Below are positions 1 through 39,894 of a DNA stretch of 39,894 nt, in pieces. Location: contig JACCWM010000097.1 of NCBI GenBank assembly GCA_013697635.1, positions 1 to 39,894 of the forward strand, in the 5' to 3' direction. This DNA is from Lujinxingiaceae bacterium (GTDB lineage: Bacteria > Myxococcota_A > Bradymonadia > Bradymonadales > Bradymonadaceae). The notes below the pieces were generated by a model. It did not search any database and was not told where the DNA came from. It saw only the letters and a program-made list of their open reading frames with translations. Numbering within the stretch: position 1 is the stretch's first letter; every line of letters begins with the position of its first letter. A program made the position numbers and the translations under genes.

Positions 1-252
1 CATCGAGGCGTGCCAGAAAAAGCCCTGCCGATTGGCGCTCAAACGCGCAAGATTCTCGCGCGAGAGCGCGTCGTGAATCTCAAAATCCATGTCGCTCGTG
101 TCGTGCACGACCAGGATCGAGCCCAGAATCTCGCAGCGCCCGCGGGTTGCCTCGAAGTGCGGCGCGAGCAGGCTGAAATGATCGACGGCCTCGTTTCGCA
201 TGAAGCGATAATAGGCATCCAGGCTAGCCAAGTGAAGTCGGTTCAGGTTCAT
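1..252 (-). pseudogene. IS4-type transposase remnant, N-terminally truncated, runs off left edge
   Basis: Reading the minus strand from an ATG at 252 gives 84 residues open to the window edge. They contain LLAPHFEATRGRC, then LVVHDTSDMDF and RQGFFWHASM. This order (Ala-Thr-Arg helix, the HDT strand carrying the first catalytic Asp of the DDE triad, then QGFF-H) is what I know from IS4-family Tn5-like transposases. Such proteins normally carry a DNA-binding region of roughly 50 or more residues before the AYYRF-type segment; here only about ten precede it, and the frame is closed by a TGA six bases upstream of the ATG. I therefore read it as a truncated remnant. Its first 29 bases overlap the end of the neighbouring small gene. 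Whether the catalytic remainder survives lies outside the window. Confidence 0.65.
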
Positions 253-391
253 GGCTCATATCGAATCGGTCGATCAAAATGTCCCAGTAATAGTCCTGTT
301 TCAACTCGACGCTTGAGACGCCCAAGGTGTTCTCGAGTTGGCGAAAAAGCAAATCCAAAGCCACTCTCAAACGTCCAATATCTAACCTCAT
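224..391 (-). pseudogene. Truncated small protein, paralogue of the next gene
   Basis: The 55 residues from MRLDIGRL align with the gene at 456-752: MRLDIGRLR with MKIDIEQLR, then a Leu-rich helix, then DYYWDI against DCYWDI and HEP against REP. The alignment stops after HEP, where this copy ends at a TAG (224-226) while the paralogue continues for about 50 more residues. The start at 391 is chosen because it matches the paralogue start and has GGAG about seven bases upstream; the longer frame up to 478 would overlap the paralogue. The break point coincides with the start of transposase homology, so both look cut at one junction. Similar small proteins with a D-YYWD core occur widely as far as I recall, with no function known to me. 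Whether the 55-residue product is made is unknown. Confidence 0.6.
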
Positions 392-455
392 TGCTTCTCC
401 AAGTGACCGAAAACTGACCCTGCCAATAATCGTCATTTCTAAATAAATAAAGAAA

Positions 456-752
456 TCAACTCGGCAACACTTCGCCAATCCTTCGAAGAATCGATGCTGC
501 AGAACTCACGGCGCTTTGAAGCCCTGCCGTGCCTGCCGCTGAGTCGTCCAGGAACGACTCAAGCTCCTTTACATCGTTGGTCAATTTTCTCGTTGTGAAT
601 AGCGTTGGTTCACGAGTCACTTCGTAACGGCCTGCCCCAATATCCCAATAGCAATCTTCATCAAATTCAATGGCTTCCATGCCATGGCATTGTTCAACAT
701 GGCCCAGCAACAATTCCGCGACCTTCCTGAGCTGTTCAATGTCAATTTTCAT
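456..752 (-). CDS. Small conserved protein with YWD motif, function unknown
   Basis: 98 residues, no signal peptide or membrane segment. An N-terminal amphipathic helix (LRKVAELLLGHVEQ) is followed by an acidic stretch, EFDEDCYWDI near residues 42-51, then a charged helix (LTNDVKELESFLDD) and a C-terminal helix. The start at 752 aligns with the shorter paralogue at 224-391; a GGAGG lies just upstream, and an ATG directly before it (755) is equally possible. The two copies stand in tandem, so this is a local duplication of which only this copy is full length. Function is not recognised; a small soluble accessory or immunity-like protein is possible but nothing here proves it. Confidence 0.65.
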   Translation of the reverse strand: MKIDIEQLRKVAELLLGHVEQCHGMEAIEFDEDCYWDIGAGRYEVTREPTLFTTRKLTNDVKELESFLDDSAAGTAGLQSAVSSAASILRRIGEVLPS

Positions 753-769
753 CATTCCTCCAACGGCTA

Positions 770-812
770 GCTTCCCAAGCTGATTCACCGGCGCCGCGAG
801 GGCGCCGGGGTC
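770..812. repeat. Hairpin repeat, copy 1
   Basis: A 43-base unit that recurs at 844-886 with one difference. It holds two stems: AGCTT-CCC-AAGCT, and CCGGCGCC at 788-795 pairing with GGCGCCGG at 801-808 around GCGAG. The strong stem is symmetric and has no T-run, so it reads as a repeated palindromic element rather than a classical terminator. It lies upstream of the small gene and downstream of the amidase, so it could also end transcription of the amidase. Confidence 0.75.
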
Positions 813-843
813 TTGCGGGGAGGCGGCGTGCGGGTCTAGCCTG

Positions 844-886
844 GCTTCCCAGGCTGATTCACCGGCGCCGCGAGGGCGCCGGGGTC
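844..886. repeat. Hairpin repeat, copy 2
   Basis: Second copy of the unit at 770-812, offset by 74 bases. The GC stem (862-869 with 875-882) is identical. In the first stem an A to G change at 852 is accompanied by changes just upstream, giving CCTGG-CTTC-CCAGG instead of AGCTT-CCC-AAGCT, so the ability to fold is kept. It ends ten bases before the amidase stop. Confidence 0.75.
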
Positions 887-896
887 GCGACGGGAA

Positions 897-2252
897 TCAG
901 GTGGGTGGGTCGAAGATGCGGGCTAGTTGGAGGAGCAGGGCGTCGTCGCCCTTGCGGCCGAGGAGTTGGATGCCGATGGGCATGCCTTCGATCTTGCCAA
1001 AGGGGACGGTGAGGCCGGGTTGGCCGGTGAGGTTGGCGATGGCGGTGAACATGCCGAGGACGGCCGAGGCCTCGAAGTGTTCGCGGGGGGGCAGGTGGGC
1101 GAACTCGCCGACTTTGGGGGCGAGCACGCCGATAGTGGGGGTCAAGATCACGTCGAGGCCGACCATGGCGTTGTTGCCGCGCTCTTCCATGGATCGGAAG
1201 CGTCTCATGGCGTCGGCCGGGGTGACGCGGCGGCCGGCTTCGACGAACCAGCGGGTGGTGGGCTCGAGGCGTTTGAGCTGGATGGCGGGAATGCTCGAGA
1301 TCAAGCGCTGGTAGATGGGCGTAAACTCTTCGAGGGTGCCCTTTGGGGGCTCGCGGCGCTCGACATGATGGCCGGCCTCGCGCAGGCGCTCGATGGCAAG
1401 GTCGACCAGGGCGAGGATTCGGGGGTCGACCTCGCCAGTGGGCGGAACGGTGACAACCCCGATGCGCAGCTTCGGTGCGGGCTCTCTCGAGCGGCGAAGG
1501 TAAGTGCCGTCGGAGCCGGTGAGCACGTCGAGCAGCGCCGCGGTATCATCGAGGCTGCGGGCCAGCGGGCCGAGGGTGGTCAGGCCGAGCGGATCAATCT
1601 GCTCGCTGTTGTCGCGCACCAGGCGGCGAGTGGGCTTGAGGCCGTAGAGGCCGTTTAGGGAGGCGGGGATGCGCACAGATCCCGCGCCATCGCTGCCCGG
1701 CGCGATCGGGAGCAGGCCGGCGGCCACCGCCGCGCCCGCGCCGCCGCTCGAGCCGCCGGCCGTGCGGGTTACGTCCCATGGATTGCAGGTCGCCCGGCCG
1801 TGGGCGGGCTCGATGATCGGGAGCAGGCCAAGCTCGGACATCGTCGTCTTTCCCAGGATCACGAAGCCGGCGTTGCGAAGGCGGCGGACCACGCCGTCGT
1901 CGACCGGGCTCCACAGCCACGAAAACGAGCGCGAGCCGAGCGTGGTCCGCGTGAAACGGACCATGTGGTGGTCCTTGACCGCCGTGGGGACGCCGTGAAA
2001 GGGCCCGCGAATGATTCCCTCTCTTCGGTCGCGGTCTGCGCGCTCGGCTTCGCGGCGCGCCGTGTTGGCCTGGACGTCGATAAAGGCGTTGAGCGTCGAG
2101 TCGTGTTTGGCGATGCGCGAGAGGTAGTGTTCGACGAGCTCGGCCGAGTTCAGCGACCCGTCCTTGATTCGGCGAGCCTGGTCGAGCGCGGAGAGCTTGG
2201 AGGGCCCGTCTGCGGCAAAAGCATCGGCGGTGGCAACGGTGTGGGTTTGCAC
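897..2252 (-). CDS. Amidase signature family hydrolase
   Basis: 451 residues from a GTG start. Amidase signature enzymes hydrolyse carboxamides with a Ser-cisSer-Lys triad. The triad is visible: Lys93 in GVPTAVKD, Ser168 in GGSSGG, and Ser192 in GSDGAGSVRIPAS, where the family more often has GTDTGGS. The C-terminal LTGQPGLTVPFG block is also typical. Length fits the family. The frame extends to a TTG at 2339, but that extension lacks family features, while GTG 2252 has AAGGA about ten bases upstream. A GatA subunit is unlikely since no gatB or gatC is near; substrate cannot be told. No signal peptide is evident, so probably cytoplasmic. The gene is monocistronic here. Confidence 0.88.
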   Translation of the reverse strand: MQTHTVATADAFAADGPSKLSALDQARRIKDGSLNSAELVEHYLSRIAKHDSTLNAFIDVQANTARREAERADRDRREGIIRGPFHGVPTAVKDHHMVRFTRTTLGSRSFSWLWSPVDDGVVRRLRNAGFVILGKTTMSELGLLPIIEPAHGRATCNPWDVTRTAGGSSGGAGAAVAAGLLPIAPGSDGAGSVRIPASLNGLYGLKPTRRLVRDNSEQIDPLGLTTLGPLARSLDDTAALLDVLTGSDGTYLRRSREPAPKLRIGVVTVPPTGEVDPRILALVDLAIERLREAGHHVERREPPKGTLEEFTPIYQRLISSIPAIQLKRLEPTTRWFVEAGRRVTPADAMRRFRSMEERGNNAMVGLDVILTPTIGVLAPKVGEFAHLPPREHFEASAVLGMFTAIANLTGQPGLTVPFGKIEGMPIGIQLLGRKGDDALLLQLARIFDPPT

Positions 2253-2512
2253 AGCTTGTGTTCCTTCAGGGTGGGGTAAATGCCTCGCCAAGCGATAGGC
2301 GTGGACATTGTAGCGGCAACGGTGGGCAATGTCTCTCAAGACGTGCAGGGCTTTTGTTGCGGGCTGGAGCGACGTGAGCTGGTTGACCTTGCCTACCTAC
2401 TACGCCCCTCCTTGATCCTCCCCACAAGTGGGGAGGGGGTTTTGTTGCGGCCTCGATGAAATAAATGTGTTCGGCCCTGGGGCTTTGGTAAACCACAGGC
2501 TGGCGAGCCGTC
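2253..2512. other. Intergenic region between divergent genes
   Basis: Separates the amidase from the solute-binding protein. Apart from the palindrome at 2417-2440 I see no gene. Short frames across it are shadows, one of which reads PSPLVGRIKEG, the translation of the palindromic repeat. Confidence 0.5.
2417..2440 (+). repeat. CCTCCCCAC palindrome with T-run
   Basis: CCTCCCCAC (2417-2425) pairs with GTGGGGAGG (2428-2436), followed by GGG and TTTTG. It resembles a common intergenic palindromic repeat seen in many proteobacterial genomes and could act as a terminator on the plus strand, although no plus-strand gene lies before it. Confidence 0.55.
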
Positions 2513-4183
2513 TTGACGCTGATGCAATGCGCTGCCTATTGTGTGGGCGGCGCGGGCCCGTGTCTTATCCCGAAACCCAGGCATGAACGTTTGAAGCTCT
2601 TGTGCATCCATCGTGACCGGCTGCTGTTGGCCACAGCGCTCATCTGTGCGCTTTTGGCCGGTTGTTCGTCGTGCAACCCACCGATAGTCGACGAGGGCAA
2701 AGCCTTTGTTGTCTTGCTCGATGCGTCGCCTCGCGGCCTCGATCCACGCTTTGCGACCAGTGATGGGAGCGCCAAGTTGGTCGGTCTGCTGCATGCCGGG
2801 CTGATCTCGACGGACACGGCCTCGGGCACATGGGAGCTTCGCCTGGCCCAGAGCATCGAGCAGAGCTCGCCGGTGCGCTACGAGGTCGTGCTGCGTGACG
2901 ACGTCTACTTTCATGACGGTCAGCCTGTTACGGCGAGCGATGTCGAGTACACGTTCATGGAGCTGGGCAGCGATCTGGTCAAGAGTCCGTTTGCCGGGCT
3001 TTCCAATCGCATCGCGAGCTTTGAGGTGCAGGACGCGCGACGCTTTGTGATCACGCTCAAAGAGCCGCACGCGCCCTTTATCACGGATATGGGCCTTGGG
3101 ATCGTGCCGCGCCATCAATGCGCGGGGCACAAGGAGTGTCCGGGGGCGCCGATCGGGGCGGGTCCATTTTCCTTCGTGTCGCAAGATGGCGACATGCGCT
3201 TTGAGTTTCGCAGCTTCGATCGCTACTTCGAGGGCAAGCCGGCGATCGAGCGTTTGGTGTTTCGGGTGGTGCGAGACGACAATACGCGACTGCTGGCTTT
3301 GCTCGGCAATACGGCCGACGTGGTGCAGAATTCGGTTGCGCCGCTGATGCTGCCGGTCGTCGAGCGCAGTGATCGCCTCGAGATGATGACATCGCCATCG
3401 TTTAAGTACACCTATCTGGCGTTTAACCTGGAGCATCCAATCCTCAAAGAGGAGAAGGTGCGCCGGGCGATCGCCCTGGGCATCGATCGACGCGCGATCA
3501 TCAAATACAAGTTCAAGGAGACTGCGCGACTCTCCACAGGCATGTTGGCGCCGGAGCACTGGGCCTATGAGCCTGAGGTCGAGGTGTTCGACTTCGACCC
3601 CGAGCGCGCCCGCAAGCTGCTCGACGAGGCCGGCTATCCAGCCGGTGAGAACGGCATTCGCTTTCAGCTCGAGTTCAAGGTCTCGGCCAGCAAGTTTCGC
3701 CGTGCGCTGGCCGAGTTGATGGCCCACCAGCTTCGGGACATCGGCATCGAGGTGCGCGTTCGCTCCTACGAGTGGGGCACGTTTTTTCACGACATCCGCA
3801 GCCGCAACTTCGACATGACGACTCTGCAGTGGCCGTCGGTGCTGGAGCCGAGCTTGTATCGCTGGATCTTTCACTCCGACAACATTCCGTCAGCGGAGAA
3901 TCGTTCGGCCGGCGCCAATCGTGGTGCCTATCGCAATGCACGCGTTGATCAACTGCTCGTCGCCGGCGATAGTGAAGCCGATGTGCAGGCACGAAAAGCG
4001 ATCTATGGCGAGATCCAGCAGATCCTCGCGCGCGAATTGCCCTACGTTTCCTTGTGGCATGAGGACAACATCGCGGTGCTCAAGCGCGGGGTGACGGGTT
4101 ATTATACGACACCCAACGCGCGCTTCGACGGCCTCAAACAGACCATTCCCGCGCGCGAAGGCGCCCCGAGCCAGGACAATTGA
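2513..4183 (+). CDS. Extracellular solute-binding lipoprotein, dipeptide/oligopeptide type (SBP family 5)
   Basis: Up to 556 residues. A signal sequence ends in the lipobox LLAGC (Cys51), so the mature protein is probably lipid-anchored. The rest follows the DppA/OppA plan: LDPRFATSDG, then LRDDVYFHDGQPVTASDV, the LLALLGNTADVVQ strand, VRRAIALGIDR, and the C-terminal PYVSLWHEDNIAVLK. Such proteins bind peptides, metals or other small ligands for an ABC importer. No permease or ATPase genes are adjacent, so the transporter partner must be elsewhere. The start is uncertain: TTG 2513, ATG 2522, or TTG 2591, the last giving a compact signal peptide (MKLLCIHRDR...) of about 25 residues. A second Cys three residues after the lipid Cys and a Cys pair in HQCAGHKECPG are unusual. 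Only two bases separate it from the next gene's ATG. Confidence 0.85.
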   Translation: MTLMQCAAYCVGGAGPCLIPKPRHERLKLLCIHRDRLLLATALICALLAGCSSCNPPIVDEGKAFVVLLDASPRGLDPRFATSDGSAKLVGLLHAGLISTDTASGTWELRLAQSIEQSSPVRYEVVLRDDVYFHDGQPVTASDVEYTFMELGSDLVKSPFAGLSNRIASFEVQDARRFVITLKEPHAPFITDMGLGIVPRHQCAGHKECPGAPIGAGPFSFVSQDGDMRFEFRSFDRYFEGKPAIERLVFRVVRDDNTRLLALLGNTADVVQNSVAPLMLPVVERSDRLEMMTSPSFKYTYLAFNLEHPILKEEKVRRAIALGIDRRAIIKYKFKETARLSTGMLAPEHWAYEPEVEVFDFDPERARKLLDEAGYPAGENGIRFQLEFKVSASKFRRALAELMAHQLRDIGIEVRVRSYEWGTFFHDIRSRNFDMTTLQWPSVLEPSLYRWIFHSDNIPSAENRSAGANRGAYRNARVDQLLVAGDSEADVQARKAIYGEIQQILARELPYVSLWHEDNIAVLKRGVTGYYTTPNARFDGLKQTIPAREGAPSQDN

Positions 4184-4185
4184 CG

Positions 4186-4755
4186 ATGAACCCCGCCCCA
4201 GCCAAGCAGAGCAAGGTCACCAAAGAACGCATCATCGCCTTTGTGATCTGGGGCATTGTCACGGCGATGATCGCGATCAACGTGGTCAACCTGGTGCGCT
4301 CGAATGGGTCGGGTCAGATCGAGGGTAGCTTGGCGCCCAATTTCGGGCTTCCTGAGCTCGAGAGCGGCCGCACGGTCAAGCTCTCGGATTACCAGGGCAA
4401 GGTGGTCTTGATCGACTTTTGGGCGACGTGGTGTCCGCCATGCCGAAAGCAGATGCCGGCGCTCCAGGAGCTTTTGCTCGATGCGAGCGTCTCGGACGGC
4501 CTCCAGATTCTGTCGGTCAATACCGACGAAAACAAGCCGGGTCGCGACCAGCTCGTCTCAAGCTTTTTACGCACCAACGGCCTCACGATGACGACCCTGC
4601 TCGACAACGGCTCAGCCAGCGGCTTATACCGCGTCTCGCGCATCCCAACGCTCGTCGTAGTTCGCCCAGACGGGGTGGTGCACCACGTGTCGAGCGGCGT
4701 GCACGATGCCGATACGCTGCGCCAAATCATCGCCAAGGCCCACCAGGCCAATTAG
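4186..4755 (+). CDS. Membrane-anchored TlpA-like thioredoxin-fold protein
   Basis: 189 residues. A single membrane segment at about 16-36 is followed by an outward-facing AhpC/TSA-TlpA domain: APNFGLPELESG, then IDFWATWCPPCRKQMP with the redox pair Cys83 and Cys86, and the cis-Pro loop RIPTLVVVRPDG. TlpA-like proteins reduce disulfides in periplasmic or surface proteins, often for cytochrome c maturation. The ATG at 4186 has AGGA nine bases before it; an upstream TTG (4180) overlapping the previous stop is less likely. The two-base gap to the solute-binding gene suggests translational coupling, and the extra cysteines of that protein are a plausible substrate (inference). It converges with the next gene. 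Confidence 0.88.
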   Translation: MNPAPAKQSKVTKERIIAFVIWGIVTAMIAINVVNLVRSNGSGQIEGSLAPNFGLPELESGRTVKLSDYQGKVVLIDFWATWCPPCRKQMPALQELLLDASVSDGLQILSVNTDENKPGRDQLVSSFLRTNGLTMTTLLDNGSASGLYRVSRIPTLVVVRPDGVVHHVSSGVHDADTLRQIIAKAHQAN

Positions 4756-4768
4756 CAGGCCAATTAGC
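4745..4768. repeat. 12-base tandem duplication across two convergent stops
   Basis: AGGCCAATTAGC occurs twice in a row (4745-4756, 4757-4768). The first copy supplies the TAG of the TlpA-like gene and the second, read on the minus strand, supplies the TAA of the 1192-residue gene. Confidence 0.8.
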
Positions 4769-7700
4769 GCGGGCTGGTCAGCGAGCGCGCCAAATTTTCT
4801 TGAAAGATGAGTTCTTCGGGGGCGCCAAACGAGAGTGTCTGCGAGCTGACGGCTGCAAAGGCGGCGAGCATCAGCCAGGCTGTCGGCTCGTCGAGTCGCT
4901 CCGAGGGTTTCACGCTTTGGATAAAGGGGTGCTCGAAGTTGAGGCCCACGCGCATGGGGCTGCCGACAATGCACAGCCCGGCTGCGCGGCTATCAACGTC
5001 GGCCAGCGGCAGACGAGCGACGCTGTTGGCGGGCTGTCCATAGTTGGGTGGAAGCGCGACGAAGGTCGGTGGGGTCGAGCGACTCAAATAGTTCTGTTCA
5101 TTGTGCGACGGCCACAGATGGCGGATCCAGGCGTTGAGGTGCACGATCAGGGTCTGGGTCAGCGGATCGTGGCGCCAGACCATGTCCGGGTCCTGGGCAT
5201 AATTTAACTGGCCCAGCTTGGGGGCAGTGGGCGCAGGTGGGGGTTGGTAAATACGGGCGACATCGAGATGAAGCTCGATCCAGCTCTTCAAATGCGCCGG
5301 TGCCTCCTCGCTCAGATGTAGCCAGTCGCTCTCGCTTCGTCGATCGCCTCCCATGCACAGAGCACGAAGCATGCGCAGGGCGCTGACGGGCAGACCACTT
5401 TGCAGCGGAAAGAGCGGCAACTCCAGGATGCGGGCGGCCGTGGCGTTGTCGATGGCAAAGTGAGTGTCGCCGCGCTCGTCGCGAAAGAGGCGAAGATGGC
5501 TTGCCGCAAAGTCGAGCAGGCATGCGGCGGCGTGCTGGCGAGCCTGCTCGTCTTCGATGTCGGTGAGCTCGCGCAGCAACTCGCCGAGCAGCGTCTCCTC
5601 GGCGCGGTGCACGGCGCTCGCCATCTCGCGCATGCGTGCTGGATCGAGCGTTGAGGCCACCTCCAAAAAACCGACGATGATGCTTACCTTGCTGTGTTCG
5701 ACGAGCTGGCTGACCTGGCCGCTCTCGCGGTTGAGCAGTGCAATGCCGACGCGACGAAGCGGACGTGTGGTGATGCCAAGCGTGCCACGCACGCCGCCGG
5801 CATCGAGCGTCATCTGCACGAGATAGGCATGCGGCTCGTCTGTGAGCCAGTTGTTGGCGCCGGCCAGGGCGAATCCAAAGGCCGGCTCGACGCGCACCAG
5901 CGGAGCGAGAGCGATGGCCAGAAACGGGTTCATGGCGAGCTGGAGCGGACCCTGCTTGTTTTGAACGGCCAAGATGAAATTGTCATCGAAGAGCGTGACG
6001 GAATCGCAGCCTCGGCCATCGAGCATCACGACCGGGCGGCCCTGGTCCACGGCCGCCATGAGCGTGGCAAACGAGAGCTGCCCACTTTGCGGCGCGTCGA
6101 ACAAAAGCATGCCCGCAAGGGCGCTGCTCTCTATGGGCTGCTCGCCACTGGCGAGCGCGATGAGGTGGGATTGGAGCATGCGTCGTGCATGGTGGCGCGG
6201 GGCGGGATCGGGAGCTCCCTCGGCGCTCACAGGGGCTTGCAGCACGGCGACGTAGTGCTCGATCATCGCCTCGTCGAGCTCTCCCAAACCCGCGTTGGTC
6301 GGAGTGGTGGCGCTGAGCTCAACGATGCAATCCGCCCCGATCATCTCAATGAGCAGGCGCTGCTGCTCGGCGTCGAGCGCGAGCACCCGGGAGGGATCGA
6401 TGCCGCCCATGTCGCCAGCGAGGCCGTCTTGGGCAACGTAGATCAGTCCTTTGTTGGCCGCAAAGAGCGCCTCGAGATCGCGGGCTGCGACGGCCTTGCC
6501 GGCGCACGTGCGAAACAAGGCCACGTCGAGCATGGCCTGGGCCGTGGACAGAAAATTTACCAGGATGGCTGGCGCGGGTTGCTCGTCGGGTTGCTCGTCG
6601 TTGCCCAGGCTCAGCACGAGGTTTCTTGCCAGTGCGCGCAGCACCAGGCGCGAGCCCACCGAGCCGGGCTCGACGTCCATGCGAACCACACGTCGCAGCG
6701 CCAGGCTCGTGGCGCTCTCGAGCTTTTCGCCGGCCAGGCTTACCGCCAGCTCGGCCAGCAGTGGTGCCAGGATCTGAGAGTCGGAGAGATTGACGGCCTG
6801 GGCTAGCACCACCGAAGGGCTGATGGCGGGCAGCGTCACGACGAGCTGATGGCCGGCATGCACAGAGGTCGTCGATCCGCGCCAGATCAGCCGATCACAG
6901 GAGACCAGGCTCACCGTTGTGTGATCCATGGTGGACACCGCATGGCCGCCTTGCGAGGGCGTATAAATGCTGATCGCGACGGCGCCAAAGGCTCCCATCG
7001 ACTCGGTGATCGCGTCGGCGGCTTCATGGTCCACCAGGTGGCGGGCGGCGAGCAGGCGGACAAAGCGCGACAATTCGATGGGCTCGAGCTTCATCTCTTC
7101 GATCAGCCAGGGGCGCGCCGGTGGGCGAAACCGCTCAGCGTCGAAGAAGGCCAGATCGTCGGGCTCGTCCCAATTGGGCGCAATGACGTCGATGCGCTCC
7201 CCGGCCAGCGCGCGCACCGTGGCCAGCTCGCCAGGGCCAACAAGCAGGCGCAGGGCATCGAGCTCGACGGCGATGCGCGCCGAGAGATCCATGATCGCCG
7301 CGCGCTGCGCGTATTCGCTGCCCAGGATCAGAACGCGCTGTGCCGAGCGCATGAGTTCGGTCAAGCGCGCGGGGCTGAGTGACTCCCCGCCCGGCAGGCA
7401 GATGTCGTAGTGCGGTGTGGATGCCTGGTCCTGGCCAATGAGGCCGACGTAGGGTCTAAGCCTGGCCAGGCAGTGGGCCAGGTGAGCGTCGCGAACCACG
7501 CCGTAGTGGTCGGCCGTCTTGGTGAACTTGTTGAAGTTGACGACGCCCCCGACGCGCTGAAAGGGCATCTCGCGGTTTGCGAGCCGCTCGATCTTTACGC
7601 CCCATGTCAGCAAATCGAGGCCGCTCACGTTGTAAGGATCTGCCCAGATCCGAGCCTGAACGTCGTCCTCGCTTACCGTCGTGACCACTTCTTTGGCATA

Positions 7701-8342
7701 GCGCAGGTCGATCTGCGAGCGCACGCGAGCGTCGTTGAAATCGATCTCGAGCTTGGCCAGACCCACGCGCTGTCCGAGCAACTCGAACTCCGGCCGATCG
7801 ACCGACATGCCGACCACTGCCATGCCCGAGAGGCCGCGTGCGCGCACGCAAACACCGCGAAAGCGCTCGAACTCCTTTGCGACCGGAACGAAGGTCACCG
7901 TTCCCAGCTCGGGGTCGATCTCGATCTGCGTGCCCTCGCCGCCCTCTTCATCGGCCGAGAAGAGCACGACGCGCTTGGGCGAGTAGTGCAACAGGGCGTT
8001 GATACCGCGGGCTAGAAGGATGATATCGGCGTCGTCGAGATTGTCTTCGGATTCGAAGAGGTAATCGAACAGGTTGAGCAAAGCCAGCCGCGAGAACAGC
8101 CGGCCGGTCCAGCGCATGCGCAGGTCAACCTCGCTGGCAAAGCGCTGCAATTCGATGTCGATGAAGACCGTCGCGTTGGCAACGGCCGACTGCACGAGCT
8201 CCAAGATGTAGAAGGAGGGATCGGCCAGCGCAAAGCGGCGCATCATCGCCACGGCGTTTTCTCGGTCGACGCTGAAGCTTTGCACCGGCGAGGAAGCCGA
8301 GGCGCTCGACCACTGCTTGATGTAGTCGTCAACAGCGGTCAT
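4764..8342 (-). CDS. Large protein with degenerate Hsp90-like GHKL domain (putative pseudo-ATPase)
   Basis: 1192 residues, no signal peptide. The first 300 residues line up by eye with the neighbouring GHKL ATPase: LELVQSAVANA (47-57) against RELVQNSIDAG; RMRWTGRLF (75-83) against HVDDWGEGM; DADIILLARGIN (104-115) against LTKIGKFGIGFV; then RVVLFSADEEGGEGTQIEI against AVIVRTGKNGQYWEIFF. A later VVNFNKFTKTADHYGVVRD matches the HISFKIKSRYFEHTLTRE segment. The Mg-binding Asn of the N box is Ser52, the G1 Asp is gone, and the G2 glycines are mostly lost, so ATP binding is doubtful. The remaining 850 or so residues are not recognised. Its ATG overlaps the ATPase stop (ATGA), pointing to co-translation. 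I infer a partner or scaffold of the active ATPase. Confidence 0.7.
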   Translation of the reverse strand: MTAVDDYIKQWSSASASSPVQSFSVDRENAVAMMRRFALADPSFYILELVQSAVANATVFIDIELQRFASEVDLRMRWTGRLFSRLALLNLFDYLFESEDNLDDADIILLARGINALLHYSPKRVVLFSADEEGGEGTQIEIDPELGTVTFVPVAKEFERFRGVCVRARGLSGMAVVGMSVDRPEFELLGQRVGLAKLEIDFNDARVRSQIDLRYAKEVVTTVSEDDVQARIWADPYNVSGLDLLTWGVKIERLANREMPFQRVGGVVNFNKFTKTADHYGVVRDAHLAHCLARLRPYVGLIGQDQASTPHYDICLPGGESLSPARLTELMRSAQRVLILGSEYAQRAAIMDLSARIAVELDALRLLVGPGELATVRALAGERIDVIAPNWDEPDDLAFFDAERFRPPARPWLIEEMKLEPIELSRFVRLLAARHLVDHEAADAITESMGAFGAVAISIYTPSQGGHAVSTMDHTTVSLVSCDRLIWRGSTTSVHAGHQLVVTLPAISPSVVLAQAVNLSDSQILAPLLAELAVSLAGEKLESATSLALRRVVRMDVEPGSVGSRLVLRALARNLVLSLGNDEQPDEQPAPAILVNFLSTAQAMLDVALFRTCAGKAVAARDLEALFAANKGLIYVAQDGLAGDMGGIDPSRVLALDAEQQRLLIEMIGADCIVELSATTPTNAGLGELDEAMIEHYVAVLQAPVSAEGAPDPAPRHHARRMLQSHLIALASGEQPIESSALAGMLLFDAPQSGQLSFATLMAAVDQGRPVVMLDGRGCDSVTLFDDNFILAVQNKQGPLQLAMNPFLAIALAPLVRVEPAFGFALAGANNWLTDEPHAYLVQMTLDAGGVRGTLGITTRPLRRVGIALLNRESGQVSQLVEHSKVSIIVGFLEVASTLDPARMREMASAVHRAEETLLGELLRELTDIEDEQARQHAAACLLDFAASHLRLFRDERGDTHFAIDNATAARILELPLFPLQSGLPVSALRMLRALCMGGDRRSESDWLHLSEEAPAHLKSWIELHLDVARIYQPPPAPTAPKLGQLNYAQDPDMVWRHDPLTQTLIVHLNAWIRHLWPSHNEQNYLSRSTPPTFVALPPNYGQPANSVARLPLADVDSRAAGLCIVGSPMRVGLNFEHPFIQSVKPSERLDEPTAWLMLAAFAAVSSQTLSFGAPEELIFQENLARSLTSPR

Positions 8343-10120
8343 CGTTGTTCCACAGGTTGGGACTTCGCCGCCAGGGCGGCATCGATCTGCGCTTGTGCTG
8401 CGTTCGAGATCACCTGCATGCCCGGTATCTGCGCGGAGGCATGGGTGAGCAACAGACAGCGCGCAAGCAGACAGGCGGCGATCTCAGGTGAACGCTCGTA
8501 CATCGCCTGGAGCGTTCGAAAGTGCGGGTGATCACGATTGATCGCGGCCTCGAGGCGGCGTGAGCTTTGGGTCTCGACGACGCCGGCAGGAGGACGGGCC
8601 ATCGTCGTGCCAAGTCGGCGCGAGACGACGAAGAGCGGGTTTTCACGCTCAAACGAGCTCAACTGGCAGGTGCCCATGCGCCGGTATTCGGCGCGTGCCT
8701 GGGAGAGCAAGCTCGCCGTCGCGTCGAGGAATGCGCGAAGCGATTCGGGCACCTCGTCGTCGATCGTGATCGGGATGTAGACGTCCTCGGGCGCAACGAT
8801 CGGGCGCATGCGGTCGGACTCGGCGTTAAAGCCCATCAGGGCGCGCACCTGACCGCCCAGAGTTCGACGCGCCTGAACGTCGAGGCATCGGCGCACGAAG
8901 CTCTTGACCAAGAGCGGCTCGTCGGGCGCAGCGGCGGCTTCGGGGCTGGGAGGCTGGCCCCAGATCACCGGCACACCCTGGGTCAGCAGGCTCTTGACCA
9001 GCGGTGACAAACTCTCGCTGAGCAGCACGCGCCCGTCGCGCTTCCAGGTCTCATAGAGCGCGGCGGGCGTAAGCGCGCGCCCGTCGACGAGGCGGATGAT
9101 CGGGCGATTGACCGCCTTCTCGAGCAGTGCGCTGGGCTCGCGCATCAACACGGTGAGCAGGCGTGTGTGGGCGTCGATATCGTGGATACGCCAGTGCGAG
9201 CGCGCGACCAGCGCCTCGAGCTTGGTGATCAGCGCATCGAAGAGCTGCTCTTCGACGGCGCGCTCGAGCAGCCCCATACCACGCTCGAACTGCTCGTTTT
9301 GTATGATCGCCTCGCGCGTCAGCGTGTGCTCGAAATAGCGGCTCTTGATTTTGAAGCTGATGTGGCCAAAGCGCTCTGCGCGACGGCCCAGGCTCTCGGT
9401 GCCCCGATTACCGGCCACGAGCGTCAAGCCCCGGTTGTAAAAGGAGTGGGTGGGCTCGAAGTTGTAGGCCAGTGCCATCTCGGTGCCCGGATGATCGACG
9501 CGCACAGCGCACAGACCGCCGACCTCGAAGGCCTCGTTGACCAGCTCGCGCTGGGAGAGGTTGGCGTCAATCGGTGTGCGATCCTCAAAGCCAATCTCAA
9601 CCTCGGCGTGGCAGCACCAGAACTTGAGCGTCTGGCGCACGCCCTCGACGAGCTCGCCATAGCGGTAGATGTCGCCCTCGAGCACGATCGCTATCTGGGT
9701 GCCCTCGACGGGCTCGGCGAGCGCACTGATCTGGAAGGTGCGGTCGGCGTGAAAGAAGATCTCCCAGTATTGCCCGTTCTTGCCCGTGCGTACGATCACG
9801 GCCTTGGGCTCGAGCGCGAACACCGAGACAAAGCCGATGCCGAATTTGCCGATTTTGGTCAGGTCGCGCCGCTTGGTCGACGAGAACAGCTTGGTCAACT
9901 GGCGATCGATGACCTCGCGGTCCATGCCCTCGCCCCAATCGTCGACGTGTACGACGATCGCGCCGTCCAGGCCGGCCTCGCCGACGTACTCGGTCCATAC
10001 GTCGACCCCGGAGCTGCCCGCATCGATGCTGTTCTGTACCAACTCACGAAAGCAGTCGAGCGCGGAGCTGAACTGCGTGACGAGGTTGTCCAGAATGCCG
10101 ATGTGGCTCGTGGTCTTCAT
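8339..10120 (-). CDS. Hsp90-like GHKL ATPase
   Basis: 593 residues, predicted cytoplasmic. The ATP fold of GHKL proteins (Hsp90, MutL, gyrase) is clear: N box RELVQNSIDAG with Glu26 and Asn30, G1 box DDWGEGMD (60-67), and the lid/G2 region LTKIGKFGIGFVS (87-99). A segment SRYFEHTLTREAI near residues 258-270 resembles the catalytic loop region after the ATPase domain in Hsp90-type proteins. The rest does not match HtpG, and length and tail differ, so this is not housekeeping HtpG. Both ends overlap neighbours by four bases in ATGA: the desaturase before it and the degenerate GHKL protein after it. Role not known; an ATP-driven chaperone-like or conformational machine working with the second protein is inferred. 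Confidence 0.85.
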   Translation of the reverse strand: MKTTSHIGILDNLVTQFSSALDCFRELVQNSIDAGSSGVDVWTEYVGEAGLDGAIVVHVDDWGEGMDREVIDRQLTKLFSSTKRRDLTKIGKFGIGFVSVFALEPKAVIVRTGKNGQYWEIFFHADRTFQISALAEPVEGTQIAIVLEGDIYRYGELVEGVRQTLKFWCCHAEVEIGFEDRTPIDANLSQRELVNEAFEVGGLCAVRVDHPGTEMALAYNFEPTHSFYNRGLTLVAGNRGTESLGRRAERFGHISFKIKSRYFEHTLTREAIIQNEQFERGMGLLERAVEEQLFDALITKLEALVARSHWRIHDIDAHTRLLTVLMREPSALLEKAVNRPIIRLVDGRALTPAALYETWKRDGRVLLSESLSPLVKSLLTQGVPVIWGQPPSPEAAAAPDEPLLVKSFVRRCLDVQARRTLGGQVRALMGFNAESDRMRPIVAPEDVYIPITIDDEVPESLRAFLDATASLLSQARAEYRRMGTCQLSSFERENPLFVVSRRLGTTMARPPAGVVETQSSRRLEAAINRDHPHFRTLQAMYERSPEIAACLLARCLLLTHASAQIPGMQVISNAAQAQIDAALAAKSQPVEQR

Positions 10121-11232
10121 GCGCTTGCGGCCGGCAAAAGCGCGCCAGCCTCGGGCGTTCGGCCCATACGCCGCAAAAAGCGATAGTGGGAGCGCACACC
10201 GCCAAAGAAGGTGGGTTGAACGCGGTAGGGGATGGCGAACTCATTGCACGTCTCGCGCACGATCTCGGCGATCGCCGGGTAGTGGACGTGGGTGATCTTG
10301 GGAAAGAGATGATGCTCGATCTGGAAATTCAGACCGCCAACATACCAGCTCAGCAAGCGGTTGTTCGGCGCGAAGTCGACCGTCGTCAACACCTGGTGGG
10401 TCGCCCAGTCCGTCTGCATGCGCATCGCCTCATCGGGAAGCGGGAAGTCAGCCTCCTCGACACAGTGCGCGAGTTGAAAGACCACCGCCAGCGCGACGCC
10501 CTCGACGAAGGCGGCCATCAGGTAGAACAAGATCACCCACCCGATGTGGTGGAAAAACGAGGGAATCACAAAGCAAACCGACAAGAAGACCAGCTTGCCA
10601 ACGATCAGCGCGACGGCATCTTTGCCGCGCGGGCGGGGCATCTCGCGATCGCCGAGCCTTCCGGCATACCATGTGGCAAAATCGTCGTAGAAGTGCCACT
10701 TGACGCCGATCATCCCGTAGAGAAACCAGACGTAGATGTGCTGGAATCGGTGAGCGGCCACATGGCGCTGGCCCTCGGCCAGGCGCCCGAGGATGCCCAT
10801 GTTGATGTCGTCGTCGTGGCCTTCGATGTTGGCATAGGTGTGGTGGAGCGTGTTGTGCTTGAAGCGCCAGACATAAGAGCTGCCGCCCAAGAAATCCAGC
10901 GAGTAGAACATCAATTGGTTGAACTTGGAGTTCTTGGAGTAGGAGCCGTGGCCGGCGTCGTGCATGACGCTAAAGCCAATGCCCGCGCCGGCCAAACCGA
11001 GCGGGATCACAGCGAGCAACCGCACGAAAAAAGGCACGGGCGCAAAGACCACGATGCTGTAGGCCAGACCAAACCAGGCGAACAAGACGACCGACTTGAT
11101 GTACATGGCCCATTGGCCACGCGGCTCGAGGCCGGTGCGGGCAAAATAAGCGTCGACACGCTCTCGCAACGTCCGGCGAAAATCGCCATGCGGAGAGAAT
11201 TTGACCGCCGGACTGTCGGAAGGGCTTTGCAT
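10117..11232 (-). CDS. Membrane fatty acid desaturase
   Basis: 371 residues. Three His boxes of the membrane di-iron desaturases are present: HDAGH (91-95), HNTLHH (126-131) and QIEHH (304-308). The Gln in the third box is typical of the front-end/acyl-lipid or acyl-CoA desaturase group; a fused cytochrome b5 domain is absent. Hydrophobic segments lie near 47-90 and around 195-245. It inserts a double bond into fatty acyl chains at the inner membrane, using O2 and an outside electron donor. It is the first gene of a three-gene operon; its TGA overlaps the ATG of the Hsp90-like ATPase. No convincing promoter was found in the 225-base divergent spacer. Confidence 0.9.
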   Translation of the reverse strand: MQSPSDSPAVKFSPHGDFRRTLRERVDAYFARTGLEPRGQWAMYIKSVVLFAWFGLAYSIVVFAPVPFFVRLLAVIPLGLAGAGIGFSVMHDAGHGSYSKNSKFNQLMFYSLDFLGGSSYVWRFKHNTLHHTYANIEGHDDDINMGILGRLAEGQRHVAAHRFQHIYVWFLYGMIGVKWHFYDDFATWYAGRLGDREMPRPRGKDAVALIVGKLVFLSVCFVIPSFFHHIGWVILFYLMAAFVEGVALAVVFQLAHCVEEADFPLPDEAMRMQTDWATHQVLTTVDFAPNNRLLSWYVGGLNFQIEHHLFPKITHVHYPAIAEIVRETCNEFAIPYRVQPTFFGGVRSHYRFLRRMGRTPEAGALLPAASA

Positions 11233-11456
11233 ACTTACTGTCCAAACTTAAGAGGATTGTCGAAAGGCGTCGTCCGAAGCTTTTTTTGCGATTACCACAT
11301 CAGCCTAACAAAAGAAAACCGAGTGCAATTGCAGTGCACCTCGATCGCCTCAAAGCGGTGCAAACCGTTATTGGGTTGGCCAGCCAGGCATTCTGGATAC
11401 TTTCAACAGGTGACGCAAGCATTGAGCTTCGCCTTGACCTCGAGGATGAGAATGCC

Positions 11457-12386
11457 ATGAGCGACCGACCCACGAACACTGGCCGAAGCATCGCCAACTT
11501 CTTCAAGATGAGCGTGCAAGAATACCTGGGCGAGAACGGCTCGCAAAAGGCTGCGGCGCTGGCTTTCTACACGGCATTTTCGGTGGCGCCGCTGCTCGTG
11601 ATCGCTGTGGCTGTGGCCGGCTTCATCTTCGGTGAGCAGGCAGCCAGCGGTGAGTTGGCCGCGCAGATCGAGGAGACGCTGGGCGCGGAAGCCGCAGCCA
11701 CGATCGAGCAGATGATCGCCACGGCGGCCAACTTTAGCGCGGGCATCATCGCCACGATCATCGGCATCGGTGCGCTCTTGTGGGGCGCAAGCCAGGTGTT
11801 TGTTTCCTTGCAGACCAGCCTCGACCAGATCTGGGACGTCGAGCCAGACGAGAGCGGCTGGCGCGGCTCGGTGCGCGACAAGCTGCGCTCCTTTGCCATG
11901 GTGCTGGCGATGGGTTTGTTTTTGATTGGCCTGCTTTTGGTGAGCACGGCGGTCTCAACGGTGGCCGCCGTGGCGGGTGATCTGCTGCCGGCTGAGCCAA
12001 TCGTGTGGCAAACGCTCAACAACGTCCTGTCGCTGGCATTGTTGAGCGGCGCCTTCGCCGCGCTCTTTCGCTTTCTTCCCCGGGTCAATCCCGCCTGGCG
12101 CGACGTGTGGGTGGGCGCGGCGATGACCGCGGCACTGTTTGTGATCGGTCGTTGGGCCGTGGGCCTGTACTTGAGCAACGCCGCCATGGCCTCGGTGCTC
12201 GGTGCGGCCGGCGCGTTCGCGGTCTTCTTGCTCTGGGTGTTCTACATGGCCCAAATCGTCTTGCTCGGGGCGGTGATGACGCGCGTCTATGCGCGCGAGT
12301 ACGGCCACACGGGCCGCCGCCAAAAGCCAGATCAGCAGGACCAGACGCTCGAGAGCCGCAGCGACCTGGAGTTGCCCGCAACCTAG
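11457..12386 (+). CDS. YihY/BrkB family (UPF0761) membrane protein
   Basis: 309 residues. The family opening is seen: AAALAFYTAFSVAPLLVIAVAV, then the ATIIGIGALLWGASQVFVSLQTSLDQIWD block, an RSFAMVLAMGLFL segment and RFLPRVNPAWRDVWVGA, with about six membrane helices. The family was once called RNase BN by error; its real role is unclear, with transport or envelope roles suggested for some members. The start at 11457 has GAGGA about ten bases upstream; the open frame extends to 11286 but that part has no family features. The C-terminal tail is short, polar and Gln/Arg-rich. It converges with the next gene, leaving ten bases. Confidence 0.88.
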   Translation: MSDRPTNTGRSIANFFKMSVQEYLGENGSQKAAALAFYTAFSVAPLLVIAVAVAGFIFGEQAASGELAAQIEETLGAEAAATIEQMIATAANFSAGIIATIIGIGALLWGASQVFVSLQTSLDQIWDVEPDESGWRGSVRDKLRSFAMVLAMGLFLIGLLLVSTAVSTVAAVAGDLLPAEPIVWQTLNNVLSLALLSGAFAALFRFLPRVNPAWRDVWVGAAMTAALFVIGRWAVGLYLSNAAMASVLGAAGAFAVFLLWVFYMAQIVLLGAVMTRVYAREYGHTGRRQKPDQQDQTLESRSDLELPAT

Positions 12387-12396
12387 CGCTGCGCGC

Positions 12397-15363
12397 TCAG
12401 CGCTTGCGCGTCCAACGAAGCACCGTGTGCAGTCCGCGGTCGTCGCCTTCGCCCTCAAATCCCAGGTGCATCTTGACCGAGCGCATGGACTGCAAGGCCC
12501 GCGTCACCGCGGCCTCGGCCACGGGAACGGGTGCTGCAACGTGGTCGTGACCGGGACCGTAGATGCTGTGGCGGATCAGACCGTGCTCATCGACGCTAAA
12601 CTTGCCGTCATGGATGTCGCCTGGCTCATAGCCCAGGTAGTGCAGCGCGAGGCGGCGGCGCTCAGAATCATCTTGGGGCAAGCCGCCCAGACCGTGCTCC
12701 AAGCTGAGCCAGGCGGCCGAGGCACCAACGTGGCTCTTGACAGCGTTGGTTTCGAGCATGGCGAGCAAGGTCAGCACGATCCAGCTCTGCTCGGCCTTGG
12801 GATCGAGGGTAATCATGGTCTGCATCATGAGCGCATCGGGGTCGGCCGGCTTGGCCGTCGAGAAGCCACCGTCGAGGGCGGCGTCGATCATGGTCTGCAA
12901 GGTCGCCAGATCGAAGCTGGCCAAGAAAACGCCCCCGGCCGCAGTATAGTGCAGCCGCAAATCGCTCAGCGCTTGCTGGCCGAACTCCAGGCCGGCCTGC
13001 TCGGTCGGACCCACCGACGTGATCGGAACCTCTCGATAGGGCTCGGTGTCATGCCAGCGCAAAAAGCCCGGCGCCGATGAGTCGATAAAAGCCCGGGTTG
13101 CCGTCAGCGTCGCAGCGAGCATCAGGGGGTTCTTGATGTGCGCGCCAATATAGATCGGCAGGCGTCCCAATATCTGGAGCAAGAGCTGGTCCGAGCCGGA
13201 GCGCGCCTCGCCCGAGCCTGCGAGACCCTGGCTCATGATCAGATCCCAGACACCGCTGCGATCGGCGGCGCCGACCATGACCCAGTCGCCCAGCCAATCC
13301 AGGCCCAGGTCGTGGCGGCCTGTCATCTGGCGTGCCATCGCGTTGAGCTCTCGGCGAAGGCTGGCATCGTCGCCCACGGCCAGCGTCCATTGCAGCGCAC
13401 CTTCGAGCCTGGGCGCGGTCACCGCGCGTGTACCGACCTGGCGAGCCAGGCCGTCGTATTCGCTGGCATCGATCAGCGGCAGCATGCGTGCGTCGACGCC
13501 GATCTCGCCGCTGTCCTTGTCAAAGTTGATCCGCGCAGCGATCGGATCGATGAAGGTCTGCCAGGTATTCATGTAGCGGCTGCGAAAGAAGTCGTAGGCA
13601 TCTTGCTCCTCGGGGCTGACGCGCTCGATTGAGCGTTCGATGAGCGGCGAGAGCCTGGCAAGGTTGCCCCAGCTCGAGGAGGCGCCCTGGCCGGGGGTGT
13701 AGACAATGGGGGAGCCGTCAGCGTGCACAAGCTCCTCGGCGCGAAGCAGGCCGCTCGCTGTGAGCTCGACGACGTCTCTGGGCAGGCGTCCTTCGAGCCA
13801 GCCAAAGAGCATCGCCGCGTGGTTGACCGCGGCCAGGTCGGCGCGTGCTTCCATGCGCCGCGCCGACAAGATCTTGGTGCGCGGGCCAACCGTGTGGGCT
13901 ACGAAGGCATCGCTGACGAACACGAAGCCGTCCTCGGCCTTGGTGTCGTAGGGGTAGCGCGCGCGCATGTAGCGAAAGTCACCGCTTTTTGAGAGAGGCG
14001 CGCGCGTGCCCTCGTGCACGCCGATGAAGCGCTCGATGGCCCGGGCCGAGCTCGAGAGCACCAGCACCTCGCCAAGCTGCAGGCGGTGCTGCTGGACGGC
14101 GCCGTCTGGCGTCGACAAAAGCCGCACGCTGTGGCCGGCGAGCTCGACGCTCGACGCGACAAGGCCGGGGTGGGCTTTGCGCGTCTCGCGCTCGTAGCGC
14201 TCCAGGGCCTGATTCAAGAGCTTGGCCTCGCGCACGTGAAAGAGGATCGAGACGTCGCTGCCCTCGCGCAAAAACGGGTCGCTCGTGGTGATCGCCACGC
14301 CGTGGGCCGCGAGGTGGCCGAGCTGCTCGGAGAGACCGCTGCGCTGGATGGCGAGCATGGTCTCATAGCGCTCGGCGATGTGGCGACTGCCGCTCTTGAG
14401 CTCGAGCGCCTGAAACAGCGGCGAGATCCACTGGTCGAGCTCGGCCGCCAGGCGCACAAAGGTGCGCAGATCGTGGAAGTGGATGTAGAGCATGTCGTCG
14501 GGCACAAAGGCCGCCAACGGCTCCACGACGGGCTCCTGGCCGAGCTCGGCGATCATCTTGTCCCAGGGATGCTCGGCCAGGGGCACGCCTTCGATCGCGG
14601 AGAGGGCGATGGTCTGCGCGCTGGCCGGCGCGGCGCGCACGAAGAGCGCTCGGTCGATCTGCAGGGCCTCCTCGACCGAGAGGATGCCCGTGTAGGTGGC
14701 CATCAGATCGCCGAGCTCGCCGCGACGAGCCGGTGTGCGGGCCGTGCGTCGATCGAGGCCGCGCTCGAGCTCGAGACGATGGCTGGCGAAGCTGAAGAAG
14801 GCCAGGTCGTCGCCCTCGCCGCGCAGCTGCCTCATCGCCGAGGCGATCCGGTGCTGAAACAAAAGCGGCAGCTCTGCCTGCGCGCTTCCCGTGCCCTGGG
14901 CCACGCTGATCACCACCGGCTGATGCACGTCGACCACATCACCGAAGCGCTCTCCGTCCTCGGTCCAGAAGAGGTCGACCACGACCTCGTCTTGTGGCGC
15001 CTGCTCGCCGACAAAGCGCACAATCAGCTGAGGCTCGCAGTCGGTCACCGCGCGTGCGTGGCGCTCACCACGAACGTCGAGCCATTGGATGACGCAGCGA
15101 CGGCCAAAGCCTTCGGTGATCGTCGTGGCCAAATAGAAGTGGGTTTGGTCGCCAAAGTGCGCATCGGCGGGCACGCGGACCGGTGGGCGGGAGTCGGCGC
15201 TGCGCCGGCCACTGAAGCGCTCAAAGATCGGGCCCGGGTCGGCGGGCCGGGCGGCTCGCTCGACGGGTGCTACGGGATCGGGCTGCGCAACGGGCTTGGA
15301 GCTGCTGCAGGAAGCAGCGAGCAGCACGGTGCTGAGGACGGCAAAGAGACGATGGATACTCAT
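12397..15363 (-). CDS. Large lipoprotein, function unknown
   Basis: 988 residues. MSIHRLFAVLSTVLLAASC is a signal peptide with lipobox, Cys19 being the lipid site, followed by a Ser/Pro/Ala-rich linker. No known catalytic motif is seen. The body alternates strands and helices, with patches such as YIHFHDLRTFVRLAAELDQW and several GEVLVLSSSARAIERFIG-type segments that remind me of DUF3352-like proteins, in which repeated units score substrate or lipid-like barrels; this resemblance is weak. Start 15363 has AGGTG seven bases upstream. It is divergent from the Lys-rich lipoprotein gene. Probably an outer-membrane or periplasm-facing protein. Confidence 0.75.
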   Translation of the reverse strand: MSIHRLFAVLSTVLLAASCSSSKPVAQPDPVAPVERAARPADPGPIFERFSGRRSADSRPPVRVPADAHFGDQTHFYLATTITEGFGRRCVIQWLDVRGERHARAVTDCEPQLIVRFVGEQAPQDEVVVDLFWTEDGERFGDVVDVHQPVVISVAQGTGSAQAELPLLFQHRIASAMRQLRGEGDDLAFFSFASHRLELERGLDRRTARTPARRGELGDLMATYTGILSVEEALQIDRALFVRAAPASAQTIALSAIEGVPLAEHPWDKMIAELGQEPVVEPLAAFVPDDMLYIHFHDLRTFVRLAAELDQWISPLFQALELKSGSRHIAERYETMLAIQRSGLSEQLGHLAAHGVAITTSDPFLREGSDVSILFHVREAKLLNQALERYERETRKAHPGLVASSVELAGHSVRLLSTPDGAVQQHRLQLGEVLVLSSSARAIERFIGVHEGTRAPLSKSGDFRYMRARYPYDTKAEDGFVFVSDAFVAHTVGPRTKILSARRMEARADLAAVNHAAMLFGWLEGRLPRDVVELTASGLLRAEELVHADGSPIVYTPGQGASSSWGNLARLSPLIERSIERVSPEEQDAYDFFRSRYMNTWQTFIDPIAARINFDKDSGEIGVDARMLPLIDASEYDGLARQVGTRAVTAPRLEGALQWTLAVGDDASLRRELNAMARQMTGRHDLGLDWLGDWVMVGAADRSGVWDLIMSQGLAGSGEARSGSDQLLLQILGRLPIYIGAHIKNPLMLAATLTATRAFIDSSAPGFLRWHDTEPYREVPITSVGPTEQAGLEFGQQALSDLRLHYTAAGGVFLASFDLATLQTMIDAALDGGFSTAKPADPDALMMQTMITLDPKAEQSWIVLTLLAMLETNAVKSHVGASAAWLSLEHGLGGLPQDDSERRRLALHYLGYEPGDIHDGKFSVDEHGLIRHSIYGPGHDHVAAPVPVAEAAVTRALQSMRSVKMHLGFEGEGDDRGLHTVLRWTRKR

Positions 15364-15718
15364 CGATCACACCTGTGAAGAGAAATTTCTAGCAACGATT
15401 ACAAGGGGTGGTGTCGCTACATTTATACCTATAATGAGAATAATATTTGCCGAGGTCTTTTGAGTCCTCACAATCTAGTGCAGACGACGCAAACTCCTGA
15501 CTCGGTCGTGAAACTGCGTGCGCCTGAAGTTACCAGCCTGTTCCTCAATTCGTTTCGTAAAGTTTGGGAAGTCCATCTTAGCCCGTGATGTCTACGACGT
15601 CGATTGGTCTGTGAAGGTAAAATGCACTGGTCGATTCAAGCCGCCCATGTGGCCGATTCGAGGCCGACTTTGTGGTGGTTCACCGACGTGAATTCAATCC
15701 ATGGTAAGGACAATTAAA
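15364..15718. promoter_or_regulatory. Divergent AT-rich promoter region
   Basis: 355 bases between two divergent lipoprotein genes, clearly richer in A+T than its surroundings. A perfect TATAAT stands at 15430-15435 on the plus strand and a TATAAA on the minus strand (15422-15427), but neither has a good -35 at normal spacing. No gene or RNA structure is seen. Which gene either box serves is open. Confidence 0.35.
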
Positions 15719-17929
15719 ATGACTCAATTCTTGATACGAAAATCTCGTCCACGCGGCGTGGCTCTTGGGCTGTCGACCGGCTGTGCTCTGCTTTTTGCGA
15801 CGGCCTGTGGTGATATCCTCGATGGTCCGTCTTCGGAAGAGGTGTCGGTGGCACCGGTCACTCCGTACGTGCCGGAGCATAAGAACCCAACCTGCGAGGA
15901 TCTCGGACTGGGCACGCATTCGACGAAGTTCGAGGATCCGAAGAGCGGCACCTACACCCTGCTGGGCGACAAGAAGGTCGTCCTCGATGTCAACAACCCC
16001 TACTTCGATTGGAAGAGCAGCATCGACATCGAGGCCGTGATCGTCAAGGGCGGCCCGACCGCCAACGTCTACGAGTACGATCCGGAGCGTACCTATGACA
16101 AAGGGCTGCATTCGCCGATCAACCCGAACAACGGCAAGCCCTACGGCTTGAGCCACATCACGTTTTGTTACAACCTGCGCCTCGACGTCAAAAAGGACGC
16201 CAAGCCCCACTACAAGCGCACGCACAAGTGGGACATCAAGAAGTCGGTGTACCCGGCTTACTGGGCGTTGTTCGACGGCGACAGCGGCACCTCGAAGTAC
16301 ACCGTCGATGTCACCAAGAAGGGCTATCACGATAGCGATCACAGCGTCAGCGGCAAGATCTACATCCACAACCCCTGGCCGTATGATGCCAAGATCATTG
16401 ACGTCAAAGACATCATCTCGGACTACGGCCAGGTGCCTGTCGACTGCGGCAAGCAAACGTTTCCGATCACGCTCAAGCCCGGCGACAAGCTGGTCTGCCA
16501 CTACGACAGCAAGCTGCCTGACGACAAGGATCGCAAGAACAAGGTCGAGGTCAAGACCGATCCCAAGGGCAAGATCAAGGGCGACTATGCCTATGCCGAC
16601 ATCAAATTCGGCATGCCCACCAAGGAGCTCTACAAGTCGGTCAAGGTCGAGGACACCTTCAACTCCAAGACGACCGTGCTGGGTACCTTCTCCAAGTCCG
16701 AGACGATCAAATACGATCGCACCTTCAAGTGCCCCAAAGACGAGGGCAAGCACAAGAACGTGGCCAAGATCGTCGAGACCGAACAGTACGACACGGCCTA
16801 TGTCGAGGTGAAGTGCTTCAAGCTGATCGTCAAAAAGGACGCCAAGGCCCACTACGACAAGAGGTACGATTGGAAGATCGACAAGAAGGCCGACAAGGAC
16901 CACGTCTCGCTCAAGCCTGGTGAGAAGGTCGCCGTCAAATACGCGGTCAAGGTCGATCTGAGCAAGAAGGACTACGGCAAGGGCTACTACGTCGTCGGTG
17001 AGATCAAGGTCACCAACCCGCACCCGAAGCGCTCGGCGCGCATTCTCAGCGTCAGCGACATCGTCTCGCCGGACATCGCCGCCCACGTCGACTGTGGCGT
17101 GAGCTTTCCCTTCGACCTGGCGCCGCTGAGCACGCTCACCTGCAAGTACAAAGCCGAGCTGCCCGACGACAAGAAGCGCCTCAACAAGGCCAAGGTCGTG
17201 CATCAAAACTACGACTACGACCACAAGGGTGATGGCAAGTACGGCGGCAAGACCTACTACGAGGCCAGCGCCTGGGTCGATTTTGCCTACGCCAGCATCA
17301 AGAAGCTCGACAAGTGCGTCAAGGTCTACGACACGCACAAGGGCTACCTTGGCGAGGTCTGCGCCGACACCCACGAGCTGCCCTACGTGTTCAAGTACAC
17401 GCTCAAGGTCGGCCCCTACTCCGAGTATGAGTGTGGAGCGCACGAGATCGACAACTGCGCCAAGTTCATCACCAAGGACACCAAGACCGAAGGCAAGTCG
17501 TGCTGGAAGCTCAAGGTCGACGTCTATTGCAAGAAGCCGCCGATCGAGGAGCCCGTCGAGAATGACTTCCAAGGCTGCACGCCTGGCTACTGGAAGAATC
17601 ACCTGAGCGCCTGGCAGGGCTTCACGCCATCGCAGACGCTGAACTCGGTGTTCATGGTTCCCGGCGCGCTGGGTCTGGGCGGCAACTCACTGCTCGACGC
17701 GCTCAACTACGGCGGTGGACCCGGTGCCGTCGGCGGCGCGCGAATCCTGCTGCGCGCAGCCGTCGCCTCGCTGCTCAACGCGGCCCACTCGGGCGTCAAC
17801 TATCCGTTGACCACAGCCCAGATCATCAGCCAGGTCAACGCCGCACTGGCCACCGGTAATCGCAGCGCCATGCTCGCCCTGGCGACGCAGCTCGACAACA
17901 TCAACAACCAGTTCCCCTGCCCGCTCTAA
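15719..17929 (+). CDS. Lys-rich surface lipoprotein with two tandem repeats and a CTPGYWKNH tail
   Basis: 736 residues. The signal peptide ends in LLFATAC (lipobox). Two homologous modules follow: one opens LRLDVKKDAKPHYKRTHKWDI and the other FKLIVKKDAKAHYDKRYDWKI; both continue through a glycine-poor strand region, an IHNPWP/VTNPHP turn, VDCG, a C-Y/K step and LPDDK. The layout recalls the extracellular repeat that normally reads RTYDWTI-K, with N-P and VDCG motifs, but those are Thr/Ser-rich whereas this one is strikingly Lys/Asp-rich. A C-terminal module begins GCTPGYWKNHLSAW, known to me only as an unnamed motif of secreted proteins, followed by a hydrophobic Ala/Gly/Leu/Asn tail. Start 15719 is fixed by GGTAAGGA eight bases upstream. 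Conserved cysteines suggest disulfides. Confidence 0.8.
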   Translation: MTQFLIRKSRPRGVALGLSTGCALLFATACGDILDGPSSEEVSVAPVTPYVPEHKNPTCEDLGLGTHSTKFEDPKSGTYTLLGDKKVVLDVNNPYFDWKSSIDIEAVIVKGGPTANVYEYDPERTYDKGLHSPINPNNGKPYGLSHITFCYNLRLDVKKDAKPHYKRTHKWDIKKSVYPAYWALFDGDSGTSKYTVDVTKKGYHDSDHSVSGKIYIHNPWPYDAKIIDVKDIISDYGQVPVDCGKQTFPITLKPGDKLVCHYDSKLPDDKDRKNKVEVKTDPKGKIKGDYAYADIKFGMPTKELYKSVKVEDTFNSKTTVLGTFSKSETIKYDRTFKCPKDEGKHKNVAKIVETEQYDTAYVEVKCFKLIVKKDAKAHYDKRYDWKIDKKADKDHVSLKPGEKVAVKYAVKVDLSKKDYGKGYYVVGEIKVTNPHPKRSARILSVSDIVSPDIAAHVDCGVSFPFDLAPLSTLTCKYKAELPDDKKRLNKAKVVHQNYDYDHKGDGKYGGKTYYEASAWVDFAYASIKKLDKCVKVYDTHKGYLGEVCADTHELPYVFKYTLKVGPYSEYECGAHEIDNCAKFITKDTKTEGKSCWKLKVDVYCKKPPIEEPVENDFQGCTPGYWKNHLSAWQGFTPSQTLNSVFMVPGALGLGGNSLLDALNYGGGPGAVGGARILLRAAVASLLNAAHSGVNYPLTTAQIISQVNAALATGNRSAMLALATQLDNINNQFPCPL

Positions 17930-17941
17930 GCGGCCACGGGT

Positions 17942-17966
17942 GACGCCGCCAACATCTGGCGGCGTC
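17942..17966 (+). terminator. Strong hairpin after the surface lipoprotein
   Basis: GACGCCGCCA (17942-17951) pairs perfectly with TGGCGGCGTC (17957-17966) around ACATC, 12 bases after the stop. There is no T-run, so it may protect the mRNA end or act with the next hairpin. Confidence 0.6.
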
Positions 17967-17983
17967 GACAACGCCAAACCCAT

Positions 17984-18020
17984 GACCCACAGGACCAGAT
18001 ATGGCCCAGTGGGTCTTTTT
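17984..18020 (+). terminator. Rho-independent terminator
   Basis: GACCCAC (17984-17990) pairs with GTGGGTC (18009-18015), followed directly by TTTTT. It ends transcription of the plus-strand lipoprotein just before the stop of the convergent gene at 18024. Confidence 0.65.
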
Positions 18021-18023
18021 CGT

Positions 18024-18668
18024 CTAATCGACCCGTGCAAGGAAGGCTTCCTCGACCATGCGGACCTCGTCCACACCCGAGATGCGGTGCACATCGATCA
18101 GATCGGCGCAGGCCGCCCCGCGCTGCTCGGTGTGGAGAAAGGCCAGGATGTAGTCCTCGATGCCATCCTCGACCAGGCAGCCGGAGCGAATGCTCACCGA
18201 GGTGAACTCACAGCCATGAAAGGAGCCGGCTTGCTTTGAATAGAGCGTAAAGCAGTTACCAAAGCCTGACACATAGGTCAGCAGGCCCGTGCTGCCACCC
18301 TCGCAGGCGACATAATCGAGCTCGGTGTCGTAGCGCAGGATGCTGTTGGTGGGCATGTAGGTCAAATAGGCCTCGCACGTGGTGCCAAAGCTGCCGGGCC
18401 CGCCCTGATTGTCGTCGTAGATCGTCTGGCCGTCGACCGAGTGGTAGGTACCGGTGATGTCGGGCGGATTCAAGCCGGCATAGACCGGAAAGCCCGCCTC
18501 GATCAGACGCTCGAGCAGGTCGTCGGAGGCGATGCGGCGCGCCTCGACCGGGCGTGGATAGCGATCTTCGGCGTCGAGCGCCGCACCGACGAGCTCGCAG
18601 CCACACCCCAGAAAGGCTATGAGCGTGCAGAACACGCCCACGCGCCGGCTCATCGTTCGATTCATCAT
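18024..18668 (-). CDS. Small Cys-rich lipoprotein, function unknown
   Basis: 214 residues. The N terminus MMNRTMSRRVGVFCTLIAF leads to FLGCGCEL, a lipobox-like end of a signal peptide. The mature part has many cysteines (FGTTCEAYL, YVACEGG, GNCFTLY, FHGCEF, SGCLVED, AACADL), pointing to an oxidised, disulfide-bonded exported protein. PPDITGTYHSVDGQTIYD looks like a small beta-rich domain that lipocalin-like or similar folds could have, but no family is assigned. Start: tandem ATG codons at 18668 and 18665 with GGTGA upstream; the frame back to a TTG at 18746 is less likely. It stands alone on the minus strand. Confidence 0.7.
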   Translation of the reverse strand: MMNRTMSRRVGVFCTLIAFLGCGCELVGAALDAEDRYPRPVEARRIASDDLLERLIEAGFPVYAGLNPPDITGTYHSVDGQTIYDDNQGGPGSFGTTCEAYLTYMPTNSILRYDTELDYVACEGGSTGLLTYVSGFGNCFTLYSKQAGSFHGCEFTSVSIRSGCLVEDGIEDYILAFLHTEQRGAACADLIDVHRISGVDEVRMVEEAFLARVD

Positions 18669-18788
18669 TTCATCACCCAACGCGTCATGCCAGTCATCAT
18701 CCGATCTCAATGGATCGAAGCTAAACGAAGGGCGATCCGTTTTCAACTGAGGTCTCAGCTCGCGTGGTTCTCGAGGCCAAGAAACGAC

Positions 18789-18815
18789 AAAGCCCGCCAG
18801 GGCATGGCGGGCTTT
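18789..18815 (-). terminator. Terminator after the receiver protein gene
   Basis: AAAGCCCGCC (18789-18798) pairs with GGCGGGCTTT (18806-18815) around a seven-base loop, 25 bases past the stop of the minus-strand gene at 18840. The A/T flanks make it work in either direction. Confidence 0.8.
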
Positions 18816-18839
18816 GCGAAATCGATCGGTCGATTCAGA

Positions 18840-19901
18840 TCACTCTTCGCTCAACAAGCGCTCGAGCTCGGAGCGCACCTGGGTGGTGATGCGCGTGTCG
18901 AGCTCCTCGCGAAGGGTTTGTTGAATACGCTCCTCGCCATGCTTGATCAGCTTGGGCAGCACTTTTTGCTGAAAGACCTCGCCCATGACGTTTCGCAGCA
19001 GGGCTGGCAACTCGTCGCGCACGGTTTTTTTGACCTCCTCGCGAATCAAATTCTCGAGCTCGGAGCGGTTCATCGGCAGCGGAGAGAGCCCGGAGCCTGA
19101 GGCGTTGATGCTCGGAGACGAGACACCAGATGGCGGCGTCGGAGTGCGCTGGCGCGAGCTTGCGTTGACATCGGGAGCCGCAATGCGCGGCTGGCTGTTG
19201 CCCGAGGCGATGCGCGGCTGGCTGCTGCTCGAGGGGATGCGCGGCTGGCTGCCCACGCTCGGGTTGAGTCCGATGCGCGGCTCCGAGATGCTCGCAGGCG
19301 CGCTGAGTGGCGGCGGCGTCAACGAGAGATTAGCGGCGCTGGGCTCGGGGCGTTGAAAGGCCGACGCAGGCTGAGCGCTCGCCTGCTGAGGGGCCGCCTG
19401 AAAGGCCGACGCGGGCGAATGAACCGGTGCCGGTGCGGGCGACTGGAAGGCCGGACGCTGCACAACCTCCTGCACGGCGACCGGAGCGGGCTGATAGCCC
19501 AGCGGCGCTTGCGGCGGAGGCGCCAAACCGGCGCTCGAGCCAGAGAGTACGGCCTCAATCGCGTCGATCAGATCGTCGGTCTTGAAAGGCTTCATGACCA
19601 CACCCTCAGCACCGCAGTCGCGGGCCATGGCCGGATCGAAATTCTTGTAGGTGCCACCGAGCATGATCACCGGAATGGCGCGCGTGGCCTGGTTGCTCTT
19701 GAGCGCACGGCAGATATCGTAGCCGCTGCCATCGGGCATGTAGTAATCGAGTATGATGACGGAAGGGTTGCGCTGGGCAGCCTCCATCGCTTCGCGGGCA
19801 CTTCCTACGCCGACTACTTCGAAGGGCCGGGCCTTGAGGGCCATCTCAACCACCTTGCGAATCGTTCGACTGTCATCGGCGACGAGGACCGTCTGGCTCA
19901 T
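18840..19901 (-). CDS. Receiver-domain protein with Pro/Ala linker and Glu-rich C-terminal helix (RomR-like layout)
   Basis: 353 residues. Residues 1-120 are a CheY-like receiver: acidic pair Asp9/Asp10, phosphoacceptor Asp52 in ILDYYMPDGSG, Thr84 in LGGTY, and Lys104 in MKPFK. Then follows a long disordered Pro/Ala/Gln region holding a nine-residue SQPRI repeat, and a charged helical end from RSELENLIREEVKKTV to the C terminus. No DNA-binding or enzymatic output domain is present. Receiver, Pro-rich linker and Glu-rich helix is the layout of RomR, the Myxococcus polarity protein for gliding, but the match is by architecture only. An ordinary single-domain regulator with a scaffolding tail is the alternative. 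AAGGAG five bases before ATG 19901 fixes the start. It is monocistronic. Confidence 0.82.
   Translation of the reverse strand: MSQTVLVADDSRTIRKVVEMALKARPFEVVGVGSAREAMEAAQRNPSVIILDYYMPDGSGYDICRALKSNQATRAIPVIMLGGTYKNFDPAMARDCGAEGVVMKPFKTDDLIDAIEAVLSGSSAGLAPPPQAPLGYQPAPVAVQEVVQRPAFQSPAPAPVHSPASAFQAAPQQASAQPASAFQRPEPSAANLSLTPPPLSAPASISEPRIGLNPSVGSQPRIPSSSSQPRIASGNSQPRIAAPDVNASSRQRTPTPPSGVSSPSINASGSGLSPLPMNRSELENLIREEVKKTVRDELPALLRNVMGEVFQQKVLPKLIKHGEERIQQTLREELDTRITTQVRSELERLLSEE
19183..19287 (-). repeat. 27-base coding repeat (SQPRI)
   Basis: A 15-base core starting at 19183, 19210 and 19237 recurs every 27 bases, with a fourth, diverged copy at 19273. It encodes SQPRI or SEPRI units in the linker of the receiver protein. 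Confidence 0.75.
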
Positions 19902-20246
19902 GCATACTCCTTGAAAGACACTGCTTTCGTGTATCGGGATGTCTTACCCGGATCATTCTTACTATGCGTTGTGGCATGGCGCCAGTCTAAGGGCGCAACT
20001 TTCCACAAATTTCCTGGTCGGGTGCAGTCACACCATCGTATGACCGGGTGTCGCGATCCCCGTGACCGCGCAATTCTTGCTCGAGTGACCCACATCATTG
20101 TGCCTGGTCGTGGGGGCTTTTGCTTGCACTGCAATAGCATGGTGGGACGATACGGTCAAGGTTTGCGCATGGGCCACTCGCCTGGAGCGCCTGCACTCTG
20201 GTGTGGTGTTCGGCCATGAGAACGGCCGGCCTTTGGAGCCGACTTG
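19902..20246. other. Intergenic region between divergent regulator and kinase genes
   Basis: 345 bases. Apart from the ribosome binding sites at either end (CTCCTT at 19907-19912 for the receiver gene, GGAG at 20235-20238 for the kinase) I see no gene, hairpin or convincing promoter pair. Confidence 0.4.
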
Positions 20247-21608
20247 ATGCGCCTTGCAAGTGCCAGCGATGCGCGCCATCATGGTCGAGGCTCGCTTACG
20301 CCGCAGTCTTGTATCTCGATGACCGTCCGCTCGCCGATCTCAACCGTGAATCCATCAATCGATCATCTGGTCGCCGGTGCTGTCCTCAACGGGCGCTACC
20401 GCATCGAACACCGCCTGGGCCTTGGAGGCTATGGCGAGGTCGTCGCCGCCCACGATCTGCGTGACGGGCGCCCGGTTGCGATCAAGATCCTGCACAACAA
20501 TGCGACACAAAACGATCCGCGCGCGCTGGGGCGAATGCGCCAGGAGGCCGAGATCCTGCGCGCCATTCGCCATCCCAACATCGTCGAGATCTTTGATCTT
20601 GGAACCTGCCCCGAGGGCGAGTTTTTGGTGATGGAGCTGTTGGAGGGGCAAAGCATCGCGAAGTTCTTGGTCGATGAGGGCCCGATCCAGGCGCAGCGCG
20701 CCCTGCCCCTCGTGCACCAGATGCTCTCCGCGCTGGCTGCAGCGCACGCCAAACAAGTGTTGCACCGCGATATCAAGCCGGACAACATCTTGCTCTGCGC
20801 GGCGTCGAGCTCGAGCGCGGAGCGCGCAAAGCTGTTGGACTTCGGGATCGCCAAGGCTCACCGATCGCTCAACGACGAGAGCGAGGATGGGGTCACGATG
20901 GTCAAGACGCGCGTGGGCAGCTTTGTTGGAACGCCGCGCTATGCCGCGCCTGAGCAGGCCGTGGGCGATCCGGTCGGCCCCGAGTCCGACCTCTTCAGCC
21001 TGGGATTGGTCATCTCGGAGTGGCTGACGGGCAGCCCACGCATCACCGGTGAGCGCTACGGTGACGTCATGGCCCAACTGGTCAAGCCCTCGCCCTTTGA
21101 TCTCAGTGATTGTCCACAAAGATGGCAGCCCTGGCTCGAGCGCATGCTCGATAAGAGCCCGAGCCGGCGTTTCGAATCGGCCGAGCAAGCCATCGATGCG
21201 CTCGTTGCCCAGGTACCGTCCGATCTGACGGGCGACACGAACACTTTCCCCGGCCGCGGCCCCTCGCCAGCAATTGCAGAGCTTCGTGAAGGCGACATCA
21301 GCATGGATTCGCTCAACGATGTAGCGACCCAGCCAGACGGCACGAATCTGCCGATGGCGACGAGCGCCTTCCTCGAGACCATGGCTCCGCTCGAGCTCGA
21401 TTATGCCGCCGTAGGCAGCACCGAGTCTCAGCGCGCAGCTCACCGAACACAGCAGACTTTGATCGTGCACCCGACGCCCGCGGTCCACGAGAAACGCCGG
21501 CCCATACCCGACGATGGATTCTCTTTTGGTTGGGCGGCGTTCTTTGGGTTGGTCGGCTTTGGTGGCTTTTTATTGCTCTTCATCATCTACCGAGTCATTG
21601 CCGGCTGA
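20247..21608 (+). CDS. Membrane-anchored Ser/Thr protein kinase
   Basis: 453 residues. A Hanks-type kinase domain spans about 50-310: G loop RLGLGGYGEV (56-65), Lys80 in VAIK, HRDIKPDN (173-180), DFG (198-200), TPRYAAPEQ (229-237) and the DLFSLG helix. All catalytic residues are in place, so it should be active. A Thr/Ser-rich linker follows, then one membrane helix (about 428-450) at the very end, so the kinase faces the cytoplasm. ATG 20247 has GGAG eight bases upstream; the TTG just before it is ignored. It is followed after 21 bases by a RimK-type ligase and then a lipoprotein, probably one operon. No PASTA or other sensor domain is seen outside, as the C terminus is almost flush with the membrane. 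Confidence 0.92.
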   Translation: MRLASASDARHHGRGSLTPQSCISMTVRSPISTVNPSIDHLVAGAVLNGRYRIEHRLGLGGYGEVVAAHDLRDGRPVAIKILHNNATQNDPRALGRMRQEAEILRAIRHPNIVEIFDLGTCPEGEFLVMELLEGQSIAKFLVDEGPIQAQRALPLVHQMLSALAAAHAKQVLHRDIKPDNILLCAASSSSAERAKLLDFGIAKAHRSLNDESEDGVTMVKTRVGSFVGTPRYAAPEQAVGDPVGPESDLFSLGLVISEWLTGSPRITGERYGDVMAQLVKPSPFDLSDCPQRWQPWLERMLDKSPSRRFESAEQAIDALVAQVPSDLTGDTNTFPGRGPSPAIAELREGDISMDSLNDVATQPDGTNLPMATSAFLETMAPLELDYAAVGSTESQRAAHRTQQTLIVHPTPAVHEKRRPIPDDGFSFGWAAFFGLVGFGGFLLLFIIYRVIAG

Positions 21609-21629
21609 GGCCGGTATTTGCGGTGCACC

Positions 21630-22517
21630 ATGAAAATCGCGATTCTTTCGACAAAACGCACATTGTACAGCACGCGCCGCCTGGCCGAGAGCGGGCGAAA
21701 GCGCGGCCACGACATGCGCATCATCAACCCGCTGCAGTGCATATTGAGCGCGAGCAGCGAAGGGCTCTTGCTGCAAAGCGACGGCCTGCCGCTCAACGAT
21801 TTTGATTGCGTGATTCCACGCATCGGCGCCTCGATGACCCAACACGGCATCGCCCTGTTGGCGCACTTCGAGCTGACGCGCACCTTTGTGCTGAACTCGT
21901 CGACCGCGATCGCGCTCAGCCGCGACAAGCTGCGCACCCTGCAATACCTCGCGGCGAGCAACGTTCCCGTCCCAGCGACGGTTGCCGTGCATAGCAGCGA
22001 GACCATCGACGCCGCCCTGCAGCGCGTCGGCTCGCCGGTGATCATCAAGCTGCTCAGCGGCACGCAGGGCATTGGCGTGATCAAGGCCGAGTCGATCGAT
22101 CAGGCGCGCTCGACCGTCGAGACCTTGTGGAGCCTGGGCGAGGATTGTCTAATCCAGCGCTACATCGCCGAGAGCCGCGGCCACGACGTGCGTGTCTTCG
22201 TCGTGGCCGGCAAGGTCGTCGCCGCGATGAACCGCCAGGCGTCCGAGGGCGAATTTCGCAGCAATCTGCACCGCGGGGGCACAAGCTCGCCGGCCAATCT
22301 GAGCGCACGCGAGAGCGAGGTCGCCCTTCGGGCCACCGAGATATTGGGCCTGAGCGTGGCCGGCGTCGATATGCTCATCACGCCCGATGGCCCGCTGGTC
22401 ATCGAGGTCAACTCGTCGCCCGGCCTCGAGGGCATCGAGACGACGACCGGGCGCGATGTGGCCCGCGAGATCATCACCTGCGTCGAGGCCGAGGTCGGCA
22501 CACGCAAGCTCACCTGA
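21630..22517 (+). CDS. rimK: RimK-type ATP-grasp glutamate ligase
   Basis: 295 residues, matching RimK. It opens MKIAILSTKRTLYSTRRLAE, carries IPRIGASMTQHG, the ATP-grasp lid LLSGTQGIGVI, the QRYI turn, HDVRVFVVAGKVVAAM and FRSNLHRGG, and the metal-binding end LVIEVNSSPGLEGIE. RimK adds glutamate to the C terminus of ribosomal protein S6 or makes poly-alpha-glutamate; relatives act on other acceptors such as coenzyme F420 or amino-group carriers, so the substrate here is not certain. Start at ATG 21630, with a weak GGTG before it; the TTG at 21618 is disfavoured. It lies in line with the kinase upstream, suggesting possible phosphorylation-linked control (inference). Confidence 0.88.
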   Translation: MKIAILSTKRTLYSTRRLAESGRKRGHDMRIINPLQCILSASSEGLLLQSDGLPLNDFDCVIPRIGASMTQHGIALLAHFELTRTFVLNSSTAIALSRDKLRTLQYLAASNVPVPATVAVHSSETIDAALQRVGSPVIIKLLSGTQGIGVIKAESIDQARSTVETLWSLGEDCLIQRYIAESRGHDVRVFVVAGKVVAAMNRQASEGEFRSNLHRGGTSSPANLSARESEVALRATEILGLSVAGVDMLITPDGPLVIEVNSSPGLEGIETTTGRDVAREIITCVEAEVGTRKLT

Positions 22518-22547
22518 TGCAAAAGTCAATTCAATAAGCAGTCATCT

Positions 22548-23135
22548 ATGAAGACACACCGCTTTCTCATCGCCGCCCTGCTCGCGTCGTTGACCGTTGC
22601 GCCACTCACCGCCTGCCAGAATCGACTGGCGCCCCCGCTATCGCCCGAACAGATCGAGAGTGCTACCCGGGACCAACCCTTGATTTTCATCGACTCGCAG
22701 GGCGCGCTGAGCCTCGAGGGCGCCGAGAAGCTGTTCTTGGGCCAGGATGAGGCGAGCGCGCTTGCCGTGCTTGACGAGTACTGCGATCGCCTTGAGGTCT
22801 ACAAGGGCGGCTGGCGTCACAAACATGCCGTCTTCAAGGGCTGCATCATCGAGGTTGGCGACGATACGCGCACGATCCGCGCGGGCTTTTGGCCGCATAA
22901 CGGCAACCGCGTCTCCACCCTCGAGGTCAAACATCACAACTTCGAGCCGCAGCTCGTACGCGCGCGCTTCATGCAGTACGCCGACGAGCTGACCGAAGAC
23001 ATCCCTCGGCCCGGCGCCCTGATGATGGCATCAACGCGCTACAAGCTCTTCGCGAGCTGGGATGATGGAGCCAAGGCACCCACGCACATCACCGTGGGCT
23101 TCATCCCAAAAACGATCGTCGCCGACACCAAGTGA
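22548..23135 (+). CDS. Small lipoprotein, function unknown
   Basis: 195 residues. The signal peptide MKTHRFLIAALLASLTVAP ends in the lipobox PLTAC (Cys23), so it is exported and lipidated. The mature part has two cysteines (EYCDRLE and KGCIIE) and a beta-rich core but no family I recognise. It starts 30 bases after rimK and probably shares its transcript. It converges with the PEGA kinase gene with nine bases between the stops. Confidence 0.72.
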   Translation: MKTHRFLIAALLASLTVAPLTACQNRLAPPLSPEQIESATRDQPLIFIDSQGALSLEGAEKLFLGQDEASALAVLDEYCDRLEVYKGGWRHKHAVFKGCIIEVGDDTRTIRAGFWPHNGNRVSTLEVKHHNFEPQLVRARFMQYADELTEDIPRPGALMMASTRYKLFASWDDGAKAPTHITVGFIPKTIVADTK

Positions 23136-23144
23136 CGCCAGTGC

Positions 23145-25862
23145 TCAATTGGACGCCGTAATCTCGGCGCGACCGTCGACGATTTCCACGCGGTAGTTCG
23201 TACGCCGATTCGCACGTACGTCGAGCGTGGCGCGTATGCGTTTGCCTCTCTCCGGTTCAAACACCACGGCATGCTCGCCTTCGGTCAGCTCGAGATCGTT
23301 GACCGGTCCGGTTCCAAACGAGCGCGTGCCGATGTAGATCGCGGCCTCGGGCTGCACGCTGAGGCTGATACGGCCCTTCTCGCGTTTGATCGGCTCAAGG
23401 TAGGAGCGCAACAAAAAAGTGCCGATCTCGGCGGTCGAAATCCTGCGCGTCATGCCCTCGTGAGAGACGCCTTGCAGTTCCACGTTGAGCAGATGATCGC
23501 GGTAATGGTTGACCAGAAACGGTGTCGCGCCGCGCGACTCGCCGTCGGCGATGACGCGCGTGCCGCGCGGGATCACCTCGTAGGTCACCTCGACGAAGAT
23601 CTCACGGCTGGACTGGGTCAGCGCGGCCAACTGCGTCTCGACGCGATTCTCAAGCTCGGGCAAGACGTGAATGAAGCCGGCAAAGAGGTAATAGCCCTCT
23701 TTGACCATCTGAACGTGATGCTCGGTGTTGGCGTCGATGTTTTCCAGGCGCAGAGGGGTCTTGCCCACCTCGACGCCGTTCATGAAGATCGTGGCATCTG
23801 AGGGCGTGCTCTTGAAATTGAGCCGCGCCTTGGGCTGCTTGTCCATCGCCGGCAGCGTGATCGGATCGAGGCGTAATCCCGGCGTGCCGGAGACGATCAT
23901 ACGGTGGGGCCGCCGCTCCGCATGGTAGATGACCACCTCATTGGGCAAGCCATCATAGAGCAAAAATTCGCCCGGCGTCGTCTCGCCGGTGAGCTGCCCG
24001 TTGACGATCACGCGTGCACCGGCAGGCACCGTCTCGAGGTAGGCCCCAGAGCGTGGCGCGTCGCGCAAGGGGCCGCGAAAAGCCGCCTCGTCGTCAACAA
24101 CCGGCGCCGTTTCTGCAAGCTCGATGTCCCTGGTGCTCGGTCCATCATCGCGGGTGAACACGACGACCAGCGCCAGAGCCGCCGCCAAGACAATGGCCAC
24201 GACCACAACCGCATTTCGCCGGGAGTTGCTCTTGGCCCAGCTCAAATCATCGAGCGACGCGTCGATCGGTATTGGTTTTGCCTTGGCCGCGAATTTCTTG
24301 GTTGGATCCTCGGTCTCGCTCTCGATAGGTGCGGGCGCGACGCTCAGGCGCACAGGGCGCGGCGTCGCAATCTGCGGCCGAGGTGGCCGCTGGATCTGGG
24401 GTGCGCCAGCGGGCCCGTGTGCGAGGGGCTGTGGTGCCGGCGCCTCGTGGTGCACTTGCGCTACAGGCATCGCAGCCTGAGGCTGAGGTGCCTGCTGCGG
24501 CTGAGGTGCCTGCTGCGGCTGAGGCGGCGGAGGTGCCTGCTGCGGCGGAGGTGCCTGCTGCGGCTGAGGCGGCTGAGGTGCCTGCTGCAGCTGAGGCGGC
24601 TGAGGTGTCGTCTTCACGGGCAGCTGAAGCAGGGGCTTGGGGGCCACGGCCGGCTTGGCCACGGCCTGAGGCACGATCATCTCGTCGAGCACGTTCTGGT
24701 TCGGATTGGTCGGCGGCTCGAGCATCGCCTGCTGCTCCTCCCACTCGCGAATGCGCGCCTCAGCCGCCTGCTCACCGGCATCACTGGCGTAGCCATAGGC
24801 AGCGTCGGCTTGCCGGATGAGATCCTCAGAGATGGTCAGCGGGCGCGTGGCGTCCTCGCCCTCATAGGCGTTTGGCAGCTCAGGTTCAGCGGGCTGATAG
24901 CTCGGCGTGGCCAGCGATGGCTGGGTATTCTCGACGATCGGCGGCTCGGCCATGAGCGTTTCCATATAGCGCGCGATCTGCGCCGCGCCAATGCGGTGGC
25001 GATGCTCATAGAGCCAATCTTCGAGCGCAATCTGAAGCGCCTCCGCGCTCTGGTAGCGATCGTTGGGATCGCGTTGCAAGGTCTTGAGGATGATCGCCTC
25101 GAGATCGCGCGGAAAATCCGGGCGGATCTGCGACGGTGGTGTTACGCGTGCCTCGGAGACGAGCTTGATCGTCTCGTACTCGCTGGCGGCGCGAAAAAGG
25201 CGAGCGGCGACGGTGACCTCGTAGAGCACGATGCCAAGCGTAAAGATGTCGCTGCGGGCATCGAGGCGCTCGCCCTCGAACTGCTCGGGGCTCATGTAGG
25301 AAAACTTGCCCTTGAACTCACCGGAGCGTGTATTGGTCAGCCGGCTCTCGGCTTTGGCGATGCCAAAGTCGCAGATTTTGACCTGGCCCTCGCGGCTGAT
25401 CAGGATGTTTTGCGGCGAAACATCGCGATGCACGATGTTCATCGGGTTGCCCTGCGCATCGGTGCGGCTGTGGGCGTAGTGCAGGCCGCTGGCGGCGTCG
25501 GCGATGATGCGCACCGCGAGCTCGCGCGCCACGAAGTTTTCCTGCTTGATGCCCTGCTCGCAGACGCGGCGCAGATCCAGGCCGTCGACATACTCCATGG
25601 CGATGTAGAAGGCCTCTTCGACCACCCCGAGGTCATAGATCTGAACCACGCAGGGATGGCTCAAACTCGAGACGATGCGCGCCTCGTCGATGAACATCGT
25701 GATGATGTCTTCGCGATCGATCAGGTGCGGGAACATTCGCTTGATCGCGACTTGTTTTGTAAAGCCGCCAATGTCGCCGAATTGGTTGGCGAGAAACACC
25801 TCGGCCATCCCGCCCTTCGCAATCCTGTTGATGAGCTGGTATTTACCGAAAATTTCGGGCAT
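23145..25862 (-). CDS. Ser/Thr kinase with membrane helix and PEGA-like repeats
   Basis: 905 residues from ATG 25862. The kinase domain spans about 8-275: RIAKGGMAEVF, Lys41 in VAIKR, HRDVSPQN (145-152), DFG (165-167), SPEQ (191-194) and SDIFTLG. A long Pro/Gln/Ala linker (about 410-465) leads to a membrane helix at about 547-569 (VVVVAIVLAAALALVVVF). Outside lie four PEGA-like units, marked by TVPAGARVIVNG, STPSDATIFMNG, VIPRGTRVIADG and VQPEAAIYIG, a fold often found on kinases of this lineage that may bind surface material. The frame extends to 26021, but family similarity starts at FGKYQL, so 25862 is preferred although its ribosome site is poor; ATG 25886 is an alternative. It is divergent from cinA. 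Confidence 0.9.
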   Translation of the reverse strand: MPEIFGKYQLINRIAKGGMAEVFLANQFGDIGGFTKQVAIKRMFPHLIDREDIITMFIDEARIVSSLSHPCVVQIYDLGVVEEAFYIAMEYVDGLDLRRVCEQGIKQENFVARELAVRIIADAASGLHYAHSRTDAQGNPMNIVHRDVSPQNILISREGQVKICDFGIAKAESRLTNTRSGEFKGKFSYMSPEQFEGERLDARSDIFTLGIVLYEVTVAARLFRAASEYETIKLVSEARVTPPSQIRPDFPRDLEAIILKTLQRDPNDRYQSAEALQIALEDWLYEHRHRIGAAQIARYMETLMAEPPIVENTQPSLATPSYQPAEPELPNAYEGEDATRPLTISEDLIRQADAAYGYASDAGEQAAEARIREWEEQQAMLEPPTNPNQNVLDEMIVPQAVAKPAVAPKPLLQLPVKTTPQPPQLQQAPQPPQPQQAPPPQQAPPPPQPQQAPQPQQAPQPQAAMPVAQVHHEAPAPQPLAHGPAGAPQIQRPPRPQIATPRPVRLSVAPAPIESETEDPTKKFAAKAKPIPIDASLDDLSWAKSNSRRNAVVVVAIVLAAALALVVVFTRDDGPSTRDIELAETAPVVDDEAAFRGPLRDAPRSGAYLETVPAGARVIVNGQLTGETTPGEFLLYDGLPNEVVIYHAERRPHRMIVSGTPGLRLDPITLPAMDKQPKARLNFKSTPSDATIFMNGVEVGKTPLRLENIDANTEHHVQMVKEGYYLFAGFIHVLPELENRVETQLAALTQSSREIFVEVTYEVIPRGTRVIADGESRGATPFLVNHYRDHLLNVELQGVSHEGMTRRISTAEIGTFLLRSYLEPIKREKGRISLSVQPEAAIYIGTRSFGTGPVNDLELTEGEHAVVFEPERGKRIRATLDVRANRRTNYRVEIVDGRAEITASN
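24480..24610 (-). repeat. Pro/Gln-coding short repeat
   Basis: An imperfect repeat of GAGGTGCCTGCTGCGGCT-type units (plus strand view) encodes PQPQQAP in the kinase linker. It is prone to slippage and length change. Confidence 0.7.
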
Positions 25863-25940
25863 GGAATAGACCGCGACACCATGCATGACAACATGGATAG
25901 GAGTGCAGCTCGACTGCAAAAAGAGCGCTTTGCTTGCCGA

Positions 25941-25970
25941 ACTGTAGTTTAGCAGCGGCGATACCGTCAA
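25941..25970 (-). promoter_or_regulatory. Sigma70-like promoter for the PEGA kinase
   Basis: On the minus strand TTGACG (25965-25970) is followed after 18 bases by TACAGT (25941-25946). This would start transcription about 70 bases before ATG 25862. Confidence 0.5.
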
Positions 25971-26069
25971 GTTATACGACCAAGTGGCGCCTGTGCGCGC
26001 GCTGTGCGCGCCTGGCGACAACGTCCAAGCGATCCCTGCATACTAGACCGACAATTGGCGAGCTGAGCG

Positions 26070-27386
26070 ATGAGCAAAATCAACGTAGTGTGCATTGGTG
26101 ACGAGCTGCTCGACGGGCGAACCACGGACCGAAACAGCGTGTTCATCGCGAAGTTGGCGATCGAATACGGCGGCGAAGTCTCCACTGTGCGCTGGGTGCG
26201 CGACGATCTCGAGATGATCGTCGAGGCGCTCGAGGCGGCCGCTCAAGGCGCGGATTTCGTCGTCGTCTCCGGCGGGCTGGGCCCGACCTCCGACGATCTC
26301 ACGCGCGATGCGGCCGCAGCCTGGGCCGCCAGCCGACTCGTGCTCGACGAGGCGCTGCTCACCCAGCTCAAAGCTCGCTTTGCCGAGCGTGGCTACCCCT
26401 TCACCGAGAACAATGCGCGCCAGTGCTATTTTCCAGCCGGGGCGCGAATCCTGGCCACCGAAGTGGGCACGGCGGCAGGCTTTGAGCTCGAGCAGAGCGG
26501 CGCGCGCGCGATGTTCTTTCCCGGCGTACCGAACGAGTTTCAGTGGTTTGCCCACACGTATTTGGTGCCGGCGCTACCGGAGGGCTCGTTGAGCCTTGGC
26601 AAGCGGCGCCTGAAGTTCGCCTTTCACGGCATCGGCGAGAGCCACCTGGAGAACAAACTTGGCGAGATCGTCGCACTGGCCAAAGAGGTCGGCGGCCGCA
26701 TCGGCTACCGGGCGTCGTTTCCGATCATCGAGGTCAGCCTCAGCGCGCCCGACGGCGCCGGTCTGGCCCGCCTTTGCGAGCATGTGCTCGCGCGCATCGG
26801 ACCCTGGCTTGTAGGCGAGGGCGACGAGAGTTTGGCCGAGCGCATCGGGCGCCGCCTGAGCGAGGCCGGCCAGACGGTGACTGCAGCCGAATCGTGCACG
26901 GCCGGCGCCTTGAGCGCCAAGATTACCGAAGTCTCGGGCAGCTCGCGCTGGTTCGAGCGCGGCTACATCACCTACGCCAACCAGTCCAAGATCGATGAGG
27001 TCGGCGTCTCGGCCTCGGCACTCGAGCAGCACGGCGCGGTCAGTCTGGCGACGGTCTGCCAGATGGCGCTCGGCGCTCGCCGGCGCGCCAAAGCGGGCTT
27101 TGCCCTGGCAGTCAGCGGCATCGCCGGACCCAGCGGCGGCAGCGCCGACAAACCGGTGGGCACCGTGCACTTTGCGCTGGCCACAGACGAGGGCGTCTAT
27201 CACCGAAAAGTCGTCTATCCGCAACCTAGTCGCGAGCAGGTGCGCCAAGCTTCCGTTTACACGGCGCTCTCCTTGTTGCTATGGAAGTTGGAGGGCACGC
27301 TCGCCCAGCATCGGGTCGATGGACCCTTTGATGATGCCGACGTCGCCGCCGGGAACTTCCCCACCGAGGCCCTCCAGACACCATGA
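26070..27386 (+). CDS. cinA: CinA-type nicotinamide-nucleotide amidase / competence-damage protein
   Basis: 438 residues. Residues 4-170 are the molybdopterin-binding-like (COG1058) half: NVVCIGDELLDGRTTDRN, VVSGGLGPTSDDLTRD, FFPGVPNEF. Residues about 252-420 are the PncC amidase half: AAESCTAGALS with the catalytic Ser, the YITYANQ segment and SGIAGPSGGS. CinA hydrolyses nicotinamide mononucleotide (with an ADP-ribose pyrophosphatase activity in the first half), recycling NAD. The ribosome site is weak. It overlaps thpR by ATGA, and recA follows after 286 bases, the order known from other bacteria. Confidence 0.93.
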   Translation: MSKINVVCIGDELLDGRTTDRNSVFIAKLAIEYGGEVSTVRWVRDDLEMIVEALEAAAQGADFVVVSGGLGPTSDDLTRDAAAAWAASRLVLDEALLTQLKARFAERGYPFTENNARQCYFPAGARILATEVGTAAGFELEQSGARAMFFPGVPNEFQWFAHTYLVPALPEGSLSLGKRRLKFAFHGIGESHLENKLGEIVALAKEVGGRIGYRASFPIIEVSLSAPDGAGLARLCEHVLARIGPWLVGEGDESLAERIGRRLSEAGQTVTAAESCTAGALSAKITEVSGSSRWFERGYITYANQSKIDEVGVSASALEQHGAVSLATVCQMALGARRRAKAGFALAVSGIAGPSGGSADKPVGTVHFALATDEGVYHRKVVYPQPSREQVRQASVYTALSLLLWKLEGTLAQHRVDGPFDDADVAAGNFPTEALQTP

Positions 27387-27970
27387 AACGACTCTTTCTC
27401 GCTGTAGATCTCTCCATCGCCGTCGTCGAAAAGCTCGCCATCCTACAAGAGGATATCCAACGCCATCTTGGCGCGCGCGGCGACGAAGGCGTCAGTGTGC
27501 GCTGGGTCGATGCGCCCAACATCCACCTCACTTTGAAATTCTTGGGCGAAACCGAAGAGGATCTGCTGCCGATGATCGCCGAGACGATCGCGCGGCTTGG
27601 TAAGCCGCTCTTCCCCTTTGAGGTGGAGTGTCGCGGCTTTGGCTGCTTTCCCGCGCCGAACAAGCCGCGCATCTTGTGGGCCGGCATCGACGCGCGTGGC
27701 GGCGAGGTGCTCGGCTTGCTCCAACAAGCGATCGAGCGCGATCTGGACGAGCTCGGCTTTGCCACCGAGTTTCGCGAGTTCAAGGCGCACGTCACTTTAG
27801 GCCGCGTCAAATCGACCCAGACCATCGATCTGAGCGAGCTCGTCGAACGCTACGCCAACATGAAGTTTGGAAAAAGCTACATCAAGGACTTGATCCTCTA
27901 CGAGTCCAAGCTCGATCACCGCGGGCCTCACTACCATGTGCTTGATCGCTTTGCCCTGGGAACTGTCTGA
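27383..27970 (+). CDS. thpR: RNA 2',3'-cyclic phosphodiesterase (2H family)
   Basis: 195 residues. It opens MKRLFLAVDLS and has the two H-x-T-x motifs of the 2H family: HLTLKFLGE near residue 50 and HVTLGRV near residue 137. The fold opens 2',3'-cyclic phosphates of RNA; older names are LigT or 2'-5' RNA ligase. It ends just before a weak terminator. The ATGA overlap with cinA argues for co-translation. Confidence 0.9.
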   Translation: MKRLFLAVDLSIAVVEKLAILQEDIQRHLGARGDEGVSVRWVDAPNIHLTLKFLGETEEDLLPMIAETIARLGKPLFPFEVECRGFGCFPAPNKPRILWAGIDARGGEVLGLLQQAIERDLDELGFATEFREFKAHVTLGRVKSTQTIDLSELVERYANMKFGKSYIKDLILYESKLDHRGPHYHVLDRFALGTV

Positions 27971-27979
27971 CGCCCGATC

Positions 27980-27997
27980 GCGCTCAAGCGCATTTTT
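27980..27997 (+). terminator. Weak terminator after thpR
   Basis: GCGCT (27980-27984) and AGCGC (27987-27991) form a short stem followed by ATTTTT. The stem is short, so termination may be partial. Confidence 0.4.
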
Positions 27998-28130
27998 CGC
28001 GGCGCTGAAGAATAAATGAAAAAAGTAGGCAACATTTGCCTGCCTGCCTTCGATAACAAAATGAGCCTTTTGACGCCGCTTCCCCGCGGTTTTGTGGGCT
28101 GTTTGATCGCATGACGAAGAACTAAGACAC

Positions 28131-28160
28131 TTGACGTCTGAGTGTGGAAGGCACTATACA
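28131..28160 (+). promoter_or_regulatory. Sigma70-like promoter for recA
   Basis: TTGACG (28131-28136), 18 bases, TATACA (28155-28160), then about 90 bases of leader to the recA ATG. I saw no palindromic site that I could call a LexA box. Confidence 0.6.
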
Positions 28161-28187
28161 GGCTTTCAGGTTGTGATGTACGCCGTC

Positions 28188-28205
28188 CGCCTCCAAAGGG
28201 AGGCG
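28188..28205 (+). other. Hairpin in recA leader
   Basis: CGCCTCC (28188-28194) pairs with GGAGGCG (28199-28205) around AAAG, inside the predicted 5' leader. The 3' arm contains GGAG, so the true ribosome site downstream at 28243 is not masked by it. There is no T-run. Confidence 0.5.
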
Positions 28206-28256
28206 TGGAGAGTTTAATATTGCGTGGGCCCAACAGGGGTCCAAGGAGATTGCGAC

Positions 28257-29306
28257 ATGGCTGCACCAGACAAAAGCAAGGAAAAAGCGCTCGAACTGAC
28301 AGTGGGCGCCATCGAGAAGCAATTTGGAAAGGGCGCGATCATGCGCCTTGGCACCAACGAGGCGATGATCAAGGTCGAAGACCCGATCTCGACGGGTTCC
28401 ATCTCGTTGGACATCGCGATCGGCGTGGGCGGCTTTCCGCGCGGGCGCGTGGTCGAAATCTACGGCCCGGAGTCGTCGGGCAAGACCACACTCACCTTGC
28501 ACGCGCTGGCCAACGCCCAAAAGGCTGGCGGCGTGGCAGCCTTCATCGACGCCGAACACGCCCTGGACATCAAGTACGCCCGCGCGCTGGGCGTCAACGT
28601 CGATGAGCTGCTGGTCAGCCAGCCCGATACCGGCGAGCAGGCCCTCGAGATCGTCGACATGCTGGTGCGCTCCAATGCCATTGACGTGCTCGTGATCGAC
28701 TCGGTCGCCGCGCTCGTTCCACGCGCCGAGATCGAGGGCGAGATGGGCGACAGCCACATGGGTCTGCAGGCGCGTTTGATGAGTCAGGCGCTGCGCAAGC
28801 TCACCGGCACGATCAGCAAGTCGCGCACCTGCGTGATCTTCATCAACCAGATCCGCATGAAGATCGGCGTGATGTTCGGCAACCCGGAGACCACCACGGG
28901 AGGCAACGCGCTGAAGTTCTACTCCTCGCTTCGCATGGACATCCGACGCATCGGCGCGATCAAGGACGGCTCCGATGTCACCGGCAACCGCACGCGCGTC
29001 AAGATCGTCAAGAACAAGTGCGCGCCGCCCTTCAAAGAGGCCGAGTTCGACATCATGTATGGCGAGGGCATCAGCCGCGCCGGCGACGTGCTCGACGTGG
29101 GCTGTGAGCTTGGCATCATCGACAAGGCCGGCTCCTGGTTCAGCTACCGCGAGGAGCGCCTCGGCCAAGGCCGCGAGAATGCCAAGCAATACCTGATCGA
29201 CCATGACAACATCTTGCGTGACGTCGAGAACCAGATCCGCGAGCACTACGGCATGCCGGCCGCCAAGGCCGCCCCGCTCGAGCTGACCTCGACGACCGTG
29301 CAGTAA
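28257..29306 (+). CDS. recA: RecA recombinase
   Basis: 349 residues, normal length. It binds single-stranded DNA and ATP for homologous recombination and triggers LexA self-cleavage. Walker A GPESSGKT (70-77), the DAEHALD block, Walker [16 protein letters not shown], loop L1 GEMGDSHMG, the FINQIR strand and loop L2 [17 protein letters not shown] are all intact. ATG 28257 is fixed by AAGGAG (28243-28248) eight bases upstream; the frame goes back to 28224 but without support. It has its own promoter and follows cinA-thpR. The tail is not unusually acidic. Confidence 0.98.
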
Positions 29307-29316
29307 GGCGCAGCTC

Positions 29317-29340
29317 AAAGGCCTGGGCAAAAAGGCCTTT
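29317..29340 (+). terminator. Hairpin 1 after recA
   Basis: AAAGGCCT (29317-29324) pairs with AGGCCTTT (29333-29340) around eight bases and ends in TTT, ten bases after the stop. It looks like a terminator with a short T-run. Confidence 0.65.
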
Positions 29341-29342
29341 GG

Positions 29343-29387
29343 CCGGGCGGCCAGACGGGCAAATACCCCCTCTGGCCGCCCGGTCTT
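29343..29387 (+). terminator. Hairpin 2 after recA, 13-bp stem
   Basis: CCGGGCGGCCAGA (29343-29355) pairs perfectly with TCTGGCCGCCCGG (29371-29383) around 15 bases, followed by TCTT. It is the strongest stem in the window and stands in tandem with hairpin 1. Confidence 0.65.
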
Positions 29388-29569
29388 AGAACACGCCACC
29401 GGTGGTCGCCCGCACACCCCTTCCCCTCGAAACACCTGCCTGTCCCCCTGCTCGAGCACAATCCTATCTCTGTGAAAGTTGTTGAGTTTGTGGTTGAGCC
29501 GTGCCACAATCCCCAGCGTATCAAGCGCCTTGGAGATTACTGCGACGACTCTTCCCCCAATATCATACG

Positions 29570-30763
29570 ATGTCTGAAACCGATCTGAACAAGATTTTGC
29601 AGGTGGCGGTCAAGGGGGGAGCGAGCGATATCCACCTCAAGGCCGGCCTTCCACCAATTTTTCGCGTTGACGGATCGTTGCTGCCGCTTCGCGACGCCAA
29701 GCGCCTCAGCCCCGAAGATCTGGGCAAGATGGCCGTCGACATCATGTCGAAATACCAACGCGACGAATTCCAAAAACAGCTCGATGTCGACTTGTCCTAT
29801 GGTGTGCCTGGCGTGGGACGCTTTCGCGTCAATTGCTTTCAGCAGCGTGGCTCGATCGGCCTGGTCTTTCGCGTCATCCCCTTCAAGGTCAACTCCGTCG
29901 AAGAGCTGCTGCTGCCCGAGGTCGTCAAGAAACTGTGTGACGAGCGCCGCGGCTTGATCCTCGTCACCGGCGCGACCGGCAGTGGTAAGTCGACGACGAT
30001 GGCTTCGATGATCGACTACGTCAACCAGACGCGCACGGCCCATATCGTCACCATTGAAGACCCGATCGAGTTTTTGATCCGCGACAAGCGCAGCATCATC
30101 AACCAGCGCGAAATCGGCAACGATACGGGCTCCTTCGCCCGTGCGCTCAAAGCCGCCCTGCGCCAGGATCCGGACGTGATCATGCTCGGTGAGATGCGTG
30201 ACATCGAGACCATCGAGATCGCGATGACCGCCGCCGAGACCGGTCATCTGGTGATCTCGACCTTGCATACGGTTGATGCGGCCGAGGCCGTCACGCGCGT
30301 GGTCACCGCCTTTCCTCCGCACATGCGCGATCAGGCCCGCTACCAGTTCAGCAATTTGTTTCGCGGCGTCATCGCCCAACGCCTCGTGCCACGCGCCGAT
30401 GGCAAGGGCCGCGTGCCCGCCGTCGAGGTCATGCTCTCCACGGCGCGCATCCGCGAGCTGATCATGGAGCAGGCCACCGCGCGCATCATCACCGAGCAAA
30501 TGGCCAAGGGGTTCGACAACTACGGCATGCAGAGCTTCGACCAATCGCTGATGTGGCTGCTGCAAAACGGCTACATCACCTACGAAGAAGCGCTGATTCA
30601 GTCGAGCAATCCCGACGACTTTGCGCTGCGTGTCAGCGGCATCGGATCGACGAGCAACGAGAGCGAATGGAAGAACTTCGAGAGCAGCGCCGGTGGGGCC
30701 AACAAGAATAAAAGTGGTGGCAATGATTTCGACCTGGACGACTTTGAAATCGATCGCTTTTGA
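29570..30763 (+). CDS. pilT: Type IV pilus retraction ATPase PilT
   Basis: 397 residues. Hexameric ATPase that depolymerises type IV pili for twitching. Walker A VTGATGSGKST (132-141), Asp box VTIEDPIEF (160-168), Walker B VIMLGEMRD (203-211) and His box ETGHLVISTLHT (223-234) are all seen. The C-terminal STARIRELIMEQ corresponds to the PilT motif AIRNLIRE. A Ser/Asn/Gly and Asp-rich tail ending DDFEIDRF goes beyond the core. PilU is the alternative, but the AIRNLIRE-like site favours PilT. ATG 29570 matches the normal PilT start although no clear ribosome site precedes it; a GTG at 29501 would add 23 residues without homology. Confidence 0.93.
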   Translation: MSETDLNKILQVAVKGGASDIHLKAGLPPIFRVDGSLLPLRDAKRLSPEDLGKMAVDIMSKYQRDEFQKQLDVDLSYGVPGVGRFRVNCFQQRGSIGLVFRVIPFKVNSVEELLLPEVVKKLCDERRGLILVTGATGSGKSTTMASMIDYVNQTRTAHIVTIEDPIEFLIRDKRSIINQREIGNDTGSFARALKAALRQDPDVIMLGEMRDIETIEIAMTAAETGHLVISTLHTVDAAEAVTRVVTAFPPHMRDQARYQFSNLFRGVIAQRLVPRADGKGRVPAVEVMLSTARIRELIMEQATARIITEQMAKGFDNYGMQSFDQSLMWLLQNGYITYEEALIQSSNPDDFALRVSGIGSTSNESEWKNFESSAGGANKNKSGGNDFDLDDFEIDRF

Positions 30764-30844
30764 ACGACCTGACCGCTAGCAGGCAGGCACACGCTGCCAT
30801 GCCAAACGCTGCAAACCTAATTTGCATATGATACGGAACCAGAG

Positions 30845-32209
30845 ATGGGGTTTGAGTTGAAATCTAGCCGTAACAGAATCGTGCTGCCCACCTGGGCAGC
30901 GGTGATCGTAACCATTTTCCTTACGATCGTCCTGGCGTCATCGTCGGCCTCGGCTGAAGAAAAGGCGCGCAAGGTGCGCGTAGCCGTCATCGAGGTGCCC
31001 GTGGGCGGCACCGACCTGCTGCTCGCCGAGTTACGCTCGGTCGCGATGCTCGATGTGCGCGATCCAACCTGGTTCATGAACCAGGTCAAAGGTCGCGGAT
31101 TTCGCCCCGAGAACGTCATGGAGCGCTCGGCCGATCTGCGCTGGGTCATGAGTGGCGGCAGCGTCGACTTTGTCGTGCACCTCGTGCTCACAAGTGATGG
31201 CAACGCCTACATGGCGCATTTCATCGAGGCCGAGACCGCTCAGCCGCGTCGCACCGTACAGGTCGACAAGAGCGAGGCAGGACTGTCGGTCGCCGGCGCG
31301 TCGTTCTTGCGCCTGGAGATGGAGCGCCTCGTCGGTGCCGCGCCTGCTGGGCCCGTCGTCGCCGATGGCAGCGCAACCGCAAGCACAACCGCGCGCGTCG
31401 AGGAAGACGAGCCCAAGCCTGATGACCCCGAGGTCGTACGCCAGCGCGCGGCCGACGCCAAGCAGGCGATCTCCGATCGCCTGCAGCGCGACTGGCTCTG
31501 GGCGCGCGCCTCGTTTCGCATGATCGGCAAAGACACACTGGTCGCCGGCAATGAGACGACCTACTCGTTCGTCTCGGGCTTGTTCCCAGGCTTTGAGCTC
31601 GACATCGAGGCCTACCCCTTCGCGCTCTCCAACGCCGAGATGGTTTCGGCCGGCATGTACGTCAATTATTACCATGGCTTCGACCGGCTGAGCATCGCCA
31701 CCGAAGAACAAATCGTCGAGCTGGCGTTCAATCACTTCGGCATCGAGGGCGGCGCAATCTATCGCATGGATTCGCCCCTGGGCCGCAGCAGCGCATTGAC
31801 CAACGAGCAGGTGCGCTTCAAACTCGGTGTGCGCTACGAAGCCTCGGCGATCGCCGAAAACGACGCGGGTATCCCGAGCACGAGCGTGATCTCGGTGGTC
31901 ACCGGCGCGCGCCTGCTCTTTCCCGTGATGCTCGATAACCTGGCCGTGTGGGCCAACGTCGACGTCGTACCCTTTGCTTTCTTCGGAAACGGTGGTGACC
32001 AGTTTGGAAAGACCTCGCGAAGCTACGGCTTTGGCACCCAGGTCGGCTTTTTGTACGAGTTGGCCAGTGGCATCGGCATGACGCTCGGCTACAGCTTCCA
32101 ACTCAACCGTACCAACTTTGTCGGCGAGGGCTTGGTCGATGGCTTCGACAACGCGCTGGCCTTCGAGCTCATTCAAGGCTTGCGCGCGGGTTTTGTCTAC
32201 CAGCACTGA
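30845..32209 (+). CDS. Putative outer-membrane beta-barrel protein
   Basis: 454 residues. The N terminus has a signal-anchor-like helix LPTWAAVIVTIFLTIVLA ending in SSASAEEK, an Ala-x-Ala cleavage site. Residues 40-165 form a globular part beginning KVRVAVIEVPVG, similar in style to N-terminal parts of secreted proteins in this lineage. An acidic, Ala-rich linker leads to a C-terminal part of alternating short strands (LDIEAYPFALSN, GVRYEASAIAEN, GMTLGYSFQLN) ending in an aromatic residue context, AGFVYQH, as in barrels. No enzyme motif is seen. It lies 81 bases after pilT and probably shares its transcript. Confidence 0.68.
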   Translation: MGFELKSSRNRIVLPTWAAVIVTIFLTIVLASSSASAEEKARKVRVAVIEVPVGGTDLLLAELRSVAMLDVRDPTWFMNQVKGRGFRPENVMERSADLRWVMSGGSVDFVVHLVLTSDGNAYMAHFIEAETAQPRRTVQVDKSEAGLSVAGASFLRLEMERLVGAAPAGPVVADGSATASTTARVEEDEPKPDDPEVVRQRAADAKQAISDRLQRDWLWARASFRMIGKDTLVAGNETTYSFVSGLFPGFELDIEAYPFALSNAEMVSAGMYVNYYHGFDRLSIATEEQIVELAFNHFGIEGGAIYRMDSPLGRSSALTNEQVRFKLGVRYEASAIAENDAGIPSTSVISVVTGARLLFPVMLDNLAVWANVDVVPFAFFGNGGDQFGKTSRSYGFGTQVGFLYELASGIGMTLGYSFQLNRTNFVGEGLVDGFDNALAFELIQGLRAGFVYQH

Positions 32210-32352
32210 GTGCAATTCGGTTGACGCTTTCTCTTTCTCGTCGCCGGCGCATTACCGTGATACGCTTCGCCCAACTTTGGAAGTTGTTGCTGGCCGCTGA
32301 CCAATCGGCGACGGCCACGCAACATGCAGTTTGAACGCCACGAGGAATTTAC

Positions 32353-34713
32353 GTGACTGATCCAAATTTCTCCGCCATTCGCGCACGACTTCGCTACGAG
32401 TCTGTCGATGAGTTTATCGACGGCTATTCACGCTATATTACCGCCGGCGGAATGTTCATTCCGATGACCCCGGCCAAGCTCAAGCCCGTGGGCACGACGG
32501 TGCGCTTCCAGTTCATCCTGGGCGACGGCGTCACCGCTCTGCTGGGCGAGGGCGTCGTGCGCCAGATTCGTGGCCTCGAGAACGAGGACGCCAACAGCCC
32601 GATCGGCATGTTGGTCAAGTTCACCAAGCTCAGTCAGGACTCCAAGGTTCTCATCGACCGCATCGTCGCCTGGAAGGCGATCGAGAAGCTCGGCGGCGAC
32701 TTCCTCGAAGAATCGCAGTACGCTGATTTCGCCACTGCTGAGCCCCAAACAACCGAGCAGGAAGCCACCACGGGCACTTACCCGCTGGCCGAGGTTGCCC
32801 GCGCCGCCGCCGGTCTCGAAGCCGCGCGCGAGGCCGCCACCTCCTCGACCTCCAAGACCGGCGAGTTCTCGCTCGACGATGCTCACTCGGACAATACCGC
32901 CGAGCGTGCGCTCGATCTTCAGGCCGTGCAACAAGCCGCCGAGGCCCGTGAGCTGGCGCAAGACGATCACGAAAACGACAGCCCAAGCTTTGGCGGCGTC
33001 GAGCTCGATCTCGATGCCGAGTCCGACGAGACCCTGCACGACGACAACGACATCTTGGCTCGCCTCGAGGCTCGCTCGAGCGCGGACGCCAGCGCGCCTG
33101 ACGCCATCTCCGATGTCTTCGGCCCCGAAGATCCGCAAGAAGAGTACAGTGCCCAGGAGCCGGTCTTCGATCCCTTCGGCTTTGACGACGACGATCTCGA
33201 GGCCGCACCTGCCACACCGCCCGTCGCCGAGCCGGCTGCGGAGCTTGCGAGCGCACCATCGGAGCCGCCGGCCATCGACCTTGGCTTGGACCTCGACGAC
33301 GAAATCTTTGGTCCCGAGGATGACGCCCTGAGCTCCTCGAACGCAAGCCTGGACTCGTTTGAATTCGACGACGATGGTTTGCAGGCCGAGCCCGCAGCCG
33401 AGCCCGAGCCTGAGCCTGAGCCCGCAGCCGAGGAGCTCTCCCTCGACCTTTTTGGTGAGGACGGCGAAGACGAGCCAGCCGTGGCCCAGGCCGCAGCCGA
33501 AGATTTCTCCCTGGACCACGATCTCTTCGGTCTGGGCGACGAGGACGAGGACGAACTGGCCGCCCTTGAGGCGCCCGTCGCCGAAGAAGCCCCGCCGGCC
33601 GAAGCTGAAACGCCCGAGGCCGTCGAGGCCAACGAGGAGCTCGACGAAGCGCTCGACGTTCCACCACCACCCACCGCGGTTGAGCAGCGTGCTCTACGCC
33701 AGACCGAGGGCGGGCTCAAGGTCCACTCCTTTGATGGCAGCGGTGACGAGGACGCTGCGCGCGAATTCGCGCAGTTCGCCCTGGGCGGCGACGACGACGA
33801 CGACGATGTCGACCAGATGTTTGATGACATCTTCGGCGGCGGCGACGATATCTTCGGCGGCAGCGACAACGTCGGCGATGACGGCTTCGATTTGCTCGAA
33901 GACGACGACTCAGAGTTCGCCGCGGAGTCTTTTGCCGAGATCGATGAGCCTCGGGTCTCCGCTGGCCCACCAATGGCCCCACCCAGTGCTCCCCCGCTTC
34001 CAACTGCACCGCCGACCTCGACCAACGACGACGCGCAAGCCGACAACACGCCGGTTGAAGAGGCTGAGGAGGCTGAGGAGGCTGAGGAGGCTGAGGAGGC
34101 TCAAGAAGTACAAGAGGCTCAAGAGGCCGAGGAGTCTCAAGAGGCCGAAGAGGCTCAAGAGGCCGAAGAGGCTCAAGAGGTTGAAGATCAGGACGACCTG
34201 GCCCTTGATTTGTTCGATGGCGAGGACGAAGCCCCCCAGGCACCGGAAGAAGAGTTCGAGGCCGCGCCGATCGAGGAAGATGAGGCTGAAGATGAACTCG
34301 AGGACGAAGAAGATCCGCTCTCGTTTGGCAAGCCGCAAGGCTTTGACGACGCGGAGGACAAGGACGACAGGCCTTCGGAGGTCTTCAGCCTGCTCGACTC
34401 GCTCGAAGCGCCCGATGACAGCGAAGAATCCTTTTCGTTGAACCTCGGTAAAGGCCTCACACCCGAGGCCGAGAAGGTGGCGGCGGTCGAAGAGGAGCCC
34501 GACAGCTTTACGGCGCTGCTCGCCAGCGCTCAGAAAGACATTCAGGCCAAGAAGGTCCAGCCCGACGAAGAGAAGCCGCGCGATATCTTCGACGATTTGC
34601 TTGGTGACGACGACCTGCCGCCTCCAATGGCAGGTGGCGCCCCCTTTGCCATGCCCGATCCCGGCGAGAAGAAGAAAAAGGGCTTCATGTCCAAGATCTT
34701 CGGAAAGGATTGA
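32353..34713 (+). CDS. PilZ-like domain protein with long acidic tail
   Basis: 786 residues from GTG 32353, which has GAGGA seven bases upstream. Residues 8-105 resemble the PilZ-like fold: RLRYESVDEFIDGY, YITAGGMFIP (standard D-x-S-x-x-G is replaced by YITAGG), GTTVRFQFIL and PIGMLVKFTKL. The Arg motif for cyclic-di-GMP is not clean, so nucleotide binding is doubtful, as in the TIGR02266-type myxobacterial proteins. Everything after about 125 is disordered and very acidic, with DDDDDDVDQMFDDIFGG and a Glu/Ala/Gln stretch, and it ends in a basic KKKKGFMSKIFGKD. The tail could be a binding scaffold. Neighbours are pilT and the barrel protein, so a role in pili or motility is reasonable but inferred. 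Confidence 0.75.
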   Translation: MTDPNFSAIRARLRYESVDEFIDGYSRYITAGGMFIPMTPAKLKPVGTTVRFQFILGDGVTALLGEGVVRQIRGLENEDANSPIGMLVKFTKLSQDSKVLIDRIVAWKAIEKLGGDFLEESQYADFATAEPQTTEQEATTGTYPLAEVARAAAGLEAAREAATSSTSKTGEFSLDDAHSDNTAERALDLQAVQQAAEARELAQDDHENDSPSFGGVELDLDAESDETLHDDNDILARLEARSSADASAPDAISDVFGPEDPQEEYSAQEPVFDPFGFDDDDLEAAPATPPVAEPAAELASAPSEPPAIDLGLDLDDEIFGPEDDALSSSNASLDSFEFDDDGLQAEPAAEPEPEPEPAAEELSLDLFGEDGEDEPAVAQAAAEDFSLDHDLFGLGDEDEDELAALEAPVAEEAPPAEAETPEAVEANEELDEALDVPPPPTAVEQRALRQTEGGLKVHSFDGSGDEDAAREFAQFALGGDDDDDDVDQMFDDIFGGGDDIFGGSDNVGDDGFDLLEDDDSEFAAESFAEIDEPRVSAGPPMAPPSAPPLPTAPPTSTNDDAQADNTPVEEAEEAEEAEEAEEAQEVQEAQEAEESQEAEEAQEAEEAQEVEDQDDLALDLFDGEDEAPQAPEEEFEAAPIEEDEAEDELEDEEDPLSFGKPQGFDDAEDKDDRPSEVFSLLDSLEAPDDSEESFSLNLGKGLTPEAEKVAAVEEEPDSFTALLASAQKDIQAKKVQPDEEKPRDIFDDLLGDDDLPPPMAGGAPFAMPDPGEKKKKGFMSKIFGKD
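34057..34189 (+). repeat. Acidic coding microrepeat
   Basis: GAGGCTGAG repeats four or more times and then gives way to GAGGCTCAAGAGGCCGAA units, encoding EEAEEAEE and then QEAEEAQE in the tail of the PilZ-like protein. Length may vary between strains. Confidence 0.8.
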
Positions 34714-34720
34714 GGCCGGT

Positions 34721-35998
34721 CTATTGACCGATATCGCGGCGGTAATGCGCGCCGTCCCAGCTGATGCTGGCGACGGCCGCATAGGCGCGCTCACGCGCTT
34801 GGCCGGCACTGCGCCCACGCGCCGTGACACCGAGCACGCGGCCTGCCGCATTGACAAGGCGCCCCTGGGCGTCTTTTTTTGTACCCGCGTGAAAGACTTT
34901 GGTGCCCTCGACACGCCCGGCCTCTTCGAGACCCTCAATTATGTGGCCGCGATCGGTCGCGGCCGGATAACCGCGCGACGCCATGACGATGCACGAGGCG
35001 TGGTGCGCAGGGTTGATGCGCCCATCTTTTAGGCTGCCGTCGAGCGCGCTTTGCAGCAGCGCGCCCAGATCGTCTTCGATGGCCAACATCAAGGCCTGCG
35101 TCTCCGGGTCGCCCAGGCGCACGTTGAACTCGAGCACCATGGCCTCGCCATCTTTGAGCATCAAACCGGCGTAGAGAAAGCCGCGAAAGCCGCGCCCGCG
35201 CCGCTCGAGCTCGGACAGCACCGGGCGAATCACCGTCTCGACGATGTGGGCTTCGAGCGCGGCGCTGGCAAGCGGCGACGGCGAGAATGCACCCATGCCA
35301 CCGGTGTTTGGGCCCGTGTCGCCGTCGCCGACGCGCTTGTGATCCTGGCTCGTCGGCAGGGTGAGCACATGCTCGCCGTCGGTGATCACCATAAAGGACA
35401 TCTCCGTGCCCTCGAGAAACTGCTCGATGACGACGCGGCTCGAAGCACTTCCCAGGCTCTGGTTGGCCAGAAAGTCGGTGAGCGTCGCCTCGCTCGTGGC
35501 CAGGTCGGCCGAGATCACCACGCCTTTGCCCGCGGCCAGGCCATCGGCCTTGATCACGAGCGGATGTTTGGCCTTTCGCGCGTACTGGAGCGCAGCCGCG
35601 ACTTGCTCGAAGACTTCAAAGTCGGCCGTGGGCACGCCCGCTGCCCGCATGACGTCTTTGGCGAAGGCCTTGCTACCTTCGAGCTCGGCGGCGCCCTTTC
35701 GCGGACCGAAGATCGCCAAACCGCGCGCCTCGAAGGCGTCGACGACCCCGGCACAGAGCAGGACTTCGGGGCCAACCACGGTCAAGGTGATCGCCTGCTC
35801 GGCGGCAAAATCGGCCAGCGCCTGCAGATCGTCGCCGGCGATCGCGACACATCCTCCGCGAATGCTCGGGTCGGCGGCGATGCCGTCGTTGCCTGGAGCG
35901 ACGTAGACGATCGGCTGATCGTCGGCCTGGCCAAGGCGCCAGGCGAGCGCATGCTCACGGCCGCCCGAGCCCAGCACGAGAAAGGAGCGTTGAGACAT
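34721..35998 (-). CDS. purD: Phosphoribosylamine-glycine ligase
   Basis: 425 residues, typical length. It joins glycine to phosphoribosylamine with ATP, giving GAR, the second step of purine synthesis. It shows the ATP-grasp plan: LVLGSGGREHALAWRL at the N terminus, then the GPRKGAAELEGSKAFAK segment, KADGLAAGKGV, GDGDTGPNTGGMGAFSPSP, and NVRLGDPETQ as metal-binding end. It follows purH after 20 bases and is probably co-transcribed. It converges with the PilZ-like gene with only seven bases between, and no terminator. Confidence 0.97.
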   Translation of the reverse strand: MSQRSFLVLGSGGREHALAWRLGQADDQPIVYVAPGNDGIAADPSIRGGCVAIAGDDLQALADFAAEQAITLTVVGPEVLLCAGVVDAFEARGLAIFGPRKGAAELEGSKAFAKDVMRAAGVPTADFEVFEQVAAALQYARKAKHPLVIKADGLAAGKGVVISADLATSEATLTDFLANQSLGSASSRVVIEQFLEGTEMSFMVITDGEHVLTLPTSQDHKRVGDGDTGPNTGGMGAFSPSPLASAALEAHIVETVIRPVLSELERRGRGFRGFLYAGLMLKDGEAMVLEFNVRLGDPETQALMLAIEDDLGALLQSALDGSLKDGRINPAHHASCIVMASRGYPAATDRGHIIEGLEEAGRVEGTKVFHAGTKKDAQGRLVNAAGRVLGVTARGRSAGQARERAYAAVASISWDGAHYRRDIGQ

Positions 35999-36018
35999 GG
36001 TCTATCCTAAGAGGCGCA

Positions 36019-37578
36019 TCAGTGGCGAAAGTGGCGCTTGGCGGTAAAAACCATCGCAATGTCGCTGGCATCACAGGCAGCGATGATCTCGTCGTCGCGC
36101 TTGGAGCCGCCGGGCTGAATGATCGCCCGGATGCCGGCGCGCGCGGCGGCGTCGACGCCGTCTCGAAACGGAAAGAAGGCGTCGCTTGCTAGCACCGATC
36201 CGGCCGGCGAAGTGGCGCATTTCTTGACTGCGAGTTCGACCGAGTCGACGCGGCTCATCTGTCCTGCGCCCACGCCCAGCGTGCGGCCGCGAAGCGCGAG
36301 CACGATGGCGTTGGATTTGACGTGCTTGCACACCTTCCAGGCGAAGAGCAGCTCGTCGAGCTCGCTGGCCGTGGGCTTGCGCTTGGTCGGCGACTCGAGC
36401 CCGCTCAAATCGAGCACGATGCGTGGGTCGGCGCTCTGGGCCAGATAGCCCAACGCTGTGGTGCGCACCAGGCGCTGGCGCTGGGATGGGCTCGACCAGC
36501 GCATCAGGCGGATATTCTTCTTCTCGGTGAGCAGCGCCAGCGCAGCCGGCTCGAAGTCGGGCGCAGCGATGATCTCGAAGAAGTGCTCGTTGAGCCGTTC
36601 GGCTAGTTGCTCGCTGACCGGGCGGTTGAGCGCGACGATCCCGCCAAAGGCGCTGATTGGATCGGACTGCAAGGCCCAGCTATAGGCGTCCTCGAGCGTG
36701 AGCGCGCGCGCGCAACCCGCCGGGTTGGTGTGCTTGATGATCGCCGCGGCCGGCTCATCAAACTCCCAGACCAGTTCGAGGGCGGCGTCGAGATCGACGA
36801 TGTTGTTGTAGCTGAGCTCTTTGCCGTGGAGCTTCTCCATGCCCCCGAAGGCCTGTTCCCCACGGGCCTGATACAGGGCGGCCTGTTGGTGGGGATTCTC
36901 GCCGTAGCGAAGTACATCGGTGCGCTCGAGATCGAGCGACAAGCGCGCGGGCAACACCTCGTCGGCTCCCGTCTCGGCGCCGTCCGCCTCGAGGCGAGCC
37001 TCGAAATAGCGCACGATCGCCGCATCGTAGGTGGCCGTGTGGCGAAAGGCCTTGAACGCGAGCTGCTGGCGAAGCGCCAGAGTTGGCCCGCCCTGCTCGA
37101 CGGCCTGGCCGACGCGCTCGAAATCCGCCGGGTCGACGACCACCGTAAGCGAGCCGTGATTCTTGGCCGCTGCGCGCAGCATCGTCGGACCACCGATGTC
37201 GATCGTCTCCACGGCCGTCGCCCAATCGGTGCCCGCCGAGACGACCTGAGTAAACGGGTAGAGGTTGACCACGACCATCGTGATGTTGGCGATGGCCTGG
37301 GCCTCGAGCGTGGCCACATGCTCGGCGTTGCCGCGATCGGCCAGCAACGCAGCGTGGATGCGCGGGTGCAAGGTCTTGACGCGCCCGTCCAAGATCTCGT
37401 CGAAGCCGGTCACGTCGCTGACGCCGACGACCTCGACGCCGCCCTCTCTGAGGTGTTTGGCCGTGCCGCCCGTCGAGATGATGCCAAAGCCTGCGGCGCT
37501 CAGCCGCTTGGCGAACGCAACGATGCCAGTCTTGTCCGAGACGCTAACAAGGGCGAAAGACGTGGTTTGCTGGGACAT
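36019..37578 (-). CDS. purH: Bifunctional AICAR transformylase / IMP cyclohydrolase
   Basis: 519 residues, normal for the family. It catalyses the last two steps to IMP. The IMP cyclohydrolase (MGS-like) half starts [15 protein letters not shown] and includes [10 protein letters not shown] and [11 protein letters not shown]. The transformylase half shows [37 protein letters not shown] and the C-terminal FFPFRDGVD and [14 protein letters not shown] blocks. The start has only a weak GAG upstream. It is the second gene of a sigma-like, purH, purD line; no purine-repressor site or riboswitch was recognised in the 70 bases before it. Confidence 0.97.
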
Positions 37579-37648
37579 GGTCTGCTCAAACAGTCAGGGT
37601 AGGAGTGCCCGCTACTGCTTGGCTGATTACCGGAAGGAGGCCGAAACC

Positions 37649-38080
37649 TCAATCATCATATTCGTCGCGAAGCTTCTCGAGTCCAGTGGCCTCGACCTGA
37701 CGAATACGCTCGCGCGTCAGATTGAGCAGTTCACCGACCTCTTCGAGCGTAATGCCACCGCGATCGGCCACGTCGAGCGCGCAGGTCTCAGCAAGCTCCC
37801 ATACCTCCAAATCGGGGAAGTTGAGCTTGATCGAGCCGGTGTGCGGATTGACGTCGAGATAAAGGTGATACTTGCACGACACAAATGGGCAGGGACGCTC
37901 TCCGGAGCGGCACTCGCTGCGATCCCGGGGCCTCAAGAGATCGAGATCGCCCAGCATGTGGGCGACCTCCAAGCGCTCGTCTTCGCTGAGCTTTTTGAGT
38001 GCGATCGTTTTGCTTCGCCGCAGTCCCTTGCGGGCGCCGCGCTTGTTGGCGGTTCTTTGTCGTGTCTTGTTTTCAGCCAT
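37649..38080 (-). CDS. Small sigma-region-4-like DNA-binding protein with Cys/His cluster
   Basis: 143 residues. The C-terminal half is a sigma70 region 4 helix-turn-helix: [23 protein letters not shown] (about 108-130) is close to the -35-binding motif of sigma factors. Regions 2 and 3 are missing, so it cannot act as a full sigma factor alone. In the middle, Cys57, Cys64, Cys69 and His72 ([17 protein letters not shown]) look like a zinc site. A basic N terminus ([12 protein letters not shown]) may bind nucleic acid. I recall similar proteins in myxobacterial genomes and phages, without known role. It is followed by purH after 70 bases, so it may be part of that transcript. Start 38080 lacks a clear ribosome site. 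Confidence 0.82.
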
Positions 38081-38130
38081 TAGTTAGGACTGCCTGAATG
38101 GGAAATGTCGACCAACTTCGAGGTACTTGC

Positions 38131-38160
38131 ACAGTATGGTCGAGAACGCGTTGTTGTCAA
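38131..38160 (-). promoter_or_regulatory. Sigma70-like promoter for the sigma-like gene and purHD
   Basis: On the minus strand a perfect TTGACA (38155-38160) is followed after 18 bases by TACTGT (38131-38136), leaving about 45 bases of leader to ATG 38080. The -10 is only a partial match. Confidence 0.45.
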
Positions 38161-38435
38161 CCACCGCGAATCTTTGACAAATCCAAATTTCTACGTTTAT
38201 TCCACACCCACGCAAGGGGCAAACTTCGCTGCCAGCGCTTGCGTATCGCCGCTTTCCTTGTCGGGGCGACAATGATTAAATCGGCGCTGCTCTCGTCAAA
38301 GCCAATTCGGCAGGGCATAGGTTGGTGCTTGGGGGAGGTTCCCTCCCCGGGAAACAGGCGGCCGGGCCTTGGCATGGTCGCCCCTCTTTAGGCGTCGCCA
38401 GGAGCCGGACGCGACGCGCGGCTCACGACAAAACC
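38161..38435. other. Intergenic region with hairpin at 38332-38348
   Basis: The region before the TamB-like gene contains GGGGAGG-TTC-CCTCCCC (38332-38348), a seven-base stem, and a plus-strand TTGACA with a poor -10 just after it at about 38174. I see no gene, tRNA or riboswitch. Confidence 0.4.
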
Positions 38436-39894
38436 ATGGCATTACTGGACGAAATCGAGTTTCGGGTCTACCGCAGCCACATCAAGATCCCTCTGATCTT
38501 CTTTGTGCCTGCGGTCTGCCTGTTGAGCATCTACGTCCTGCTCTATTTCTACGTCAATTCAGGTTGGTTCGTCATCACGCTTCAAAAACAACTGCATTCA
38601 GCCTTCGGTGGCCACTTCGAGGTGGGCAAGCTCGAGGTCGAGCCCAGCCTCACCCAGGTGCACATCTACGACGTGCACTTTCTAACCCCCACGCGCGCGC
38701 CGATCATTGAGGCGCGCGTCGTCCACGCCGCGATCAATCCGTTGCTGGTGCTGGGAAATCGCATTCAATTCGACCGCGGCCACGTCGTCGGCGCCAAGGT
38801 GCGCCTGAGCTTCGACGAGAACGGCGACCTCAACCTCTTCGACGGACTGGGTTTCAACAAAGAACAGCCCGAAGAACAGGATGACGAAAGTGGCTCGCGC
38901 ATCTCGGTGGGCTTTGCCGATGTGCGCATCGAGGACTCGGAGTTTTACTTCGGCCACTCGATCTTCAATTTCACCATCCCCGACGTCAACATCCCCAACG
39001 CTTCGGTCTACGTCGAGCCGGCCACGATCTTGATGAACGTGCCCGAGCTGCGCGTGCCACGGGCCGACTTTCGCTTTCACCCGGAGCTGTTCAACTTCGA
39101 GCAGGCCCAGGGCGACTGGAGCTTTACGCTTCGCGACTTCGAGCTCGATAACTGGCGCTGGGCCAACGAAGGCTTCGCCGTCGAGCGGCTCTCGGCCGAT
39201 ATCGAGGGCTACCTGCTCGAGGTCGTCGGACGCATGGCCTTTCCCTCGAGCGAGAAGGACGAGCAAGGCCAGAAAATAGCCGGGGGGCCCAAGATGCTCT
39301 ACGAGGCGCGTGGCAAGCTCTCCGCGCCCTATTGGAGCCCGCTGCTTCACTACTTTACGCGCGACAACATCCACTTCGAGATCCCGGAGTTGAGCGCCGC
39401 CGTCGAAGGCACGCTCGAGGAGATCGACGGCAACTTCGAGGTCCACGCAAGCGTGCTCGAGGTGGCCGGGCTGTTCTTCAAGGACATCCGGGCGCGCCTG
39501 GCCCTGGAGAACCGTTTTCTCGTGCTCCAAGACGGCAGCGCGAGCTTTCACGGCGGGCGCATCCACTTTCCCTACGCCTATTTCAGCCTGCTCGACACGC
39601 GCTACGGCGCGATCGCCGATTTTGAGGGCGTCGATCCGGCAAGCGCGCTTCGTGAGCTCCAGGTCGATCTGCCCTGGCTCGAGGGCAGCGCGAGCGGCGG
39701 GCTGATGCTCGTCGGCGAGATCCCCAAATCGCCCGAGTACCGCGGCGATGGCCCCTATGCCGCGCTCGCCCACACGCTGGGCCGCTACGCCGATCTGGTG
39801 TTGACCAAGCCCTTGAACCTGGCCCGCGCCAACCGTGAGCTCATCCCGGTCGACCACGCCGTGCTCGCCCAGGGCACCCAGGCCTGGGTCGATC
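38436..39894 (+). CDS. AsmA/TamB-like envelope protein, N-terminal part
   Basis: 486 residues are open to the right edge with no stop. MALLDEIEFRVYRSH is followed by a membrane helix at about 18-40 (IPLIFFVPAVCLLSIYVLLYFYV), then a long periplasmic part of repeating short strands such as FEVGKLEVEPSLTQVHIYDV, VRIEDSEFYFG and LSFDENGDLNLFDGL. An N-terminal anchor with strand-rich repeats is what AsmA, TamB and YhdP bridge proteins show; these carry lipids between membranes or help barrel assembly. Which member it is cannot be told from the first third. ATG 38436 has no clear ribosome site, but no earlier start in frame has support. Confidence 0.75.
   Translation, partial: MALLDEIEFRVYRSHIKIPLIFFVPAVCLLSIYVLLYFYVNSGWFVITLQKQLHSAFGGHFEVGKLEVEPSLTQVHIYDVHFLTPTRAPIIEARVVHAAINPLLVLGNRIQFDRGHVVGAKVRLSFDENGDLNLFDGLGFNKEQPEEQDDESGSRISVGFADVRIEDSEFYFGHSIFNFTIPDVNIPNASVYVEPATILMNVPELRVPRADFRFHPELFNFEQAQGDWSFTLRDFELDNWRWANEGFAVERLSADIEGYLLEVVGRMAFPSSEKDEQGQKIAGGPKMLYEARGKLSAPYWSPLLHYFTRDNIHFEIPELSAAVEGTLEEIDGNFEVHASVLEVAGLFFKDIRARLALENRFLVLQDGSASFHGGRIHFPYAYFSLLDTRYGAIADFEGVDPASALRELQVDLPWLEGSASGGLMLVGEIPKSPEYRGDGPYAALAHTLGRYADLVLTKPLNLARANRELIPVDHAVLAQGTQAWVD

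Follow-up and report, generated by a model that had tools for sequence, protein, structure and literature searches.

A predicted surface lipoprotein of a Lujinxingiaceae bacterium with two homologous beta-modules exceptionally rich in lysine

The gene and its domain layout

The stretch of DNA analysed here (the window) comprises 39,894 nucleotides, positions 1 to 39,894 of the forward strand of contig JACCWM010000097.1, from a Lujinxingiaceae bacterium (assembly GCA_013697635.1). The gene that concerns us occupies a single open frame on the plus strand, 736 residues long, beginning with ATG at 15719 and closing with a stop codon at 17929. The original prediction had placed it at 15719-17929, and the ATG, the AAGGA before it and the stop indicate that this is right; a further in-frame ATG, upstream at 15701, is less likely to be the start. 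The features of the locus are the following.

15706..15710, plus strand: putative Shine-Dalgarno-like AAGGA, 8 nt 5' of the ATG at 15719, read from the sequence
15719..15808, plus strand: predicted lipoprotein signal peptide with lipobox A-T-A-C and Cys30 (15806-15808), from the translation and a regular-expression lipobox test
15884..16177, plus strand: N-domain, residues 56-153, 2 Cys, C-terminal end SHITFCYNL, described by profile A3 (alignment of 7)
16178..16816, plus strand: module 1, residues 154-366, Lys 17.4%, 4 Cys, beta-rich
16817..17530, plus strand: module 2, residues 367-604, Lys about 16.8%, 8 Cys, predicted Ig-like beta-sandwich folds
17531..17569, plus strand: short charged linker, residues 605-617, with low pLDDT at model residues 242-249
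17570..17926, plus strand: C-domain, residues 618-736, predicted helical, Lys 0.8%, 2 Cys (C620 and C734)
18003..18015, plus strand: terminator-like hairpin with a T run, 3' of the gene

The hairpin is not proof of a terminator, given that 8 terminator-like sites were found across the region where 2.8 are expected. No operon or conserved neighbourhood that would support a role for the gene was seen, and a synteny comparison of the loci of three genomes (G010, G017 and G013) yielded no common neighbours apart from the gene and overlapping frames that are spurious. On either side lie frames for lipobox-like proteins (12397-15363 and 18024-18746, both on the minus strand), both without a Pfam match and without sign of an operon. 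Elsewhere in the window, 26070-30763 holds conserved genes (CinA, a LigT-type 2'-5' RNA ligase, RecA and a T2SSE-type ATPase), and 32353-34713 (plus strand) is a 786-residue frame with 28% Asp and Glu, a pI of 4.1 and no Pfam match at 1e-5. In its own genome the gene appears to stand alone, as searches there for the N-domain, the module and the C-domain turned up no second gene, and the two hits of the module profile both fall in this one.

That the product is a lipoprotein, as had been proposed, is predicted from a basic n-region, a hydrophobic stretch and a lipobox Cys recognised by a regular expression; C22 (S-T-G-C) is a weaker alternative to Cys30. The cysteines number two, four, eight and two in the N-domain, module 1, module 2 and the C-domain, respectively, and these even counts fit an oxidising exterior. 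The protein does not end in CTPGYWKNH, as had been thought. The motif (residues 620-628, 17576-17602) stands at the beginning of a C-domain of 119 residues, which opens with GCTPGYWKNH, and is followed by 108 more. For the same reason the description of a conserved Cys-rich ending holds in one half only: the ending is indeed conserved, with 287 relatives, but it has 2 Cys in 119 residues, and the Cys-rich part of the protein is module 2, with 8.

Three domain families and their predicted folds

By sequence, the whole protein falls into none of the families of Pfam, NCBIfam or PHROG and has no relative in the PDB; three profiles, built from the module, from the N-domain and from the module plus C-domain alignment, likewise returned no meaningful PDB sequence match. 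Weak matches to GvpJ, a PHROG family and TsaB were at the level of chance and were discarded. Taken literally, the lack of any Pfam or NCBIfam match speaks against the view of the modules as an extracellular repeat of a known kind; however, our own profile reveals a real family, and one of its members, L033, a homologue of the window module, has weak matches of the DUF11 type (DUF7927, E 0.0018, and TIGR01451, E 0.0069, both below threshold). The window protein itself has no match to DUF11 or TIGR01451 at E <= 1 in a profile search, so that it is not placed in that family.

The two tandem modules are homologous, as had been proposed. They share 38% identity across 180 columns (composition-adjusted E 2e-16), and their local alignment scores 230, where 500 shuffles average 43 and reach 82 at most. 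The match does not come from lysine alone, since VDCG, L.C.Y, LPDD, NP and W are common to both. The words of the expected shared layout are present too, in variant form (RTHKWDI in one module and KRYDWKI in the other, with NP and VDCG). Profiles A1 and A6 match over the full module of 210 residues, with VDCG...L.C and a C-terminal Cys; the window rows form part of these profiles, and independent support comes from a blastp match to L002 (E 1.7e-77). By blast, 10 of 95 genomes match, namely the genome itself, 7 of 20 from the same family and 2 others with the N-domain only. Profile A1 finds the module in 10 of 188 genomes of the same phylum, our own included, and profile A6, at 1e-6, in 17 of 396 genomes from the phylum to which a Thermoleophilia bacterium belongs (G208, the source of L033) and in 12 of 400 from that of an Aggregatilineales bacterium (G210, the source of L065). 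One locus in the latter phylum, L247, has the intact order of N-domain, module and C-domain, and hence the layout is either old or has moved. The nearest copy of the full layout within the same family (N-domain, one module, C-domain) is L135:8570-10134 on the minus strand in G010; in the deposited sequence it is divided between two overlapping frames, which is either a broken gene or a sequencing error.

From the best loci of these genome searches we collected 44 unique modules of at least 150 residues, two of them from the window, leaving aside shorter ones, those with a domain E above 1e-4 and duplicates; the family therefore has at least 44 modules. Profiles A1 and A6 were built without L010, and A6 also without the third module of L012. 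Judged from these alignments, the window modules are members of an unnamed beta-module family, usually acidic and rich in Ser and Thr, which occurs in three phyla. The view that the extracellular repeat is normally rich in Ser and Thr is supported.

The C-domain is much more widespread. The pattern of the motif matches 397 stretches, of which 287 are relatives by tblastn, and 80 of these 287 were kept. They come from Pseudomonas, Marinobacterium, Chloroflexi, Actinomycetota, Acidobacteria, genera of the Bacteroidota type and others. Profile A2 describes a domain of about 115 residues with C-T-P-G-[YF]-W-K, a second Trp, an R, D..NN and a final C. From 76 matches, 67 non-redundant C-domains were retained and 45 of them entered alignment A4, which has 50 rows with the two window rows and the module plus C-domain rows of L033, L047 and L065 added; W625, K626, W632 and N729 are present in all 48 other C-domain rows. 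The repeats that precede the domain in 10 relatives are DUF7507, DUF11, HYR, SdrD_B or DUF4215. In most relatives the C-domain is terminal, and in several it is internal: more than 70 residues come after it in L074, L062 and L051, and in L107 it is followed by a weak Por_Secre_tail match (23.9 bits against a cut-off of 27). Given these internal cases, it looks like a mobile folded domain and not like a terminal tag. In the collection of papers searched, none contains CTPGYWKNH or any of six related strings. As to where the domain came from, a phage origin was dismissed, as no relative occurs in viral contigs, and so was a plasmid origin, as six plasmid records gave partial matches only, below 60% identity.

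The N-domain has a different set of companions. In G010, of the same family, the minus-strand gene L135:4058-6790 lies about 1.8 kb from the split homologue and encodes a lipobox protein of 911 residues with the same N-domain (E 7.6e-39), followed by five DUF11 repeats (E 5.4e-72). A search of G010 for the C-domain gave three other places and not this gene. In G086, from another family of the phylum, there are eight matches to the N-domain, mostly in short frames (L008, L016, L022, L024, L026 and L028-L030), which by sequence look like a lineage expansion of this domain.

In the predicted structure of module 2 with the C-domain (mean pLDDT 89.7, pTM 0.59) the module is all-beta, Ig-like, with 16 strands of at least 3 residues, and the C-domain is helical. 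The model of the N-domain with module 1 has a mean pLDDT of 56.9; the N-domain stays below 50 nearly throughout, so that its part of the model is of too low quality for any use, and module 1 is mostly at 65-87 outside a weak loop. With VIA-align, module 2 is matched best by RbmA (Z 10.9, rmsd 2.5 over 97 residues), then by CARDB (8.9), by pilins (about 8.4) and by CLIPPER (8.3), a domain of a fibrillar adhesin; for module 1 the matches are Spo0M (10.0), AlkC (9.7) and CARDB (9.6), and RbmA chains lead the Foldseek list. These model-based similarities are generic for Ig/FnIII-like folds (Z 8-11 over about 100 residues, with many unrelated rows close by) and tell us nothing about function.

The lysine excess and the ancestry of the modules

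The modules were said to be rich in Lys and Asp, and they are, with 17.4% and about 16.8% Lys and with 11.7% and 10.1% Asp in modules 1 and 2. The suggested comparison with homologues gives a clear result: the median Lys content of the 42 other modules is 1.5% and none goes above 5.3%, so that only the two window modules among the 44 exceed this value. They are also the only two with a net positive charge (+0.04 per residue, against zero or negative values with a median of -0.083 in the other 42). Within the protein, about 17% Lys in the modules compares with 8.2% in the N-domain and 0.8% in the C-domain. The part upstream of the C-domain was also compared in the 78 rows where it spans 80 residues or more (two of these rows are the window gene); the highest Lys content after that of the window gene is 9.2%. 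The protein also tops its own genome, at 12.2% Lys against a mean of 3.27 (sd 1.95) in a survey of 465 crudely called genes from 861 kb, or 14% of the genome.

As for the term "strongly charged", the charge is indeed dense (the charged fraction of the modules is 0.33-0.35) but near balance: in residues 31-736, 89 Lys and 12 Arg are offset by 62 Asp and 29 Glu, which leaves a net charge of only about +10. The protein is a zwitterionic polyampholyte. Taken together, what the original prediction observed is confirmed, and its interpretation is supported in part, the net charge and the Cys-rich ending being the parts that did not stand.

The Lys codons are those of the host. Over the whole gene 80 of 90 are AAG and 10 AAA, with a GC3 of 0.86, and the AAG:AAA ratio is 32:5 in module 1 and 37:3 in module 2, where GC3 is 0.88-0.90. 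A recent import from a low-GC source and AT drift were therefore both discarded as the origin of the excess. The shift is at the level of protein and concentrated in part of it. Where the window modules have Lys, the nine other modules of an 11-row alignment have mainly Thr in 17-21% (an enrichment of 1.7-2.1 times), Glu in 14-17% and Ser in 9-12%, and Lys is the commonest residue of the other modules at only 2 of 37 and 2 of 40 of these columns. Lys pairs at i,i+2 are no more frequent in the predicted strands than by chance (3 observed, 3.5 expected), which argues against a sheet with one Lys face; Lys does stand beside hydrophobic residues more often than by chance (31 versus 23.2, p 0.015), which fits ordinary strand alternation and nothing further.

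One could suppose that a single Lys-rich module was simply duplicated. This is rejected. A maximum likelihood tree built from the 44 modules pairs module 1 with L011 (94/92) and places module 2 in a group of six rows, the others being L246, L003, L245, L119 and L033 (98/93); forcing the two to be sisters costs 62 log-likelihood units (p-AU 3.5e-7), in a test for which the pair was picked after the tree was seen and under models that assume uniform composition, with both rows flagged as deviant. If anything, like composition should draw the two together and not apart. As the modules are not sisters, the Lys shift hit two module lineages within one gene. In each module 24 of 37 aligned Lys stand at columns where the other module has none, and hence it is composition that has been kept and not particular sites. 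The 13 shared Lys columns are nevertheless more than the 6.5 expected by chance (p 0.003). At the DNA level the modules are 67% identical over the first 25 residues and over residues 101-125, and part of the Lys may have been shared through partial gene conversion. It is simplest to suppose that, once joined, both modules came under a pressure for Lys.

A possible role on the cell surface

How could such a protein work? A lipid at its N-terminus, itself predicted, would anchor it at what we infer to be the outer surface, and the two Cys-containing modules, with their predicted Ig-like beta folds, would form a stiff stalk that carries the conserved helical C-domain at its free end as a tip or cap. 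A dense polyampholyte of Lys, Asp and Tyr would have taken over the module surface, mainly at the expense of Thr, Ser and Glu, and could make salt bridges and cation-pi contacts with anionic partners and between copies of the protein. As partners we would propose the envelope of prey or sister cells, extracellular DNA and exopolysaccharide. We tentatively regard the protein as an adhesive or cohesive surface fibre of low specificity, a reading to which we give somewhat less than an even chance. The small net charge speaks against adhesion. According to one account, Bradymonabacteria prey through cell contact and kill on contact, and adhesion ahead of the attack has been proposed for them by others (PMC11509652).

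Several known systems invite comparison. The DUF11/TIGR01451 repeats (PF01345), DUF7507, DUF7927 and CARDB, the last of which is among the fold matches, are also extracellular tandem beta-sandwiches; unlike the DUF11-type repeats, the window module is about twice as long (213-238 residues), has conserved Cys and is extremely Lys-rich. The fibre and MIDAS adhesins of Bdellovibrio, reportedly surface proteins that this predator uses on prey, are different proteins and are likened here by description only. A 57-residue stretch of Bap1 from Vibrio cholerae, studied for its aromatic and cationic content, is described in one report as a wet adhesive of canonical amino acids, and would thus be a bacterial precedent for wet adhesion by such residues (PMC12407685); unlike the window modules it is short and not a folded module, and the likeness is again one of description, not of sequence.

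RbmA, the biofilm scaffold of the same species, is a secreted matrix protein of tandem FnIII/Ig-like beta-sandwiches, and it leads to another explanation, which we consider unlikely: the window protein would be a scaffold of a matrix or coat and not an adhesin, its copies cross-bridging with extracellular polysaccharide or DNA as RbmA does and holding sister cells. The modules are indeed predicted to be tandem beta-sandwiches, and RbmA chains give the best VIA-align rows for module 2 and come first in the Foldseek list for module 1. However, the likeness to RbmA is one of generic fold, there being no sequence homology to it or sequence similarity to any PDB chain; the second RbmA domain does not superpose along with the first (rmsd above 21 over about 150 residues), and the predicted lipid points to a cell-bound protein. 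We likewise doubt that the Lys excess has no binding role at all and reflects drift or an adaptation of solubility and charge to habitat, for instance to a salt concentration lower than that of acidic relatives. The zero or negative net charge of the 42 other modules against +0.04 in the window would agree with this, as would the possible presence of a solar-saltern species among the relatives (G010, if its assignment is right). Against it, the rest of the genome is unshifted, with the mean of 3.27% Lys over the 465 genes and a median of 2.2% among lipobox-like proteins, and so is the C-domain of the very same protein; moreover, G010, with a similar background (median 1.9% for lipobox-like proteins), has a Lys/Tyr-rich lipoprotein of this kind as well.

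Two further alternatives appear very improbable to us. The lysines could be substrates for covalent cross-links that give a tough fibre, either isopeptide bonds between Lys and Asn or Asp as in Gram-positive pilins, or links to Tyr by way of an oxidase or quinone. Lys is indeed high together with Asp and Tyr, and the beta folds resemble the pilins BcpA and EbpB; but most lysines lie off conserved columns (as seen from the 2 of 37 and 2 of 40 above), and Cys pairs probably stabilise the modules already. Just as hard to accept is that CTPGYWKNH marks a C-terminal signal for sorting or anchoring and not a binding domain. Its terminal position in most relatives and its attachment to many unrelated upstream repeats would suit such a signal, but it is predicted with high model confidence to be part of a folded helical domain of about 115 residues, this domain is internal in L107, L074, L062 and L051, and the predicted N-terminal lipid would already anchor the protein.

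To return to the adhesive or cohesive fibre, the DUF11 protein of G010 (L135:4058-6790) is its closest parallel. The portion L027 of this protein has 14.3% Lys, 8.8% Asp and 8.2% Tyr, so that with N-domain and lipobox it comes near to the window protein in repeat composition, the repeats themselves being DUF11 and not the window module; in eight other DUF11 frames of the family, Lys makes up 0.2-2.2% of the stretches examined. G010 also encodes a further lipoprotein (L017/L200), with the C-domain at its end, repeats rich in Cys and Lys and 7.3% Lys overall; L200:8327-10288 (minus strand) shows a Receptor L domain match and three near-identical CEERCKEKAKQAC...CV repeats with Asp runs between them, besides the CTPGYWKNH domain. 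A connection of the N-domain with high Lys is suggestive only. The majority of N-domain proteins in the family are Lys-poor, so that the role of the family cannot depend on Lys in general, and an unrelated-looking lipobox protein of 157 residues in G010 (L202) has 12.1% Lys without any of these domains, so that high Lys in lipoproteins is not confined to this architecture. A wider proposal is that the N-domain was joined to different beta-repeat scaffolds, the module and DUF11, each of which separately became rich in Lys, Asp and Tyr, giving folded wet-adhesive fibres for prey or kin in a probably predatory family; we consider this quite unlikely.

Whatever the function, three extracellular domains without a matching Pfam or NCBIfam model are described here: the N-domain, the module and the widespread CTPGYWKNH C-domain. 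The gene also offers a natural case of a recharged beta-module surface, in which homologous modules that are not sisters reach 17% Lys while 42 relatives remain at 0-5% and the C-domain is untouched. Pairs of Lys-rich and Lys-poor modules from one family would allow a direct test of what a surface dense in Lys, Asp and Tyr does for adhesion or cohesion. Marine animals have glues rich in Lys and Tyr, and if the wider proposal were true, these lipoproteins would be their bacterial, structured counterpart.
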